The notes under the pieces are model-generated. The model was not told where the DNA came from. It saw only the letters and a program-made list of their open reading frames with translations, and did no database searches. From an uncultured Winogradskyella sp. (GTDB taxonomy: Bacteria; Bacteroidota; Bacteroidia; Flavobacteriales; Flavobacteriaceae), in NCBI RefSeq assembly GCF_947498345.1, contig NZ_CANMJY010000001.1:1-64000 (forward strand): a stretch of DNA of 64,000 nucleotides, given 5' to 3'. Positions 1 through 64,000 of this stretch are shown here, piece by piece (the first letter of the stretch is position 1; the number at the start of each line of letters is the position of its first letter). Both the position numbers and the translations under genes were made by a program.

Positions 1-81
1 TATTGGTTCTTGGTTGAGTACGACGAACCAACATCAGGACAAAGAAAAGAGTTTAAAGCCCATTTTACCTTGAAACGATAA
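1..81 (+). CDS. C-terminal end of a T9SS type B-sorted surface protein (partial)
   Basis: The first 26 codons are open from the window edge and end at TAA. They read as the last strands of a gliding-motility-associated (type B) sorting domain: a YWF-VEY-type strand, a charged turn, then a KAHFTLKR-like end. In this family the domain directs export through the type IX secretion system and cell-surface attachment. The rest of the protein lies outside the window, so its size and function cannot be given. The PorP/SprF gene starts 8 nt downstream, which is the usual arrangement for such adhesins. Confidence 0.8.
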   Translation, partial: YWFLVEYDEPTSGQRKEFKAHFTLKR

Positions 82-89
82 AATTTATT

Positions 90-1100
90 ATGAGATTAAA
101 AAAGTTTTGTTTAGTAGCGTTTACTGCAATAGTAGCAAATTTTAGTTTTGCACAAGAAGGAGTACCAATTTATTCAGATTATTTAACCGATAATTATTAT
201 TTAATACACCCTTCTATGGCAGGTGTTGCAAATTGTGCTAAAGTGCGACTTACAGCTAGGCAGCAATGGTTTGGTGTTGATGATGCACCAAGTCTACAAA
301 CATTAAGCGCCAATGGTAGAATAGGGGATTCTCCAGTAGGGATTGGTGGTATTTTGTTTAATGATGCCAATGGTTACCATTCTACTGTAGGTGGGTATGC
401 TACTTTTGCTTATCATTTAATGTTCTCAAGAAATGAGATCGATTTAAATATGTTATCATTTGGATTAAGTGCAGGTTTCCTACAATATAAATTAGATGAA
501 ACCGATTTTTTAGCACCAGGTGAGTTTGATCAGGCTATTGCTGGTATTGAGCAAAGCGCTACAAATTTTAACATTGATTTTGGCTTCTCGTACCATTTTT
601 TAGATTTTTATGCTCATTTCACAGCTAAAAACATATTAGCAAACGAAGGTATTAATTTTAATGACCAAGGTTTTGAATTTGATAATCTACGAACTTATTT
701 AGGTTCTATAGGCTATACTTTTAGCAAATTTGGAAGTGATTGGAGCTACGAACCTTCGATTATGTATATGTACAGAGATGCAACAGAGGAATCATCTATT
801 GATATTAATGGAAAGGTATATCGTGAGATGGATTTTGGAAAAATATGGGGAGGCTTATCCTATAGGAGAAGTTTAGATGGTGCTGAATTTGTTGATGGTT
901 CGGGTACAAGTAGCCAAAAGCTACAGTACTTTACTCCTTTTATAGGTGTAGACTATAATAATTTTGTGTTTGCTTACACTTATTCTTATCAAGCTAATAC
1001 CATTAATTTTAATACTGGAGGTTTTCATCAAATCACACTAGGTTATAATTTTAATTGTAGAAGAGAGAAATACGAATGTAATTGTCCAGCAATAAACTAA
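90..1100 (+). CDS. PorP/SprF family type IX secretion system membrane protein
   Basis: A 336-residue protein with a signal peptide ending near FSFAQ, then the family's opening (PIYSDYLTDNYYLIHPS, with the conserved N-Y-L-I-HP region and an R-QQW motif near residue 55). The remainder is amphipathic beta strands, as expected for an outer-membrane barrel. Members of this family pair with T9SS type B cargo, and SprF is needed for secretion of the adhesin SprB. The gene follows the type B sorting-domain fragment by 8 nt, so the two are very probably co-transcribed and functional partners. Start is the ATG immediately before the signal peptide. A strong hairpin terminator follows. Confidence 0.9.
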   Translation: MRLKKFCLVAFTAIVANFSFAQEGVPIYSDYLTDNYYLIHPSMAGVANCAKVRLTARQQWFGVDDAPSLQTLSANGRIGDSPVGIGGILFNDANGYHSTVGGYATFAYHLMFSRNEIDLNMLSFGLSAGFLQYKLDETDFLAPGEFDQAIAGIEQSATNFNIDFGFSYHFLDFYAHFTAKNILANEGINFNDQGFEFDNLRTYLGSIGYTFSKFGSDWSYEPSIMYMYRDATEESSIDINGKVYREMDFGKIWGGLSYRRSLDGAEFVDGSGTSSQKLQYFTPFIGVDYNNFVFAYTYSYQANTINFNTGGFHQITLGYNFNCRREKYECNCPAIN

Positions 1101-1101
1101 T

Positions 1102-1136
1102 AAAAAAGGCTTGATTTTTAAATCAAGCCTTTTTTA
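1102..1136 (+). terminator. Rho-independent terminator, probably bidirectional
   Basis: Inverted repeat GGCTTGATTT / AAATCAAGCC with a two-base loop, preceded by A6 and followed by a T run. It lies between the stop of the PorP/SprF gene and the stop of the convergent VWA lipoprotein gene, so it can end both transcripts. Confidence 0.9.
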
Positions 1137-1143
1137 TTTTGAA

Positions 1144-2310
1144 CTATTCCCACGTATAATTTTTCTGTTGAGCTTGTGTTTTTATAGCTTTTATCATAGC
1201 ACTTTCTAGACCGTTAGTTTTATTTGTTGATTTTTTTGAAATATAATCACGACGCTTTATATTTAATTCTACGATAGCTTGTTGGAGCTTTTCTCTGTCT
1301 TTACTTTTCTTTTCGATATAAGATTTTATTTCAGCTTTAGACTTTCCTTTTAGTTCATCAGGGAGTTGTTCTTCTTTTAAATCATCATAAGAAAAATGGA
1401 CATCTTTCTCAGCATCAACTAAATCCCAAGAACTGTTTTTGTACAACCTGGAACTTTTACTTACAGTCCTGCTCACAGCATTTGCTTTATTATAGCCTCT
1501 GGCATTAGAATCTTGTTGAGCTTGAAGTTGCATTTTTGCCAGACCTGTTCTTCCGTATGCAACATAAGTTTTATTGAGTTTTTCGTTTAGCTCTAGGATT
1601 TTATCATCATAAGGAGAGGCTACATGAACTGTTACTTGATTATGGCTTATCGCCATATAATCACCATGGGTTAAATCAGCACCATCTTTCCAATAACTCG
1701 AAATACCTTGATTATAATCACCACAAAATATAGTATTTACAGTAACATCATTCTGATGAGCTAATTTTGAAGCTTCTTTATAATTCACTTGCCCTTGAGT
1801 ATAAGGTTCATTTCCTGCTATAAAAATAAGTTTTAGATCGTTTTTGTTATCACCCCATTCTAATTGATTCAATGCTGTCTTAATTACTTTCCCGCAATAT
1901 TCATTTCCTCCGTTAGTTGTTAATGAAAATAAAGATTTAGAGATCTCATCCAGATCATCACTAAATGCAATAACTTGTCTTAAGTAGCCTTCATCAGCGT
2001 TAAGATTATCATTGCCATATTCGTAGACTGCGATTTTAAGGTTAGGGCTCTTTTCTTCACATTTGGCATAAGACAATTCGTTTACAATTTGCCAAAGTTG
2101 TGCCTTAGCTTGGTCAATAAGTCCGTCCATGCTGTTGCTTGTGTCTAGTAAAAGAGCGACTTTAATTTCAGGTTTTTTTATGTTTGATTTGGTTACTAGT
2201 TTTGTTTCAATAATAGAAACATCTTGAGTATTATTCTTTGAATTTGCATTACAAGCTGTAACTATTGCTAGGCTTAATGCCAGAGTTGTGGTTTTAAATA
2301 CATTTTTCAT
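1144..2310 (-). CDS. Exported VWA-domain lipoprotein
   Basis: 388 residues. The N-terminus is a lipoprotein signal with a lipobox ending at the cysteine of IVTAC (about residue 20). A von Willebrand factor A domain starts near residue 50 with the MIDAS motif DTSNSMDG, and the T and D positions of the fold can be followed to about residue 240. The C-terminal third is charged and likely helical (DDLKEEQLPDELKGKSKAE region). VWA domains bind protein partners through a metal ion; the partner here is unknown. The gene lies 7 nt after the SIMPL-domain gene on the same strand, so the two probably form an operon. Confidence 0.85.
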   Translation of the reverse strand: MKNVFKTTTLALSLAIVTACNANSKNNTQDVSIIETKLVTKSNIKKPEIKVALLLDTSNSMDGLIDQAKAQLWQIVNELSYAKCEEKSPNLKIAVYEYGNDNLNADEGYLRQVIAFSDDLDEISKSLFSLTTNGGNEYCGKVIKTALNQLEWGDNKNDLKLIFIAGNEPYTQGQVNYKEASKLAHQNDVTVNTIFCGDYNQGISSYWKDGADLTHGDYMAISHNQVTVHVASPYDDKILELNEKLNKTYVAYGRTGLAKMQLQAQQDSNARGYNKANAVSRTVSKSSRLYKNSSWDLVDAEKDVHFSYDDLKEEQLPDELKGKSKAEIKSYIEKKSKDREKLQQAIVELNIKRRDYISKKSTNKTNGLESAMIKAIKTQAQQKNYTWE

Positions 2311-2317
2311 AACTATA

Positions 2318-3346
2318 TTATTTTGTTTTTAATTCTTTTACATCAATGGTGCCATTGGGTGAAATAACATAATATTTGTGCTCAATTTCTGTTTTTGTAA
2401 CGGGCCTTTCTTTTTGTTCTTTAGGTTTTGGAGTCAATACTAATTTTATATTCATTCCCATTTGTACAACAGGTTCTAATATTGATGGATTAATTACTAA
2501 ATCGTAACGCTCATAGGTTAGTGGTTGATAGTAATATGATGTTTGCTTTTTTACAGAATTAATAGCTTTTCCTTTTTTTAAAGCATCAAATGATACGCTG
2601 TTGTAGGCTTGGTAGCTTTGATAAAAGTCTTTAGGGAAATAACAATACTTATCATCTGCAATTGTAACATTGTATTGTGATAAATCAAAGCCAAGTATGC
2701 TATAGTAAGCCTTTTTATCTACAATAAGTTTTAATAATTCACCTTGAAGGTTTTTATAAACGGTCTGAATATTTTCGATAAAATAATCGACCTTAACTAA
2801 ATTATATACTTCACTTTTTGCACAGGCTTCAAGAATACTTTCAAACTGATTAGTTTTAGTAAACTGAATATGTATATTTTGTTGTAACTCAAATCCTTTA
2901 GGAACTTCAGTATACGTTTTGCTAAACAACTTTTTGGTAACTTCAACTTCGTATACAGGTACAAATGATATCACATCAATCGCAAAATTTTTCTGAGTAA
3001 TCCCTTTTGCATTTAACCGCATTTTAATACTATCTATACGTTGTTTCATTAAGGCATTTGTTTTTTCTGCAGTAGGTCCTATTTGAGATATATTAAACAT
3101 TGCCGTATATGTGGTTGCGCTTACATTTTGAAGCGCTTTTACATCTATAGTTAATACATTACTTGGGTGTAATATTTTATTAATTTGTTGATGTACAGTT
3201 GGATTATATATTGTTGCATTACCAGAAGCAAGTATGTTTTGCCTAGAAATTTCTGGTGTAATTTGATTGTAGTTTCCTCTATGTTGAGCAATTAGTATGC
3301 TACAACAGAATAGAAATACCATGGAGGCTAAATTGTTTTTTTTCAT
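2318..3346 (-). CDS. Exported SIMPL-domain (DUF541) protein
   Basis: 342 residues with a cleavable signal peptide (ends near LIAQ). The pattern ASGNATI, ISQIGPTAEKTNALMKQRIDSIKMRL and the following alternating strands match the SIMPL/DUF541 fold (periplasmic BP26-like proteins). The last 60 residues are a less conserved extension with a KPKEQKERPVTK-type linker. Function is not established for most of the family. It is the first gene of a two-gene unit with the VWA lipoprotein. The 215-bp gap to the histidine kinase gene is a divergent promoter region in which I see no clear consensus promoter. Confidence 0.7.
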   Translation of the reverse strand: MKKNNLASMVFLFCCSILIAQHRGNYNQITPEISRQNILASGNATIYNPTVHQQINKILHPSNVLTIDVKALQNVSATTYTAMFNISQIGPTAEKTNALMKQRIDSIKMRLNAKGITQKNFAIDVISFVPVYEVEVTKKLFSKTYTEVPKGFELQQNIHIQFTKTNQFESILEACAKSEVYNLVKVDYFIENIQTVYKNLQGELLKLIVDKKAYYSILGFDLSQYNVTIADDKYCYFPKDFYQSYQAYNSVSFDALKKGKAINSVKKQTSYYYQPLTYERYDLVINPSILEPVVQMGMNIKLVLTPKPKEQKERPVTKTEIEHKYYVISPNGTIDVKELKTK

Positions 3347-3561
3347 TTTGATTTATGTGTTTTGATTAATGATGCCATAAAGCTCTGTCGAAAAAACTTC
3401 AATAAAAATCAAGAATGAGTGAAGCGTAGTTGTCGATGCGTAAAATAGGTCTAGCCTTTAGTTAACTATACCAATTGATTACCTAAAAAACCTCAATTTT
3501 TATGATGCTATTTTTTGAAACCAAATAAAGTATGTAAGTTTAGTCCAATTAATAAATATTA

Positions 3562-5733
3562 GTGTTAGTGAAACCAAATAATATATACATATTAATCCTA
3601 TTTTTTTGCACTCTTAGCTTATATAACTTTGGGCAAAACAATAGGGTTGAAAATTTTGAGGATGAACGACTATTTATTATAAGAGGATCTGTGTATGATA
3701 AATTTACTCACAAGCCCTTTAGAAATGTGGAAATATTTATTAATGGAGGTAAATACACAAGAACAGCTGTAGACGGAACATTTAATATTCAAGCTAAAAT
3801 AGGTGATGAGCTTATTGTGCAGCACAGTGATTTTGAACCTATATACTATACTATAAAATCGAATGAACGTATCAACATTGAGGTTATAGATGAGCAGCAA
3901 GGTAGAAGATCTAAAGTAGATGTTAATACGAAGAATTTTAATAAAATGATTGACTCTGCAGATGCGTATTTAAAAACCGATGCGGAAAAAAGTATAAAAT
4001 TTATAGGTAATGCTTTAAATATAGAAATTTCATCATACCAAATAGCAGAAGCACATGAATTATTAGGTGATATTTATATGTATTGGAAACAATACGACTT
4101 GGCTATTTCTGATTATAAAATTAGCATTCAAAATGCCGAAAAATCTTCTGCCATATTAAAATTAGCAAGGGCGTATTTTAATAATAGCGATTATTCAAAA
4201 AGTCTTTCAACATATCAAGATCTTAATGAAAAAGATTTATCTAATTATGACAAAACAGTTTTGTACGAGGGTATAGGGGATGTTTACCTAAAAATGGGTG
4301 ATATACCAAAAGCTATTAGCGCATATAATAAAGGATTAAAAATAGCTAAGAAACATTTAATAGCACCAAAAGTAACGGATTTTAATTCTAAAATAGCAGA
4401 AGCGTATAATGAAAAAGGGGAAGTAGATAAGGCTAAGAATTTTTATAATAGTTCTCTTAATTTAGCTGCTAAAGAAAATAAAAAACGAGTCGTTGAAGAA
4501 CAAGTAAAAGTAGCAGAATTTAATAGCGCAAATGAAGATTATGAAAGTGAGATTGTATTAAGAAAACAGGCTATTGAGAGTATTGAGGATATAGAAAAAG
4601 ATTCAATTATACCTAATGAAAGTGCTTTGACATCGCAGAAACAAAACTATAAATTGGGTAATGCCTATCTACTTAATAATGATCTTGAGAATGCTATTCC
4701 TTCGTTTAAAAAGAGTATAGAAGAATCTGAAAAAAAAGGAGATTTAGATGTAAAGAAAGACGCAACACGAAAGCTATCAGAAGCATTTATAGATATGGGT
4801 AATGCTGAAGAAGGCTTAAAATGGTTAAATGAGTATAAGAAAACGGTTGATCAAGCCTATGCCAAAAAAGTACAAGAGTTATCCCAAGTAGCGCGTTTTA
4901 GCAGAAATCTGGCAGAGCAACAAAATAGAATAACCTCCTTAGAAAGTGATAGAGCGTTATCTAGAAGTACATACGAACTTACACAAGAGCGTAATAAAAG
5001 CCAGCAGCTTATTATTTATTCGCTTATTGGTGGTTTGATCTTGTTATTAATAACAGGCTATTTAATGTTTAAATATATAAAGCAGCAACGTTTAGCAAAT
5101 AATCTGTTAGCATTAAAATCCTTAAGAAGCCAAATGAATCCGCATTTTATTTTTAATGCGTTAAACTCTGTAAACAGTTTTATAGCTACCAATGATGAGC
5201 GTACAGCTAATAAATATTTATCTGATTTCTCACATCTTATGCGTTCGGTTTTAGAAAATAGTGAAGAGGATTTTATTCCTTTAAAAAAAGAAATTGAATT
5301 ATTAGACTTATATACTAAACTCGAACATTTCAGATTCCAGGATAAATTTGATTATTCTATTGATGTTGATGAGAGTGTAAATGTTGAAGAGTTTCAAATT
5401 CCACCAATGTTATTACAGCCTTATATAGAAAATGCAGTTTGGCATGGATTGCGCTATAAAACCGAAAAAGGACATTTAAAGATTACTATACAACCTAAAC
5501 ATAAAGGAGAAATAGCCATTACCATAACAGATGATGGTATTGGCAGAGAACGTTCTAAAGCCTTAAAAACAGCTAATCAAAAAAAGCAGAATTCTAAAGG
5601 TATGAATAACATAAAAAAGCGTGTTGCCATTTTAAATGAGATGTATAAAGATAAAGTCGATGTGGTTATAGAAGATTATCAAAATTTAGAAGATGCAGGC
5701 ACTAAAGTTGTTGTAACATTAAAAAAAGATTAA
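3562..5733 (+). CDS. LytS/YehU-type sensor histidine kinase with carboxypeptidase-regulatory-like and TPR sensor region
   Basis: 723 residues. Order of parts: signal peptide (to about residue 25), a carboxypeptidase-regulatory-like beta-sandwich (about 37-95), a TPR array (about 130-430), a coiled coil, one membrane span (about 484-506), then a His_kinase domain. The phospho-acceptor is His528 in QMNPHFIFN, the N box is PYIENAVWHG and the G box DDGIGRERS, so the catalytic parts look complete. It feeds the LytTR regulator encoded just downstream. The start is GTG at 3562; a second GTG at 3568 gives an equally good signal peptide (MKPNNIY). The N-terminal beta-sandwich in front of the TPRs is unusual for a kinase. 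Confidence 0.9.
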   Translation: MLVKPNNIYILILFFCTLSLYNFGQNNRVENFEDERLFIIRGSVYDKFTHKPFRNVEIFINGGKYTRTAVDGTFNIQAKIGDELIVQHSDFEPIYYTIKSNERINIEVIDEQQGRRSKVDVNTKNFNKMIDSADAYLKTDAEKSIKFIGNALNIEISSYQIAEAHELLGDIYMYWKQYDLAISDYKISIQNAEKSSAILKLARAYFNNSDYSKSLSTYQDLNEKDLSNYDKTVLYEGIGDVYLKMGDIPKAISAYNKGLKIAKKHLIAPKVTDFNSKIAEAYNEKGEVDKAKNFYNSSLNLAAKENKKRVVEEQVKVAEFNSANEDYESEIVLRKQAIESIEDIEKDSIIPNESALTSQKQNYKLGNAYLLNNDLENAIPSFKKSIEESEKKGDLDVKKDATRKLSEAFIDMGNAEEGLKWLNEYKKTVDQAYAKKVQELSQVARFSRNLAEQQNRITSLESDRALSRSTYELTQERNKSQQLIIYSLIGGLILLLITGYLMFKYIKQQRLANNLLALKSLRSQMNPHFIFNALNSVNSFIATNDERTANKYLSDFSHLMRSVLENSEEDFIPLKKEIELLDLYTKLEHFRFQDKFDYSIDVDESVNVEEFQIPPMLLQPYIENAVWHGLRYKTEKGHLKITIQPKHKGEIAITITDDGIGRERSKALKTANQKKQNSKGMNNIKKRVAILNEMYKDKVDVVIEDYQNLEDAGTKVVVTLKKD

Positions 5734-5809
5734 ATAAAATTAGAAATGCATTGTTTAAAGTTGAGAGTAACTTTTGCGATACACAGTTTCTAGATTCAAA
5801 GTAAAAACC

Positions 5810-6544
5810 ATGAAGTTAAATGCTATATTAGTAGAAGACGAAGAAAAAAGTAGAGAGATACTTAAAAATTATCTTACAAAATATTGTCCAAATATTTCCA
5901 TTATTGGGGAAGCAGCAAATGTAGATGATGCACTTGTACTCATAAGAAATAACAAATTAGACGTTGTGTTTTTAGATGTAGAAATGCCCTATGGCAATGC
6001 TTTTGATTTATTAGACAAAGTAGGTGATATTAATTTTGAAACCATATTTGTAACGGCCTATAATCATTATGCTATTGAAGCCCTTAATGCCCATGCATCC
6101 TATTATCTCATGAAACCTATTTCTATTGATGAACTGATAAAAGCTGTAGATTATGTTACCGAAATTAGAGCTAAGGAGGATGCTTTACAAGATCAGGTTT
6201 TAGTGCCAAAAACAAATTCGGTAAATGGTAAGATCACTCTACCACAACAAGATGGTTTTGAGATTTTAGAAACTGCAGATATAATGTATTGTAAAGCAGA
6301 TGATAATTATACAGAAATCTACCTTAATAACAATAAAAAGAAGCTAGTCAGTAAGACCTTAAAATATATAGAAGAAAGCTTAAAAGATGCCAATTTTGCC
6401 AGAGTACATAAAAGCTATTTGGTTAATGTTAATGAAGTAGTAAAGTATAAAAAGGGTAAAGGAGGAAGTGTTGTATTAAGCAATGGAAAAGAGATAATGG
6501 TATCTGCTTCTAAGAAATCAGATTTGTTATCCTATTTTAAATAA
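5810..6544 (+). CDS. LytTR-family response regulator
   Basis: 244 residues from the ATG at 5810. The ORF-track start at 5774 (TTG) adds 12 residues that do not belong to the receiver fold. The receiver domain occupies about residues 1-120, with acidic pocket EDE at 9-11, phospho-acceptor Asp56 in FLDVEMP, and Lys in YLMKP. A LytTR DNA-binding domain fills about 140-244 (IMYCKADDNYTEIYL and FARVHKSYLVNV motifs). It lies 76 nt after the cognate LytS-type kinase. Targets cannot be read from the sequence. Confidence 0.92.
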   Translation: MKLNAILVEDEEKSREILKNYLTKYCPNISIIGEAANVDDALVLIRNNKLDVVFLDVEMPYGNAFDLLDKVGDINFETIFVTAYNHYAIEALNAHASYYLMKPISIDELIKAVDYVTEIRAKEDALQDQVLVPKTNSVNGKITLPQQDGFEILETADIMYCKADDNYTEIYLNNNKKKLVSKTLKYIEESLKDANFARVHKSYLVNVNEVVKYKKGKGGSVVLSNGKEIMVSASKKSDLLSYFK

Positions 6545-6669
6545 TACTTTGCTGCATTAATACAAGAAATTAAATAGATGCAACCAATAATTTTGTATTT
6601 TGAATTAATTATAACCCAAAGGGATTTTAATTACTTTTTTGCGAAATTCCTTTTCTCAAAAGAATATAT

Positions 6670-7185
6670 ATGCCAATAATAGAAGCAGTAAAAGGAATAT
6701 ATCCTCAAATTCCTGATAATTGTTTTATCGCTGAAAATGCAACTATAGTTGGGGAAGTCACTATGGGAAATAATTGTAGTGTTTGGTTTAATGCCGTGAT
6801 TAGAGGAGATGTACATTTTATAAAAATGGGAAATAAGGTTAATGTACAAGATGGAGCGGTTATCCATGCTACATATCAAAAATCGCCAACTACAATAGGA
6901 AACAATGTCTCTATTGGACATAATGCTATTGTACATGGTTGTACAATTGAAGACAATGTACTAATTGGTATGGGAAGTATTGTTATGGATGATTGTGTAA
7001 TAGAAAGTAATAGTATTATTGCAGCTGGCGCAGTAGTAACCAAAAACACTATAGTTAAATCAGGAAGTATTTATGCAGGAGTGCCAGCCATAAAAGTAAA
7101 GGATATTAGTAAAGTTCTAATCTCTGATGAGATAGACAGAATAGCTAATAACTATGTCAAATACTCTAGTTGGTTTAAACAATAA
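6670..7185 (+). CDS. Gamma-carbonic anhydrase-like hexapeptide-repeat protein
   Basis: 171 residues made of left-handed beta-helix hexapeptide repeats (for example VIRGDV, NVQDGAVIHA, IGHNAIVHG, IGMGSIVMD). The three metal-ligand histidines of the gamma-class/YrdA-PaaY family appear in VIHATYQ, SIGHNA and VHGCT. The length is typical of the family. These proteins bind zinc or iron as a trimer; many have weak or no carbonic anhydrase activity, so the reaction is not certain. The 3' end overlaps the convergent small gene by 11 bp. Confidence 0.9.
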   Translation: MPIIEAVKGIYPQIPDNCFIAENATIVGEVTMGNNCSVWFNAVIRGDVHFIKMGNKVNVQDGAVIHATYQKSPTTIGNNVSIGHNAIVHGCTIEDNVLIGMGSIVMDDCVIESNSIIAAGAVVTKNTIVKSGSIYAGVPAIKVKDISKVLISDEIDRIANNYVKYSSWFKQ

Positions 7186-7522
7186 TTTTTAGTAGCTCAA
7201 TCAATTCTTCTACAGTTGTAATTTCATTTAAAACATCTGGGCTTAAAATAGTGGTAAGCTGATGTTCTTCTAGTTTTAAAACTATTGGGTACATCATTTT
7301 AACATTTGGAAATGTGTTTTCGAACACATCTTTGTGGTAAAATTCCATATCAAAATGATTTTCTTCTCTAAAGGTTTTCCAAATCATATTTTCAGAAAAA
7401 GTATCGTAAGTCAGTGCACACAAGTTACAAGTATATGTAGAAGGACTAAACAGTTTATGGCCAACATCTAAAAGGGCATTTAATTTTCCAGAATTGGCAT
7501 TGTAAATAAAAAGTAACTTCAT
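7175..7522 (-). CDS. Conserved hypothetical protein with CxxC pair
   Basis: 115 residues, no signal peptide or membrane span. It starts with a beta strand (MKLLFIYNANSG), followed by a histidine (GHKLF) and a CNLC pair with the downstream LTYDTF motif. The pattern suggests a small metal-binding or thiol protein, and I recognise it only as a conserved hypothetical of Bacteroidota. The 3' end overlaps the gamma-carbonic-anhydrase-like gene by 11 bp in convergent orientation. Nothing in the sequence identifies a function. Confidence 0.7.
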   Translation of the reverse strand: MKLLFIYNANSGKLNALLDVGHKLFSPSTYTCNLCALTYDTFSENMIWKTFREENHFDMEFYHKDVFENTFPNVKMMYPIVLKLEEHQLTTILSPDVLNEITTVEELIELLKIIV

Positions 7523-7610
7523 ATTCTAATTAGTTACAAATATTCATTAACCCTTACATAATAGTAGTTAAAACGTTTCATAGAGATTCTTGCTTTTTGT
7601 TAGAATAACA

Positions 7611-8390
7611 CTAAAAATCTAAATAATAGGTTTCAAATTTATGGTTCATTATTGTATTAAGAACCTCTGTATCTCCGTTAGAGTACAACTTAATTGAAGG
7701 TGGTTTTGTGTTATGATTCAATAAATCATTATTTATAAGTATGGCTTTGGTTTGCTTTGCTACAGCTAAACCAGAATCTATAATTTTCACATGTTTAGGG
7801 AGCATCTCAGAAAGTATTGGAATAAGATAAGGGTAATGTGTACAGCCTAGAACCAAATAATCGATGTTATGCTTTAGCATAGGTTTTAGATAGGTTTTTA
7901 AAAGATCTTGCATTTCACTAGAATATAACATTCCAGATTCTATGAGAGGAACAATACCTTCGCCAACCTGCTCAATAACTGTAATACCATTAGCATATAA
8001 ATCGGTTGTTTTGTAAAACAAATGACTACTCAAAGTACCTTTGGTCGCTAATATACCAATAGCTTTGGTTTGTGTATTTAAAGCTGCTGGTTTAATTGCA
8101 GGCTCTATGCCAATAAATGGTACATCGTAATTAGCTCTTAAATACGAAATAGCATTTGTGGTTGCCGTATTGCAAGCTACAACTATAATTTTACTGTTTT
8201 TGTTGAGAAGTAATTCGGTGTTTTTAATACCTAATTGAAGTATTTCTGCTTCAGATTTATTACCATAAGGGGCGTTCTTACTATCAGCCAAATAGATATA
8301 ATTTTCGTATGGTAAAAGTGTATAAATCTCTTTAAATATAGATGTGCCTCCAATACCAGAATCAAATATGCCAATAGGTGAATTACTCAT
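7611..8390 (-). CDS. murI: Glutamate racemase
   Basis: 259 residues, the usual size. It interconverts L- and D-glutamate to supply D-Glu for peptidoglycan in the cytoplasm. Both catalytic cysteines are visible: VVACNTATT near residue 73 and VLGCTHYPY near residue 183. The N-terminal IGIFDSGIGG motif (catalytic Asp) and the late His in the second cysteine motif are intact. It is the last gene of the minus-strand envelope block but is separated from ompH by a strong terminator, so it may use its own promoter (see 8395-8402). Confidence 0.97.
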   Translation of the reverse strand: MSNSPIGIFDSGIGGTSIFKEIYTLLPYENYIYLADSKNAPYGNKSEAEILQLGIKNTELLLNKNSKIIVVACNTATTNAISYLRANYDVPFIGIEPAIKPAALNTQTKAIGILATKGTLSSHLFYKTTDLYANGITVIEQVGEGIVPLIESGMLYSSEMQDLLKTYLKPMLKHNIDYLVLGCTHYPYLIPILSEMLPKHVKIIDSGLAVAKQTKAILINNDLLNHNTKPPSIKLYSNGDTEVLNTIMNHKFETYYLDF

Positions 8391-8394
8391 AGTA

Positions 8395-8402
8395 CAAAAA
8401 TA
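8395..8402 (-). promoter_or_regulatory. Possible -7 element of murI
   Basis: On the minus strand TATTTTTG matches the Bacteroidota -7 consensus TAnnTTTG and ends 5 nt before the murI ATG. That would give a nearly leaderless transcript. No matching -33 TTG is present and the element overlaps the T run of the preceding terminator, so this is weak. Confidence 0.3.
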
Positions 8403-8430
8403 AAAAGTCGCTTATAAAATAAGCGACTTT
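8402..8430 (-). terminator. Rho-independent terminator after ompH
   Basis: Perfect 12-bp inverted repeat AAAGTCGCTTAT / ATAAGCGACTTT with a 3-nt loop, followed on the minus strand by a T run. It lies 23 nt after the stop of the shorter ompH gene and before murI. Confidence 0.9.
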
Positions 8431-8453
8431 CTAAATGTTATTTCTTTATTAGA

Positions 8454-8954
8454 TTAAATTCCCATCTCAGCTTTAACATCTGCCATAAGGTCTTTGCCTT
8501 TAGCAACTATTAAACCACCAGCCTCTAAAACATAATCAAAGCCTTGTGTTGCAGCTACTTTCTCTATAGCAGCTTTAGCTTTTTCTGTTATAGGTTTTAA
8601 TAAATCAAACCTTTTTTTCTCTAAGCCTTGTTGTGCTTGTTGCTGATATTGACCTAAACTTTGTTTCATGCTTTCAACTTCTTGCATACGCTTTTGGTTT
8701 TCTTCTTGTGTTTGGGCACTAGCTTCAGCATCGTATTGTTTCAACTTGGCTTCAAGTTCTTTAATGGATTCTTGTATTGTCGCTTGATACGTTTGACCTA
8801 ACTTAGCAATTTCATCATCTGCCTTTTTATATTCTGGCATTGCCTCGATTAGTTTTTGAGTATCGATGTGTGCAATTTTACTTTGGGCAGCCATAAAACT
8901 CGTAGCTCCGATAAAAAGTGCTGTTGCAAACAATAGTGATTTTAAATGTTTCAT
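8454..8954 (-). CDS. OmpH/Skp family periplasmic chaperone
   Basis: 166 residues with a signal peptide ending near FMAAQ. The mature part begins with KIAHIDTQKLIEAMPEYKKA, characteristic of OmpH, followed by a long alpha-helical coiled coil rich in Q, K and E and a short C-terminal beta part (FDYVLEAGGLIVA). Skp-like trimers hold unfolded outer-membrane proteins in the periplasm for delivery to BamA. The gene follows a second, longer OmpH gene by 32 nt and bamA lies just before that, so the three act together. Confidence 0.92.
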   Translation of the reverse strand: MKHLKSLLFATALFIGATSFMAAQSKIAHIDTQKLIEAMPEYKKADDEIAKLGQTYQATIQESIKELEAKLKQYDAEASAQTQEENQKRMQEVESMKQSLGQYQQQAQQGLEKKRFDLLKPITEKAKAAIEKVAATQGFDYVLEAGGLIVAKGKDLMADVKAEMGI

Positions 8955-8986
8955 TTTTTCTAAATTGTATTTGTGTGTTATAATTA

Positions 8987-10102
8987 TTAATTGTTTTCTC
9001 CTTCGTTCTTCTTAGCTTTAGCTATAGAATCTCTCTTTCTTAGTTGTTTTTCACGCTCTTCGCGTGCTTTTTTTCGTTGATCAATTATTCTTTGTTTTTT
9101 GGCTTCTAATGCTTTTCTTCTTCGTTCTCGGTCTTTAGCTTTTATTTCTGCAGCCGTCAAAGGTTTTTTAGCCTTTACCGAATCATTCTTTACAGCCGTT
9201 TTTGCTTTTGTACTATCTGCAACCGCTGTTTTCGAGTTTGTTTTTGAATTAGCAGGTGGTAGATTTTTAGCTTCAGTTTTTTCAGTTTCTGCCTCAGTTT
9301 CTTTGTCGCTAGATTTTTTATCACGTGCGTCTATCACCTTTTGTCGTCGTTCTGCTGCTTCACGTTTTTTTGCTGCTCTAATCGAATCTTGAGTCGCTCT
9401 TCTTGCTGCCAGTGCTTTTTCTCGTTCAGCACGTTTTGCGGCTAATTCTGCTTCTCTCGTTGCTTTTCGTTCGTCTAGAGCTTTTTGGCGCTCATCTTTT
9501 TCTTCACTTACTACAGGTACAACCTCTTCATCTTCTAAAGCTTTTCGCTCTTTCTTGCTTTTTGCCTGATTTCTTTTAGATGTTCTTGTAATTGTTCTGA
9601 GAACTTGCTCACTAATATCGTAACGTTCAGCAGAATATAGCATCACTACGTCTGCAGACTTATCAAAAACAAAATCGAACTTTTTGGTTTCAGCAATTTG
9701 CTGTACAGCCGAAAATATCTGATCTTGTATAGGTTCTATCAATTGACGTTTTTGAATAATTAAATCTCCGTTTGGACCAAAACGTTTTTGCTGATAATCT
9801 AATATTTCTGCCTCTTCAAATGAAATATCTTCCATGCGTTCTTCATACAATTCTTTAGTAAGTAAAACGCTCTCGTTTTCAAGCTCTTTTTTCTTTTGCT
9901 CTATAACACCGAGTTTTTTTTCGATCTCTGTTTTCCATTGCAACACTTTTTTATCGAGTTGTGTAGATGCTTCTTGATATTCTGGCACATTTTGTAAAAT
10001 ATATTCAGTATCAATATAGCCAATCCTTACACCACGCTGCGCATTAGCACCAAAGCTTATTAGACCTAATATTGCCAGTAAAAAAAGAACTTTAAATTTC
10101 AT
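8987..10102 (-). CDS. Long OmpH/Skp family protein with K/R/E-rich C-terminal tail
   Basis: 371 residues from the ATG at 10102, which directly precedes a good signal peptide (MKFKVLFLLA, cleaved near ANAQ). The track start at 10144 is a TTG that adds an unlikely 14-residue charged leader. An OmpH domain (RIGYIDTEYILQNVPEY to FDFVFDKSADVVML) covers about residues 22-165. The remaining 200 residues are a low-complexity helix of K, R, E and A repeats (ERQKALDERKATREAELAAKRAEREK-type), more than doubling the usual family length. Partner of bamA and the short ompH. The role of the tail is unknown; it might span the periplasm or bind envelope polymers. Confidence 0.9.
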   Translation of the reverse strand: MKFKVLFLLAILGLISFGANAQRGVRIGYIDTEYILQNVPEYQEASTQLDKKVLQWKTEIEKKLGVIEQKKKELENESVLLTKELYEERMEDISFEEAEILDYQQKRFGPNGDLIIQKRQLIEPIQDQIFSAVQQIAETKKFDFVFDKSADVVMLYSAERYDISEQVLRTITRTSKRNQAKSKKERKALEDEEVVPVVSEEKDERQKALDERKATREAELAAKRAEREKALAARRATQDSIRAAKKREAAERRQKVIDARDKKSSDKETEAETEKTEAKNLPPANSKTNSKTAVADSTKAKTAVKNDSVKAKKPLTAAEIKAKDRERRRKALEAKKQRIIDQRKKAREEREKQLRKRDSIAKAKKNEGENN

Positions 10103-10257
10103 CATTTTTGTTTTTTGTTTGGAGACATTTTTCTTGTCAATCAAATGTTTTGTCGTTTAGAGTGTTACTAATCTTCAAATTTAACGAAATATATCTTTAA
10201 AAATTTTAACACCATGATGAAATCCATATTCTACAATTAGAAAATATCGTGCCAAAC

Positions 10258-12831
10258 TTAAAATTGTTGTCCAATAATAAAGTGTGTTTCCCATTTTCTA
10301 GGCGATGTTCCATCGGGTAAATCATCAAAAGCGTGACCAAAATCTATACCAAGTAAACCAAAGGCTGGCATAAAAATACGTAATCCAACACCAGCCGATC
10401 TTCTTAAGTTAAAAGGATTAAAATCCTTAAAATCATTAAGAGATTGACCGCCTTCTAAAAATGAAAGTGCATAGATTTTTGCTTGAGCGCCTAAGGTAAT
10501 TGGATAACGCAACTCTAAAGAAAACTTATTATAGATTGAGCCACCATCTTGCGAAGATAAGGATTGATTAGGGTAACCACGTAGCTGAACGACTTCTCTT
10601 CCGTCTAATGCAAAATTTCCTAAGCCATCACCACCAACAAAGAAACGTTCAAATGGGATAACACCTCTATCGTTGTTATATGCTCCCAAAAATCCAAATT
10701 CTAAACTTGGTCTTAGGACTAATTTTTTTGTTAATGCAGTATACCAATCTGCTCTAAACTTAATTTTATAAAACTCTAACCACTTAAAACGTTCTTGGTC
10801 AATTTCGCCAATTCTTGCAAAATCGTCTGGATCGGCAGGATCTAATTGCTCACGTTCTTCTTTTAATGCTTTGTAATCTACACCATTAACCAGTGAGTAA
10901 GGAAAAGTAAATTTTGCTGAAGCCGTAAAGCTAGATCCACCTGTTGGAAATATAGGGTCTATTGATAGGTTATTTCTACTTAAACCTATAGTGTAGGATA
11001 AATTGTTAGAAGATCCATCCCCAAATGTAAATAAGCCCGTATTATAATTTTTTAAATCATAATGCTGATAACTTATGGCCTGAGATAATAAGAAATAATC
11101 ATCTGGTTTTCTAAGTCGTGTTGAAAGCCCTACAGTTAACCCAGTAATATTAAAACGCCTGTTTCTATCTGCTCTACGTGTCTGTGGATTAAATAAAAAT
11201 TGTCTGGAATATGAAAGTGATGTTGATAGCTGAAATGGTTTTTTGCCACCTAACCAAGGTTCGCTAAACGAAAAACTATAGGTTTGAAAAAACTGACTTG
11301 CCTGTAATCTTAGAGCTAAACTTTGGCCATCACCTCTGGGTACAGGCTTGTAAGCATCTTTTTTAAAAATATCTTTAATAGCAAAATTATTAAAAGATAA
11401 GCCTAAGGTACCAATGAAGCCACCACCACCATAACCTCCTTGTAGTTGTATTTGGCTAGAACCTTGTTCTACTACTTCATATTCTATATCTAATGTCCCT
11501 TCTACAGGGTTAGGGTTTTTTATGTTTGGTGTTAGTTGTTGGGCATCAAAAAAACCGAGTTGACCTAGTTCTCTTAATGTTCTAATGATATCTGACTTTC
11601 TGTATAATTCACCAGGTCGAGTTCTTATTTCTCTATATATTACATGGTCATTGGTAATATCATTACCTTTTACTGTAACATTATTAAAGTATGCAGGTTT
11701 ACCTTCTGAGATACGAATTTCCATATCTATGACATTACCATCTGCACTAACCTCAACAGGGTTAATAGTTGAGAACATATAACCAGTATTCTGATAGAGG
11801 TTGGTTAAATCTGCTGCATCAGGATTTTTAGTATCCGCTATGCGCTCTCTAAGCTCTACACCGTTATAAGTGTCTCCTTCTTTTATTCTTAGTACACTTG
11901 CCAATTGTCTGTCTGTATACACAGTATTACCAACAAAATCAATTTTACCGAAGGTGTACTTTTCGCCTTCTTCTACCTTGATGTTTAAGCTTATAGTTTT
12001 ATCATCGTTGTAAATAATTGAATCTGAAATAATCCTCGCATCTCTATAGCCATTCTCTTTGTATTTATCTACAACACTAACCAAATCAGTTCTAAAATCT
12101 TCTTCTATATATTTAGAGCGTTTTAAAATTCTGATAAAATTTCTCTTCTTCGTATTTTTCATGGCTTTACGAAGCTTTTTATCTTTCATCTTTTCATTGC
12201 CAACAAAGGTGATTTTTTTAATTTTTACTTTTTCGCCCTTGTCAATTTTTACAAGCATATTAACTCGCTCTTTCTCGAGAGAATCAACAACTTGGGTTGT
12301 TACAATGTTAACCTTAGTATTTAAAAATCCTTTTTCTTTGTATTTGTCGGTAAGATAATTTCGGGTTGTAGCAATAAGATTCTCGGTTACTTTTGCACCA
12401 GACTGGAGTTTATTTTCGCTAATAACCTCATCTTTTTTACGTTTCTTAATACCTTCTATTGTTACTTCATTGAGCTCTGGTAAATCGATAAGACGAATCT
12501 CTAAATCTGCAGTATTACCCTTAATATTTGTTATAAAAATATCTATACTACTAAATAGATTAGATTTCCATAATGTCTTTACTGCATTTGCAATTTTCTC
12601 TCCACCAACTTGTATTTCTTCATCTTTTCTCAGTTTAGAGTATGCAATGATGGTTTGTTCACTAAAGTTAGTGTTCCCCGTAACAGAAATGTTTTTGATT
12701 ATGTATTTTGCTCCACCTTCAACTTGGGCATTACCTACCAGTGAAATTGAAAAAAATAGTAAGGTACATATAAATTTAGTAAAGGTGCTCAATACTGATT
12801 TATTAGGTAAGTTGTTCGCTTGTTTTTCCAA
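10258..12831 (-). CDS. bamA: BamA, outer-membrane protein assembly factor
   Basis: 857 residues. A signal peptide is followed by POTRA repeats (about residues 45-430; for example VTGNTNFSEQTI, VEEGEKYTFGKIDFVGNTVY) and a C-terminal 16-strand barrel (about 460-857) with the VRGF-like loop motif as QLRGYPNQ and the ending HFIIGQQF. It inserts barrel proteins into the outer membrane. The start is uncertain: the TTG at 12831 overlaps uppS by 29 bp, whereas a TTG at 12792 gives a compact signal peptide with a 10-nt gap after uppS. The uppS-bamA-ompH-ompH order is a conserved Bacteroidota arrangement. Confidence 0.95.
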   Translation of the reverse strand: MEKQANNLPNKSVLSTFTKFICTLLFFSISLVGNAQVEGGAKYIIKNISVTGNTNFSEQTIIAYSKLRKDEEIQVGGEKIANAVKTLWKSNLFSSIDIFITNIKGNTADLEIRLIDLPELNEVTIEGIKKRKKDEVISENKLQSGAKVTENLIATTRNYLTDKYKEKGFLNTKVNIVTTQVVDSLEKERVNMLVKIDKGEKVKIKKITFVGNEKMKDKKLRKAMKNTKKRNFIRILKRSKYIEEDFRTDLVSVVDKYKENGYRDARIISDSIIYNDDKTISLNIKVEEGEKYTFGKIDFVGNTVYTDRQLASVLRIKEGDTYNGVELRERIADTKNPDAADLTNLYQNTGYMFSTINPVEVSADGNVIDMEIRISEGKPAYFNNVTVKGNDITNDHVIYREIRTRPGELYRKSDIIRTLRELGQLGFFDAQQLTPNIKNPNPVEGTLDIEYEVVEQGSSQIQLQGGYGGGGFIGTLGLSFNNFAIKDIFKKDAYKPVPRGDGQSLALRLQASQFFQTYSFSFSEPWLGGKKPFQLSTSLSYSRQFLFNPQTRRADRNRRFNITGLTVGLSTRLRKPDDYFLLSQAISYQHYDLKNYNTGLFTFGDGSSNNLSYTIGLSRNNLSIDPIFPTGGSSFTASAKFTFPYSLVNGVDYKALKEEREQLDPADPDDFARIGEIDQERFKWLEFYKIKFRADWYTALTKKLVLRPSLEFGFLGAYNNDRGVIPFERFFVGGDGLGNFALDGREVVQLRGYPNQSLSSQDGGSIYNKFSLELRYPITLGAQAKIYALSFLEGGQSLNDFKDFNPFNLRRSAGVGLRIFMPAFGLLGIDFGHAFDDLPDGTSPRKWETHFIIGQQF

Positions 12832-13543
12832 ATCTTCGTTCTCTATTTTGATAATTTATCAGCGCTTCGTATAAATCTTCTTTTTTAAAATCAGGCCATA
12901 AAATATCTGTAAAATATAATTCTGCATAGGCTATTTGCCATAGCAAAAAGTTACTGATGCGCTGCTCACCACTTGTGCGAATTAGCAGGTCTACATCTGG
13001 TAAATTTTGCGTGTAAAGATGCTTATTTATAATGGATTCGTCAATACTTTCTGTAGAAATTATATTATTTTTAACTTTAAGTGATAATTCTTTAATAACA
13101 TTAACAATTTCTTCACGAGAACCATAGCTTAATGCTAAAGTTAATGTCATATTCGTATTGTTTTTAGTTTTTTCTATAACATCTAAAAGTTCTTGATTTG
13201 CTTTTTTGGGTAGATCTTGTAGAGAACCAATTGCTGATAATTTTATATTGTTATCCTGTAAGGTTTTGATTTCCTTTTTTAAGGATTTTACCAAAAGCTT
13301 CATCAATGTCTGTACTTCTAATTTAGGTCTGTTCCAGTTTTCTGTAGAAAATGCATAAAGCGTTAGGTTTTTTATACCTAATTCAGCACTGGCTTCAACT
13401 ACTTGCCTTACAGCTTTAGTGCCATTTTCATGCCCTATAACACGCATAAAGCCTTGTTGTTTTGCCCAACGTCCATTTCCATCCATTATGATTGCCACAT
13501 GGTTTGGAAGTTTTTCTTTATTTATTTGTTCTTTAAGGCTCAT
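12803..13543 (-). CDS. uppS: Isoprenyl transferase (undecaprenyl diphosphate synthase)
   Basis: 246 residues from the ATG at 13543; the track start at 13576 would run into the upstream gene. It makes C55 undecaprenyl diphosphate, the lipid carrier of cell-wall synthesis, from FPP and IPP. The family signature is complete: HVAIIMDGNGRWAKQ with catalytic Asp near the N-terminus, FSTENW, and the late RTSGEQRISNFLLWQ and YFTDILWPDF motifs. It follows the DUF6089 gene by 1 nt and precedes bamA. Confidence 0.97.
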   Translation of the reverse strand: MSLKEQINKEKLPNHVAIIMDGNGRWAKQQGFMRVIGHENGTKAVRQVVEASAELGIKNLTLYAFSTENWNRPKLEVQTLMKLLVKSLKKEIKTLQDNNIKLSAIGSLQDLPKKANQELLDVIEKTKNNTNMTLTLALSYGSREEIVNVIKELSLKVKNNIISTESIDESIINKHLYTQNLPDVDLLIRTSGEQRISNFLLWQIAYAELYFTDILWPDFKKEDLYEALINYQNRERRFGKTSEQLT

Positions 13544-13544
13544 G

Positions 13545-14234
13545 TTAAAAGTTACAATAGCAAGGTCTTCTACCAAAGGTGTAAGTTAATGTAATTCCTG
13601 AAAATACATACCAATCATTACTATTGGTATTACCAAAGCTTAAGTTTTCTCTAGATTCAGCGTCTGGTACACTCCCATCTAATTCGTCTGAAAATGTGTA
13701 TCGAGCCCCTATCTCTGCGGCCAAAACTAAATGATTAGAAATGTTGCTTTTATATCCTAAAACCATTGGAATGCCATAAGCCCAACTACTCGTATTTTCT
13801 GATGTATACTGTCCAGTAGTAGTGAAAAAGTAATTATCATGATTGGTTAAGGTGATACCAGAATAAAGATAAGGGGTACCTTTTATACCAGAAGTATGTA
13901 AATCAAAATCCCAAAACGTAAACTCCATACCTGCAGAAATTTCTAAAATACTAGTATTAAAGCTATACCCACGTTGTTTTCTCCTTGGATCATCAGATTT
14001 ACCATCTATACCTTCTAAATCAGAAAATATTACAGAGGCTCTAAACGAATGTCTGGGACTTCTGTTCCACTTTACTATAGCACCAAATGCAGCTTGATTA
14101 GGTGATATGTAATCCGTAGCTCCAACATCTCCTATAAAGTTACTTCCGCCAGCAAATATACCAACCTCATAGATTTGAGCACTAGTATTTTGGGTGAAAC
14201 ATATACTTATTAAAATTAGGATTAAATACCTCAT
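13545..14234 (-). CDS. DUF6089 family outer-membrane-like protein
   Basis: 229 residues from the ATG at 14234, which gives a clean signal peptide (MRYLILILIS, cleaved near TSAQ). The track's longer form adds 19 residues before it. The mature protein is a small beta-barrel-like sequence (EVGIFAGGSNFIGDVG, HSFRASVIF, LVLAAEIGARYTF, ending in GRRPCYCNF). It resembles the DUF6089 proteins encoded between nadK and uppS in many Bacteroidota. The location beside bamA and uppS suggests an envelope role, but none is established. Confidence 0.8.
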   Translation of the reverse strand: MRYLILILISICFTQNTSAQIYEVGIFAGGSNFIGDVGATDYISPNQAAFGAIVKWNRSPRHSFRASVIFSDLEGIDGKSDDPRRKQRGYSFNTSILEISAGMEFTFWDFDLHTSGIKGTPYLYSGITLTNHDNYFFTTTGQYTSENTSSWAYGIPMVLGYKSNISNHLVLAAEIGARYTFSDELDGSVPDAESRENLSFGNTNSNDWYVFSGITLTYTFGRRPCYCNF

Positions 14235-14356
14235 AAATTTTTCAAAGTTTGCAAATATAACAATTCTGATTAGCCTATAACAATTTGACACAAAATGTCT
14301 TACAGATAAACAGTTTTTGCGAATATTTATTGTGCTAAAAGGGTGTGCATTTATGT

Positions 14357-15235
14357 TTAGTTACGTCGATCTTCTCCCCAAAGCAATTTTTTTCTGAGCG
14401 TATCTAAAAAGGTTTCATCTAAGCGTTCTACCATTTTAATTACAAAATCAGCTTTTTTCACAGTAACTGTTGTTGCATTTGAGAGTGTTACAATACGAGA
14501 ATCTAAAGACATTAAAAACTGATTTTCCCTACCATCTACTTTAAATGTTACCTCTGTGTTGTCTGGTATAATTAAAGGTCGGGCGCTGAGGTTATGAGGG
14601 GCGATTGGTGTTAATGCAAAGTTGTTGGCATCTGGGGCTATTACGGGACCTCCACAACTTAAAGAATAACCTGTAGAACCAGTTGGTGTAGAAAGTATTA
14701 AGCCATCAGCCCAATACGAGGTTAAATACTCATTATTGAGATGTGTTTGTACCGTAATCATCGAGGTAGTATTCTTTCTGCTTAAGGCAATCTCATTAAG
14801 AGCAAAGTTAATGTGTTCTACATTGTCATTTTTTGGTGTAGTTTCTACACTGAGTAACGTGCGTTCAGAAATTTTATAATCTCCTTTAAATATTTCCGAA
14901 AGGGCAGTTTCAATTTCATCTGTTTGTATGGTGGCTAAAAACCCTAGTCTTCCAGTATTAATACCTACTATCGGAATTCCTAAATCCCTTACATAAGTAA
15001 TGGCTCTTAGAATTGTTCCATCTCCACCAATACTTATTAGTAAATTAAAGCTATCATCTAATTCACTAAATTTTTTAATCGCAGAATTATTCTGTATCGT
15101 AGCATTTAGAGTTTTTAAAAACGTTGTCTCAATTAATACATCAACTTCTTTTTTAATTAGAAAACCGAGAAGTTGCTCTACTGCTTTTTGAGATGTGTCT
15201 TTAATATAATTCTGACCATAGATGGCTACCTTCAT
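14357..15235 (-). CDS. nadK: NAD kinase
   Basis: 292 residues. It phosphorylates NAD to NADP in the cytoplasm. The catalytic GGDGT motif (ISIGGDGTILRA, about residues 70-80) and the NAD-binding NTGRLGFLA motif are present, as is the SPTGSTGYSLSCGGP motif, all typical of the family. It starts 3 nt after the CBS-domain gene and heads the run into DUF6089, uppS and bamA. Confidence 0.97.
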   Translation of the reverse strand: MKVAIYGQNYIKDTSQKAVEQLLGFLIKKEVDVLIETTFLKTLNATIQNNSAIKKFSELDDSFNLLISIGGDGTILRAITYVRDLGIPIVGINTGRLGFLATIQTDEIETALSEIFKGDYKISERTLLSVETTPKNDNVEHINFALNEIALSRKNTTSMITVQTHLNNEYLTSYWADGLILSTPTGSTGYSLSCGGPVIAPDANNFALTPIAPHNLSARPLIIPDNTEVTFKVDGRENQFLMSLDSRIVTLSNATTVTVKKADFVIKMVERLDETFLDTLRKKLLWGEDRRN

Positions 15236-15238
15236 ATT

Positions 15239-15919
15239 TTACATATTTAGATATTTGTTAAGATACTGAGAGCGTTCTTTTAAGCTTTCGATGTACGAAT
15301 CTTCTTCGTGCCCAGAAACAATATTATAACTATAACGTCTAAAGGTTTGAATAATCTCGTTAAGGCTCGCATTACTAATTTTAATGGTAATTCTTGCTAA
15401 ATCACTATCCATTTTAGAAATAAACGCACCTAACAACTTAGCATCGTTTGACTCAATAATTTGGCTGATTTCACTAAAGGAATAATCATTAATACCTTTC
15501 TCGACTATTAAAATACCTCCAGGTTCCGAAAAGAAAGGCGTTTCATTAAATAAATGTATAATATCATTAAGCTCATAATAGCCTAAATATTTATTATTCT
15601 TATCTAAGACAGGCATAATGTTAGAGTCATTTTGAGCAAAAGCTTCAAGAACATCTAACCAATTAGTTGATGGTCTTACAAAAAAACCTTCGATGGTATA
15701 ATTGCAATCACTTATAGATTTAGCACCATCAAAACAATGTGCATCAGTTTCAGAAATACAACCCATGTATATACCATTGTTTTGAATTGGGATATGAGAA
15801 TAGGTTAACTGATTAAATAGCATTTGTAAGTCACTGATTTTATCAGTAATATTTAATGGTTTTATGTCATTGATAACAAAATCCTGTAACTGCATAAGTA
15901 GAGTTTGAATATCTTGCAA
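15239..15919 (-). CDS. CBS-domain protein
   Basis: 226 residues, soluble. Two CBS motifs cover about residues 15-130 (PLNITDKISDLQMLFNQL and PSTNWLDVLEAFAQNDSNIMPVLD), followed by an ACT-like region (GGILIVEKGINDYSFSEISQIIES). This layout resembles AcuB-type CBS proteins. CBS pairs sense adenine nucleotides, and the target is not evident. It is the first gene of the minus-strand block, only 3 nt before nadK, and diverges from pdxJ. Confidence 0.85.
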   Translation of the reverse strand: MQDIQTLLMQLQDFVINDIKPLNITDKISDLQMLFNQLTYSHIPIQNNGIYMGCISETDAHCFDGAKSISDCNYTIEGFFVRPSTNWLDVLEAFAQNDSNIMPVLDKNNKYLGYYELNDIIHLFNETPFFSEPGGILIVEKGINDYSFSEISQIIESNDAKLLGAFISKMDSDLARITIKISNASLNEIIQTFRRYSYNIVSGHEEDSYIESLKERSQYLNKYLNM

Positions 15920-15958
15920 ATTAATTAAAAATAACCATAAAATGGATGTTCGTCTTTG

Positions 15959-15966
15959 TATTTTTG
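15959..15966 (+). promoter_or_regulatory. Possible -7 element of pdxJ
   Basis: TATTTTTG matches the Bacteroidota -7 consensus TAnnTTTG and lies 19 nt before the pdxJ ATG. No good -33 TTG is seen at the usual distance, so the assignment is tentative. Confidence 0.4.
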
Positions 15967-15985
15967 TAATTCAAATTCTAATAAA

Positions 15986-16699
15986 ATGGCAAAGTTAAGT
16001 GTTAATATAAATAAGATTGCAACACTGAGAAATAGTAGAGGTGGAGATGTTCCAAATGTAGTGCAATTTGCAAAAGATGTTCAGCGTTTTGGTGCTGAAG
16101 GTGTTACTATTCATCCAAGGCCAGATGAACGCCATATTCGTTATCAAGACGCATTTGATTTAAAACCTGAGGTTTATACAGAATATAACATAGAAGGCAA
16201 CCCTATACCAAAATTTATAGATATGGTTTTAGAAATAAAGCCAACACAAGTTACTTTAGTGCCAGATGCTGAAGATGCAATTACATCTAATGCAGGTTGG
16301 AATACCGTAAAACATAAAGATTTTCTGATTGAAGTGATTAAAGAGTTTAAAAATAATGGAATTAGGACGTCTATTTTTGTTGATCCAGATCTACACCAAA
16401 TTGAAGGTGCTAAAGAAACAGGCACTGATCGTATAGAGTTATACACTGAGGCTTATGCACATCAATATAGTTTAGGTAATAAAGAAGCAATAAAACCTTA
16501 CATGGCATGTGCTGGCTTGGCTAATGCACTACAGTTAGGAATCAATGCAGGTCATGATTTGTCTTTAGATAATATAAAATTCTTTAAAGAGAATATTACA
16601 GGTTTGTTAGAAGTTTCTATCGGGCACGCTTTGATTGCTGAAAGCTTATACATAGGTGTGGAGAATGTTATAGAAATGTATCTGGATAAATTGAAATGA
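15986..16699 (+). CDS. pdxJ: Pyridoxine 5'-phosphate synthase
   Basis: 237 residues from the ATG at 15986; the track's upstream start adds ten residues that do not belong to the family. The enzyme condenses 3-amino-2-oxopropyl phosphate with deoxyxylulose 5-phosphate to form pyridoxine 5'-phosphate. Family features include LSVNINKIATLRNSRGG, the VTIHPRPDERHI catalytic region and VSIGHALIAESL at the end. The 3' end overlaps the alpha/beta hydrolase start by 4 bp (ATGA), so the two are translationally coupled. Confidence 0.97.
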   Translation: MAKLSVNINKIATLRNSRGGDVPNVVQFAKDVQRFGAEGVTIHPRPDERHIRYQDAFDLKPEVYTEYNIEGNPIPKFIDMVLEIKPTQVTLVPDAEDAITSNAGWNTVKHKDFLIEVIKEFKNNGIRTSIFVDPDLHQIEGAKETGTDRIELYTEAYAHQYSLGNKEAIKPYMACAGLANALQLGINAGHDLSLDNIKFFKENITGLLEVSIGHALIAESLYIGVENVIEMYLDKLK

Positions 16700-17460
16700 T
16701 TTTACATTCTAATATAATAGGAGAAGGAAAGCCTTTAATAATTCTTCATGGATTTTTAGGCATGGGTGATAACTGGAAAACTTTAGCCAGAAAGTTTTCC
16801 GAATCTAATTTTCAAGCTCATTTAGTAGATCAACGTAATCATGGTCGAAGTTTCCATGCTGATACTTTTGATTATGAGTTAATGGCTAATGATTTAAAGT
16901 ATTATTGTGACGAAAATAATCTAAGTGACATTATATTGTTAGGTCATTCTATGGGTGGAAAAACAGCGATGTTGTTTGCTGCTAACTACCCAGAACTGGT
17001 TGACAAGCTTTTAGTTGCTGATATTTCGCCAAGATATTATCCTGTTCATCATGATGTTATTTTAGAAGGGTTGAGTCAGTTAGATTTTACTTTTGTAAAA
17101 ACCAGACTTGAAGCAGACCAGGTTCTGGAGTCTTATGTGTCTGATAATGGCACAAGGCAATTTTTATTAAAAAACCTATATTGGGTAGAAAAAGGGCAAT
17201 TAGGATTACGTATCAATTTATCGATTTTAAAGGAAAATGTTTCAGAGGTAGGTGAAGCATTACCAATACATGCAACTTTTCAGAAAAAGACTTTGTTTTT
17301 AAAAGGAGATAAATCTGAATATATTGGAGAATCAGATGAAGCTATTATACGACTCCATTTTCCAAATTCAAAAATAGTAACTATTACTAATGCTGGCCAT
17401 TGGCTGCATGCTGAAAATCCTCAAGACTTTTATAATGCAGTAATGGATTTTGTTCAATAA
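16696..17460 (+). CDS. Alpha/beta-fold hydrolase (esterase-like)
   Basis: 254 residues. The alpha/beta hydrolase core shows the oxyanion motif HGFLG, nucleophile elbow GHSMGG (catalytic Ser near residue 95), an acid in the FLKGD strand and the final His in NAGHWLHAE. It resembles the YbfF-type esterase family in size and motifs. Substrate is not predictable. The start overlaps the pdxJ stop by 4 bp, but no functional link to vitamin B6 is known. Confidence 0.92.
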   Translation: MILHSNIIGEGKPLIILHGFLGMGDNWKTLARKFSESNFQAHLVDQRNHGRSFHADTFDYELMANDLKYYCDENNLSDIILLGHSMGGKTAMLFAANYPELVDKLLVADISPRYYPVHHDVILEGLSQLDFTFVKTRLEADQVLESYVSDNGTRQFLLKNLYWVEKGQLGLRINLSILKENVSEVGEALPIHATFQKKTLFLKGDKSEYIGESDEAIIRLHFPNSKIVTITNAGHWLHAENPQDFYNAVMDFVQ

Positions 17461-17478
17461 AAATTAATCATTTTCTAC

Positions 17479-18555
17479 ATGAAAAACTTTTTTCTAGTTA
17501 CCATATTTCTCCTCAGTTTTCAATTATTCTTTGCTCAAAGTCGACCAGATGATGGGCCTTTTAAAGATTATCATGATACTGGCGAGTTAATGTTAGAGGG
17601 TCAATATAAAAATGGTAAACGTGTTGGTGAGTGGAAAGGGTATAATAAAAAAGGTCAAGTGGTTAATATATCGAGTTTTACAAATGGTAAAAAGAATATC
17701 CCTGAGATTTCTTTTTTTGATAATGGTACAGTTAAACGGAAAACAGAGAGAGAAGGTGATATTTATATAGTAAGAGCATATTATGAGTCTGGCAAGTTGT
17801 TTTACGAACGCGCATATATGAGTGGGTATTATAAACAATATACCGAAGAAGGGAAACTGAAAATCGAAGCTAATTATAAGGACTTTCAACTTTACGGTAA
17901 ATGGAAATCTTATAACGAAGATGAGAATTTAGATTGGAGTATCAGTTATGAAAATGGATATAGAAACGGTGTTTATCAAAATTATTATAATAATGGACAA
18001 CTAAAAGTCCAAGGTGTAATTTTAAATGACAGAAAAAATGGCGAAGAAAAACGTTACGATGAATCAGGAAATTTAGTTTGGAAAGGTTACTACCAAAATG
18101 ATGAATTTGTAAAGACTTGGATTAAATATAATGAGAAAGGCAAAAAGATTAAAAAAGTAAATACCAAAAAAGAAAAATTAGAAATATTACCGACTAAAGT
18201 AGTAGATGGGGTTATAGAAAAAGTACCAGTTTTTCCAGGTTGCGAAGAGGTTTTTGGAAATAGATCGCGTAAAAAATGTATGAGTCAAAGAGTGGCTGAG
18301 CATATTATCTCAAATTTTGATAAAAGAAAAATAGCTAATTTAGGCTTGTCACCTGGTAGAAAACGAATTTTTGTAAAATTTAAAGTTGATAAATCTGGTA
18401 AACTAAAAGCTATTCAGGCAAGAGGTCCGCATCCAGCCATTGAACGAGAAGCAATACGAATTATTAAATTGTTGCCCAATTTAGAACCAGGTACCCAAAG
18501 AGGTAAACCGGTTACAGTGCCTTATTCATTGCCTATTGTTTTTGTTGTAGAATAA
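17479..18555 (+). CDS. Exported MORN/YwqK-repeat protein with TonB C-terminal domain
   Basis: 358 residues. A cleavable signal peptide (MKNFFLVTIF, ends FFAQ) is followed by seven or so YwqK/MORN-like repeats (YHDTGELMLEGQYKNGKRVGEW pattern) over residues 28-235. A TonB C-terminal domain covers about 265-358 (FVKFKVDKSGKLKAIQARGPHPAIEREAIRII...PYSLPIVF). Classical TonB is anchored in the inner membrane by an uncleaved helix, whereas this protein seems to be released into the periplasm or beyond. The TonB-C fold may act here as a generic interaction domain. Confidence 0.85.
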   Translation: MKNFFLVTIFLLSFQLFFAQSRPDDGPFKDYHDTGELMLEGQYKNGKRVGEWKGYNKKGQVVNISSFTNGKKNIPEISFFDNGTVKRKTEREGDIYIVRAYYESGKLFYERAYMSGYYKQYTEEGKLKIEANYKDFQLYGKWKSYNEDENLDWSISYENGYRNGVYQNYYNNGQLKVQGVILNDRKNGEEKRYDESGNLVWKGYYQNDEFVKTWIKYNEKGKKIKKVNTKKEKLEILPTKVVDGVIEKVPVFPGCEEVFGNRSRKKCMSQRVAEHIISNFDKRKIANLGLSPGRKRIFVKFKVDKSGKLKAIQARGPHPAIEREAIRIIKLLPNLEPGTQRGKPVTVPYSLPIVFVVE

Positions 18556-18573
18556 TTTTGTTAGATTAGTAAT

Positions 18574-18921
18574 ATGAATTTAATCATCAAACTTTTATTA
18601 AATGCAGTTGCCGTATTTGTGCTAGCAGAAATCTTAAATGGAGTTTATGTAGATAACTATATAACATCATTAATTGTTGCTGCTGTAATTTCAATACTTA
18701 ATGTATTAGTGAAACCAGTTTTAGTGTTATTAACTTTGCCAGTTACCATCCTTACGCTAGGTCTGTTTTTATTTGTAATTAATGCATTGATTATTTTGTT
18801 AGCAGATAAGCTTGTTGATGGCTTTAGAGTAGATGGTATATGGACAGCCATCCTTTTTAGTATTCTCTTGTGTATCCTTCAATCCTTATTGCATTCCTTC
18901 TTAAAAAAGGATAAAAAGTAG
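18574..18921 (+). CDS. Small membrane protein of the phage-holin-like/DUF360 family (PF04020)
   Basis: 115 residues with four predicted membrane helices (LLLNAVAVFVLAEIL, SLIVAAVISILNVLV, LPVTILTLGLFLFVINALIILLA, AILFSILLCILQSLLHSFL). The NVLVKPVLVLLTLPVTILTLGLF motif is typical of this family, often annotated as phage holin family protein although it is not phage-encoded. It starts 18 nt after the MORN/TonB gene. Function unknown. Confidence 0.85.
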   Translation: MNLIIKLLLNAVAVFVLAEILNGVYVDNYITSLIVAAVISILNVLVKPVLVLLTLPVTILTLGLFLFVINALIILLADKLVDGFRVDGIWTAILFSILLCILQSLLHSFLKKDKK

Positions 18922-18945
18922 CTGTAATACAAAGACTTAAAACTA

Positions 18946-18976
18946 TTGTTGAGTTGTAAAAAATATTGTATTTTTG
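18946..18976 (+). promoter_or_regulatory. Bacteroidota-type promoter of tig
   Basis: -7 element TATTTTTG at 18969-18976 and TTG trinucleotides at 18946-18948 and 18949-18951, giving spacers of 20 or 17 nt. The expected start site is about 20 nt before the trigger factor ATG at 19002. It fits the TTG-N17-20-TAnnTTTG pattern. Confidence 0.65.
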
Positions 18977-19001
18977 CAGCCCAATTTTAGTTTCAATAAT
19001 A

Positions 19002-20324
19002 ATGAACATTACAAGAGAAAACATCGATGCATTAAATGCAGTTGTAAAAGTGGATATCGCTAAAGAAGATTATAGCGATAAAGTAGAGAAAATCTTAACA
19101 GATTACCGTAAATCAGCTAATATTCCTGGATTTAGAAAAGGACATGTGCCAATGGGAATGGTTAAGAAGCAATATGGTAAAGCGGTATTGGTAGATGAGG
19201 TTAATAAATTACTTCAAGATGCTTTAGGGAAATATCTGGTAGAAGAAAAATTAGATGTTTTGGGTAACCCACTACCAAAACCACAAGATGATTTAGATTG
19301 GGATGCTGACGCATTCTCTTTTGAATTTGAATTAGGTTTAGCACCAGAATTTGATGTGAAACTAAAAGGAAAAAAAGCAATTACACATTACAGCATCGTT
19401 GCTGATGACAAGATGATTGATAATCAGGTTGAGCACATCCAAAAACAATATGGGAAGCTTATTTCTCAGACCGAGGTTGCCAAAGACTCTGAAATTACAG
19501 GAAAATTTACTAACGCAGAAAAAGGTATTGAGAACATAGCAACATTCACTTTAGATAAGCTAAAAGGAAAAACAAATCCGAAGAAATTTATCGGAGCTAA
19601 AGTAGGTGATGTTATTACTTTAAAAACAAAAGGTCTTTTTAATGACGATCACGATTTAATGACGTTTTTAAAAGTATCTCATGATGATGCTCATGGACTA
19701 GCTATTGATGTTAATTTTGAAGTATCAGAAATCAATAAACGCGAATTAGCAGATCTAGATCAAGAGTTATTTGATAAACTTTTTGGATCTAAAGCTATAA
19801 CCTCTGTGACTGAGTTAAAAGCTAAAATTAAGGAAGATTCTGAAAAGCAATTTGCACAACAAGGTGATCAGAAATTATTAAATGACGTTACTGAGTACCT
19901 GGTTGAAAGTACAAAGTTTGATTTACCAGCTGAGTTTCTTAAAAAATGGATGCAAACTGCAGGTGAAGAGCCAATGACTGAAGAGCAAGCAAAGGAAGAA
20001 TATGAAAAGTCTGAAAAAAGCATGCGCTATCAGTTAATAGAAGGTAAATTAATTCAAGAACACAACCTACAAGTTCAGTTTGAAGAACTAAAGGCTTACT
20101 CTATGGAAATGATTAAAGGGCAGATGGCACAATTTGGTCAAATGAACCCTTCTGAAAAAGAATTAGAAGACATAGCAGCTCGTATTTTAGGAAATCAGGA
20201 AGAGGTTAAAAGACTGTCTGAACAATTAATGAGTCAAAAATTATTAAACCTATATAAATCTGAAGCAAATCTTAAGACAAAAGAAATCACTTATGATGAT
20301 TTTGTAAAAGAGTTCTACAGTTAA
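19002..20324 (+). CDS. tig: Trigger factor
   Basis: 440 residues from the ATG at 19002; the track start at 18966 lies in the promoter. It is the ribosome-bound chaperone that meets nascent chains. The ribosome-binding signature is present as NIPGFRKGHVPMGMVKKQYG (about residues 33-52). The central FKBP-like region is divergent, as commonly seen in Bacteroidota, and the helical chaperone arms run to the end. It has its own terminator and is followed by clpP and clpX, a common order. Confidence 0.95.
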   Translation: MNITRENIDALNAVVKVDIAKEDYSDKVEKILTDYRKSANIPGFRKGHVPMGMVKKQYGKAVLVDEVNKLLQDALGKYLVEEKLDVLGNPLPKPQDDLDWDADAFSFEFELGLAPEFDVKLKGKKAITHYSIVADDKMIDNQVEHIQKQYGKLISQTEVAKDSEITGKFTNAEKGIENIATFTLDKLKGKTNPKKFIGAKVGDVITLKTKGLFNDDHDLMTFLKVSHDDAHGLAIDVNFEVSEINKRELADLDQELFDKLFGSKAITSVTELKAKIKEDSEKQFAQQGDQKLLNDVTEYLVESTKFDLPAEFLKKWMQTAGEEPMTEEQAKEEYEKSEKSMRYQLIEGKLIQEHNLQVQFEELKAYSMEMIKGQMAQFGQMNPSEKELEDIAARILGNQEEVKRLSEQLMSQKLLNLYKSEANLKTKEITYDDFVKEFYS

Positions 20325-20353
20325 TGGGTATAGAATAAATTAGTATCTTTAAG

Positions 20354-20386
20354 GCGTAGAACTCAATAGTTTTACGCTTTTTTTTT
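20354..20386 (+). terminator. Rho-independent terminator after tig
   Basis: Ten-base-pair stem GCGTAGAACT / AGTTTTACGC (one G-T pair) with a CAAT loop, followed by nine T residues. It lies 29 nt after the tig stop and before clpP. Confidence 0.9.
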
Positions 20387-20410
20387 AATCAAAAAACAAA
20401 TTGAAATTAA

Positions 20411-21085
20411 ATGAATTACGAAAAAGAATTTGAAAAGTTTGCTATAAAGGATCAAGGGATTAATAGTATGTATTATGATAAAATAATGCAAAGCATGTAT
20501 CCTACAAATCTAACACCCAATATTATAGAAGAAAGACAGCTAAATGCTATTGCAATGGATGTGTTTTCGCGACTAATGATGGATCGCATTATATTTTTAG
20601 GAACAGGTGTAAATGATCAAGTAGCAAATATTATACAAGCACAATTGTTATTCTTACAAAGTACAGATGCTTCAAAAGACATTCAAATATATATTAATTC
20701 GCCAGGAGGTAGCGTTTATGCTGGTTTAGGTATTTATGATACGATGCAGTTTGTAAAACCAGATGTTGCTACAATTTGTACAGGTATAGCAGCTTCTATG
20801 GCAGCGGTGTTATTATGTGCAGGTGAAAAAGGAAAGCGTTCTGCATTAAAACATTCGCGTGTAATGATTCATCAGCCAATGAGTGGTACACAAGGACAAG
20901 TATCGGATATGGAAATTGCAGTACGTGAGACAATAAAAGTAAAAGAGGAATTATATAATATCATTTCTACACATTCAGGAAAAGCATACGAACAAGTGGA
21001 GAAAGATTCTGATAGAGATTACTGGATGAAATCAGATGAAGCATTGGCTTACGGAATGATTGATGAAGTTTTAGAACGCAAGTAA
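20411..21085 (+). CDS. clpP: ATP-dependent Clp protease proteolytic subunit
   Basis: 224 residues. The serine-protease triad can be placed: Ser in GIAASMAAVLL, His in RVMIHQP, Asp in KDSDRDYWM. The INSPGGSVYAGLGIYDTMQ and PNI-type segments are typical. It forms the tetradecameric chamber that works with ClpX, encoded 45 nt downstream. The N-terminus is somewhat extended (NYEKEFEKFAIKDQGINSMYYDKIM), as often seen in this phylum. Confidence 0.97.
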   Translation: MNYEKEFEKFAIKDQGINSMYYDKIMQSMYPTNLTPNIIEERQLNAIAMDVFSRLMMDRIIFLGTGVNDQVANIIQAQLLFLQSTDASKDIQIYINSPGGSVYAGLGIYDTMQFVKPDVATICTGIAASMAAVLLCAGEKGKRSALKHSRVMIHQPMSGTQGQVSDMEIAVRETIKVKEELYNIISTHSGKAYEQVEKDSDRDYWMKSDEALAYGMIDEVLERK

Positions 21086-21130
21086 TATGTTTTACTTACG
21101 ACTAAAATTCTCTAAACTAGAACTAAGATT

Positions 21131-22360
21131 ATGGCAAAAGAAGAATTAGAATGTTCATTTTGTGGTAGAAAAAAACCAGAGACAAATTTATTAATCGCTG
21201 GGCTAGATGCGCATATCTGTGATCGTTGTATAGAACAAGCACATGGTATAGTCATTGAAGAGTCTAAGCAAACAGGCAACTCAGAACTTAGCGCTGAGCT
21301 AATGCTTAGAAAGCCAAAAGAAATTAAGGCTTTCTTAGACGAATATATTATTGGACAAGAATATACTAAGCGGGTCATGTCTGTTGCAGTATATAATCAT
21401 TATAAACGTTTATTGCAGCCACCATCTGATGATGACATTGAAATCCAAAAGAGTAATATTATTATGGTTGGGCAAACAGGTACAGGTAAAACCTTAATGG
21501 CAAAAACTGTTGCCAGAATGTTGAATGTGCCTCTTGCCATTGTTGATGCTACGGTTTTAACTGAGGCTGGTTATGTAGGTGAAGATGTAGAGAGTATTTT
21601 AACACGTTTATTACAAGCTGCCGATTATAATTTAGAGAAAGCACAACGTGGTATAGTATTCATTGATGAGATAGATAAAATTGCACGCAAGAGTGATAAT
21701 CCTTCTATAACCAGAGATGTATCTGGTGAAGGTGTACAACAGGCTTTATTGAAATTACTTGAAGGCACTGTTGTTAATGTGCCACCAAAGGGAGGGCGTA
21801 AACATCCGGATCAAAAATTCATTGAAGTCAATACTGAACATATTTTGTTTATAGCTGGTGGTGCTTTTGACGGTATAGAACGTGTTATTACAAAACGTCT
21901 AAACATGCAGGCTATTGGCTATAGCTCAATAAAAGATGATAATATAGATGATGATAATATTCTTCAATATATTATTCCTAAAGATTTAAAGGATTTTGGT
22001 TTAATACCAGAGATTATTGGTCGTTTACCTGTGCTAACGCATATGGACCCATTAGATGCTAATACACTAAGAGCTATATTAACAGAACCAAAGAATGCTA
22101 TTATTAAACAATACAAAAAATTGTTTTCTATGGATGAGGTTGAGTTTAGTATCACCGAAGGAGCTTTAAATTACATTGTAGAAAAAGCCATAGAATATAA
22201 ATTGGGTGCTCGTGGCTTACGTTCACTTTGTGAAGAAATACTAACCGAGGCCATGTTTGATTTGCCTGGGTCTGGCGAGACAAAATTAAATGTTACTAAG
22301 GTGTATGCTGAAGATAGATTGTCCAAGTCTACTCTAAAGAAGTTAAAAGCGGTGTCTTAA
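21131..22360 (+). CDS. clpX: ATP-dependent Clp protease ATP-binding subunit ClpX
   Basis: 409 residues. An N-terminal C4 zinc-binding domain (CSFCGRKK...CDRCIEQA) is followed by an AAA+ module with Walker [10 protein letters not shown], pore loop GYVGED, Walker [11 protein letters not shown] and the sensor/arginine region GARGLRSL. It unfolds substrates and feeds ClpP. It follows clpP by 45 nt with a terminator after it. Confidence 0.98.
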
Positions 22361-22385
22361 AGGATTTTTAAACAAATAAAAAAAG

Positions 22386-22418
22386 CCACAATTTCAATAT
22401 ATGAGATTGTGGTTTTTT
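22386..22418 (+). terminator. Rho-independent terminator after clpX
   Basis: Stem CCACAATTTC / GAGATTGTGG with a 7-nt loop and six T residues, 25 nt after the clpX stop. The rest of the gap to 22624 holds a second, AT-only palindrome (AATATTGC/GCAATATT at 22442-22459) followed by T residues, but no gene. Confidence 0.85.
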
Positions 22419-22624
22419 GTTGAGTTAGGATTGATTAATTTAATATTGCTTGCAATATTTTTTATAAATTCTTAGGGAATTATAGTTGTTAATAGCACAT
22501 TTATTTACTGCTAATATAGAACCTGTATATTGAGTAATTTCTTTTTTATTTATTTTTTAGTTAAAGTCATTTTTAATTTCGTTGTATGAAACTGCGATGC
22601 ACTTTTTAACGTTAAATGACCAAA

Positions 22625-23818
22625 CTATTTAGCAAGAAGTTTTAAGATCGCTTTTAATTCTTTTTCATCGGATTCAAAGCTTAACGTATAATCTTCATAA
22701 CCATCTTTAAGTACTTTAATTTGATAATCTTTATAAGGCTTTATCTTAAAGTTATAGGTAGCATCCTTGTTTGTAATCTGACGTTCAATTTCATTCCCTT
22801 CATTGTCTAAAAGAATAACTATAGAATTTGGTAAGATCTTTTCCTTTTCAGAAATAACAATCCCTCTTAATTCATTGTATAGCTCTCTAGATTGAAAGCG
22901 ATATAAATTAAAAGCATTTTTCGTATTATCCTTATTAGAAGAAAACACACCTTTCTTATTGTCAACAAATACGAATGCAATTTCATCCTTATCAGAGTTA
23001 ATAGAATAGCCTAAATTGCGTGGGCTTTTATACTTAGAATTACTAATTGTAGATATAAAAATATCATAACCACCTATACTATTATGCCCTTTTGAAGAAA
23101 AGAATAATTCATTACCATTCTTAGCTGTATGAGGATACTTTTCATCTTCAGAAGTATTAATGGTTTGCCCTAAATTTCTAGGTTCTCCGATACTCCCATC
23201 TTTAAAAATTTTGGCTTTATAGATATCAAAGCCACCATAACCGCCTTTCATGTTTGATGAAAAGTACAAGTACTTTCCGTCTTTGGTTACATGTGGGTTT
23301 TCAATTGAGTAATTATCGTTACTTATAGGTAGCTCTGTTTCGTTTGTCCAGTTACCATAAGAATTTTTTTCTAATTCTGCTTTATATAATTTGTAGTTTA
23401 ATGTATTAGAGCGTTCACTTCGAGTATAGTAAATGGTATGTTCATCTGGTGAAAAAGAAACCTGACCTTCATTAGCCTTAGTATTCAAAACACGACTAAA
23501 TAGTAAAGGTTGTGATAATTCGCCATAAGCCTTAATATCAGTGCAGAATAAATCTGTGTAAGGTTCATTAGTTAATGGGTCAACCCCATTACCTAAAGCT
23601 CCGATCTTTTTTGAAGATACAATGACTAATTTCTTTCTAAATGTTGCACAGGCTATTTCGGAGTATTTAGAATTAATTTTAGAGACATTTACCGAATAAG
23701 CGTAACCACTTTTATTAAGGTTGTCAATTTTGTCTTTTTTTACTGGATCAGTTTTGTGCGAAGTAGAAAATGCACTAAACATAAGTGCCGTCAATAGCAC
23801 ATTAATTGTAGCTTTCAT
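22625..23818 (-). CDS. Exported PD40 (WD40-like) beta-propeller protein
   Basis: 397 residues with an N-terminal signal (MKATINVLLTALMFSAF). Propeller blades are marked by SPDEHTIYYTRS, TKDGKYLYFSSNMKGGYGGFDIY, AKNGNELFFSSKGHNSIGGYDIF and similar repeats. A carboxypeptidase-regulatory-like domain closes the protein (LRGIVISEKEKILPNSIVILLD). This is the layout of the Bacteroidota PD40-CarboxypepD-OmpA proteins, but the OmpA domain is absent here. It is a likely periplasmic protein of unknown role, convergent with clpX. Confidence 0.8.
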   Translation of the reverse strand: MKATINVLLTALMFSAFSTSHKTDPVKKDKIDNLNKSGYAYSVNVSKINSKYSEIACATFRKKLVIVSSKKIGALGNGVDPLTNEPYTDLFCTDIKAYGELSQPLLFSRVLNTKANEGQVSFSPDEHTIYYTRSERSNTLNYKLYKAELEKNSYGNWTNETELPISNDNYSIENPHVTKDGKYLYFSSNMKGGYGGFDIYKAKIFKDGSIGEPRNLGQTINTSEDEKYPHTAKNGNELFFSSKGHNSIGGYDIFISTISNSKYKSPRNLGYSINSDKDEIAFVFVDNKKGVFSSNKDNTKNAFNLYRFQSRELYNELRGIVISEKEKILPNSIVILLDNEGNEIERQITNKDATYNFKIKPYKDYQIKVLKDGYEDYTLSFESDEKELKAILKLLAK

Positions 23819-23964
23819 AATGTAGGGATTATGGATTAATTACGATGGTAAATTACTATCGGTGGTATAATTACTAAAGTTTTATCGCATTTTTTAGATA
23901 AGACTCATATTTTTCCGATAATTTATAACAGAATACGAATATATTCGATGAAATAATACTCTAT

Positions 23965-25482
23965 TTATAGGGCGTTTAAACGCAATAATTCATCAACATA
24001 GTCTCTAGAGTTTGATAAACGTGGTACTTTATGTTGTCCACCTAATTTATCATTTTTCTTTAACCAGTCGTAAAAAAGATTTTTTCTGGCACAGTGTATT
24101 TTAGGTTTGTTAAGCGTCATGTTATTATAACGCTTGGCTTCATAATCAGAATTTAAAGCCTTTAAGGCATTATCGAATAGCTCTTCGAAATATGACATGT
24201 TTTCTGGTGGCTTCTTAAACTCTATAATCCATTCGTGAGCGCCTTTTTCTTTACCTTCCATAAAGATTGGTGCGGCTGTATAATCTACAACTTCTGCCGC
24301 TGTACGCTTGCACACTTTTTTAAGAGCATCTTCAGCATTTTCTATAATTAACTCCTCACCAAAGGCATTGATATGGTGCTTGGTGCGACCTGAAACTTTA
24401 ATTCTATGCGGGTTTAAACTCACAAATCTAATAGTATCACCAATTTTGTATCTCCACAACCCAGCATTAGTTGTAATAACGACCGCATAATTTTTATTGA
24501 GCTCAACCTCGCTCAAAGAAATGACTTTCTGTTTATTTGTACCATAAGTATCCATTGGGATAAATTCATAGAAAATCCCATAATCTAGCATCAATAACAA
24601 ATCTCCAGAATAATTTTGATCTTGTATGGCAAAAAACCCTTCAGAGGCATTATAGATTTCGTAATATTTAAAATCTTTTTTTGGCAGAATAGCTCTATAC
24701 TGCTCTATATAAGGGTTAAAACTTACACCTCCATGAAAATATACTTCGAGATTAGGCCAAATATCAAAAAGACTGTTTTTACCTGTTTTATCTAAAACGT
24801 TATTTAGCAATACTAGCATCCAGGATGGTACACCTGCCAAACTTGTTACATTTTCTTCAATAGTTTCGTCAACAATGGCTTGCATTTTGGTTTCCCACTC
24901 ACTCATTAAAGATACTTTATTACTTGGCGTACTGCTAAATTCTGCCCAAAACGGCATATTATCAATTAAAATAGCACTTAGGTCTCCAAATACAGTTCCG
25001 TTTTCTTTGTAGAGTTCTTTGCTTCCTCCTAAACGTAAACTCTTTCCGGTAAACAATTGCGAATCTTCATTATTGTTAAGGTACATGCAAAGTAAATCTT
25101 TACTTGCGGCATAGTGACAATCTTCTAATGAATCTGTGCTTACAGGTATAAACTTACTTTTGGCATTAGTTGTGCCGCTAGATTTAGCAAACCATTTAAT
25201 GGGCCTTGGCCAATAAATATTTTGCTCTCCACATCTGGAGCGTTCAATCAGTGGTTGAATGGCTTCATAATTTACAACGGGTATGCGCTCATTAAATTCT
25301 TTATAGGTTTTAATAGATGCAAAGTCATACTGTTTTCCTATTTCTGTATCCTTTGCAAACTTTAATAAGCTAAAAAGTAATTCGTTTTGTACTTCATTAG
25401 GGTACTTTAAAAAGAGCTCAATTTGATGAAACCGTTTTTTTAAAAACCAAGAAGCGATAGAATTTACAATAGGAATAGGCAT
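23965..25482 (-). CDS. GH3 auxin-responsive promoter-family protein (acyl-adenylate-forming fold)
   Basis: 505 residues, cytoplasmic, the standard length for bacterial GH3-like proteins. Motifs of the fold include KSSGTTNAKSKFIP (phosphate loop), YNASEGFFAIQ and WRYKIGDTIRF. Plant members conjugate amino acids to acyl acids through an adenylate. The bacterial members have no settled role. It is transcribed divergently from the DUF2797 gene, with 54 bp between them that contain a small palindrome. Confidence 0.9.
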   Translation of the reverse strand: MPIPIVNSIASWFLKKRFHQIELFLKYPNEVQNELLFSLLKFAKDTEIGKQYDFASIKTYKEFNERIPVVNYEAIQPLIERSRCGEQNIYWPRPIKWFAKSSGTTNAKSKFIPVSTDSLEDCHYAASKDLLCMYLNNNEDSQLFTGKSLRLGGSKELYKENGTVFGDLSAILIDNMPFWAEFSSTPSNKVSLMSEWETKMQAIVDETIEENVTSLAGVPSWMLVLLNNVLDKTGKNSLFDIWPNLEVYFHGGVSFNPYIEQYRAILPKKDFKYYEIYNASEGFFAIQDQNYSGDLLLMLDYGIFYEFIPMDTYGTNKQKVISLSEVELNKNYAVVITTNAGLWRYKIGDTIRFVSLNPHRIKVSGRTKHHINAFGEELIIENAEDALKKVCKRTAAEVVDYTAAPIFMEGKEKGAHEWIIEFKKPPENMSYFEELFDNALKALNSDYEAKRYNNMTLNKPKIHCARKNLFYDWLKKNDKLGGQHKVPRLSNSRDYVDELLRLNAL

Positions 25483-25504
25483 GGAATACTTTTCTTTTGG
25501 CTAA

Positions 25505-25519
25505 TTTAGCAATGCTAAA
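25505..25519. promoter_or_regulatory. Palindrome between divergent genes
   Basis: TTTAGCA-A-TGCTAAA is a perfect 7-bp inverted repeat with a one-base centre in the 54-bp gap between the GH3-like and DUF2797 genes. It could be an operator for both, though it may be chance in AT-rich DNA. Confidence 0.3.
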
Positions 25520-25536
25520 AATACTAAATTTCTTCT

Positions 25537-26328
25537 ATGATTTATAAAGGCGTCCTTACTAAAATGCAGACTGAGTTTCTAGAGCCAATTCAATATTATT
25601 TGGTGTTTGAGAATGATTTTATTCACGTCAATCAATTACTGAATAAGCCCATTGAAATGAAACTTATTGGTCATCAATGTTTAAGCTGTGGTTTAGATAG
25701 ACCAATTTACAGACAAGGTTTTTGTAAAACCTGTTTTTTTGAAAAGCCAGTTGCTGGTGATTGGATAATGCGACCAGAATTAAGTACTGCTCATTTAGGT
25801 AAAGAAGACAGGGATTTAGAATATGAAAAAAGGGTACAATTACAGCCCCATATAGTGTATTTAGCAAATTCTAGTAATGTTAAGGTTGGGGTAACAAGGA
25901 AAAGTCAAGTCCCTACCCGTTGGATAGATCAAGGTGCTCACGAAGCTATAGAAATTGTAGAAGTACCTAATCGCTATTTGGCAGGTATTACTGAGGTCGC
26001 TTTGAAAGCCCATGTGGCAGATAAAACCAATTGGCGAAAAATGCTTAAGAATGATATTGAAGATGTCAACCTTTTAGAGTGGAGAAACAATTTAAAAACT
26101 TATATTCCTGATGAAGTTAAGGATTATTTTATTGAGAGCAATTCGGAAACTCACCTAAAGTTTCCTGTTGAGAAATACCCTGAAAAACCCAATAGTTTAA
26201 ATATAAAGAAGCAAATAGAATATTCGGGCAAACTTGTTGGTGTAAAAGGGCAGTATCTTATTTTTGAAGATAATACCGTTTTTAATATTAGAGCAAATGA
26301 AGGTTTGGTGGTTGAGTTGAATGTCTAA
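25537..26328 (+). CDS. DUF2797 protein with zinc-ribbon motif
   Basis: 263 residues. A four-cysteine cluster (CLSCGLDRPIYRQGFCKTCFF, quoted in part) near residues 49-68 probably binds zinc. The central part (HIVYLANSSNVKVGVTRKSQVPTRWIDQGA) matches DUF2797 and has the look of a GIY-YIG-like strand order (VYLANS...KVGVTR). This is a structural resemblance only; biochemical function is unknown. The stop codon overlaps that of the convergent LysE-family gene (CTAA shared). Confidence 0.85.
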   Translation: MIYKGVLTKMQTEFLEPIQYYLVFENDFIHVNQLLNKPIEMKLIGHQCLSCGLDRPIYRQGFCKTCFFEKPVAGDWIMRPELSTAHLGKEDRDLEYEKRVQLQPHIVYLANSSNVKVGVTRKSQVPTRWIDQGAHEAIEIVEVPNRYLAGITEVALKAHVADKTNWRKMLKNDIEDVNLLEWRNNLKTYIPDEVKDYFIESNSETHLKFPVEKYPEKPNSLNIKKQIEYSGKLVGVKGQYLIFEDNTVFNIRANEGLVVELNV

Positions 26329-26957
26329 AGCAGATAGAGTTTTAGAACATTAATTAAACCTATAAAGAATAATAAGCTTCCTGTAACTTTATTAATAATT
26401 GTATTTATATTTTTAAACTTCTGCATTATAATTAAGCTAAACTTACTATATAGATGTAATGTCAGTAGTTTTCCTGCGTAAACACCAGCAAAAAAAAGGA
26501 AAAGAACTAATAATGATGATTGTAAGGATAGTGTAATGTTATTGTTGTTTATTATGCTATAAACTACGAGCCAGTATATTAAAACAGGAGGATTTAAAAG
26601 CCCCAAAAAGAAACCAGTAGCATATTTAGATTTTAGAAATCTATTGGAGCGCTTTGAAGGTTTACTTCTTTCTTTTGCTGTTTTAAAAAATAAAAAACTA
26701 CCTACACCTAATAAGATAATTGCAATAAGTATTTGTAGCCACTGGTTTGCATTAAAAAAATCTTTTACTATCATGTTACAATGTAATGCGTAGTAGGATA
26801 ATAACACTTCTGCAATACCTGCTGTAAGTGCTATTTTAAATGCCTGAGAAGCATTTTGCTTAAGCGTAGTATTTATTACCGCTATATTTGAAGCTCCTAA
26901 AGGTAATGCACCAACCACAGCAGATATTAAACCAATAAAAAAATAAAGAATTATCAT
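26325..26957 (-). CDS. LysE-family amino-acid exporter
   Basis: 210 residues from the ATG at 26957, which precedes the first membrane helix (MIILYFFIGLISAVVGALPLGAS). The track start adds MCCYKSS. About six membrane helices and the N-terminal GALPLGASNIAVINTTL pattern fit the LysE/RhtB superfamily. These proteins export amino acids or similar small molecules; the substrate is unknown. The stop overlaps that of DUF2797. Confidence 0.85.
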   Translation of the reverse strand: MIILYFFIGLISAVVGALPLGASNIAVINTTLKQNASQAFKIALTAGIAEVLLSYYALHCNMIVKDFFNANQWLQILIAIILLGVGSFLFFKTAKERSKPSKRSNRFLKSKYATGFFLGLLNPPVLIYWLVVYSIINNNNITLSLQSSLLVLFLFFAGVYAGKLLTLHLYSKFSLIIMQKFKNINTIINKVTGSLLFFIGLINVLKLYLL

Positions 26958-27010
26958 GCTGCTTTTGTAGCAACACATCTTAAAAGCTTACAATTTAAAC
27001 TATAAATAAC

Positions 27011-27037
27011 AAAAAAAGAGCAATATTTCTATTGCTC
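27011..27037 (-). terminator. Rho-independent terminator after rpsU
   Basis: GAGCAATA / TATTGCTC with a 4-nt loop, followed by seven T residues on the minus strand, 33 nt after the rpsU stop. Confidence 0.85.
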
Positions 27038-27069
27038 TATATATTTATAAGTACGTAAAATAAAATTTA

Positions 27070-27264
27070 TTATACGTTTTCAGCGTCTCTTAATCCTTGG
27101 ATATATTGAGCTTTCTGAATTTCTCTTCTTCTCTTAACAGATGGTTTAGTGAAATAACGAGACTCTCTTAAGTTTTGCATAATTTGCACATTACGATGCT
27201 TACGCTTATAACGTTTAAGAGCTCTCTCAATGTTTTCTCCTTCTTTAATTTCGATTTTAATCAT
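27070..27264 (-). CDS. rpsU: 30S ribosomal protein S21
   Basis: 64 residues, very basic, with the family opening MIKIEIKEGENIERALKRYKRK and the RESRYFTKPSVKRRREIQKA helix. It binds near the anti-Shine-Dalgarno end of 16S rRNA. In Bacteroidota S21 and its neighbours help hide that sequence, in keeping with the lack of Shine-Dalgarno sites in this window. It has its own terminator. Confidence 0.97.
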   Translation of the reverse strand: MIKIEIKEGENIERALKRYKRKHRNVQIMQNLRESRYFTKPSVKRRREIQKAQYIQGLRDAENV

Positions 27265-27305
27265 TATCGATATATTTTTTAACTATAATTCTTGTAAATG
27301 GTCGG

Positions 27306-27313
27306 CAAATATA
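27306..27313 (-). promoter_or_regulatory. Possible -7 element of rpsU
   Basis: TATATTTG on the minus strand matches TAnnTTTG and lies 41 nt before the rpsU ATG. No clear -33 TTG is seen. Confidence 0.4.
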
Positions 27314-27340
27314 TGCTAACTATTTGAAAATAAAAAATTA

Positions 27341-28204
27341 TTAGCCTAAATAAGTTTTAAGTATTTTACTCTTGCTTGCGTGTCTTAATCGTCTAATACC
27401 TTTTTCTCTAATTTGACGCACACGTTCTCTTGTTAAATCATAGATGCCACCAATTTCCTCTAAAGTCATAGGTGGCTGATCGCCGATACCAAAGTTTAAA
27501 CGTATAACATCACTTTCTTTTTGAGTTAATGTTTCTAAAGCGCGTTCAATTTCAGTGTTTAATGATGCCTTCATTAAATCTTTATCTGGCCTGGGTGATT
27601 CACTAGCACTAACGACGTCGTAAAGACTAAATGTCTCACCATCTTTTAATGGAGCGTCCATTGATAAATGACGGCCCGAATTTTTCATAGACTGCTTTAC
27701 TTCGCGAACGCTAATGTCTAGTTCTCGAGCAATCTCTTCAGCATTTGGAGGTCTTTGATGTATTTGTTCTAAATGCGAAAACGTTTTGTTAATCTTGTTT
27801 ATGGTGCCTATTTTGTTTAAAGGTAGGCGTACAATACGAGATTGTTCTGCTAATGCTTGCAGAATAGCTTGTCTTATCCACCATACAGCATAGGATATAA
27901 ACTTAAAACCTCTGGTTTCATCAAAACGTTTTGCGGCTTTTACCAAACCAGCATTTCCTTCATTGATTAAATCAGGTAATTTTAAACCTTGATTTTGATA
28001 TTGTTTAGCCACAGAAACAACAAACCTTAAATTAGCTGTTGTTAATTTGTCTAAAGCTTGTTGATCACCATTTTTTATGCGCTGTGCTAATTCAACTTCT
28101 TCATCTGCAGTAATCAACGGAATTTTACTTATATCTTGTAGATATTTGTCTAAAGATTTATCTTCTCTGTTGGTTACTTGCTTGGTGATTTTTAACTGCC
28201 TCAT
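27341..28204 (-). CDS. rpoD: RpoD-type primary sigma factor (short Bacteroidota form)
   Basis: 287 residues. Regions 1.2 to 4.2 are present but the long N-terminal region 1.1 of the E. coli protein is missing, as is usual in Bacteroidota. Core motifs are [19 protein letters not shown] (2.2), [13 protein letters not shown] (2.3-2.4), SRIVRLPLN (3.0), and the C-terminal helix-turn-helix [19 protein letters not shown] (4.2). It recognises the -33 TTG / -7 TAnnTTTG promoters of this phylum, several of which are seen in this window. Confidence 0.95.
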
Positions 28205-28316
28205 GTAGTCATTTTAAAATTAGTGAACCTACATTATAATGGAATAATTAACAATTCCAAAAAAATGACTAATTATTAACAGAAATTGGGAAAAATATAT
28301 AGTATTAAGGTAAAAA

Positions 28317-30974
28317 CTATTCGTTTTTGGTTGAATCTTTAGCTTGTTTATCCTTTTTCTTTTTACTTCCTCCGAGAAGTCCCCCTAAAACAGAGTTTAC
28401 TCCTTCCTTGATGGTGTCTTTGGGATCTTTCTTTGTGTTGTCTGTTTTAGTCGTTGTTGAATCTGCCTTTTTATTATTAGAGTTTCCCCCTAAAACATCG
28501 CCTAGTATGTTATTGATTTTATCTTTGCCTTGTCCTAATATTTTTTGTTTTTGAATTTCAACAAGCTGTTTGGTTAAATTAGAAACACCACTTGCTAAAT
28601 CTGTTGAAATATTAGGGCTGGAAAAACTCCCATTAATATTAGCAGTGACAGGAATTGAAATATTATCAACTTCTGGATCATTAATTTTTCCTATTAAACG
28701 GTTGACTTCACTACCTAAATACTTGGCTGGCACTTGAAAAACAACATCATATTGCATGTTGTTTGTAAAAGTGTGCTTACCTGAAATCTCAATAGGAATA
28801 TCTTTATACTTAACAGTAAAAGGTTTTAGGGAAACCTGTCCATTTTCAAAACTTAGTTTAGTTTTAATATCCTTTTGAAGTTCTTTAAAATCAATAAAGT
28901 TCAGTTTGCTGTCTAGTCCAGCGAGTAATGGGCTTTTAGATACATCGATATTAGAGGTCAATACTTCTGCTAAAGCATTACCAGAAATTGTACTTAAGTC
29001 TGGGGAAAAGTTTTCATCTAATAAACCACTTACATCTATGGTAGAATTTAATTTTCCTTGCACAACCTTTGCAATTGGTGCTAATGCTTTTAACATTTCT
29101 AAACCTTTGAAGGATTGCGAAATATCAAACTGTTGCATAGCTAATTGCATATCAAACTTTGGTTTTGCTTCTTTTGTAGAAACATTACCAGAAATACCTA
29201 ATTGTCCATTAAACAAATCCGTTGTCATGTTTTTGAGGTTTGCGTTTTGGTCTTTAATGCGTAGTTTACCTTTTACATTCTTTAAATTAAGGTTATCATA
29301 AATAACTGTATTAGCATTTGCAGTAATAGTACAGTCTAAAAAATCTGGGATCTTAAGTGATTCATCATCAGAGGTTGTCTTATTAGATGCTTCTGTTGCA
29401 GATTCGTCTTCAACCATAAAATCAGAAATAGCAAATGTATTAGAATTGACTGTGAAATTTCCCTGAAGCTTTTTGTCACTCAAAAGAAAGCCTAATAAAT
29501 TATTAATGGTTCCTGTTGCAGAAAAATCACTTTTACCTGTTAAGGCATCAAAACTATTTAGGCTTACTAAACCAGGTTTAAGAGTTAGCTCTGCTTTATT
29601 AATTTGAATAGGGTTTACAATATCTTTAGAAGAAAAAATGAAGTCCGTTATCGAAACACTTCCATTATTTTTAATACGTTGGTAAGCATTGGTTTCAATA
29701 GCATTCATATCAAAGGCCGTATTCAACTTTCCTTTAAGAATTCCGCTAAGTTGATTTTCTAATTCAATAGGATAGGCTTTGGTAATATTAGCTAAGTTTA
29801 AAACACCATCTAAGTTGGCGTTTACTAACATATTACCAGTAAGGTCTTTAATATGTGCTTCAGATTTAAAAACATCCTGGTCAATTTTAAAATCTAATTT
29901 ATTGATGTCTACATAAGTGTCATCAACATTACCTGACGTATTTTTAATAGAAGCATCAATCATAATATTATCCACACTTTTTGGTAAGTCAGGATATTTA
30001 AAAGACGCATTATTAGAACGCATATTAATATCTAAAGTCGGAATTGTTTCTTCTGAAACTAAACCTTTTATCAAGCCATTAACGGTGAAGTTTCCTGTGG
30101 TATTTACATTCTCTATATTTTTTGTGTATTCCTTCGGAATTACAGCTAAGAAATCTTTAAAAGAAGATTCAGGATTTTTAAAAGAGATATCAATTTGCTG
30201 ACCTTCTTCAACCATTTGAACAAACCCTTGAAACTCTAACGGTAAAGCATTTATAAAACCTTTATTTTCTTTAAACGTATATTTTTCCTGCTCTAAATCC
30301 ATACCTATTAGAGCATCAAGTTTAATAATATTGTTGCTTAGGTATTCAGTGCTATCAATAGACATACTTATTCTTGCTTCAGTATTTGTGTCTAATTCAG
30401 ATTGCTCTCCAGAGAAAATACCTTTACCATTATGATTAATTTCTGTGGCATAAATACTGGTATTAGAACCTTCATCTATATAGGTAAAGGCACTATTGTT
30501 GAGCTCGTAATTTTCTATATCAAAACTAAAACCAGAAGATGTAGAATCAGAAACTGTTTCTGTGCCTTCACCTTCTTTTACAATATCATAATTTGTAGTT
30601 CCGTTTTTGTTTGTTTTTAGAGTAAGAAGCAATTCATCTGCTATGATTTCATTTACAGTAAGTGGTTCTTCTGTCCCTTTAAATAATTCACCAATTGGCA
30701 TTTCAAAGGATAAAGATTTAGCTGTTGCTAGAGTTTCATCCTTAAAAGGTGCTCTGTTGGTAATTTTTAAATTTTCAACATTGACTTCAGCACTTGGAAA
30801 ACTGCTTATTAAGCTTAGGCTAATATCATCAAAACTTAAATCTGCATCTAAATTTTCATCGGCATAATTTTGAACGATAGCATCTATTTTAGATTCTAAA
30901 ACGAATGGAATTGCAATAAGGATTGCAATAAAAAGGAGTAAGATGATTCCTATAATTTTGAAAATTTTTTTCAT
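28317..30974 (-). CDS. AsmA-like family protein
   Basis: 885 residues. An N-terminal membrane anchor (IIGIILLLFIAILIAIPFVLE) is followed by a long beta-rich region with AsmA features: DISLSLISSFPSAEVNVENLKI near the start, and many strands with FN-G-L-I spacing. The C-terminal end is low-complexity and charged (KKADSTTTKTDNTKKDPKDT; SKKKKDKQAKDSTKNE). AsmA-like proteins form periplasmic grooves thought to bridge inner and outer membranes for lipid traffic. The TamB-type C-terminal domain is not recognised. Confidence 0.9.
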   Translation of the reverse strand: MKKIFKIIGIILLLFIAILIAIPFVLESKIDAIVQNYADENLDADLSFDDISLSLISSFPSAEVNVENLKITNRAPFKDETLATAKSLSFEMPIGELFKGTEEPLTVNEIIADELLLTLKTNKNGTTNYDIVKEGEGTETVSDSTSSGFSFDIENYELNNSAFTYIDEGSNTSIYATEINHNGKGIFSGEQSELDTNTEARISMSIDSTEYLSNNIIKLDALIGMDLEQEKYTFKENKGFINALPLEFQGFVQMVEEGQQIDISFKNPESSFKDFLAVIPKEYTKNIENVNTTGNFTVNGLIKGLVSEETIPTLDINMRSNNASFKYPDLPKSVDNIMIDASIKNTSGNVDDTYVDINKLDFKIDQDVFKSEAHIKDLTGNMLVNANLDGVLNLANITKAYPIELENQLSGILKGKLNTAFDMNAIETNAYQRIKNNGSVSITDFIFSSKDIVNPIQINKAELTLKPGLVSLNSFDALTGKSDFSATGTINNLLGFLLSDKKLQGNFTVNSNTFAISDFMVEDESATEASNKTTSDDESLKIPDFLDCTITANANTVIYDNLNLKNVKGKLRIKDQNANLKNMTTDLFNGQLGISGNVSTKEAKPKFDMQLAMQQFDISQSFKGLEMLKALAPIAKVVQGKLNSTIDVSGLLDENFSPDLSTISGNALAEVLTSNIDVSKSPLLAGLDSKLNFIDFKELQKDIKTKLSFENGQVSLKPFTVKYKDIPIEISGKHTFTNNMQYDVVFQVPAKYLGSEVNRLIGKINDPEVDNISIPVTANINGSFSSPNISTDLASGVSNLTKQLVEIQKQKILGQGKDKINNILGDVLGGNSNNKKADSTTTKTDNTKKDPKDTIKEGVNSVLGGLLGGSKKKKDKQAKDSTKNE

Positions 30975-31082
30975 AACAAGTTCTTGTGGTTTTAGAAAGG
31001 GGTTTAAATATAATACGTAAAGTTCTATATTATAGTTGTTTTGTTAAGAAACTTTAGCAAGATTTTAATGATTTAGTAACAA

Positions 31083-31787
31083 TTAGAGTAACTCAATTTC
31101 CTCATTCACTTTAAGTTTAAAGCGTCTTCTAAACAGATATACACCTAAATAAAGAAAAGGTGTGTCTAATGCTGCTATAAGCACTTTAAACAAAAAACCA
31201 GCAGCAAGTAAGCCTAAAAATTTATCCCATTCAATTTTTCCAAAACTGCAAAGTAGTATTAGTACAGTTGCGGTATCGACAAACTGAGAAAGAAATGTAG
31301 AAAAGTTATTGCGCAACCATAAATGTTTGCCTTTAGTGAGGCGTTTCCAGAAATGATAGATCTGTATATCCACAAATTGAGCTAATAAATAAGCCATCAT
31401 ACTTGCGAATACGGCTATAGCTGTACTTCCAAAGACAGTAGAAAACATAGCATCTTGTACAGGTGACCATGTGGTTGCTGGTACAGTATTAGCTGTATAT
31501 ATGATTAACATTGAAAAAAAAGAGGCAAATATGCCTATAACCACCATGTCATTAGCTCTTTTCTTACCATAAATTTCACTAATTAAATCGGTAATTAAAA
31601 AGGTAATAGGATATGGTAAAATGCCGACAGAAATTTCAAAAAGCTTACTTCCAAAAATTTCTACATCAACGGGATACCAATAGAAAAACTTCTGGAAGAT
31701 TAAGTTTGAGACTACTAATGATGTAATAAAAAGCGCACCTAATAAAAGATAAATGCGTTGTGCTAAAAGCTTGTCTTTTAGTTGCAT
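31083..31787 (-). CDS. Queuosine precursor transporter (YhhQ/VUT family)
   Basis: 234 residues with about six membrane helices. Family features are PYPITFLITDLISEIYGKKRANDMV and the loop YHFWKRLTKGKHLWLRNNFSTFLSQFVDT, in which the aromatic/acidic residues are characteristic. It imports a queuosine precursor such as preQ0 or preQ1 for tRNA modification. No other queuosine gene is nearby. The divergent neighbour is the folK-dNK fusion. Confidence 0.9.
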   Translation of the reverse strand: MQLKDKLLAQRIYLLLGALFITSLVVSNLIFQKFFYWYPVDVEIFGSKLFEISVGILPYPITFLITDLISEIYGKKRANDMVVIGIFASFFSMLIIYTANTVPATTWSPVQDAMFSTVFGSTAIAVFASMMAYLLAQFVDIQIYHFWKRLTKGKHLWLRNNFSTFLSQFVDTATVLILLCSFGKIEWDKFLGLLAAGFLFKVLIAALDTPFLYLGVYLFRRRFKLKVNEEIELL

Positions 31788-31858
31788 TAAAAATGGTTAA
31801 TAAATTGTTGTTGTAAAGATAATCTATTAATATTTCTTTTAGTTATTTTGCTAATTCC

Positions 31859-32986
31859 ATGACATTTACTAAAACCGTTTACATAGCATTAGGGAGTAAC
31901 AAAGGCAATAAATTGCAGTATTTGCAATCTGCCGTAGATGCTATTTTTGAGAAAATAGGTTTGGTAAATAAGATTTCTAAAGTATATAAAACACCAGCTT
32001 TAGGTTTTGAAGGCGATGCTTTTTTTAATGCTTGCATAAAGGTAGAAACGGAGTTAAAACCAAAGAAGCTTTTAAAAGCGCTTAAGCAAATAGAAAAAGA
32101 ACTTGGGAGATCTACAAAAAAAACAGATAAGTACGAATCTCGTGAAATCGATTTAGACATTCTATTTTATGACGATGCAGTTATTGAAGAAAAGTCTTTA
32201 ATGATACCACATCCCGAACTTCACAAACGTAAGTTTGTTTTAAAACCTTTACAGGATATCGCAAAAGATTTTGAGCACTGTAAATTGAATAAAGTTGTTT
32301 CTGAACTGCTCAAAGAATGTCAGGATGATTCTGAAATCGAATCGGTTAATATCTGGCTAAAAAACCCCAGGAAGAATTTTGGTTTTAGCGACTACAATTT
32401 TATAGCCATTGAAGGTAATATAGGTGCAGGTAAAACAAGCTTGTCTAAAAAAATAGCCCACGATTTTAATGCCAAACTCATTTTAGAGCGTTTTGCAGAT
32501 AACCCATTCTTGCCTAAATTTTATAAAGAGCCAGAACGTTATGCATTTACACTTGAAATGTCTTTTTTGGCTGATCGGTATCAGCAGATCAGTGATGATT
32601 TATCACAGCTTGATTTGTTTAAGGACTTTATGGTAAGTGACTACGACGTACATAAATCACTTATATTTTCTAAGGTGACTTTGCCCGAAGATGAGTTTAG
32701 ACTCTATCGTAAATTATTTTTTCAGGTATACAAAGATATTGCCAGACCAGATTTGTATGTGTACCTCTACCAAAACACAGAACGTTTACAAGCTAATATT
32801 AAAAAACGTGGTCGCAAATATGAGAAAGAAATACAAGATGAATACCTTGAGAAGATTAACTCGGGTTATCTTAGTTTTTTAAGAAATCAAACAGATTTAA
32901 ACGTAAAAATCATTGATATTTCGGATAAGGATTTTGTAAAAAAGCGTGAGGACTATTTGTGGTTGTTGAGTGAGATAAATTCATAG
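31859..32986 (+). CDS. folK: Bifunctional HPPK (FolK) / deoxynucleoside kinase fusion
   Basis: 375 residues in one frame. Residues 1-160 form FolK: YIALGSNKGNKLQYLQ, the FFNACIKVET strand, RESREIDLDILFYD-type signature and PHPELHKRKFVLKPL. Residues about 175-375 form a deoxynucleoside kinase with P-loop GNIGAGKTS, the ERF and DRY-like (ADRYQQ) substrate motifs and a lid KKRGRKYE. FolK transfers pyrophosphate in folate synthesis; dNK salvages deoxynucleosides. The fusion is known in Bacteroidota. No internal start or frameshift is seen. Confidence 0.93.
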   Translation: MTFTKTVYIALGSNKGNKLQYLQSAVDAIFEKIGLVNKISKVYKTPALGFEGDAFFNACIKVETELKPKKLLKALKQIEKELGRSTKKTDKYESREIDLDILFYDDAVIEEKSLMIPHPELHKRKFVLKPLQDIAKDFEHCKLNKVVSELLKECQDDSEIESVNIWLKNPRKNFGFSDYNFIAIEGNIGAGKTSLSKKIAHDFNAKLILERFADNPFLPKFYKEPERYAFTLEMSFLADRYQQISDDLSQLDLFKDFMVSDYDVHKSLIFSKVTLPEDEFRLYRKLFFQVYKDIARPDLYVYLYQNTERLQANIKKRGRKYEKEIQDEYLEKINSGYLSFLRNQTDLNVKIIDISDKDFVKKREDYLWLLSEINS

Positions 32987-33066
32987 TAATTTAACTTCAA
33001 ATATTCAATTTGCTAAACGAATTATCTTATATTTAAGACAATTAATTTCTTTTAAATCAATCATAT

Positions 33067-34731
33067 ATGAATAATAGATTCTTGTCTTTCGTTATTTTAT
33101 TTTTTTTTACAATTTCGCTTTTAGCACAAAATCCAATTTTTCAATCAAATTTTGGTTTTGATATAGAGATAGTCAATATTATTAATAATAATAATAGAGA
33201 TGACATAAATGGTAGTGATATATCTCCATATGATTGGACGACTACATTAACTGAAAATGCTAAATTCGGGGATTTTGATAATTTTTATATTCAGTATGTC
33301 AATGGTGATTATTCTGAACGTAAGGCAAGTATAGAAGATCCGATTTTCTCTGGTTCACTAAAAAATGTTTTAAAGTTTGATATTATAAGTCCTAATAATG
33401 GAGGCTCAAATGGAAGAATACAAGCAAACTTTAGTAATAATAAGCATGGACTAATCGGTACAGGGTTTAAAACTTTCCATTATTCTGTTAAGTTATTTTT
33501 GCCAAGTTATTTTAATAATTATTTAAACGATTCTTCATACAATAGCAATTTTTTTACGCTTGCAGAGTTTTTTAATGATATTGGTTATAATGCAGTTTAC
33601 CCTAATGACTTTCCATTTAGAATGACAATTAGTTTAAGAAAAGCTTTAGACGAAAATAATATAAACGGGTTTGTATTGACAGTAGAAGGTCAACAACAAT
33701 TTCTTAATGAAGAAACTGGTAATTGGAATGGGAACTGGACAGATTCAGGGGCAACTCTTTGGAATAAAAGCACAAGGCATATCCCTGTGGGTGAGTGGAT
33801 TACATTAAAAGTTTTAATTAAGGAAGGCGATGCTAATAATGGCGCGTTTAAATTAACGGTGTTGGACGCATCTGATGAAACAATTACTTCTTTTGATGTT
33901 GGTAATTATACCCATCATCCGCAGAGTACCAACATAAATGGGATAACTCATATTCAGCCGATGAAATTGTATACATCAGCTAATACAGTTAACAAGTTTA
34001 ATTGTGGTGATATAAATTGTCCAACAAACATTCTTAATCCTCAACCATATAACCCTATTGTTGGTGAAGGTATTGAGGTGTACTGGGATGATTTTATTAT
34101 TTATAATGATTCTGAGTTGAGAGAAAAACTGATTAAGTTGGTCGAAGATGACTGTTCTAATGGTATAGATGCGAATGATATGACCCTTTCTGTGCCAAAT
34201 ATAGTAACCGCAAATAGTGATAATAGTAATTGGCAATATCATTTTAGATTTAAAAATATAACAGATACTAATAATGCAGATATTTTAATAGTATCTAATC
34301 AACCTACTATAGATTTAATGGACTACCTTGATGAACCTTTCATAGGTTCTCACGAATATAGGTTATATGTAAAAGTGAAAAATCATCCATACTTTAAATA
34401 CTATGGAATAGGTGTTGATAATTATTGTACTATTATTTACCCTTCGTTTTCTGGAGGAAGAAACACTGTTAATAATAAATTAGAAGTCAATTCAGAGATG
34501 TCTATCTATCCAAACCCTGTTAAAGACATATTAAATATTAATCTTGGTTATGAGACTAAAGCTAACAGTTTTGAGATATTTAACATCCATGGATTACTTT
34601 TAAATTATAAAGAAAATATAGTCGGTACTAATTTTGAGGTTAGTATATCTAACTTATCTAAAGGGGTTTATTTTATTAGAGTTACTGATGAGAATGGAAG
34701 TCAAAAAACAAGAAAGTTTATTAAGGACTAA
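33067..34731 (+). CDS. T9SS type A-sorted secreted protein, possible jelly-roll polysaccharide-active domain
   Basis: 554 residues. Signal peptide (to LLAQ), then a domain of about 300 residues with an edge-on beta-sandwich look (GFKTFHYSVKLFLPSYF, FPFRMTISLRK, GEWITLKVLIKEG, GIEVYWDDFIIYND). This resembles concanavalin-like lyase or lectin folds but I cannot assign a family. A middle region (370-460) is Ig- or fibronectin-like. The C-terminus is a T9SS type A sorting domain (MSIYPNPVKDILNINLG ... GVYFIRVTDENG). It is followed without a gap by the convergent methyltransferase gene. Confidence 0.8.
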   Translation: MNNRFLSFVILFFFTISLLAQNPIFQSNFGFDIEIVNIINNNNRDDINGSDISPYDWTTTLTENAKFGDFDNFYIQYVNGDYSERKASIEDPIFSGSLKNVLKFDIISPNNGGSNGRIQANFSNNKHGLIGTGFKTFHYSVKLFLPSYFNNYLNDSSYNSNFFTLAEFFNDIGYNAVYPNDFPFRMTISLRKALDENNINGFVLTVEGQQQFLNEETGNWNGNWTDSGATLWNKSTRHIPVGEWITLKVLIKEGDANNGAFKLTVLDASDETITSFDVGNYTHHPQSTNINGITHIQPMKLYTSANTVNKFNCGDINCPTNILNPQPYNPIVGEGIEVYWDDFIIYNDSELREKLIKLVEDDCSNGIDANDMTLSVPNIVTANSDNSNWQYHFRFKNITDTNNADILIVSNQPTIDLMDYLDEPFIGSHEYRLYVKVKNHPYFKYYGIGVDNYCTIIYPSFSGGRNTVNNKLEVNSEMSIYPNPVKDILNINLGYETKANSFEIFNIHGLLLNYKENIVGTNFEVSISNLSKGVYFIRVTDENGSQKTRKFIKD

Positions 34732-35388
34732 TTAAAGGGTATACAAAGTAGTTCTGATTTTTCCTTTGTTATTTTTTAAAATCACCTCATTAAGTAGCTG
34801 CTCTTCTTTTATATTTAAACTAAAAGGCTCAGCTAATAAATCAACTCCGCTATTTTGTTTTAGTCGTATACCTTGACTTGCAATTTTATCCTTATTAGGA
34901 ACAAAATCTCCAGCAGGAAGATGTTCAGTTAGTATGATGTATCTATAGCTTGAAAGTTTATGGGTAATGCTTTTGATTTCAGTATTCGATAAATGCTGAA
35001 GCACTTGTCTTAAAATAACACAATCTGCTTTCGGTAATTCATCTTTTGAAATATCCAAGCACTGAAATTCTAAATTTTCAAGTTGGAATAAAACTCTATT
35101 TCTTTCAATTAATGATTCTACGATATCAATACCAAAATAATATTTGGTGTCTTCTACAAGGTATTTTCCAATATTAAAATCACCACAACCAAAATCACAA
35201 ACTGTTAATTCATTGTTTTTAGATTTTAAGAAACCTGAAACAACCTCTATATAAGGTTTTGTAATTTCTGGATTGTGTGAGCCTTCACCAGAATAGAAAT
35301 CAGAATCTTTTCCTCCCCAAAGATGTTTATCGTAAATCTGCTGCATCACAGCTTTAGTTGGCCAAGGTGTTTTAGATTTCTTAGACAT
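34732..35388 (-). CDS. Class I SAM-dependent methyltransferase
   Basis: 218 residues. The SAM-binding motif I is DFGCGDFNIGKYL, followed by the acidic end of strand 2 (YFGIDIVES) and the motif IV-like CVILRQVLQHLSN. Substrate unknown. Its stop is directly next to the stop of the T9SS cargo gene (convergent, zero gap). Its 5' end overlaps the RNA methyltransferase gene by 8 bp, so the two minus-strand genes are coupled. Confidence 0.88.
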   Translation of the reverse strand: MSKKSKTPWPTKAVMQQIYDKHLWGGKDSDFYSGEGSHNPEITKPYIEVVSGFLKSKNNELTVCDFGCGDFNIGKYLVEDTKYYFGIDIVESLIERNRVLFQLENLEFQCLDISKDELPKADCVILRQVLQHLSNTEIKSITHKLSSYRYIILTEHLPAGDFVPNKDKIASQGIRLKQNSGVDLLAEPFSLNIKEEQLLNEVILKNNKGKIRTTLYTL

Positions 35389-35914
35389 TTTTTAATTTTG
35401 AAAACACATCCCAAATCACAACACCACAGCTTACCGAAATATTCAACGAATGTTTGGTGCCATATTGTGGAATTTCAATAACCACATCACTCACATCGAC
35501 TATGTCTTGAGCCACACCTTTAACTTCATTGCCAAATACAAAGGCATATTTAGTATTGGGCTGAGGTTTAAAATCGTTTAACATAGTCGCATGTTCAGCT
35601 TGTTCAATGGAGCAGATGTTTACACCTTCAGCTTTTAATTTTGTAATAACTTCAAGTGTGTTTTCATGGTATTCCCAATCTACAGTTTCTGTACTACCAA
35701 GAGCAGTTTTTCGTATGTCATTATGTGGTGGTTGGGCTGTAATACCGCAGAGGTAAATCTTTTCGATTAAAAAAGCATCACTCGTTCTAAATACAGAACC
35801 AATATTGTTTAAGCTTCTAATATTATCAAGAACAATAATAATTGGTGACTTTTTAGCTTGTTTAAATTCTGAGACCTCTAAACGGTTTAATTCACTGTTT
35901 TTTAGTTTTCGCAT
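35381..35914 (-). CDS. SpoU/TrmH-family RNA 2'-O-methyltransferase
   Basis: 177 residues with the three knot-fold motifs: NIRSLNNIGSVFRTSDAF (motif 1), FGNEVKGV (motif 2), and IPQYGTKHSLNISVSCGVVIWD (motif 3). These are diagnostic of the SPOUT class. It methylates a ribose in tRNA or rRNA; the position cannot be decided here. Overlaps the SAM methyltransferase gene by 8 bp and diverges from mutS. Confidence 0.93.
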   Translation of the reverse strand: MRKLKNSELNRLEVSEFKQAKKSPIIIVLDNIRSLNNIGSVFRTSDAFLIEKIYLCGITAQPPHNDIRKTALGSTETVDWEYHENTLEVITKLKAEGVNICSIEQAEHATMLNDFKPQPNTKYAFVFGNEVKGVAQDIVDVSDVVIEIPQYGTKHSLNISVSCGVVIWDVFSKLKNV

Positions 35915-36024
35915 GTTGAAATCTTAGTCTTTTTGTAGATAACTTCTGTTATAATCACTTTATATAACAAGGCTATTTAGCTAAATTAGCACTCTTACAT
36001 TTTTAACAAAAATACGTAAATCTC

Positions 36025-38637
36025 TTGGCTAAAACCGCAAAAAAAGAAACACCATTAATGAAGCAATACAATGCTATAAAGGCAAAGTATCCCGATGCAT
36101 TACTGTTGTTTAGAGTTGGTGATTTCTATGAAACCTTTGGAAGTGATGCCGTAAAGGCTTCAAAGATTTTAGATATTATTTTAACCAAACGTGGTGCAGG
36201 TAGTGACAGTGAAACAGAACTTGCTGGTTTTCCTCATCATTCGTTAAATACGTATTTGCCTAAATTGGTTAGAGCTGGAGAGCGTGTGGCTATTTGCGAC
36301 CAGTTGGAAGACCCAAAACAAACCAAGAAGATTGTTAAACGTGGTGTCACAGAATTAGTAACACCAGGTGTGGCATTGAATGATGATATTTTGCATTCAA
36401 AATCCAATAACTTTCTATGTGCTGTTCATTTTGATAAAAAATACATTGGGGTTTCCTTTTTGGATATTTCTACAGGTGAGTTTTTAACCTCTCAGGGAGA
36501 TGCTGAATATGTGGATAAATTACTTCAGAATTTTAATCCAAGTGAAGTATTAATTTCTAAACAAAGCCGAAAAGAATTTGCCGAGACCTTTGGAAATGAT
36601 TTTCATACGTTTTATCTAGAAGATTGGGTATTTCAGGCAGATTATGCACACGAAACATTAACCAAGCACTTTAATACCAAAACCTTAAAAGGCTTTGGAA
36701 TTGAAGATTTATACGAAGGTATTATTGCTTCTGGTGTGGTATTACATTATTTAAGTGAAACACGACATAATAAGCTAGAACATATTGCTACAATTTCGAG
36801 GATTGCAACCGATGATTATGTGTGGATGGATAAATTCACCATTCGTAATTTAGAGCTGTATCATTCTACAAATGCTAATGCGGTAACGCTTATTAATGTC
36901 ATTGATAAGACCATTTCTGCAATGGGAGGCAGAACTCTCAAACGTTGGTTAGCCTTACCATTAAAACATGCCGATAGGATAAAACAACGCCATGAAGTTG
37001 TTCAGTATTTATTGGATAATGAAGCTGTTCTTCAGAAGACTCAAGAGCAAATAAAACACATTGGTGACATAGAGCGCTTAATTTCAAAAATTGCAACCAC
37101 CAAAGTGAGCCCAAGAGAGGTAATTCAGCTTAAAAATTCACTAGAAGCCATTGTACCTATTAAATCGGTTGCTGAACACTGTGATAATGAAGCTTTAAAG
37201 ATTTTAGGTAACAATCTTAATAATTGTGATTTATTAAGAGAGAAAATAAAGCAAACCTTAAATGAAGAAGCACCAGTAAATGTTTTAAAAGGTAATACCA
37301 TTGCCGAAAGCTTTTCAGAAGAATTAGATGAGCTCAGAGGCTTATCAAAATCTGGTAAAGATTATTTGGACGCCATGCTGCAACGTGAAAGTGAACGTAC
37401 AGGAATTCCTTCATTGAAGATAGCTTCCAATAATGTGTTTGGTTATTATATTGAAGTACGAAATACGCACAAAGACAAAGTACCCGAAGAGTGGATACGT
37501 AAGCAAACACTCGTTAATGCAGAACGTTATATCACCGAAGAGTTAAAAGAATACGAAGCTAAGATTTTAGGCGCAGAAGAACGCATCTTAGCAATTGAAC
37601 AGCAACTGTTTGCTGAGTTGGTGACGTGGATGCACCAGTTTATAATTCAGGTGCAACAAAATGCGCAACTTATAGGACAGTTAGATTGCCTTTGTGGTTT
37701 TGCGAGTTTGGCAAAATCCAATGCATATAACTATCCACAAATTGATGACAGCTTTGATTTAGAAATTAAAGATGGTCGTCATCCGGTTATAGAAAAGCAA
37801 TTACCTCTTGGTGAAGCTTATATTGCTAATGATGTATATCTCGATAGGGAATCTCAACAAATCATTATGATTACTGGTCCAAATATGTCTGGTAAGTCTG
37901 CTATATTAAGACAAACAGCATTAATTGTTTTATTAGCGCAGATAGGAAGTTTTGTACCAGCTAAAGAAGCCAGAATAGGATTAGTTGATAAGATTTTTAC
38001 ACGAGTTGGTGCTAGTGATAATATCTCAATGGGCGAATCTACCTTTATGGTTGAGATGAATGAAACAGCATCTATTCTTAATAATATTTCTGAACGTAGT
38101 TTAGTGTTGTTGGATGAAATAGGTCGAGGTACAAGCACTTATGATGGTATTTCTATTGCCTGGGCTATAAGTGAATACTTACACGAACATCCTGCACGAC
38201 CTAAAACCTTATTTGCAACACACTATCATGAACTCAATGAAATGACAGAGACGTTCTCTCGTATTAAAAATTTCAATGTTGCTGTTAAAGAATTAAAAGA
38301 CAATGTACTATTTGTACGTAAGTTGGTAGAAGGTGGTAGTGAGCATAGTTTTGGTATACACGTCGCAAAAATGGCTGGTATGCCTCAACAAGTGATTAGA
38401 CGGGCCAACAAGATATTGTCTAAATTAGAGAAATCCCACTCTAGCGAAGAATTAACGGATAAGGTAAAATCGCTTAAGGAAGATATGCAGTTAAGTTTCT
38501 TTAATTTAGATGACCCCTTATTAGAAGAAATAAAAGACGAAATTTTACATACAGATATTGATACGCTTACACCTGTTGAAGCTTTAATGAAGCTTAACGA
38601 AATAAAGCGTATGCTTCTTAAGAAAAAACAAGCCTAA
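36025..38637 (+). CDS. mutS: DNA mismatch repair protein MutS
   Basis: 870 residues. The mismatch-reading motif is [14 protein letters not shown] (Phe and Glu near residues 36-39). The ATPase has Walker [12 protein letters not shown], the signature STFMVEMNE, Walker [14 protein letters not shown] and His in FATHYHEL. The start is TTG at 36025 ([10 protein letters not shown]); the next in-frame ATG at 36058 would shorten the protein by 11 residues. Length and content match the MutS1 family. Confidence 0.98.
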
Positions 38638-38666
38638 AATAAATTCTATTTATTTTTAAAAAAGGC

Positions 38667-38696
38667 TTTGCTTTTCTGAGAAATATTTTAAATTTG
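38667..38696 (+). promoter_or_regulatory. Promoter of the tRNA-Gly / tRNA-Leu unit
   Basis: TTTG at 38667-38670 and TAAATTTG at 38689-38696, separated by 18 nt, an excellent match to the Bacteroidota -33/-7 consensus. Transcription should begin about 30 nt before the tRNA-Gly gene. Confidence 0.75.
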
Positions 38697-38731
38697 CATC
38701 CGCTTTTATAGCGAATAGTTCTTTAAATATT

Positions 38732-38803
38732 GCGAAAGTAGCTCAGGGGTAGAGCATCACCTTGCCAAGGTGGAGGTCGTGGGTTCAAATCCCATCTTTC
38801 GCT
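38732..38803 (+). tRNA. tRNA-Gly (anticodon GCC)
   Basis: A 72-nt cloverleaf: acceptor GCGAAAG / CTTTCGC, D arm GCTC..GAGC, anticodon loop TTGCCAA between TCACC and GGTGG, T arm GTGGG-TTCAAAT-CCCAT, discriminator T. The CCA end is not encoded. Confidence 0.97.
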
Positions 38804-38846
38804 CAATATAATATTTACCAATTAAGTTACAGTCTGTAACTTGGAT

Positions 38847-38931
38847 GCTGAAGTGGTGGAATTGGTAGACACGTTGGACTTAAAATCCAATGGCCATTAT
38901 GGCCGTGCGGGTTCAAGTCCCGCCTTCAGTA
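38847..38931 (+). tRNA. tRNA-Leu (anticodon TAA)
   Basis: 85 nt including a long variable arm (TGGCCATTATGGCC). Acceptor GCTGAAG / CTTCAGT with a first G-T pair, anticodon loop CTTAAAA between TTGGA and TCCAA, T arm GCGGG-TTCAAGT-CCCGC. Discriminator A, CCA not encoded. 43 nt after tRNA-Gly, so probably one transcript. Confidence 0.97.
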
Positions 38932-38933
38932 CA

Positions 38934-38964
38934 AAGCCTTAATCATTTTGATTAAGGCTTTTTT
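38934..38964 (+). terminator. Rho-independent terminator after the tRNA pair
   Basis: Perfect 12-bp stem AAGCCTTAATCA / TGATTAAGGCTT with a 3-nt loop and a T run, starting 3 nt after tRNA-Leu. The remaining 130 bp up to the AraC gene contain no gene. Confidence 0.92.
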
Positions 38965-39093
38965 AGTGCCTTATTTTTACTCTATAAATAGAGATGCAAA
39001 AGTGTTATTTTTATGTTAACGCATAACTTTTTCGCTCTTACCTGAGCAACAAATTGTAATTTTTCGATATGCATAGAATATTATAATAATAAT

Positions 39094-39942
39094 ATGTATT
39101 TCAAAGAATATTATCCTGGAGAATTTTTTTCAAAATATATTGATAGCTATTTTGAAATAGATAGCAGATATATTATCGAAGATATTACAGACTTAGTAGT
39201 GCCAGATGGAACATTTGGTCTGTTGTTTATTGATGAAAAGAATCTTAAGCGTAGCAAATCAATTAATAATCCACCAATTACATTAAAGAAGTCTACAGTT
39301 TTTGGGCAAAAAACTAAACCAATAAACTATTACTTTACCAAAGGCAATTCTTCTGCTTTTGGAATTAAGATAAACCCATGTGGGTTTCATTTATTCACTG
39401 GGTTAACGAGTAAGGAATTTAAAGATTTATTTGTAGAGATAGACTTATTGGGAAATTCCGATTTACTAGACTTGGAAAGTAAAGTATTTGAAGCCAATGA
39501 TATTGATAAAAAGATCAATGAAGTAGAAGCATATATCTTATTGGCTTTAAAAAAATATGGTTTAGACGACGACCATTTTTTGTTTGAGTCTATTGTAGAA
39601 TATATTTATTGCCATAGAGGCGAAGTTCGGTTTAATTCATTGATTGAAACGTTTAATACCAATTATAAAAGAATTGAACGTTTATTCCTTAAATATTTGG
39701 GTATAACCCCAAAAACGTATATTAGGATAGTTCGCTTCAATGCAGCAGTCAATCTTCATATGAATAATAAGAATGAAAGCTTAACCCAAATAGGACTACA
39801 ATTAGGGTTTTTTGATCAATCACATTTTATAAGAGACTTTAAAAAGTTTACATCTTTATCGCCAAAAAGCTTTTTTGACAAAGATATTAGTGCATCTGAG
39901 AAAAAATACCTACAAATGCTATCCGTAAGGTGGTCAAATTAG
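39094..39942 (+). CDS. AraC-family transcriptional regulator
   Basis: 282 residues. The N-terminal part carries the DUF6597-like motif VPDGTFGLLFI near residue 48. The C-terminal AraC-type DNA-binding domain holds two helix-turn-helix motifs (VRFNSLIETFNTNYKRIERLFLKYLGITPKTYIRIVRF and LTQIGLQLGFFDQSHFIRDFKKF). A close structural match to the AraC protein at 52.7 kb. The subtilase gene starts 72 nt downstream, with a GTCTATTTTTTACAATT box between the two. Confidence 0.92.
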   Translation: MYFKEYYPGEFFSKYIDSYFEIDSRYIIEDITDLVVPDGTFGLLFIDEKNLKRSKSINNPPITLKKSTVFGQKTKPINYYFTKGNSSAFGIKINPCGFHLFTGLTSKEFKDLFVEIDLLGNSDLLDLESKVFEANDIDKKINEVEAYILLALKKYGLDDDHFLFESIVEYIYCHRGEVRFNSLIETFNTNYKRIERLFLKYLGITPKTYIRIVRFNAAVNLHMNNKNESLTQIGLQLGFFDQSHFIRDFKKFTSLSPKSFFDKDISASEKKYLQMLSVRWSN

Positions 39943-39948
39943 TATGGT

Positions 39949-39967
39949 GTCTATTTTTTACAATTTT
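39949..39967. promoter_or_regulatory. T-rich ACAATT box upstream of the subtilase gene
   Basis: GTCTATTTTTTACAATTTT. Its core ATTTTTTACAATTTT recurs exactly on the minus strand at 52671-52685 between another AraC gene and its downstream gene, and GTCTAATTTTTACAATT occurs at 49087. It could be an AraC-family binding site. It is low in information content, and FFTI codons in signal peptides create similar strings, so confidence is low. Confidence 0.3.
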
Positions 39968-40014
39968 TCTTCAGCTTAATATTTTAATTTGGTTTTAAAC
40001 CAAATTAAAATATA

Positions 40015-41559
40015 ATGAATACGAGAAGGCTTATGGTCATTTTTTTGACCTTATTTTTTACAATTTTAACCATCGCACAATCAGAAATTTCAAATGATTG
40101 GCATCATGTAAGTACTGATAATAACAATTTTAAAGGGATATCAACCAATGAAGCTTTAGCATTATTGGAAGGTGAAAATTCAGAAACAGTAATCGTTGCG
40201 GTGATAGATTCTGGTATAGATCATGATCACGAAGACCTAAAGGAAGTAATCTGGGTAAACGAAGATGAAATTCCTAACAATGGAATTGATGATGATTTAA
40301 ATGGTTACATCGATGATATTCATGGTTGGAGCTTTTTAGGAAATCCAAATGGTGATACTATTACTGGTGAAACCTTAGAAGAAACAAGAATATTTGCAGC
40401 AGGCGAAGCATTTAAAGGAGATAGACAGACCTTTGTAAAAGCAGTAAAAGCTTATGTGTCTTCTAGAGAAAACTATCTAAAGTATCAAGGAAGTACTCAG
40501 GAGAATATTGAAAACATTACGTTACTCGAAAAACTTTACCCAAATGAAGTGTCCGAGAATAATTTTGATGCGATTGCTAGTAAAGATCCAGATATAGAAG
40601 TAATGGCCAATACATTATCAAAATATATTAAAGATGGGGGAAGTTTTGAAAATTATAAGCAACAATTGCAATCTGCTAAAGCATTCTATGATGATGCGAT
40701 AAACTTTTACTACAATACAAGTTTTGATGGTCGAAGCATTATTAAAGATAATTATGACAACCAAAATGAGCAATATTATGGCTGTAATGATAGTAAAGGG
40801 CCAGACTCAGCTCATGGTACACATGTAGCAGGTATTATTGGTGCTAATACTAAAAATACAATTGGTATGAAAGGTATTGCTAATAATGTTAAAATTATGT
40901 CTATTAGAACTGTACCTAATGGAGACGAAAGAGATAAAGATGTGGCAAATGCGATTTACTATGCTGTAGATAATGGTGCTAAAATAATTAATATGAGTTT
41001 TGGTAAAGCGTTTTCGTGGAACAAGAAAGTTGTTGATGATGCGGTTCGTTATGCGCAACGCAAAGATGTTTTATTAATTCATGCTGCAGGCAACAGTGCA
41101 TCAGAGTTAGATGGTACTAATAATTTTCCACACAAAGAGTTTGAGAAAAAACGTTTTCTGGAAAAAAAGACACCAAACAATTGGATAGAAGTAGGTGCAA
41201 CTACATACAACTTCAATGAAAATTTTGTCGCTTCATTTTCAAATTTCGACAATTATTTTGTAGACATTTTTGCACCAGGTTATCAGATATATTCTACAAC
41301 ACCCAATAATACGTATTCAAAATTCAATGGTACAAGTATGGCTAGTCCAATGGTAGCTGGTGTAGCTGCATTACTTCGTAGTTATTTCCCAAAATTATCA
41401 GCCAAAGACGTAAGACAGATTATTTTGAAATCAGCTACTCCTATTGATATAAGAGTTAAACGTCCAGATAACAAACAAATAGTACCTTTTAAATCTTTAA
41501 GTGTTACAGGTAGTGTACTTAATGCAGAGGCAGCGGTTAAAATGGCATTAAAAAAGTAA
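40015..41559 (+). CDS. Exported S8-family serine peptidase (subtilase)
   Basis: 514 residues with signal peptide (to TIAQ). The triad is intact: Asp in AVIDSGIDHDHEDL (about residue 67), His in SAHGTHVAGIIG (about 266), and Ser in NGTSMASPMVAG (about 443). The roughly 200-residue distance between Asp and His, larger than in subtilisin, reflects an inserted helical region (EETRIFAAGEAFKG to QYYGC), as in many Bacteroidota S8 peptidases. No T9SS sorting domain is seen, so it probably stays in the periplasm. An AraC regulator lies just upstream. Confidence 0.93.
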   Translation: MNTRRLMVIFLTLFFTILTIAQSEISNDWHHVSTDNNNFKGISTNEALALLEGENSETVIVAVIDSGIDHDHEDLKEVIWVNEDEIPNNGIDDDLNGYIDDIHGWSFLGNPNGDTITGETLEETRIFAAGEAFKGDRQTFVKAVKAYVSSRENYLKYQGSTQENIENITLLEKLYPNEVSENNFDAIASKDPDIEVMANTLSKYIKDGGSFENYKQQLQSAKAFYDDAINFYYNTSFDGRSIIKDNYDNQNEQYYGCNDSKGPDSAHGTHVAGIIGANTKNTIGMKGIANNVKIMSIRTVPNGDERDKDVANAIYYAVDNGAKIINMSFGKAFSWNKKVVDDAVRYAQRKDVLLIHAAGNSASELDGTNNFPHKEFEKKRFLEKKTPNNWIEVGATTYNFNENFVASFSNFDNYFVDIFAPGYQIYSTTPNNTYSKFNGTSMASPMVAGVAALLRSYFPKLSAKDVRQIILKSATPIDIRVKRPDNKQIVPFKSLSVTGSVLNAEAAVKMALKK

Positions 41560-41656
41560 AAGTTTAGGCTTAAAAAAACTAATGAGAATTAATAAATAAA
41601 GAATAACACTTTTACTTGGCAGTTACTGTCTAACTCTAATCAATATTTAAAAAGAT

Positions 41657-43243
41657 ATGAATTCATTAAAATATGCATCGACAATTATTGTCGTATTATC
41701 AATAGCATTTAAAGCTAACATACAAGGAATAAAGTACACAAAAAAAAGCAATATTCTTTTTCTAGCACTTCTATTCTGCTATGAGGGTTTTTCTCAATCA
41801 ACAATTGAAAAACTTGAGGTTGACCTGCAAAATACCCTCAATGCTATAGTTGAAAAATATCAAGTACCAGGGATAACATTAGCTGTAAATTTTGATGATA
41901 AAAATATTATAAATCTAGCTTCCGGATTTTCTGATAAAGAAGAAAAACTAAAGATGAGTGCAGAGACCAGAATGCCTTCAGGGAGTGTAGGTAAAATGTT
42001 TGTTAGTGCAATAGCGCTTCAACTTATTGAGCAGCAAAAGTTAGACCTTAATGATAAAATTGAAGATTATTTAGGAGATAGGACCTGGTTTAAAGAATTG
42101 CCTAATGCTAAAGATATTAAAATTAAAAACCTTTTGAACCATACCTCGGGCTTACCTAGGTATATATTTCAGCAAGAGTTTTTAAGCGACATAAAGATAC
42201 ATCCTTTAAAGGATAGATCTCCAGAAGATTGCATTGCTTTTATAATGGGTAAGCCCGCAGTTCATCCTGTTGATAATGGCTGGTCTTATTCAGACACTAA
42301 TTATATAATTCTAGGTCTAATAATTGAAAAAATATCTGGAGTAACCTATAATCAGTTATTGAAAGATAATTTGATTTCAAAGTTGGGATTAGAACTCACC
42401 GAGGTTCAAAATAAACGTACTTTTAGCAAATTGGCTCAAGGTTATATAGGATCTCAGAACTATTTTGGGTTACCCAAAAAAATGGTTAAAGAAGGAAAAC
42501 TTGAAATAAATCCAAAATTTGAATGGACAGGAGGAGGCATAGTGACTAACGTTAAAGATTTAGCAAAGTTTATAAAAGTGTTACACGAAAGCAATATTTT
42601 AAATAATGAATCTAAACAATTACTCACCACACCTGTTAATATGGCTACAGGTCAACCACTAGATCAAGGCTATGGCTTAGGTAATTTTGTGTGGAGTAAA
42701 AGAAATGACAGACGTTATGGACACTCTGGATTTTTCCCAGGGTATTTGTCTCATGTAGAGTATTCTTCAAAAAACCAATATGCTATAGCAATTCAAATTA
42801 ATACTGATCAAGGCTATGCTTTATTACAACAATTTGTGCATTTAGTGGATGAAGATATTTCAAAATACTTAGATGAATTAGATGAAGCTAAAATTAGAAA
42901 AAACTTTGAAACCCAAGAGCAATGCTGGAATAATGCTAACATTGAATGTTATATGAATGCCTATGCTACAACAGAGCTTATCCAAACTGCCTCAAGAGGT
43001 GGCCTTACTTTTGGGTACGATGATATTATAAGTAATTACAAAAAATATTTTCCAAAGGAACGTATGGGTAAACTGCATTTCGATAATTTTAATTACAGAC
43101 GCTTATCCAGTAATTTATATTTTGTTAGTGGTCGTTTTAACTTAAAATTTCCTGATAGAGAAGAAATGGCTAGAGGGTGGTTTTCGGTAGTTATGAAACG
43201 TATTAATGGGGAATGGAAAATGATAACGGATCATTCGAGTTAA
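41657..43243 (+). CDS. Serine hydrolase (class C beta-lactamase/DD-peptidase fold)
   Basis: 528 residues. Two hydrophobic stretches lie at the N-terminus; the second (SNILFLALLFCYEGFSQ) looks like the real signal peptide, so the first 30 residues may be extra. The catalytic SxxK is SVGK, the YxN position is YSD (Asn replaced by Asp, common in the non-lactamase members), and the KTG-like motif is HSG. A C-terminal SnoaL-like or NTF2-like extension (about 420-528) follows. Likely a periplasmic peptidase or esterase, not necessarily a beta-lactamase. The amidohydrolase starts 6 nt downstream. Confidence 0.9.
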   Translation: MNSLKYASTIIVVLSIAFKANIQGIKYTKKSNILFLALLFCYEGFSQSTIEKLEVDLQNTLNAIVEKYQVPGITLAVNFDDKNIINLASGFSDKEEKLKMSAETRMPSGSVGKMFVSAIALQLIEQQKLDLNDKIEDYLGDRTWFKELPNAKDIKIKNLLNHTSGLPRYIFQQEFLSDIKIHPLKDRSPEDCIAFIMGKPAVHPVDNGWSYSDTNYIILGLIIEKISGVTYNQLLKDNLISKLGLELTEVQNKRTFSKLAQGYIGSQNYFGLPKKMVKEGKLEINPKFEWTGGGIVTNVKDLAKFIKVLHESNILNNESKQLLTTPVNMATGQPLDQGYGLGNFVWSKRNDRRYGHSGFFPGYLSHVEYSSKNQYAIAIQINTDQGYALLQQFVHLVDEDISKYLDELDEAKIRKNFETQEQCWNNANIECYMNAYATTELIQTASRGGLTFGYDDIISNYKKYFPKERMGKLHFDNFNYRRLSSNLYFVSGRFNLKFPDREEMARGWFSVVMKRINGEWKMITDHSS

Positions 43244-43249
43244 TAACAT

Positions 43250-44701
43250 ATGTATAGAACTTTTATTTTTATCTGTTTTTTTTCAATAGTATGCTTGTCT
43301 TGCCAATCAGAACTAACTATTGATGCTGATGTTGTAATTTCTAATGTTAATATTATAGATGTTGTTACTGGAGATATAGAATATTCAAAAGATGTTTTTA
43401 TTAAAGAGAATCGGATTATAAAAATTGAACCCAATTCAGAAAATAAAACACACAAAGAGACTAAGATTGTAGAGGGTTCTGGAAAATATTTGATTCCTGG
43501 GCTTTGGGATATGCATACACATCCAGATGATCCAGAAGTTTGGCGTATGAATCCTAAAACTGAAGAAAAAGATCTTTTATTACCATTGTTTGTTGTCAAT
43601 GGGGTTACAGGAATACGTGATATGGCAGGAGATCTAAACTTAGTAAAACGTTGGAGGAGATTATCTGACAATGATTCCCTTCTTGCTCCTAAAATAGTCG
43701 CAGGCGGCCCTCTTTTAGATGGCCCAAATCCAATGTGGGATGGTTCAGTTGGTATTGCTTCGAAAGAGCAGGTAAAACATGTTGTAGATTCATTAATTGT
43801 TGAAGGAGTAGACTTTTTAAAGGTATATTCATTATTGCCTAGGGAAATTTACTTAGAGCTAAGTATATATGCTAATGCAATAGATTTTCCTTTTGTAGGT
43901 CATGTTCCATTTACCGTTCGCCCTTCTGAAGCAGCGGTAACAGGTATGAAAAGTCAAGAACATTTGCTGGAGATTATTAAGGAATGCTCTTTAGATTTTG
44001 ATGAAAAAACTTTAGCACAAATAAAATTGGAAAAATTAGGTGTAAACAGGTATATAATTGCAAATAATTTTAGAATCAATCATTATAACGAAACAAAAGC
44101 TGATTCTTTATACCAAACTTTCGTAAAGTATAATATATGGCACACACCCACATTGAGCATGTGGTATAAAAATGCTTGGTTTGAAGAAGAGCTGATAAAG
44201 GATAATGAACTATTAAGTTATTTACCAAAATACCTTCAAGAATACTGGACTCCTAAGCATAATGATCATTTAAAAAATAGAGACCATAAGGATTTTATAG
44301 ATGTTAAAAAGAGACTATATGCAAAGTATTTGCATATAGTGAGTAAAATGAACTCTAAAGGAGTTAAGTTACTTGCAGGAACTGATATGGGAGCAAATCC
44401 ATTATGCTTTCCTGGAATTGGTCTTTATAATGAGTTAGAAGCATTTATAGATGCAGACTTATCTCCTTTACAAGCTCTACAAACCGCAACAATTAATCCT
44501 GCAATTTTTTTAAAAATAGAAAGTGACTATGGGACTGTAACAGAAGGTAAAATCGCAGATTTATTATTGTTGGATAAAAACCCATTGGATGAAATGAGTA
44601 ACCTAAGAACTATAAATGCAGTAATCCAAAATGGTAATGTTTATAACTCAAATGACATTTTGAGAATAAAAAAGGAAATAAAAGATAAAATCAATAATTA
44701 A
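43250..44701 (+). CDS. Exported amidohydrolase (imidazolonepropionase-like)
   Basis: 483 residues with a lipoprotein-type signal (SIVCLSC). The metal-dependent hydrolase core shows HxH in DMHTHPDD, a possible carboxylated Lys in DFLKVYS, His in FVGHVPF and Asp in LLAGTDMGANP, followed by the usual LQTATINPA helix and GKIADLLLLDKNP. Probably cleaves a peptide-like or cyclic amide substrate at the cell envelope. It follows the serine hydrolase by 6 nt, so the two are one operon and may act on the same type of substrate. Confidence 0.92.
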   Translation: MYRTFIFICFFSIVCLSCQSELTIDADVVISNVNIIDVVTGDIEYSKDVFIKENRIIKIEPNSENKTHKETKIVEGSGKYLIPGLWDMHTHPDDPEVWRMNPKTEEKDLLLPLFVVNGVTGIRDMAGDLNLVKRWRRLSDNDSLLAPKIVAGGPLLDGPNPMWDGSVGIASKEQVKHVVDSLIVEGVDFLKVYSLLPREIYLELSIYANAIDFPFVGHVPFTVRPSEAAVTGMKSQEHLLEIIKECSLDFDEKTLAQIKLEKLGVNRYIIANNFRINHYNETKADSLYQTFVKYNIWHTPTLSMWYKNAWFEEELIKDNELLSYLPKYLQEYWTPKHNDHLKNRDHKDFIDVKKRLYAKYLHIVSKMNSKGVKLLAGTDMGANPLCFPGIGLYNELEAFIDADLSPLQALQTATINPAIFLKIESDYGTVTEGKIADLLLLDKNPLDEMSNLRTINAVIQNGNVYNSNDILRIKKEIKDKINN

Positions 44702-44789
44702 AACAGAAAGAGTTGCTACATCTTTGGCCATGTTTTTAGGTGTCTAGAAGAAATAATATGTTTTTATTACAAGGATAAAGTCTATTTTT

Positions 44790-45605
44790 ATGAGAGATAT
44801 TTCAATTAATTATTGGAATGTAGATACTTGGCCTGGAACTTCATTTTCTAAAACTACTTACAGTAGTTTTGAATTTGGAAAACACTTTCACGATTACTAC
44901 ACGTTAATTCTCATTGAGCAGGGTATTAATGAAGGATTTACTGAGAAAAAGAGATACAAAATTAATCGAGCTAACACACTTTTTATCAATCCTGGTGAAT
45001 TACATGCCGGAAATTCTTTTGAAAGAAATTTACTTAGCTTCAATACTTTTAGGTTTGATAAAGAATATCTCAAAGCATTAGAGAATACCTTTCAACACAA
45101 TACCAGAAATATTCATTTTATTAATGAACCAATTAATGATCAGCGTCTTCAAACTAAATTAAAGCAGTTCTTTTATCAAAGTAAACAGCTAGACTATAGA
45201 TTCAGTTTAGAATGCTTGAATATTGAAATTTTCGAATTACTATTTAACAATTATACTGATGATAAAAAGCTTAAGCTGACAGCTTTAAAAAAACATAATT
45301 GCCTCAAAAAAGCTATAGAGTTTTTGAATGATAATTTTAATGAAAATTTCACCTTAGATAAATTAGCAAAGCATTCAAATGTCAGTCCTTATCACTTAAT
45401 ACGAGAATTTAAAAAGATATACAACCAAACACCTTTTGAGTATTTAAGAAATATCAGAATCGAAAAATCCAAGAGCCTTTTAAAAACAGAGGTTTCAATT
45501 ACAAATATTGCTTTAGAGTTGGGTTTTTTTGATACGAGTCATTTTACTAGAAATTTTATTTATAATGAAGGTGTATCTCCTTTAAGATATAGGCAGTATA
45601 ATTAA
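44790..45605 (+). CDS. AraC-family regulator with cupin sensor domain
   Basis: 271 residues. The N-terminal AraC-binding cupin has the HFHDYYTLILIEQG and FINPGELHAGN motifs (about residues 35-75). The C-terminal DNA-binding domain shows FTLDKLAKHSNVSPYHLIREFKKIYNQTPFEYLRNIRIEKS and ITNIALELGFFDTSHFTRNF. It differs from the two DUF6597-type AraC proteins in this region. It lies between the amidohydrolase operon and the DJ-1/PfpI gene and may regulate the latter. Confidence 0.92.
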   Translation: MRDISINYWNVDTWPGTSFSKTTYSSFEFGKHFHDYYTLILIEQGINEGFTEKKRYKINRANTLFINPGELHAGNSFERNLLSFNTFRFDKEYLKALENTFQHNTRNIHFINEPINDQRLQTKLKQFFYQSKQLDYRFSLECLNIEIFELLFNNYTDDKKLKLTALKKHNCLKKAIEFLNDNFNENFTLDKLAKHSNVSPYHLIREFKKIYNQTPFEYLRNIRIEKSKSLLKTEVSITNIALELGFFDTSHFTRNFIYNEGVSPLRYRQYN

Positions 45606-45705
45606 TTTTTACGGTCTTGTAAACTTTAGCTTTTGTTTAACGTTAATAGCAATCATATACAAGCAGTGTAAGTCGCTTTGCGCTAATTTGCTCAAAAAAG
45701 TAATC

Positions 45706-46845
45706 ATGAGAGTCAAATTAATTTGTATTGTATCAATGTTTTTGTTTAATGCTCATTCACAATCGAGTTTATTTACAAACTCAAAATATAATGTTGAATA
45801 TTATTGTCCGCCATGTGGCTGCCCAGATGATGATAAAACCTTTCAATCTCCTGGAGTTTGTGCATCATGTAATATGGCTTATAATACTAGAGTAAAAGGT
45901 CTTGAAAACAAACCCACAAATACCTCCCCAAGACGAGCAGCCGCTATTTTATTATTTGATTATGCAGATATAATGGATGTAACTGGGCCTATGTCGGTAT
46001 TTGAACACGCTGGCTTTAATGTTGTTACTGTAGCCAAGGATGAGAACCCCAAGCGTATAGGTAGGTATACTGATTTAACACCAGATTATACGTTTTTAAA
46101 CTTACCAAAAGTAGATGTTATTGTGGTTCCTGGTGGTGGGCCAGCAGAGCGTAACCAAGATATGGACATTGTTAATTGGTTAAAAGAAAAAGATAAATCT
46201 ACTGATACAATGTTTTCTGTCTGTAGTGGTGCTTTTTATTTGGCTTTAGCAGGAATTTTAGATGGAAATGAAGCAACGACTTTTGCATCGTTAATACCTG
46301 CTTTGAGAGAACAATTTCCCCAAATAAAGGTGCTCAACAATGTTAAATATAGTAATAATGGGCATGTCATCACATCTTCTGGATTGTCTTCGGGTATAGA
46401 TGCTTCATTTGAAGTTGTGGCAAAGTATTATGGAGTTGGTGGAGCTCAAGATATTGCAAATCATATGGAATACCCATGGAAGCGTAGAAACGATTATGTA
46501 AGAACACAACTTGCAGACAATTATATCATCGGAATAAACAATCTAATAAGAAGATTTGCAACTAAGTATACGTATTCAGAGGGAGATATGAATGAGTGGG
46601 AATATAGATTTATACTTTGGTCTGAAGTGGATAAGAAAGCATTTATTAATCTGGTTAATGCCGAAATTGAAAAACTGGATGGGTTTTTGAAAAGTAAAAA
46701 AGGAAAGACATTTATTAAGGCAGAAATTAATCATAAGGACTTAAAAAATGGAATTATAGAATTAAATATTCTTAAAAAAGAAAATAAAACAGAGGTAAGC
46801 TTAAGAGCCAAAAGATTACGACCTGTTTCTTCCTCTAAAAGTTAA
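45706..46845 (+). CDS. Exported DJ-1/PfpI-family protein with N-terminal cysteine-rich domain
   Basis: 379 residues from the ATG at 45706; the TTG start of the track adds six residues. Signal peptide to about residue 20, then a small cysteine cluster (YYCPPCGCPDDDK ... CASCNM), similar to heavy-metal-binding/YHS-type modules. A DJ-1/PfpI domain follows (about 70-255), with the nucleophile Cys in FSVCSGAFYLA and the preceding VVPGGGPAERN. The last 120 residues are unassigned. The cytoplasmic relatives are often AraC-type GlxA regulators, but here no HTH is present. The substrate is unknown. Confidence 0.88.
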   Translation: MRVKLICIVSMFLFNAHSQSSLFTNSKYNVEYYCPPCGCPDDDKTFQSPGVCASCNMAYNTRVKGLENKPTNTSPRRAAAILLFDYADIMDVTGPMSVFEHAGFNVVTVAKDENPKRIGRYTDLTPDYTFLNLPKVDVIVVPGGGPAERNQDMDIVNWLKEKDKSTDTMFSVCSGAFYLALAGILDGNEATTFASLIPALREQFPQIKVLNNVKYSNNGHVITSSGLSSGIDASFEVVAKYYGVGGAQDIANHMEYPWKRRNDYVRTQLADNYIIGINNLIRRFATKYTYSEGDMNEWEYRFILWSEVDKKAFINLVNAEIEKLDGFLKSKKGKTFIKAEINHKDLKNGIIELNILKKENKTEVSLRAKRLRPVSSSKS

Positions 46846-46860
46846 AACATAGCAATAAGC

Positions 46861-48195
46861 ATGAAACAATTTTCTATAAATTATATCATTACATTATATC
46901 TTTTAATATTTTCTTTGAGTAGTATAGCATCAATATTAGAAGCGCAAATTTCAGATGATATTTCAAAAGTTAAACTCGACGTTAGAAATGATGCAATCAT
47001 TGGAAAAAACATTGCAATAAAATCAAAATTCTTTGGTTTACCAGTTGTAGAACCGTCGATTAGCGCACATCCAAACAACAATAATCATTTACTTGCTGCA
47101 GCAATGATAGTTACCGATATCAATAGGCCTTATGCAAGTTGTAGACTATCAAGCTTTGTCTCTAAGGATGGTGGTAACAACTGGTCGGAAACAGCACATA
47201 ATTATTGGGGTTACGATCCATGGGTTGCAATACTTCCTAGTGGTAACGCTGCTTTAAGCTGGTTAGGAACCCCAAATAGCTTTAGACATAGCTTCCCTTT
47301 AAAAATCTTTACCTCAAATAATGGAGGTGATACTTGGAGTAATAACATACAATCTTTCAATGGTTTTGGTCATGGTCATGATGGTACTAAGCTTGTTGGG
47401 TATAAAACCTCATTTTACCTTACTACTGTAAGATTCAATGGAGATATGAGTGCAGATGTTGTGTTATATGAATCAAAGAACAATAATGTTTTTAAAGAAG
47501 TTGCTTTAATAAAAGGAGAGGGACTACGTCTAAATTTTTGTGAACCTGCTATTCTAAACAATGGTACTGTTGTAATTCCAACGTTACATAATTCGAGTAA
47601 AATTTGGGTGAATTTATATAATCCAAAAACAAGACAACTTTCTGGTAAAAAGAAAGTTTCAAAAAACCCTAAGGTAGGGCGTGGATATCCTAGAATGGTT
47701 GCAGACGTTGGTCTTAACTCAAGATTTATAAATAGGATTTATTTTGTTAGAGCTGTTGCTAGTGGCACTAGCTCTAGAGGAATTTGGATTAATTACTCAA
47801 AGGATAATGGTGAAACCTGGACAGAAGAAAAACGCATAGACCATTTTGAAACCGATTGGCTGAGTAAAGCCAATGTGGCTAGTGTAGCTATAAATAAAGA
47901 TGGAGTCATAGGTGTCTCGTGGGTAGATAGCCAACACGATAAAAACCAAAAAGCATATGATGTGTATTTAGCAATTTCTAAAGATGGAGGAGAGAGCTTT
48001 CAAAAGCCTATTAGGGTAACTAATGTAAGTTCTAATCCAAGAACAAAAAAAAATGGTGATGTAGCAAATAAATTTATTGGCGGAGGACATTACCTAGGTT
48101 TAACTGCAAAAGCTAATGGTAGCTTTCAACTTATTTGGAGTGATAGTCGTGATGAGGTTTTTCAATTACAAACGTGTAATGTAACAATAAAGTGA
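46861..48195 (+). CDS. Exported BNR/Asp-box beta-propeller protein (sialidase-like)
   Basis: 444 residues with a signal peptide. Four Asp boxes (SKDGGNNWSE, SNNGGDTWSN, SKDNGETWTE, SKDGGESFQK) mark a six-bladed sialidase-type propeller. The catalytic Arg triad and Tyr/Glu pair of true sialidases are not convincingly placed, so activity is not claimed. It starts 15 nt after the DJ-1/PfpI gene and is followed by a PD40 gene overlapping by a few bases, forming one operon. Confidence 0.85.
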   Translation: MKQFSINYIITLYLLIFSLSSIASILEAQISDDISKVKLDVRNDAIIGKNIAIKSKFFGLPVVEPSISAHPNNNNHLLAAAMIVTDINRPYASCRLSSFVSKDGGNNWSETAHNYWGYDPWVAILPSGNAALSWLGTPNSFRHSFPLKIFTSNNGGDTWSNNIQSFNGFGHGHDGTKLVGYKTSFYLTTVRFNGDMSADVVLYESKNNNVFKEVALIKGEGLRLNFCEPAILNNGTVVIPTLHNSSKIWVNLYNPKTRQLSGKKKVSKNPKVGRGYPRMVADVGLNSRFINRIYFVRAVASGTSSRGIWINYSKDNGETWTEEKRIDHFETDWLSKANVASVAINKDGVIGVSWVDSQHDKNQKAYDVYLAISKDGGESFQKPIRVTNVSSNPRTKKNGDVANKFIGGGHYLGLTAKANGSFQLIWSDSRDEVFQLQTCNVTIK

Positions 48196-48200
48196 ATTAT

Positions 48201-49064
48201 ATGATACGCTCGGTGACTTTTATAATAGTCTTTTTTATTTTTCAGGAAATCATTGCGCAAAGATTTCAACCTTACGAGGAAAATGCCAAGAGATTAGTGC
48301 AAGGAATTAGTTTTTCTAACCATGATAGTACCCTATTATTTTCATTACCTCACAAGGAATTTTTGTTATTCCAAGGGCATAAAATCTCTGAAAAAACACC
48401 ACGTCTGGCAATTTATAAAGCACAAAAAGAAGAAAACCATTGGACAACACCTGTTTTATTAAGTTTTTCGGGTCATTATAAAGACTATGAGCCAACAATT
48501 TCCCCAAACGGTAAAATTCTTTTTTTTAATTCCAACAGACCTATAAATGGTAAAGATGTAACAAAGACCAATATTTGGTTTTCTGAAAAGGAAAACGATC
48601 AATGGAATACCCCAAAATTTATGTTTTATCTAAATGAGAAAGATGAGGAGCAATCCTATCCAACGATTTCAAAATATGGTAAGCTTATCTATACTAAAGA
48701 GGTTATCGAGGGAGGTAAGAGTCATTATTATTTATTTGAAACTCATTTTGCAGGAGTGGATACTAAAATGGGGAATAAGATTAGTTTTCCCAATTTTCAT
48801 TTAAATACTTCCGATCCTTGTATATCTAGTGATGGCGATTATTTGATCTTTACTGGTTTTGATACAGGTCAATGGGAGAAAACATGTGATTTGTACATTT
48901 CTTATGCTCTAGATGAAGGATGGTCTACGCCTAATTTATTAAAAGATTTGAATAGTGATGGTCCAGATTTTTCACCAACGATTTCATCTGACGCAAAGCA
49001 TATTTATTATCGGAAAAATTACAATATGATTAAGGCAACTCTTATGATTAAAGACGAAAATTAA
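48201..49064 (+). CDS. Exported PD40 beta-propeller protein
   Basis: 287 residues from the ATG at 48201. The GTG at 48192 overlaps the previous stop by 4 bp (GTGA) and is an equally possible start. Signal peptide to EIIAQ, then PD40 repeats SPNGKILFFNSNRPING, SKYGKLIYTK, SSDGDYLIFTG and SSDAKHIYYRKN. Probably a periplasmic propeller with no enzymatic motif; coupled to the BNR gene. Confidence 0.85.
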   Translation: MIRSVTFIIVFFIFQEIIAQRFQPYEENAKRLVQGISFSNHDSTLLFSLPHKEFLLFQGHKISEKTPRLAIYKAQKEENHWTTPVLLSFSGHYKDYEPTISPNGKILFFNSNRPINGKDVTKTNIWFSEKENDQWNTPKFMFYLNEKDEEQSYPTISKYGKLIYTKEVIEGGKSHYYLFETHFAGVDTKMGNKISFPNFHLNTSDPCISSDGDYLIFTGFDTGQWEKTCDLYISYALDEGWSTPNLLKDLNSDGPDFSPTISSDAKHIYYRKNYNMIKATLMIKDEN

Positions 49065-49086
49065 ATAAATAAAATATAGCATTTAT

Positions 49087-49103
49087 GTCTAATTTTTACA
49101 ATT
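49087..49103. promoter_or_regulatory. GTCTAATTTTTACAATT box upstream of the M28 peptidase gene
   Basis: Differs at one of 17 positions from the box at 39949-39965 upstream of the subtilase gene. Lies 51 nt before the M28 ATG. It could be an AraC-type site; the evidence is similarity only. Confidence 0.3.
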
Positions 49104-49111
49104 AGATAGAA

Positions 49112-49130
49112 TTTGTATAGGCTAATTTTG
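49112..49130 (+). promoter_or_regulatory. Composite element TTTGTATAGG-N-TAATTTTG before the M28 peptidase gene
   Basis: TTTGTATAGGCTAATTTTG matches the promoter-proximal element of the glycan operon (56956-56974) at 17 of 19 positions. It combines the reverse complement of CCTATACAAA with a -7 element (TAATTTTG at 49123-49130) at identical spacing. It ends 23 nt before the M28 ATG. No -33 TTG is at the canonical distance. Confidence 0.5.
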
Positions 49131-49153
49131 GTTGTTCATTAACTCAGAAAAAA

Positions 49154-50800
49154 ATGAATTTGAAATTATTAAAATTTTTAGCCCTAATGTTATTCTTGCA
49201 TATCTTTTGTAGTTGTAATGGGCAATCTTTACCATCTATATCTGAAGACAATATTAAATCTCATATAAAAACTCTGGCTTCAGATGAATTTCTTGGGCGG
49301 AAACCAGGGACTCTTGGTGAACAGAAAACCATACAATATCTTGCAGAAAAGCTAGAAGCGATAGGTATAGAGCCAGCTAATGGAGATAGTTACTTTCAAG
49401 AGTTTACAATTTCTCGACTCAAGTACAATAAACCTAGCGCGATGGTTATTTCTAAAGCTAATGGCAAGACCTCAAGATATGAAAGCAGTAAAGATTTTTA
49501 TTCTAAAACCAGCTTTAAAGCTAATGATCAGATATCCTTAAATGAAGCCGAAATAGTATTTGTTGGATTTGGTATTATTGCACCAGAATATAATTGGGAC
49601 GATTATAAGCATGTAGATGTAAAAGATAAGGTCGTATTGGTACTTTTTAGCGATCCAGGCTTTTATACTAAGGATGAAAACATGTTTAATGGTATGAGTG
49701 TTTCGCAGTATGGGGATTATAATCTTAAGAAGAAACTAGCCATGGAAAGAGGTGCTAAGGCAGTTTTTATGATACATCACGAGTTTATCAATTGGGATCA
49801 GATAGGGCAATCCTCTAATAGTGGATATTCTAGTGCTTATGTAAAAAATCAATCTGAAACGGTTTCAGATGGTCTCCTATGTTCAGGTATTATTTCTATT
49901 CCAGTGATGAAAGATTTACTTTCTTCCTCTGGTTTTGAGGATAATTATGTAGAGCAAGCTTTAGGTAAAGACTTTAAAGGATTGCATATTACATCTAAAA
50001 TGTCACTAACCAACTCTTCAACACCAGAAGACGTGGTTAGAACCAAAAATGTCCTTGGTATTCTTAAAGGAAGTACTCGGCCAGATGAACATATTATATA
50101 TACTTCACATTGGGATCATGTTGGCACCAGACCATCCACGTTTGGAAAAGATTCTATTTTTAATGGTGCTATAGATAATGCATCTGGTACTGCAATGCAT
50201 TTAGAAGTCGCCAGAACATACAAAGCATTGCGAAGGAAACCCGAAAGGTCTATTGTGTTTTTCTTTACATCGGCTGAAGAAATGGGTTTGTTAGGAGCAG
50301 AATATTATGCAAACAATCCTATATATCCTTTAAAAAAAGCGGTATGTGTCATTAATGCAGATGGTCATTTTGCGACAAACAAAATGAAAACTGCTACCAG
50401 TGTGCTCAAAGGATATTCTGAAATGGATAAATATGTAGATAATGCAGTTGCCAAAATGGATAGGAATGCAGTAGAAGATACCTCACCTGCCTATATGAAG
50501 ATTTTTCAGCGTTCAGATCACTACCCTTTTGTAAAAAAAGGAGTTCCAGCAGTATGGGCTATTGGTAATCAGAATCCTGTAGAGGGAGGTGAGGCTGAGG
50601 CTCAAAAAATTGCAAACTACATGCAACATTACCATCAGGTAACTGATGAATATTATGAAGGATTCAATGCTCAAAATATAGCAGCAGATGCTTTAATGAA
50701 TTTTTTAATAGGTTTAGAATTGGCTAATTCTTCGGCGTGGCCCAACTGGAATAAAACATCAAAGTATAAAGAAATAAGAGATAAAAGCATACAAGATTAA
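49154..50800 (+). CDS. Exported M28-family zinc peptidase with PA domain
   Basis: 548 residues. Lipoprotein-type N-terminus (HIFCSCNG; cysteine near residue 19-21). A PA-like insert covers about 130-270. The two-zinc M28 centre is visible: His in TSHWDHVG, Asp in GAIDNASGTA, Glu-Glu in TSAEEMGLLG, Asp in VINADGH, and a late His in RSDHYPF. It likely removes N-terminal amino acids from peptides at the cell envelope. Its upstream region carries two short elements shared with other promoters of this window. Confidence 0.93.
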   Translation: MNLKLLKFLALMLFLHIFCSCNGQSLPSISEDNIKSHIKTLASDEFLGRKPGTLGEQKTIQYLAEKLEAIGIEPANGDSYFQEFTISRLKYNKPSAMVISKANGKTSRYESSKDFYSKTSFKANDQISLNEAEIVFVGFGIIAPEYNWDDYKHVDVKDKVVLVLFSDPGFYTKDENMFNGMSVSQYGDYNLKKKLAMERGAKAVFMIHHEFINWDQIGQSSNSGYSSAYVKNQSETVSDGLLCSGIISIPVMKDLLSSSGFEDNYVEQALGKDFKGLHITSKMSLTNSSTPEDVVRTKNVLGILKGSTRPDEHIIYTSHWDHVGTRPSTFGKDSIFNGAIDNASGTAMHLEVARTYKALRRKPERSIVFFFTSAEEMGLLGAEYYANNPIYPLKKAVCVINADGHFATNKMKTATSVLKGYSEMDKYVDNAVAKMDRNAVEDTSPAYMKIFQRSDHYPFVKKGVPAVWAIGNQNPVEGGEAEAQKIANYMQHYHQVTDEYYEGFNAQNIAADALMNFLIGLELANSSAWPNWNKTSKYKEIRDKSIQD

Positions 50801-50900
50801 TATTTTGCAAAAGAAATCCTAATTAAGGAAGTGCATTGTTATAGCATTTATTAGTAGATAATTAACGGTTTTCTTTGCGGTACATAAATTTAAGTCCAGA

Positions 50901-51275
50901 CTAGTCCTTGTCTATAGCACAGACTTTAATATCAACTAATCTGGTTTTTAGCAAATGCTCTCGTACGGGTTCGCGCTTTAATTCAGTTGGTATTTTTGAA
51001 GCACCTTTAGGCCAACTAATCCACAGTATACCGTTCTTCTTCATAGCGGGTTTAACAATTGATACTATGCGTTCTAGCTCAGCTTGATTTTGAACAAAGA
51101 TGTGGATGAAATCAAAGCTTTCTGAATCTAGTTCTTTCTTGCGAATGGTGTCGTTAGGAAACTCTTCAAATAAACTCATATAGTGTACGGGTTCATTGAC
51201 CAACATAATAACATAGCCCTCTTTTATACCTAGTTTTTTTGCTAAAGGAGTTTTTGAATACCCTGCGTTTTTCAT
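50901..51275 (-). CDS. DUF3052 family protein
   Basis: 124 residues, soluble, starting AGYSKTPLAKKLGIKEGYVIMLVN, typical of DUF3052. The second half (FIHIFVQNQAELERIVSIVKPAMKKNGILWISWPKGAS) is the other conserved part. Function unknown. It is the last gene of a four-gene minus-strand unit: AraC, DUF1761, PD40 protein, DUF3052. Confidence 0.88.
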   Translation of the reverse strand: MKNAGYSKTPLAKKLGIKEGYVIMLVNEPVHYMSLFEEFPNDTIRKKELDSESFDFIHIFVQNQAELERIVSIVKPAMKKNGILWISWPKGASKIPTELKREPVREHLLKTRLVDIKVCAIDKD

Positions 51276-51282
51276 TGTTGAG

Positions 51283-52197
51283 TTAATTTGATTTTACAAA
51301 TACTGGTGCATATTGCTCTATAGTATCATCAGTTAGCTGAATAATTTTTCCGTCTTTGGTACGTTTGTATAGTTCGTAACCATTGTGATTATTCATTGAA
51401 GCTTCAAATATAAGCTCTCCATTGCTATCCCAATGATGGAATACCTGATTGTTTTCGGATGGAGTTATCGATTCTAAACCAGTACCATCTTGATTAATAA
51501 GATAGATGTTATAATTATTATTCTGTTTTGAAGCAAAAGAAATTTTTCCATCAGCACGCCATCTTGGTGCAGCGGCAAGATATCCTGTCCATTGTTTGCC
51601 AGCACCTTCATCAGCGTGAGATGTTATCTTTTTCATTTTCTTGGTTTTTAAGTCCATAACAAAAAGTGCATCAGTAAAACCTAATTCTCTTGGAGAAACG
51701 TTATCACTACCACGAAAAACAATTTGTGTTCCTTCTGGCGAAAATGCTGGGTCATTAGTGTATGCCAAGTCAACGTTTACTTTTTCGATAACCTCACCAT
51801 TTAAATTTATAATATAAAAAGAGGCATCCTCAGCTTCAGCAGGTTTTACTATAAATTCTGTACCATTTTTTCGACTACTTAACCAACTGTCAGCCAATTT
51901 AAAGTTGGTTATTTTACGAACATTATGACCTTCAATATCCATTTCGTAAAGATATAGGCATCTAAAGCATTCATTTCGGTCAGAAAGGAAATAAATTTTT
52001 TCACCAAAGCTATCGTAAACCCAATCTACCGATTTTGAATTGGTGATATTCTTTGCATTGTTACCATCAATGTCCATTATGTAAATTTCATAGTCTTGTG
52101 TGGCAGCATCTTGTAATACATTGTATGCTATCTTCTGTTGTGTATAGCAACTTAAAGCTGTAAACAGAATAGTAATTGTATATAGTATGTTTTTCAT
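51283..52197 (-). CDS. TolB-like PD40 beta-propeller protein
   Basis: 304 residues with a signal peptide containing Cys (TALSCYTQQ), perhaps a lipoprotein. PD40 blades include DIDGNNAKNITNSKSVDW, SPEGTQIVFRGSDN, RADGKISFASKQNN and WDSNGELIFEASMNN. TolB C-terminal propeller-like, but no Pal or Tol genes are near. Lies 7 nt before DUF3052. Confidence 0.87.
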   Translation of the reverse strand: MKNILYTITILFTALSCYTQQKIAYNVLQDAATQDYEIYIMDIDGNNAKNITNSKSVDWVYDSFGEKIYFLSDRNECFRCLYLYEMDIEGHNVRKITNFKLADSWLSSRKNGTEFIVKPAEAEDASFYIINLNGEVIEKVNVDLAYTNDPAFSPEGTQIVFRGSDNVSPRELGFTDALFVMDLKTKKMKKITSHADEGAGKQWTGYLAAAPRWRADGKISFASKQNNNYNIYLINQDGTGLESITPSENNQVFHHWDSNGELIFEASMNNHNGYELYKRTKDGKIIQLTDDTIEQYAPVFVKSN

Positions 52198-52208
52198 TTT
52201 TAAAGGTA

Positions 52209-52616
52209 TTATCGCCAGAATCCTAATACAAATCCTATGAGTGTAAAATAAATAATAATATATCCACCGTTTATAAAAATATATTTCCAGGATTTTTTTT
52301 CAAATAATGCTATAGCAGTAAATATCATTGCGCAAAAGCCAAAACCTGTATAGAAACCAGCAGACAGTCCCCAAAACCAATCTGTACTAGCATCACCCAA
52401 GAAAAAGGCCATATTATAAGACATAATTAACGCCAATATAAAGCTAATACTATAGAGTTTTCTCATATTAATATTTTCGAAATCAGTATCTGTGAGACCG
52501 TTTTCTTTTTTCCAAGCCTTGTAAAAGAGAGCTGGGCTGTACCATAGCGCTCCAACAACTAAATTTAAAACAGCACAGACGATTACAGCTATGTGATTAA
52601 TGTATATAGATTCCAT
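52209..52616 (-). CDS. DUF1761 membrane protein
   Basis: 135 residues with four membrane helices and the DUF1761 pattern LVVGALWYSPALFYKAWKKENG near the N-terminus. Function unknown. Separated from the TolB-like gene by 11 nt. A GC-poor AAAATTGTAAAAAAT box lies 55 nt upstream, after the AraC gene. Confidence 0.87.
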   Translation of the reverse strand: MESIYINHIAVIVCAVLNLVVGALWYSPALFYKAWKKENGLTDTDFENINMRKLYSISFILALIMSYNMAFFLGDASTDWFWGLSAGFYTGFGFCAMIFTAIALFEKKSWKYIFINGGYIIIYFTLIGFVLGFWR

Positions 52617-52670
52617 AAATTTTATTTTTAACGACTATTACACCACAAAGAAACAGGAATAAGAAATTTT

Positions 52671-52685
52671 AAAATTGTAAAAAAT
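52671..52685. promoter_or_regulatory. ATTTTTTACAATTTT box before DUF1761 (minus strand)
   Basis: Exact 15-base match on the minus strand to the box at 39953-39967. In both places the box sits just past an AraC gene and before the next gene in the same direction. Low-complexity flanks make chance possible. Confidence 0.3.
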
Positions 52686-53501
52686 TTACTTTATAGGTAG
52701 AAAGTTGGGAAAATCTTCAATATCACAAAGATATTTTTTAGGATTAATGCCTGAAAACGATTGAAAATCTTTTATAAAATGAGCTTGATCAAAATAGCCA
52801 CAATCATTGGCAATAGTAGTCCATGAAATTCTTTCCTTATTTTCTACAACTGAAAGTATTTCATTAAAACGAATAATACGATGAAATTGTTTGGGTGTTA
52901 GACCAACATATTTCTTAAACAGTTGTATAAACTGCTTTTGAGAATAACCCATTTTTTTGGAAAGCTCATTTAGGTTAATATGCGTAGGCGAGCTTTCAAT
53001 GTTATTGATGGCATAACGAATGACTTCTAAATAAAAATCATCTGCCTTTAATTGTTCATTTAGCCATTGTTCGATTGCCAAAAACTTCTCTTGGACTGAT
53101 GTTGGTAATTTAAGCTCTTTAAGTAATAATAAGATGTGTTTGCCAAAAATTTGCTCTGCAGGCACCACCTGGTTAGTATATTTTGAAACTGAGGAGTGAA
53201 TCAACGGAAACCCAGCTCCAGGTTTAAAGACTAGTACTATCATTTCTTCATGATGACTACTGATGGTTATATAATCTTTTAAGACACCAGAAAACCAAAC
53301 ATCTGTGCATTTCTGAGCTATTTTTCCAGTTTCATTATCATAAATGAATTTAGGGTTATTGGTAAGTTCAAAAACGATGTTAATAGTGCCGTCGGGTAGG
53401 TACTTATCTTTCTTATGTTCAGGAAAGTAGTCTTTATGATATATTAAGTTAGCTATATGCTTTTCTAATCGTAGAGGGATTTTATATTGGTTAAAGATCA
53501 T
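52686..53501 (-). CDS. AraC-family regulator (DUF6597 type)
   Basis: 271 residues from the ATG at 53501, chosen because MIFNQYKIPLRLEKHIANL then aligns with the start of the similar AraC protein at 39.1 kb. The track ATG at 53531 adds ten residues. Sensor motif LPDGTINIVFEL; DNA-binding region INLNELSKKMGYSQKQFIQLFKKYVGLTPKQFHRIIRF and WTTIANDCGYFDQAHFIKDFQSF. It heads the unit with DUF1761, the TolB-like and DUF3052 genes and probably controls it. Confidence 0.9.
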   Translation of the reverse strand: MIFNQYKIPLRLEKHIANLIYHKDYFPEHKKDKYLPDGTINIVFELTNNPKFIYDNETGKIAQKCTDVWFSGVLKDYITISSHHEEMIVLVFKPGAGFPLIHSSVSKYTNQVVPAEQIFGKHILLLLKELKLPTSVQEKFLAIEQWLNEQLKADDFYLEVIRYAINNIESSPTHINLNELSKKMGYSQKQFIQLFKKYVGLTPKQFHRIIRFNEILSVVENKERISWTTIANDCGYFDQAHFIKDFQSFSGINPKKYLCDIEDFPNFLPIK

Positions 53502-53531
53502 TACCTCTAAAATAACAAAATTGTAAAACAT

Positions 53532-53979
53532 ACTTTATTATTTTGATTAACCCCAAACGCATAATTCTCGATTTTTAATTAGAAAATAATTGTAAATAAG
53601 GCTATTTTTAAAATTGAGTCAACAGTTTTAATTAAAAAAATTTAAGCGAACTAACTTAGGTTCGATTTTTTGAAAATTTGTTAAGACTTAAGTTTAACAA
53701 TGTTTTTATGAGCAAAAATGACAATCAAAAGCTGCTGATTTTTAAGATAATAAGCATAATTTTATGTTATAAACTTTAGATGAATGTAAAAGATTATTTC
53801 AAGCTCATTAATAAGTTTTTTCTGTCAAATTTATCTTATTTGTTATTGTAGTGCTACGTTACATAACCTGTACAAATCATTGTTAATCCTCTTATTTATG
53901 TATATTAGTACCTTAACATAATGTATTAGGCTGTGTTTTGATTAAATATTTGAGCATAGTTTTTTAAACTTGTTAATTA
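53532..53979. other. 448-bp divergent intergenic region with no gene
   Basis: Lies between the AraC gene (minus) and the Y_Y_Y/LuxR regulator (plus). It holds ACATAACCTGTACAAAT at 53861-53877 (see separate entry) and a small hairpin CGAAC/GTTCG at 53647-53664 followed by A and six T residues, which has no gene upstream. No ORF of note, no tRNA, and no clear -33/-7 pair before the regulator. Confidence 0.6.
53861..53877 (+). promoter_or_regulatory. Putative regulator site upstream of the Y_Y_Y/LuxR gene
   Basis: ACATAACCTGTACAAAT matches ACATAACCTATACAAAT (56816-56832, leader of the glycan operon) at 16 of 17 positions. Located 103 nt before the regulator start codon. Suggests the regulator binds both its own upstream region and that of the operon. 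Confidence 0.5.
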
Positions 53980-56787
53980 ATGAGCTTAATAAAAAGAATT
54001 CATTATTTTTTAGTGTGCTTAGTAGTACTAAGTCTTCAATCTCAAGAGGTGCCACCTATTCAGGTTTTTAATCCTCAAGATTATAGTGCCGAAGATCAAA
54101 ATTGGGCAATATCTCAAAATGAAAATGATTTTATTTATGTTGCTAATAATAAAGGACTTTTAGAATATAATGGTGCTTACTGGCAATTATACGAATCCCC
54201 TAATGATGATATTTTGAGATCAGTACATGTAGTTGGAGATAGAATTTATTCTGGCGGTTATATGGATTTTGGGTTTTGGACAAAAAACAAGTTTGGTGGC
54301 CTTCATTATAAATCTTTAACTAAAAACAAAGCTTTTAAAATTAAGGAAGATGAAGAATTTTGGGGAATCATAGATATTGAGGGATTTGTTTTGTTCCAAT
54401 CTCTAGATAGAATATATATTTATAATGCATTTGATGAGAGTACTAGAATTATTGAATCCGAATCCAGGATCAATAAAATGTATAAAACCAATGAAACTAT
54501 TTATTTTCAAAAAAGTGGGATAGGTGTTTTTAAAATAGAAAATGGAAAAGAAGTTTTTGTCACCTCGTCTCTTAGTATTGATAATATTGAGATTATAAAT
54601 GTATTTGATAATCAAAACACCTTACTATTTTTAACTAAAGAGGATGGGTTTTACGAGTTTAAAAACGATAGGGTAGAAAAATGGAATGCTACCGAAAATG
54701 CATTATCTAATGTAAGTATATATAGTAGTACAAAATTGAATGATGGAAGCTTTATTCTCGGTACTATATCCAATGGTATTATTCAATTAGATAAGGAGGG
54801 AAAGATTAGATTAAAAGTTAATAAATCTTATGGTCTAAGTAATAATACAGTATTGTCTGTTAAAGAAGACAATGATGGTAACATTTGGCTAGGCTTAGAT
54901 AATGGAGTTAATGTTATAAATTTAAACTCACCCTATAAAGTTTTTAAGGATAAGCAAGGTAGATTAGGCACAGTATATGCTTCTGTAAAAACAGACAAAA
55001 ACCTCTATTTAGGAACTAATCAAGGTTTATTTTATAAAGCGTTAGATTCTGAGTCTGGTTTTAAATTTATTACTGGTACCGAAGGGCAAGTATGGTGCTT
55101 AAAAATTTTACAAGGTATATTGTTTTGCGGGCATGATAAAGGAACTTTCATAGTTAATAATAATAATGCTCAGAAGATTTCAGAAGAAAAGGGAACTTGG
55201 GAAATAAAAGAAATAGACGATAACCCAAATCTTTTAATCCAAGGTAATTATAGAGGTTTAACCATTTTAGAAAAAAGCACAAATAAGGATTGGCGATATA
55301 GAAATAAAATAAGTGGGTTTGATATTTCATCGAGGTATATAGAGTTTTCGGGAGTTAGTGAAATACTGGTAAGTCATGAGTACAAAGGAGTATACAAAAT
55401 CGAAGTCGATAGTACTTATACCAATGTATTAGAATCTAAAAAAATAGCTATAAAACAAGGCGTAAAATCTAGTATAGTTAAGTTTAATAATTCAGTTTTT
55501 TATAGTTATAAGGAAGGTGTTTTTCGTTATGATGAAAATAACGAGAGATTTGAAAAAGATAGTCTTTTAAGTGCGTTTTTAAGTAAAGAGAAATATCTGT
55601 CGGGTAAGCTTATTAACGATAAAAAAGAGAATAGACTTTGGGGATTTAATGACAACGAGATTGTTTACATTGAGACAGGTAAACTATCAAATAAGCCCGA
55701 TGTGAACATTATATCTATTCCAGGGGAATTGCGCAGTAATAAGACGGGGTATGAGAATCTACTTAATCTGAGTGATGGTAATTATTTGTTTGGCACTACT
55801 GATGGATATTTTGTTATTAATTTAAATAAGCTTCAACAAAATTCGGATAAAATTTATTTAAATGAAGCCTCCTATAGCTCGCTCCATAACGAGTTGGATC
55901 CAATAGATTTTAGCAAGCAAGGTTTAGAATTATCAAACAAAAATAACAGCCTTAAGTTTAAGTATAGTGTTACAAATTATGATAAGCTGTCATCATCAAA
56001 ATATCAATATAGATTATTAGGTATATACGACCAATGGAGTGCATGGTCAAAAGACTCTGAAGTGTTTTTTGAAAACCTACCTTATGGGGATTATAATTTT
56101 GAAGCTAGAGCTATAACAGGCGGTGTTATTACTAACAACAAATTGTCCTATAAATTTTCAATTGACAAACCATGGTACCTAAAGCCATTAGCTATTACAT
56201 TATATGTATTATCGTTTTTATTGTTGGCACTGGTTACGCAATATTTAAATATACGTTATTATAAAAAGCAAAAACGAAAGCTTATTGAGAATAAGGAAAG
56301 AGAGTTAGAGTTGAAACAGTTGGAGAGTCAACGACAGTTAATGGAATTTAAGAATGAGAACTTACAACTAGATATTGAAAACAAAAATAGAGAATTAGGT
56401 ATTGCAACAATGAATTTGGTGAAACGTAATGAGTTTCTCAATACTATTAAAGAAGAATTGTCTAGGGGTAAATCATTAGATGATTTTAAAAAGGTAATTA
56501 AGCTCATTAATTCAAATTTAAATGACACTAACGATTGGAAACTATTTGAGGAAGCTTTTAATAATGTAGATAAAGACTTTATGAAAAAAGTTAAATCGCT
56601 ACATCCCTCTATTACTCCCAACGATCTAAGATTGTGTGCTTACCTGCGCTTAAATTTATCCTCAAAGGAAATAGCCCCATTACTTAATATTTCACATAAA
56701 AGTGTAGAGGTTAAACGCTATCGTTTGCGTAAAAAGATGGGATTAGATCACGAACAAAGCCTCACAAATTACATTTTAGAGCTTTAA
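53980..56787 (+). CDS. Membrane-spanning glycan-responsive regulator: two-component propeller, Y_Y_Y and LuxR HTH
   Basis: 935 residues. Signal peptide (to about 22), then a periplasmic beta-propeller of Reg_prop repeats (for example LSNNTVLSVKEDNDGNIWLGLDNGVNVI), a Y_Y_Y domain (about 655-710, YQYRLLGIYDQWSAW), one membrane helix (about 734-756), a coiled coil, and a LuxR-type helix-turn-helix at 880-930 (LSSKEIAPLLNISHKSVEVKRYRLRKKMG). No histidine kinase or receiver domain is present, so unlike HTCS proteins it would act as a one-component regulator that senses glycan in the periplasm and binds DNA from the membrane (SusR-like). The operon it likely controls starts 268 bp downstream. Confidence 0.93.
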   Translation: MSLIKRIHYFLVCLVVLSLQSQEVPPIQVFNPQDYSAEDQNWAISQNENDFIYVANNKGLLEYNGAYWQLYESPNDDILRSVHVVGDRIYSGGYMDFGFWTKNKFGGLHYKSLTKNKAFKIKEDEEFWGIIDIEGFVLFQSLDRIYIYNAFDESTRIIESESRINKMYKTNETIYFQKSGIGVFKIENGKEVFVTSSLSIDNIEIINVFDNQNTLLFLTKEDGFYEFKNDRVEKWNATENALSNVSIYSSTKLNDGSFILGTISNGIIQLDKEGKIRLKVNKSYGLSNNTVLSVKEDNDGNIWLGLDNGVNVINLNSPYKVFKDKQGRLGTVYASVKTDKNLYLGTNQGLFYKALDSESGFKFITGTEGQVWCLKILQGILFCGHDKGTFIVNNNNAQKISEEKGTWEIKEIDDNPNLLIQGNYRGLTILEKSTNKDWRYRNKISGFDISSRYIEFSGVSEILVSHEYKGVYKIEVDSTYTNVLESKKIAIKQGVKSSIVKFNNSVFYSYKEGVFRYDENNERFEKDSLLSAFLSKEKYLSGKLINDKKENRLWGFNDNEIVYIETGKLSNKPDVNIISIPGELRSNKTGYENLLNLSDGNYLFGTTDGYFVINLNKLQQNSDKIYLNEASYSSLHNELDPIDFSKQGLELSNKNNSLKFKYSVTNYDKLSSSKYQYRLLGIYDQWSAWSKDSEVFFENLPYGDYNFEARAITGGVITNNKLSYKFSIDKPWYLKPLAITLYVLSFLLLALVTQYLNIRYYKKQKRKLIENKERELELKQLESQRQLMEFKNENLQLDIENKNRELGIATMNLVKRNEFLNTIKEELSRGKSLDDFKKVIKLINSNLNDTNDWKLFEEAFNNVDKDFMKKVKSLHPSITPNDLRLCAYLRLNLSSKEIAPLLNISHKSVEVKRYRLRKKMGLDHEQSLTNYILEL

Positions 56788-56789
56788 GA

Positions 56790-56831
56790 CCTATACAAAT
56801 TTAAATCAATACTATACATAACCTATACAAA
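56790..56831 (+). promoter_or_regulatory. Direct repeat CCTATACAAA x2, putative regulator sites
   Basis: Two exact copies of CCTATACAAA at 56790-56799 and 56822-56831 (the wider ACCTATACAAATT is 13 bp), 32 bp apart, about three helical turns. They lie about 145-185 bp upstream of the predicted transcription start of the glycan operon. A third copy is inverted at 56956. Confidence 0.6.
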
Positions 56832-56944
56832 TTGCTTTTTTAGCCATAAAACCTAGCAATTCTTAATTAAATATTAATAAGTTAGAGTCGCAAATTAAAA
56901 GGCGGATAACTAAATTATTATCAAGTATTACCTCATTTCATTGC

Positions 56945-56974
56945 ATTGTATATTTTTTGTATAGGATAAATTTG
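56945..56974 (+). promoter_or_regulatory. Promoter of the glycan operon with embedded regulator motif
   Basis: -33 ATTG at 56945-56948 and -7 TAAATTTG at 56967-56974, with an 18-nt spacer, match the Bacteroidota consensus. The reverse complement of CCTATACAAA sits within the spacer at 56956-56965. Transcription would start near 56980, giving a leader of about 75 nt before the ATG at 57056. Confidence 0.65.
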
Positions 56975-57055
56975 AGAAATTGATAATTTTTAATTCTAAG
57001 TTTATATCCACTAATGTTGTAATTAATCAAAATAACTAAACTTAAAAACAAGATT

Positions 57056-60000
57056 ATGAAAAATTACTTTCTCAAGTTAATATTAATATGTCTTGCTATT
57101 CCTGTTTTTGGACAGGTGGATAAGGTATCAGTTCAAAATGACAGTGAAGGGATGAAATTGGTTGTAAATGGTGAGGACTTTATGATCAATGGGATGAACT
57201 GGGACTATATACCCATAGGCAACGACGTTGTAGATGCAAACTTATTTAGAAAATCAGATGAGGTTATTAAGTCTGCCCTCGATAGAGAAATGGCACTCTT
57301 AAAAAATATGGGCGTTAATGTGATACGTCAATATACAGGAGTACCCGCAAAATGGATACAGTATATTTATGAAAATTATGGCATATATACAATGCTAAAT
57401 CATTCATTTGGCAGGTATGGTCTAACATTAAATGGTGTTTGGACACCAGTTACAATTTACGACGATAAAGTTACTCAAGACCTTTTAATGAGTGAGTTAA
57501 CAAATCTAGTCAATGAATATAAAGACACTCCTGGTCTTCTAATGTACCTTTTAGGTAATGAGAATAATTATGGTTTGTTTTGGCAAGGAGCAGAAACAGA
57601 AGATTTCCCTGAAGGTGAAGAACAAAAAAGAGCAGTTGGAGAGAATCGAGGAAGACCTATGTATAGGCTTATGAATGAAGTTACTAAAGCTATGAAAGCT
57701 ATAGATACTAATCACCCAGTTGCAATATGTAATGGTGATGTTTTATTTATAGATATAATAGCTGAGGAATGCCCTGATATAGATATTTATGGAACTAATA
57801 CTTATAGAGGTGTATCGTTTGGCGATATGTTTCAAGTTGTAAAAGACAAGCTAAATAAGCCTGTAATGTTTACTGAGTTTGGTGCTGATGCATTTAGCGC
57901 AAAAGATAACAAAGAAGATCAGTACTCTCAGGCTTTTTATATGGTTGGAAATTGGAAAGAAATTTATGAAAATGCTGCAGGATTAGGAAAAACAGGAAAC
58001 TCAATAGGAGGGTTTACATTTCAATTTAGCGATGGTTGGTGGAAATTTGGTTTTGACGATAGAAAGAATGCTGATGTTCATGATAATAATGCATCTTGGT
58101 CTAATGGTGGTTATTCCCGAGATATGGCAAAGCCTGGTGATAATAATATGAACGAAGAATGGTTTGGGATTTGTGCCAAAGGTCCAACAGATCCAAGAGG
58201 ACTTTACGAATTATATCCTAGAGCAGCATATTATGCCTTAAAAGATGCGCATCAACTAAATCCGTATTCCGAAGGAATGACCTTAGAGTTTGTAAATGAT
58301 TATTTCAATAATATACAACTCATGGATGCTGTTTTGAGAGCCCGAGGAGATAAAGCTGCACTAGATGGTGGGGGTGATCAAAAAATTAGAATAAGTAATT
58401 TACAGGCTAGGTTTACTACTTTTAATACTGGTGGATCATTAATAACCACACCTGATAATGAAAATCCTAATGAGAATGTATTTCCAAACCAGCTAGGATT
58501 TGATCATATGCAATCTTACTTTGTAGGGGTTGAAGGTAATCCTGCTCCTAATATGAGGGCTAAGGTTAATTTTAACATATTAGGTAATGTAGCAGAAAAC
58601 CCTATTAATGAAATATTCTATGAAAGTGTAGGAAGACCTATTACAGTAACAGGTGTTGATGGTGGTAATAATACAGATGTAGAAATTAATGATTTTAACA
58701 GGCTAAGGGTTTATCAAGCAGAATTTGAATGGAATGCCAAAGATTTTGATTTAAGAGGGTTTTATAGAACAGGACATTATCATTGGGGTTATGAAGGGGA
58801 TTTCTTTGGTCTTTATCCAGAGTCTAACTATGGTCCAAACCTAGATATTTACAATGGTGAGATTTTAGGTTTAGAAATTGATGCTAAAGGAAAACTAGAT
58901 GGATTAAAAGCTGCTTTTGGCCCTCAACTATGGTGGGGAGCCAACCCAACAGCATTATTAAAATATCATAGAAGGTTTGGACATTATGACGTTACAGGTA
59001 TATATCACAGAGATTTACAAACAGAATTAACCTTTGATGATACTGGCCGACGTGTATTAGATGCAAATCAGGTTCGAAGTGGTGTGATTCCCGCTTGGCC
59101 AATGGAAAGAGCTACAATTGCAGTAGAACGAGAGTTTGGCAAGGTAGGTGTTACTTTAGGTGGAATCTGGGCTGGTAATCCTCTTAATGGAAGTTCGTTT
59201 CAGGCAATGGATGGTAATACTGTAGTGGTAGATAAAATTACAAGTAAAGATAATTGGGGTGGTAAAGCAAAAGTCACTTATGAAGGAGGAAAGTTTAATT
59301 GGTATGCCCAAGGCTCGGTAATGGGATTGGTTGCTAATGGAGGAGTTGATCAGACATTAACCTTTACGGGATGGAGATTGAAGGATAGTGGTAGTGGTAA
59401 TATGTCTAATTTCCTTACAGGATTTACTTATGCTACTGGCGATTTCCAAATAGCGCCAAACTTTATGTATCAGAAACCATTAGTTGATCCAATGCCTAGT
59501 GGAGTAAATGGGCCAGGTAGATTAAGAAATTTTATAGATGACCCCTTTGCAGTAAGAGGAGGTAACCGGGAAATGACAGCAGGAGAGATTTTAATTACAT
59601 ATGACCCTGAGCCAGGAACTTGGTTCTATGAATGGAATAATGATAGAGCTGAGGATGCGAAATTTGCAATGAATTTAGGTTTTGTTTATCGCAGTTTGCC
59701 TACAGCTCAAGATGCTCACATTGGTTTCTTAGCTAATCGTACTTTCTTTGCATTTCCTGATTCTGCACCAGCTGAAGATTTATGGGAAGTGCACTCAAGA
59801 ATGGTATCTAAATTAGGTTCGGATTTTGGCGTAATTGGTAATTTCTATTATGGCAACGGACAAGGTAATGGAGATAGTGATAGAACTATTAAGCGATTTG
59901 GAGGAGATATCAGAGCTATTTATAAAAAGTTAAAGTTAGAAGGTCATGTAAAAGTCAACGATTGGGGACCTTTCGATTATCATAGAGATTTTAACTTAAC

Positions 60001-60250
60001 CTACCCTTTACAGTTAATGCTAGATTTATCTACTTCACTGGGCAAGCCAGATTGGTTCATTTTACCTAGCACAACAGTTGGTATTAGAGGTATGTGGCGT
60101 TCATTAGATAGATTTTCACCAAGGTATTCACCAACTAACACCTTCACACCTAATACATTTCCTCCAGAACTTACATTAAGTCCTGCTGGATTTCCTAATG
60201 GTTCAGAATGGGAAATAAGAACCTATGTACATATTAATATTGGCAAATAA
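57056..60250 (+). CDS. Clan GH-A glycoside hydrolase fused to a predicted outer-membrane beta-barrel
   Basis: 1064 residues, signal peptide to about residue 20 (PVFGQ). Residues about 30-410 form a GH2/GH5-like TIM barrel: NGMNWDYIP, GVNVIRQYTG, putative acid/base Glu169 in LLGNENNYG, and putative nucleophile Glu274 in VMFTEFGADAF, a spacing normal for clan GH-A. From about 430 to the end the sequence is alternating amphipathic strands rich in aromatic residues and glycine (for example FNWYAQGSVMGLV, FDLRGFYRTGHYH, KFAMNLGFVYRSL), ending in YVHINIGK, as in an outer-membrane barrel. Not SusC (no plug or TonB box). Substrate is probably beta-1,3-glucan, inferred from the neighbours. First gene of the operon. 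Confidence 0.8.
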   Translation: MKNYFLKLILICLAIPVFGQVDKVSVQNDSEGMKLVVNGEDFMINGMNWDYIPIGNDVVDANLFRKSDEVIKSALDREMALLKNMGVNVIRQYTGVPAKWIQYIYENYGIYTMLNHSFGRYGLTLNGVWTPVTIYDDKVTQDLLMSELTNLVNEYKDTPGLLMYLLGNENNYGLFWQGAETEDFPEGEEQKRAVGENRGRPMYRLMNEVTKAMKAIDTNHPVAICNGDVLFIDIIAEECPDIDIYGTNTYRGVSFGDMFQVVKDKLNKPVMFTEFGADAFSAKDNKEDQYSQAFYMVGNWKEIYENAAGLGKTGNSIGGFTFQFSDGWWKFGFDDRKNADVHDNNASWSNGGYSRDMAKPGDNNMNEEWFGICAKGPTDPRGLYELYPRAAYYALKDAHQLNPYSEGMTLEFVNDYFNNIQLMDAVLRARGDKAALDGGGDQKIRISNLQARFTTFNTGGSLITTPDNENPNENVFPNQLGFDHMQSYFVGVEGNPAPNMRAKVNFNILGNVAENPINEIFYESVGRPITVTGVDGGNNTDVEINDFNRLRVYQAEFEWNAKDFDLRGFYRTGHYHWGYEGDFFGLYPESNYGPNLDIYNGEILGLEIDAKGKLDGLKAAFGPQLWWGANPTALLKYHRRFGHYDVTGIYHRDLQTELTFDDTGRRVLDANQVRSGVIPAWPMERATIAVEREFGKVGVTLGGIWAGNPLNGSSFQAMDGNTVVVDKITSKDNWGGKAKVTYEGGKFNWYAQGSVMGLVANGGVDQTLTFTGWRLKDSGSGNMSNFLTGFTYATGDFQIAPNFMYQKPLVDPMPSGVNGPGRLRNFIDDPFAVRGGNREMTAGEILITYDPEPGTWFYEWNNDRAEDAKFAMNLGFVYRSLPTAQDAHIGFLANRTFFAFPDSAPAEDLWEVHSRMVSKLGSDFGVIGNFYYGNGQGNGDSDRTIKRFGGDIRAIYKKLKLEGHVKVNDWGPFDYHRDFNLTYPLQLMLDLSTSLGKPDWFILPSTTVGIRGMWRSLDRFSPRYSPTNTFTPNTFPPELTLSPAGFPNGSEWEIRTYVHINIGK

Positions 60251-60262
60251 AATAAGCAGACG

Positions 60263-61723
60263 ATGAAAAACATTAAATTATTTAAATTAAGAAACACCAT
60301 CATTGCAGGATTATTACTTGTAATTACCTATGGTTGTGATAGAGATCTTACTGATGATATTGTTGATGCGACTTTTCCAAGTACAGCAGATGTGTTTATT
60401 GATAATCCAGTAGGACTTACAGATGAATTTTTTGAATCGTTCGATCCAGCAGAGGGTTATAATACAGAAGATACTTTTGAGGTTGTTGATGATGAGGCTT
60501 ACGAAGGAACATCTTCTATAAGAATTGACGTTCCTTCTCCCGATAACCCTAATGGATTTCTAGCAGGTGGTATTTTTAGAGACCGTGGAACAGGCCGTGA
60601 TTTAACAAGTTACGATGCTTTAACATTTTGGGCTAAGGCTACAACAACAGCCACTTTAGCTAGTGTTGGTTTTGGTGCAGATTTTGACGAAGACAAATTT
60701 ACAGTTGTTAGATCAGATGTTCAACTAAATACAAATTGGACTAAATATATAATACCTATTCCAGATGCGTCTAAACTTGTCCAAGAAAGAGGTTTGTTTT
60801 CATTTATCGCTGCTCCTTTCGATGTGTTAGGAGATGGTCCTAATGGCAATGAAATAGGGTGGACATTATGGATAGATGAAATACGATATGAAGCACTAGG
60901 AACCCTAGGTCAATCGCGACCTCGCATTTATAATGGAGCAGATTTAGTAGAAGAAACGTTTACGGGTTCTTCTTTTCAGGTTACTCCCCTAACTTATACT
61001 GCTAATTTGCCGACAGGTATTGATGCAACGGTTACTCCTGCATTTAGTTATTTTACATTTGAAAGTTCAAACCCTTCTGTGGCATCTGTAAGTGAGTCAG
61101 GTGAGGTTTTTGTTTTAGGGGATGGTACGGCTACCATTACAGCTACGTTAGCAAATAATCAAGCCGAAGGCTCTTTACAAATTAATGCCGCAGGAGCATT
61201 TGTAAATGCCCCTGACCCAACCGAACCTGCCGCTAATGTTATCTCTATATACAGTGATTCTTATACAGGAGTTAATGGTTTAAATGTTGGCGCTTTTAAT
61301 AATGCAGATATTAATATTCAAACGCAGACATTTGATAGTAATGGGCATATTGTATATGAGAATCTTGAATTTGTTGGCATGAGTTGGGATGGTACTATAG
61401 ATGTGTCTGGTATGACCCATGTACACTTAGATGTTCAGTTAACTAGCCCAGGTTCAACGCTTATCGTAGAATTGATAGATTTTGGACCTGATAATACCGA
61501 TAATGGATTAGTAGGAACAGATGGTTCTGCAGGTGGATTTAATGCAACAAGTCAACTTATGGAAGGTGACTGGGTCGGTATTGACATTCCGCTTAATGCG
61601 TTTACCCTACCAACAGGAGGTGGTGGAGCAGGAAACCCTAATTTAAATAATATGGGGTATGTTGTTTTAGTCTCTAATGGCGGATCTGTTTTAGTTGATA
61701 ATGTTTATTTCTACAATCAATAA
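60263..61723 (+). CDS. Carbohydrate-binding surface lipoprotein (CBM-like, Ig-like, CBM-like)
   Basis: 486 residues. Lipobox ends at Cys in VITYGC (about residue 25), followed by acidic residues. Residues about 55-210 look like a CBM-type galactose-binding fold (GTSSIRIDVPS, LTSYDALTFWAKATT, WTLWIDEIRYEAL). A BIG2-like domain covers 225-310 (FTFESSNPSVASVSESGEVFVLGDGTATITAT). A second similar beta-sandwich follows (320-486; THVHLDVQLTSPGSTLIVELIDFG ... NVYFYNQ). It starts 12 nt after the GH-barrel gene. Likely a surface glycan-binding protein in the role of SusE/F, though not homologous in sequence as far as I can see. Confidence 0.8.
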   Translation: MKNIKLFKLRNTIIAGLLLVITYGCDRDLTDDIVDATFPSTADVFIDNPVGLTDEFFESFDPAEGYNTEDTFEVVDDEAYEGTSSIRIDVPSPDNPNGFLAGGIFRDRGTGRDLTSYDALTFWAKATTTATLASVGFGADFDEDKFTVVRSDVQLNTNWTKYIIPIPDASKLVQERGLFSFIAAPFDVLGDGPNGNEIGWTLWIDEIRYEALGTLGQSRPRIYNGADLVEETFTGSSFQVTPLTYTANLPTGIDATVTPAFSYFTFESSNPSVASVSESGEVFVLGDGTATITATLANNQAEGSLQINAAGAFVNAPDPTEPAANVISIYSDSYTGVNGLNVGAFNNADINIQTQTFDSNGHIVYENLEFVGMSWDGTIDVSGMTHVHLDVQLTSPGSTLIVELIDFGPDNTDNGLVGTDGSAGGFNATSQLMEGDWVGIDIPLNAFTLPTGGGGAGNPNLNNMGYVVLVSNGGSVLVDNVYFYNQ

Positions 61724-61733
61724 ATTTTAAATC

Positions 61734-62603
61734 ATGAATGTAATAATTAAAAAAAATATAACGGCATTGATATTAATCTCTGGATTAATTTTCACTAGTT
61801 GTGATCTTGATGAAACCCAAGAAGTAGCAACACTAGATAATTTAGTAATGCAAGATGAGTTTGATGTAGATGGGGCACCTAACCCAGGCATGTGGAACTA
61901 CGAAATTGGCGATGGAACTGCGCAAGGCATCCCAGGGTGGGGAAATAATGAATTACAATATTACACAGATCGACCAGAAAATGTAAAAGTTGAAAACGGT
62001 ATGCTAGTACTTACAGCTCGCGAAGAATTATTTGAAGGGTCAAGTTATACTTCGGCGAGAATTACTACGCAAAACCTATTCGAACAGAAATATGGCCGTT
62101 TCGAAGCACGCATTCGTTTACCTTGGGGTAAAGGAATATGGCCAGCATTTTGGTTATTAGGCAACGATTGTGATCAAAACCCTTGGCCAAATTGTGGTGA
62201 AATAGACATTATGGAATACCTTGGCAATTCACCGACGGTAGTGTTTGGTAGTGTTCATGGTCCAGGATATAATGGTGGTGATTCTGTTTCAAAAGAATAT
62301 GGGATTGAAGATGGTCGTTTTGATACTGATTTCCACGTATTTGGTATAGAATGGAGTCCTAACCGCATTAACTACTATGTTGATGACGAATTGTACCAAT
62401 CTATAACTCCAGAATCCATAGCCGAAGATGCTCAAGAATCTATTGAAGATAGTGAACTTTCTAATGCTGGAGACTGGGTATTTAATCGTCCGTTTTATAT
62501 CATTATAAATATGGCTGTAGGTGGAGATTTACCTGGTCCGCCAAATGCTCAAACTGTATTTCCGCAAACAATGTTAGTGGACTATGTTAGAGTTTATAAT
62601 TAA
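61734..62603 (+). CDS. GH16 family beta-glucanase (laminarinase-type) lipoprotein
   Basis: 289 residues. Lipobox at FTSC (about residue 23). The GH16 active site is GEIDIMEYLG, with nucleophile Glu156, Asp158 and acid/base Glu161 (ExDxxE, the beta-bulge form found in laminarinases). Other GH16 features are WNYEIGDG, GWGNNELQYYT, KYGRFEARIRLPWGKGIWPAFW and FHVFGIEWSPNRINYYVDD. It hydrolyses beta-1,3 or mixed-linkage glucan at the cell surface. It starts 10 nt after the CBM lipoprotein. Confidence 0.95.
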   Translation: MNVIIKKNITALILISGLIFTSCDLDETQEVATLDNLVMQDEFDVDGAPNPGMWNYEIGDGTAQGIPGWGNNELQYYTDRPENVKVENGMLVLTAREELFEGSSYTSARITTQNLFEQKYGRFEARIRLPWGKGIWPAFWLLGNDCDQNPWPNCGEIDIMEYLGNSPTVVFGSVHGPGYNGGDSVSKEYGIEDGRFDTDFHVFGIEWSPNRINYYVDDELYQSITPESIAEDAQESIEDSELSNAGDWVFNRPFYIIINMAVGGDLPGPPNAQTVFPQTMLVDYVRVYN

Positions 62604-62619
62604 TTAAAAAACTAAAAGC

Positions 62620-63447
62620 ATGAAATCATTAAAATATAAAATAGCATTACTTTCTATTATTATTCTATCGTCTTCAATCATATCTTGTGAGGATAATGAT
62701 AGTGGTGTTTCCTTATTAGGTTTAGAGGCAAGGTTTTTAGCAGAAGTTCAATCTAGTACTATAACTTTTACTAATATCTCAAATGATGCAACGAGCTATA
62801 TGTGGAATTTTGGAAATGGTGATACATCCACTCTTGTAAACCCTGTAGTCACCTTTGACAATGGAACATATAATGTAACCTTAACTGCATATGATGATAA
62901 TGGAAATTCTGACATATTTTCTGAAACGTTTACAATAGATTGCGAAACATCAGAAAACATTGACCCTGCTAACGGTAATCTTAACTGGACGTTTTTTACT
63001 GTATCAGATGATACAACATTTGATGCATTTGGTAATACAGCAGGTTTTATCGTAGAAAATCCTGTTATAGATGCGGTTAACTCTAGTTGTAGTGTGCAAC
63101 GTTATGAAAAAACAGCAGGATGTTTCACTTTTGCAGGATTAGGTGTTGGGTTTGATACGCCAATAGATTTTTCTCTGCCAGAAACGGGAAAAACCTTTAC
63201 AATGAAGGTACTTGCTGAAACACAACTAACAGATGTTACATTACGATTAGAATTTATGCCATTTCCAAATACAGAACCTTCTCAAGACAGAGTGGCTAGT
63301 ATTACACAATTGGGAGAGTGGCAAGAACTAACATTTGACTTTACTGATGTGCCTTCTGGAACGTTTCAGAGTATGATTATTTACTTCGAAAGAAATGCAC
63401 CTTGTGACGGCGATATCTATTATTTTGATGATATAATTCAACAGTAA
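62620..63447 (+). CDS. PKD-domain lipoprotein with C-terminal CBM-like module
   Basis: 275 residues. Lipobox ends at Cys in SIISC (about residue 23). A PKD domain at about 37-108 shows ATSYMWNFGNGDTST and GTYNVTLTAYDDNG. The C-terminal 150 residues (residues about 125-275; FTFAGLGVGFDTPIDFSL, DVTLRLEFMPFPN, IYYFDDI) look like a carbohydrate-binding beta-sandwich. Two cysteine-rich spots (CSVQRYEKTAGC; APCD) may form disulphides. Starts 16 nt after the GH16 gene. A surface glycan-binding role fits the setting, but there is no direct proof. Confidence 0.82.
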   Translation: MKSLKYKIALLSIIILSSSIISCEDNDSGVSLLGLEARFLAEVQSSTITFTNISNDATSYMWNFGNGDTSTLVNPVVTFDNGTYNVTLTAYDDNGNSDIFSETFTIDCETSENIDPANGNLNWTFFTVSDDTTFDAFGNTAGFIVENPVIDAVNSSCSVQRYEKTAGCFTFAGLGVGFDTPIDFSLPETGKTFTMKVLAETQLTDVTLRLEFMPFPNTEPSQDRVASITQLGEWQELTFDFTDVPSGTFQSMIIYFERNAPCDGDIYYFDDIIQQ

Positions 63448-63523
63448 AAACATATCAAATATGGTTTTGTTAAGTCTATAAATGACTAACAAGTTTTAAT
63501 AAAAATCACTAATAATTTTCAAG

Positions 63524-63557
63524 ATTTCAGTTTTACTACAATATGTTAAACTGAAAT
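63524..63557. repeat. Inverted repeat ATTTCAGTTT / AAACTGAAAT
   Basis: 10-bp arms, 14-nt loop, in the 126-bp gap between the PKD lipoprotein and the phosphorylase-like gene. No T run follows, so an operator or mRNA processing structure is as likely as a terminator. Confidence 0.4.
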
Positions 63558-63573
63558 GTTAAGTAGCTAGCTA

Positions 63574-64000
63574 ATGCCTAACACACAAATATTAGATAAG
63601 ACAGTGAAATTAGAAGAAGTTTCAATTGATAATAAAGCTTATTTTAAGATTTCAAATAGCAATGAGATGCGCCCATTTTTTATGAGCATTGTCAGTGATT
63701 CTAACCATTGGATGTTTATATCGAGCAATGGTGGGCTAACTGCAGGGCGAAAAAACTCAGAATTTGCGTTATTCCCCTATTATTCTGATGATAAAATTAC
63801 AGAATCCTCAGAAATTACAGGTGCAAAATCTATTTTTCAAATCATAAAAAATGGTGAGAAATTTATTTGGGAACCTTTCTCAATAAGATTTCAGGATAAC
63901 TACGATACAAGAAATAATCTTTATAAAAGTGTTTATGGCAATTCCATCATTTTTGAAGAAGAAAACCTGGATTTAGAGCTTACGTTTAAATACGAATGGT
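63574..64000 (+). CDS. N-terminal part of a GH94/GH149/GH161-like glycan phosphorylase (partial)
   Basis: Open from the ATG at 63574 to the window edge (142 codons, no stop); an in-frame TAG lies directly upstream at 63568. It is absent from the ORF track because no stop is included. The translated start (MPNTQILDKTVKLEEVS ... RPFFMSIVSDSNHWMFISSNGGLTAGRK) has the character of the N-terminal beta-sandwich of inverting glucan phosphorylases such as GH94 and GH149. No signal peptide, so cytoplasmic. If correct it would phosphorolyse beta-1,3-oligoglucans produced by the surface GH16. The family is my recollection of the sequence pattern and needs a search. Confidence 0.6.
   Translation, partial: MPNTQILDKTVKLEEVSIDNKAYFKISNSNEMRPFFMSIVSDSNHWMFISSNGGLTAGRKNSEFALFPYYSDDKITESSEITGAKSIFQIIKNGEKFIWEPFSIRFQDNYDTRNNLYKSVYGNSIIFEEENLDLELTFKYEW

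Follow-up and report, generated by a model that had tools for sequence, protein, structure and literature searches.

The window, that is, the whole 64,000-nucleotide stretch of Winogradskyella DNA analyzed here, encodes a protein in which a glycoside hydrolase of clan GH-A and a predicted outer-membrane beta-barrel are parts of a single chain. The gene belongs to a beta-1,3-glucan locus, and we consider it somewhat probable (roughly 55%) that its product lets beta-glucan oligosaccharides in through the outer membrane and tethers a periplasmic glucanase to the inner mouth of the barrel. The fusion is carried by marine, and some gut, Bacteroidota that use algal beta-1,3-glucan, and in many of these carriers it appears to substitute for the SusC/SusD importer normally employed.

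The fusion protein and its domains

The following features were assigned within the fusion gene.

57056..60250, + strand: whole fusion gene, GH-A enzyme and outer-membrane barrel; single open ATG frame of 1064 aa, full-length relatives 53-87% identical
57056..57115, + strand: predicted type I signal peptide without a lipobox Cys, residues 1-20; read from the sequence, AF2 helix 2-19
57125..58255, + strand: GH-A TIM-barrel domain, residues 24-400; Pfam PF02836, AF2, profile matches to GH158, GH2 and GH157, best Foldseek match GH158
57560..57562, + strand: Glu169, putative acid/base in a GNEN motif; invariant in 111 sequences and in standalone relatives
57875..57877, + strand: Glu274, putative nucleophile in a TEFGAD motif; invariant in 111 sequences and in standalone relatives, aligned with the Glu of the GH158 TEFG motif
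58253..58384, + strand: predicted helical linker, residues 400-443; AF2 helices 389-429, least conserved part (2.69 bits)
58385..60244, + strand: predicted outer-membrane beta-barrel of about 24 strands, residues 444-1063; AF2, strand alternation and loop pattern
58772..58858, + strand: predicted surface loop, residues 573-601 (GHYHWGYEGDFFGLYPESNYGPNLDIYNG; also given as HWGYEGDFFGLYPE...); nearly invariant, mean information 4.01 bits

The uninterrupted frame described in the original prediction is maintained in the Bacteroidota homologues at the identities given above, and the signal peptide proposed there is recognizable both as a signal-like stretch in the sequence and as the N-terminal helix of the AF2 model; a lipobox is absent in 109 of the 110 homologues and was scored in one. 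Relatives of the fusion were found in hundreds of genome-contig stretches, of which the best 80 were retained. The AF2 model was obtained with an 81-row alignment limited to these 80 closest contigs, and is thus built on rows that are 72-87% identical. It consists of a TIM barrel (residues ~24-400), helices (389-429) and 24 antiparallel strands, with a mean pLDDT of 66 (about 80-88 in many strand cores) and a pTM of 0.49, which makes the relative placing of the enzyme and barrel domains uncertain; the model from the single sequence without an alignment (pLDDT 29) is uninformative. In a Foldseek search, the model matched GH158, GH2 and GH157 enzymes as well as TonB-dependent receptor barrels, the whole-model scores being low because the query contains two unlike domains. 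Membrane-type strands follow the TIM barrel in the predicted structure, rather than only beta-sandwich or helical modules after residue 410.

The N-terminal part had been assigned to clan GH-A, with Glu169 and Glu274 as putative catalytic residues, and this assignment agrees with the Pfam match, the AF2 model and the conservation of N168-E169 and E274 without variation across the 111 sequences. The Pfam Glyco_hydro_2_C family (PF02836) matches residues 34-295 with 24.4 bits (cut-off 21), and one standalone relative (see below) with 48 bits; the strands of the TIM barrel lie between residues 44 and 321 in the model. In profile comparisons the enzyme matches GH158 (E 6.5e-11, with the nucleophile aligned), and GH2 beta-galactosidases (8e-11) and GH157 (4e-10) match almost equally well; among these, GH158 and GH157 are the families that act on beta-1,3-glucan. 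The fusion enzyme shares the clan GH-A fold with all three families, with GH158 the best fold match, but does not reach high identity with any one of them and, whereas those enzymes are soluble or lipid-anchored, is attached to a barrel. The jelly-roll and Ig-like accessory domains of GH2 enzymes were found neither by Pfam nor by AF2 ahead of the TIM barrel, which starts at residue ~34.

According to the model, the C-terminal part is an outer-membrane barrel behind the enzyme, of about 24 strands, with the strand count and closure uncertain. The amphipathic, aromatic-rich strands that had been noticed in the sequence, ending in a beta strand, are reproduced by AF2 as 24 strands of 7-16 residues each, which span residues 444 to 1063, the last of them at the C-terminus. 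The protein thus combines a signal peptide, an even number of alternating strands and a C-terminal last strand, features that are characteristic of outer-membrane beta-barrels. The loops after odd strands are 23, 40, 29, 7, 30, 25, 26, 31, 28, 13, 11 and 33 residues long, and the turns after even strands 2, 3, 6, 2, 2, 3, 2, 20, 2, 2 and 9 residues. The in/out alternation of interface hydrophobicity along the strands, averaged over the 111 sequences, is 0.69 compared with 0.37 +/- 0.05 when positions are shuffled within strands (2000 shuffles, highest 0.55), in a comparison that is not blind to the model, from which the strand limits come. Of the outward positions, 40% are aliphatic, 28% aromatic and 7% charged, as against 23%, 5% and 30%, respectively, of the inward ones. 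The predicted surface loops are conserved at 3.24 bits, compared with 3.37 bits for the enzyme, and within the barrel the inward residues are more conserved than the outward ones (3.44 vs 3.10 bits). Such conservation of surface loops and inward residues is not expected of a mere anchor and suggests a function beyond anchoring.

The C-terminal 620 residues showed no credible Pfam match, be it to a binding-module, porin or receptor family, in any of 19 relatives, and no match among the sequences of solved structures in the PDB. The absence of a barrel plug from the original prediction's reading holds in Pfam searches as well: the plug domain PF07715 is not found in the fusion and is matched by the true SusC proteins of these loci. 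Comparison of the barrel with the SusC profile revealed no relation (hhalign probability 0.5%), so that descent of the barrel from SusC is unsupported.

The beta-1,3-glucan locus and its distribution

The fusion gene is surrounded by the following genes.

53980..56787, + strand: upstream regulator with a Reg_prop propeller, a Y_Y_Y domain and a LuxR-type HTH; Pfam, and in many loci the fusion is preceded by a related gene
60263..61723, + strand: lipoprotein with a Big_2 domain, probably surface glycan binding; Pfam, 108/110 loci, acidic export signal
61734..62603, + strand: GH16 lipoprotein, probably a surface endo-glucanase; Pfam PF00722, 107/110 loci, acidic export signal
62620..63447, + strand: PKD-domain lipoprotein, probably surface; Pfam, and PKD lipoproteins from such loci carry the acidic export signal
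63574..64000 (to about 67020 of the contig), + strand: start of a GH149 beta-1,3-glucan phosphorylase; 1654 bits to PDB 6hq6, full ORF in L111

The three lipoprotein genes follow the fusion at a spacing of 10-17 bases and are themselves followed by the GH149 gene, which is identified by its match to a solved beta-1,3-oligosaccharide phosphorylase (6hq6). Beyond the window, the locus encodes a GH17 lipoprotein, a GH30 enzyme, two GPH/MFS-like transporters, two short GH17-like proteins and a VCBS-like lipoprotein. This clustering of beta-1,3-glucan enzymes (GH16, GH149, GH17, GH30) with MFS transporters, as read from the sequences, identifies the locus as a beta-1,3-glucan locus. A laminarin locus described in Muricauda comprises a LuxR regulator, GH2, GH16, GH149, GH30, MFS and GH17 (PMC13188888). 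The 'GH2 beta-glycosidase' gene there is a counterpart of the fusion gene, in a comparable locus with a very similar gene order; it is treated there as a plain GH2, in a main text that contains neither 'outer membrane' nor 'porin' (PMC13188888).

Several other proteins encoded in these loci deserve mention. The tandem short GH17-like proteins (L111:11565-13392) have no signal peptide and are probably cytoplasmic; their Muricauda relatives have been described as transglycosylases (PMC13188888). The binding lipoprotein (60263-61723) and a protein encoded at the opposite end of the locus (L164:126-1475) have a segment in common (VISIYSDSYTGV / VISFFSDAYNDI), with the appearance of an unnamed carbohydrate-binding module, and the C-terminus of the latter protein resembles a type IX secretion sorting sequence.

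Relatives of the fusion are present in 36 of the 61 Winogradskyella genomes, one of them as a fragment and one split, and in 35 of the 396 genomes sampled across the phylum Bacteroidota; no relatives were detected in the viral contigs searched. All complete barrel matches in the 396 genomes lie in frames of about 1046-1084 aa with the enzyme attached, the few shorter matches being partial, and no complete barrel without the enzyme was found in these genomes. Distant carriers include Persicobacter (59% identity) and Bacteroides finegoldii (56%), in which the RefSeq product is 'glycoside hydrolase family 2 TIM barrel-domain containing protein'. The latter record (NZ_OY725931.1, L142) is filed as a plasmid and looks chromosomal, carrying valS, rpsA and glutamine synthetase; it contains a compact glucan locus without SusCD, with the fusion, GH16 and GH3. 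In one Winogradskyella genome the fusion gene consists of two overlapping frames near residue 265 (G031:C164:56417-59580), due to either a frameshift or an assembly error.

SusCD and the standalone form of the enzyme

The original prediction had noted the absence of SusCD from the window and had suggested that the fusion perhaps stands in for it. A search of the window indeed identified no SusC or SusD, and neither is present at the fusion locus. The source genome encodes four SusCD pairs, none of them part of this locus; by their neighbours, one is read as a starch system, one as an alginate system and two near-identical ones as not linked to glycans. The latter are sets of SusC, SusD and a 250-aa lipoprotein with no adjoining sugar enzymes (G000:C1:98761-103345 and G000:C6:5641-10186), apparently a recent duplication.

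Across loci, SusCD comes and goes next to the fusion. SusC or SusD is encoded nearby in 27 of the 74 loci with full flanks, and SusD, adjoining its own SusC, in a minority of the Flavobacteriaceae fusion loci; in the 22 loci from other families, SusCD is absent near the fusion throughout, although the flanks of these loci (2.5-12 kb upstream and 7-20 kb downstream) are limited, so that some calls of absence may be wrong. A genome-wide search for the laminarin-type SusD gave no hit in 14 of the 24 congeners that carry the fusion. In a tree of GH149 from 72 loci, the linkage to SusCD shows 14 changes, through which the fusion persists, and the fused or standalone state changes twice.

The standalone state is found in congeners that lack the fusion, where the syntenic locus has the order SusD-PKD-GH16-GH149-GH17-GH-GH30-MFS. 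The 'GH' gene encodes a lipoprotein of 350 residues that is a homologue of the fusion enzyme, with 26-29% identity and the same active-site motifs. GH149 is present in 33 of 38 congeners, and each of these 33 has exactly one form, fused or standalone; genus-wide, the fused form occurs in 36 and the standalone form in 15 genomes with an overlap of 0 (P 4.6e-8). With two architecture changes on the tree, this exclusion does not represent many independent events and was dropped as strong independent evidence, and the Fisher P of 0.004 for SusD has the same flaw. More weight is therefore placed on the changes of SusCD linkage and on a recombinant locus in Winogradskyella ludwigii. This species carries the fusion, yet its GH149 falls within the standalone clade. 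Its GH149, GH17, GH30 and LacI are nearest to SusCD/standalone loci (83-89%), whereas another fusion locus is nearest for GH16, the binding lipoprotein and the fusion (82-90%) and for the regulator (66%), with the junction between GH16 and GH149. Neither a laminarin-type SusD nor a standalone GH was found in this genome. By sequence comparison, a block with the fusion has replaced SusCD and the standalone glucanase gene is gone, a single event of the kind that substitution predicts. The notion of a SusCD stand-in thus agrees with the loci of other families, the 14 congeners and this swap, but, given the many loci in which SusCD lies beside the fusion, replacement is not universal.

These data also bear on an unlikely alternative, in which the barrel only holds the enzyme or docks surface lipoproteins, sugars do not pass through it, and uptake depends on other receptors. 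The binding lipoprotein and GH16 follow the fusion in nearly all loci, as dock partners would, SusCD co-occurs in many loci and the source genome has other SusC proteins. However, a lipid anchor would suffice for this purpose, as it does for the standalone relative, and both the conservation of inward residues and surface loops and the disappearance of SusCD upon takeover by the fusion suggest more than a scaffold.

Side of the enzyme and the proposed import route

In outer-membrane barrels, the long loops usually lie outside and the C-terminus inside. In the fusion, the long loops follow odd strands; this rule would have strand 1 begin on the periplasmic side and would place the enzyme there as well, unless it is threaded through. 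Surface lipoproteins of Bacteroidota have acidic residues right after the lipid Cys (PMC5080379). At least two acidic residues follow the Cys in 80-100% of the GH16, binding and PKD lipoproteins and SusD, and in 0-22% of GH17, GH30, GH3 and the standalone GH; the standalone relative, without the export signal, is accordingly predicted to be periplasmic, in agreement with the topology of the fusion. We infer that the fusion enzyme is on the periplasmic side. The suggestion that the barrel takes up the products of its own enzyme is therefore modified with respect to the enzyme, which probably cuts what enters instead of feeding surface products inward; uptake through the barrel is kept as a proposal.

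The threaded arrangement, in which the barrel passes the enzyme to the surface in the manner of an autotransporter, with the helical linker in the lumen and the GH domain acting as a surface glucanase, is improbable, slightly more so than a scaffold. It would fit the position of a passenger ahead of a C-terminal barrel, the helices 389-429 directly before strand 1 and the predicted location of the endo-acting GH16 outside. Classical autotransporters, however, have about 12 barrel strands, against about 24 strands and 620 residues here, the homologous standalone enzyme has no surface-export signal, and translocation of a TIM barrel would require it to be unfolded; no autotransporter Pfam match was obtained for the fusion. 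That there is no membrane barrel at all and the C-terminal part comprises soluble beta modules, such as binding domains, is very improbable, the single point in its favour (no porin or receptor family match by sequence) being opposed by the AF2 model, the strand alternation, the aromatic and aliphatic outward faces, the alternating loop lengths and the Foldseek matches to receptor barrels, along with the lack of a binding-module family match.

Under the preferred reading, an entry route with a tethered glucanase, surface lipoproteins (GH16 and binding proteins) would cut and hold beta-1,3-glucan, and the oligosaccharides would cross the outer membrane via the roughly 24-strand barrel. The GH-A domain, at the inner mouth in the position of the SusC plug, would cut them on arrival, and the process would be completed by periplasmic GH17 and GH30, inner-membrane GPH/MFS transporters and cytoplasmic GH149. 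In loci without SusCD, the fusion would fill the SusCD role with no TonB plug; in loci with SusCD, the two would operate side by side. More tentatively, at somewhat under even odds, we propose that the protein is a TonB- and SusD-independent glycan importer of marine and gut Bacteroidota, a large plug-less barrel with its own glucanase at the periplasmic mouth, in which beta-1,3-glucan would be drawn inward in one direction by being cleaved as it enters. Such import would proceed without energy coupling; no energy source for it is apparent.

One close counterpart is SusC/SusD, likewise with a large outer-membrane barrel that heads a glycan locus, next to genes for surface binding lipoproteins and an endo-glucanase, and that is preceded by an N-terminal domain. 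The fusion, in contrast, has a catalytic domain in place of the plug, lacks both the plug and the carboxypeptidase-regulatory-like domain of SusC, shows no profile similarity to it, has about 24 strands and would need no SusD. The passive sugar porins LamB, ScrY, CymA and ChiP have 14-18 strands and no enzyme domain. Like the proposed route, they provide plug-less entry for oligosaccharides, with periplasmic consumption maintaining the gradient, but their barrels are smaller and carry no enzyme, and no sequence relation to the fusion was found in Pfam or PDB sequences. In Formosa, FbGH17b is an MFS transporter fused to GH17 (PMC6246565), so that transporter and glucanase share one chain in a laminarin locus, with a proposed link between hydrolysis and uptake, as in the fusion; however, FbGH17b is a helical transporter of the inner membrane and the fusion a beta-barrel of the outer membrane.

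Enzyme-transporter fusions and glycan import barrels are thus already known, whereas TonB-free, cleavage-driven import would, if shown, be categorically new. The annotations and papers examined name the gene only 'GH2', and a literature search of partial coverage yielded no description of a glycosidase fused to an outer-membrane barrel. The SusCD pair of the strict PUL definition is not present at the fusion locus, and loci without this pair do not count as canonical PULs; if the importer reading is true, many glucan loci have been wrongly taken to lack an outer-membrane transporter of their own, and hydrolysis and passage in glycan import are linked within one chain. The fusion is a clear, testable target.

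Finally, W. ludwigii encodes a 785-aa frame (L204:8395-10749) whose first part reads as an MFS sugar transporter and which exceeds its relatives in length by about 300 residues. At this position, other loci have MFS and short GH17 genes side by side, and the frame is possibly an MFS-GH17 fusion similar to FbGH17b.
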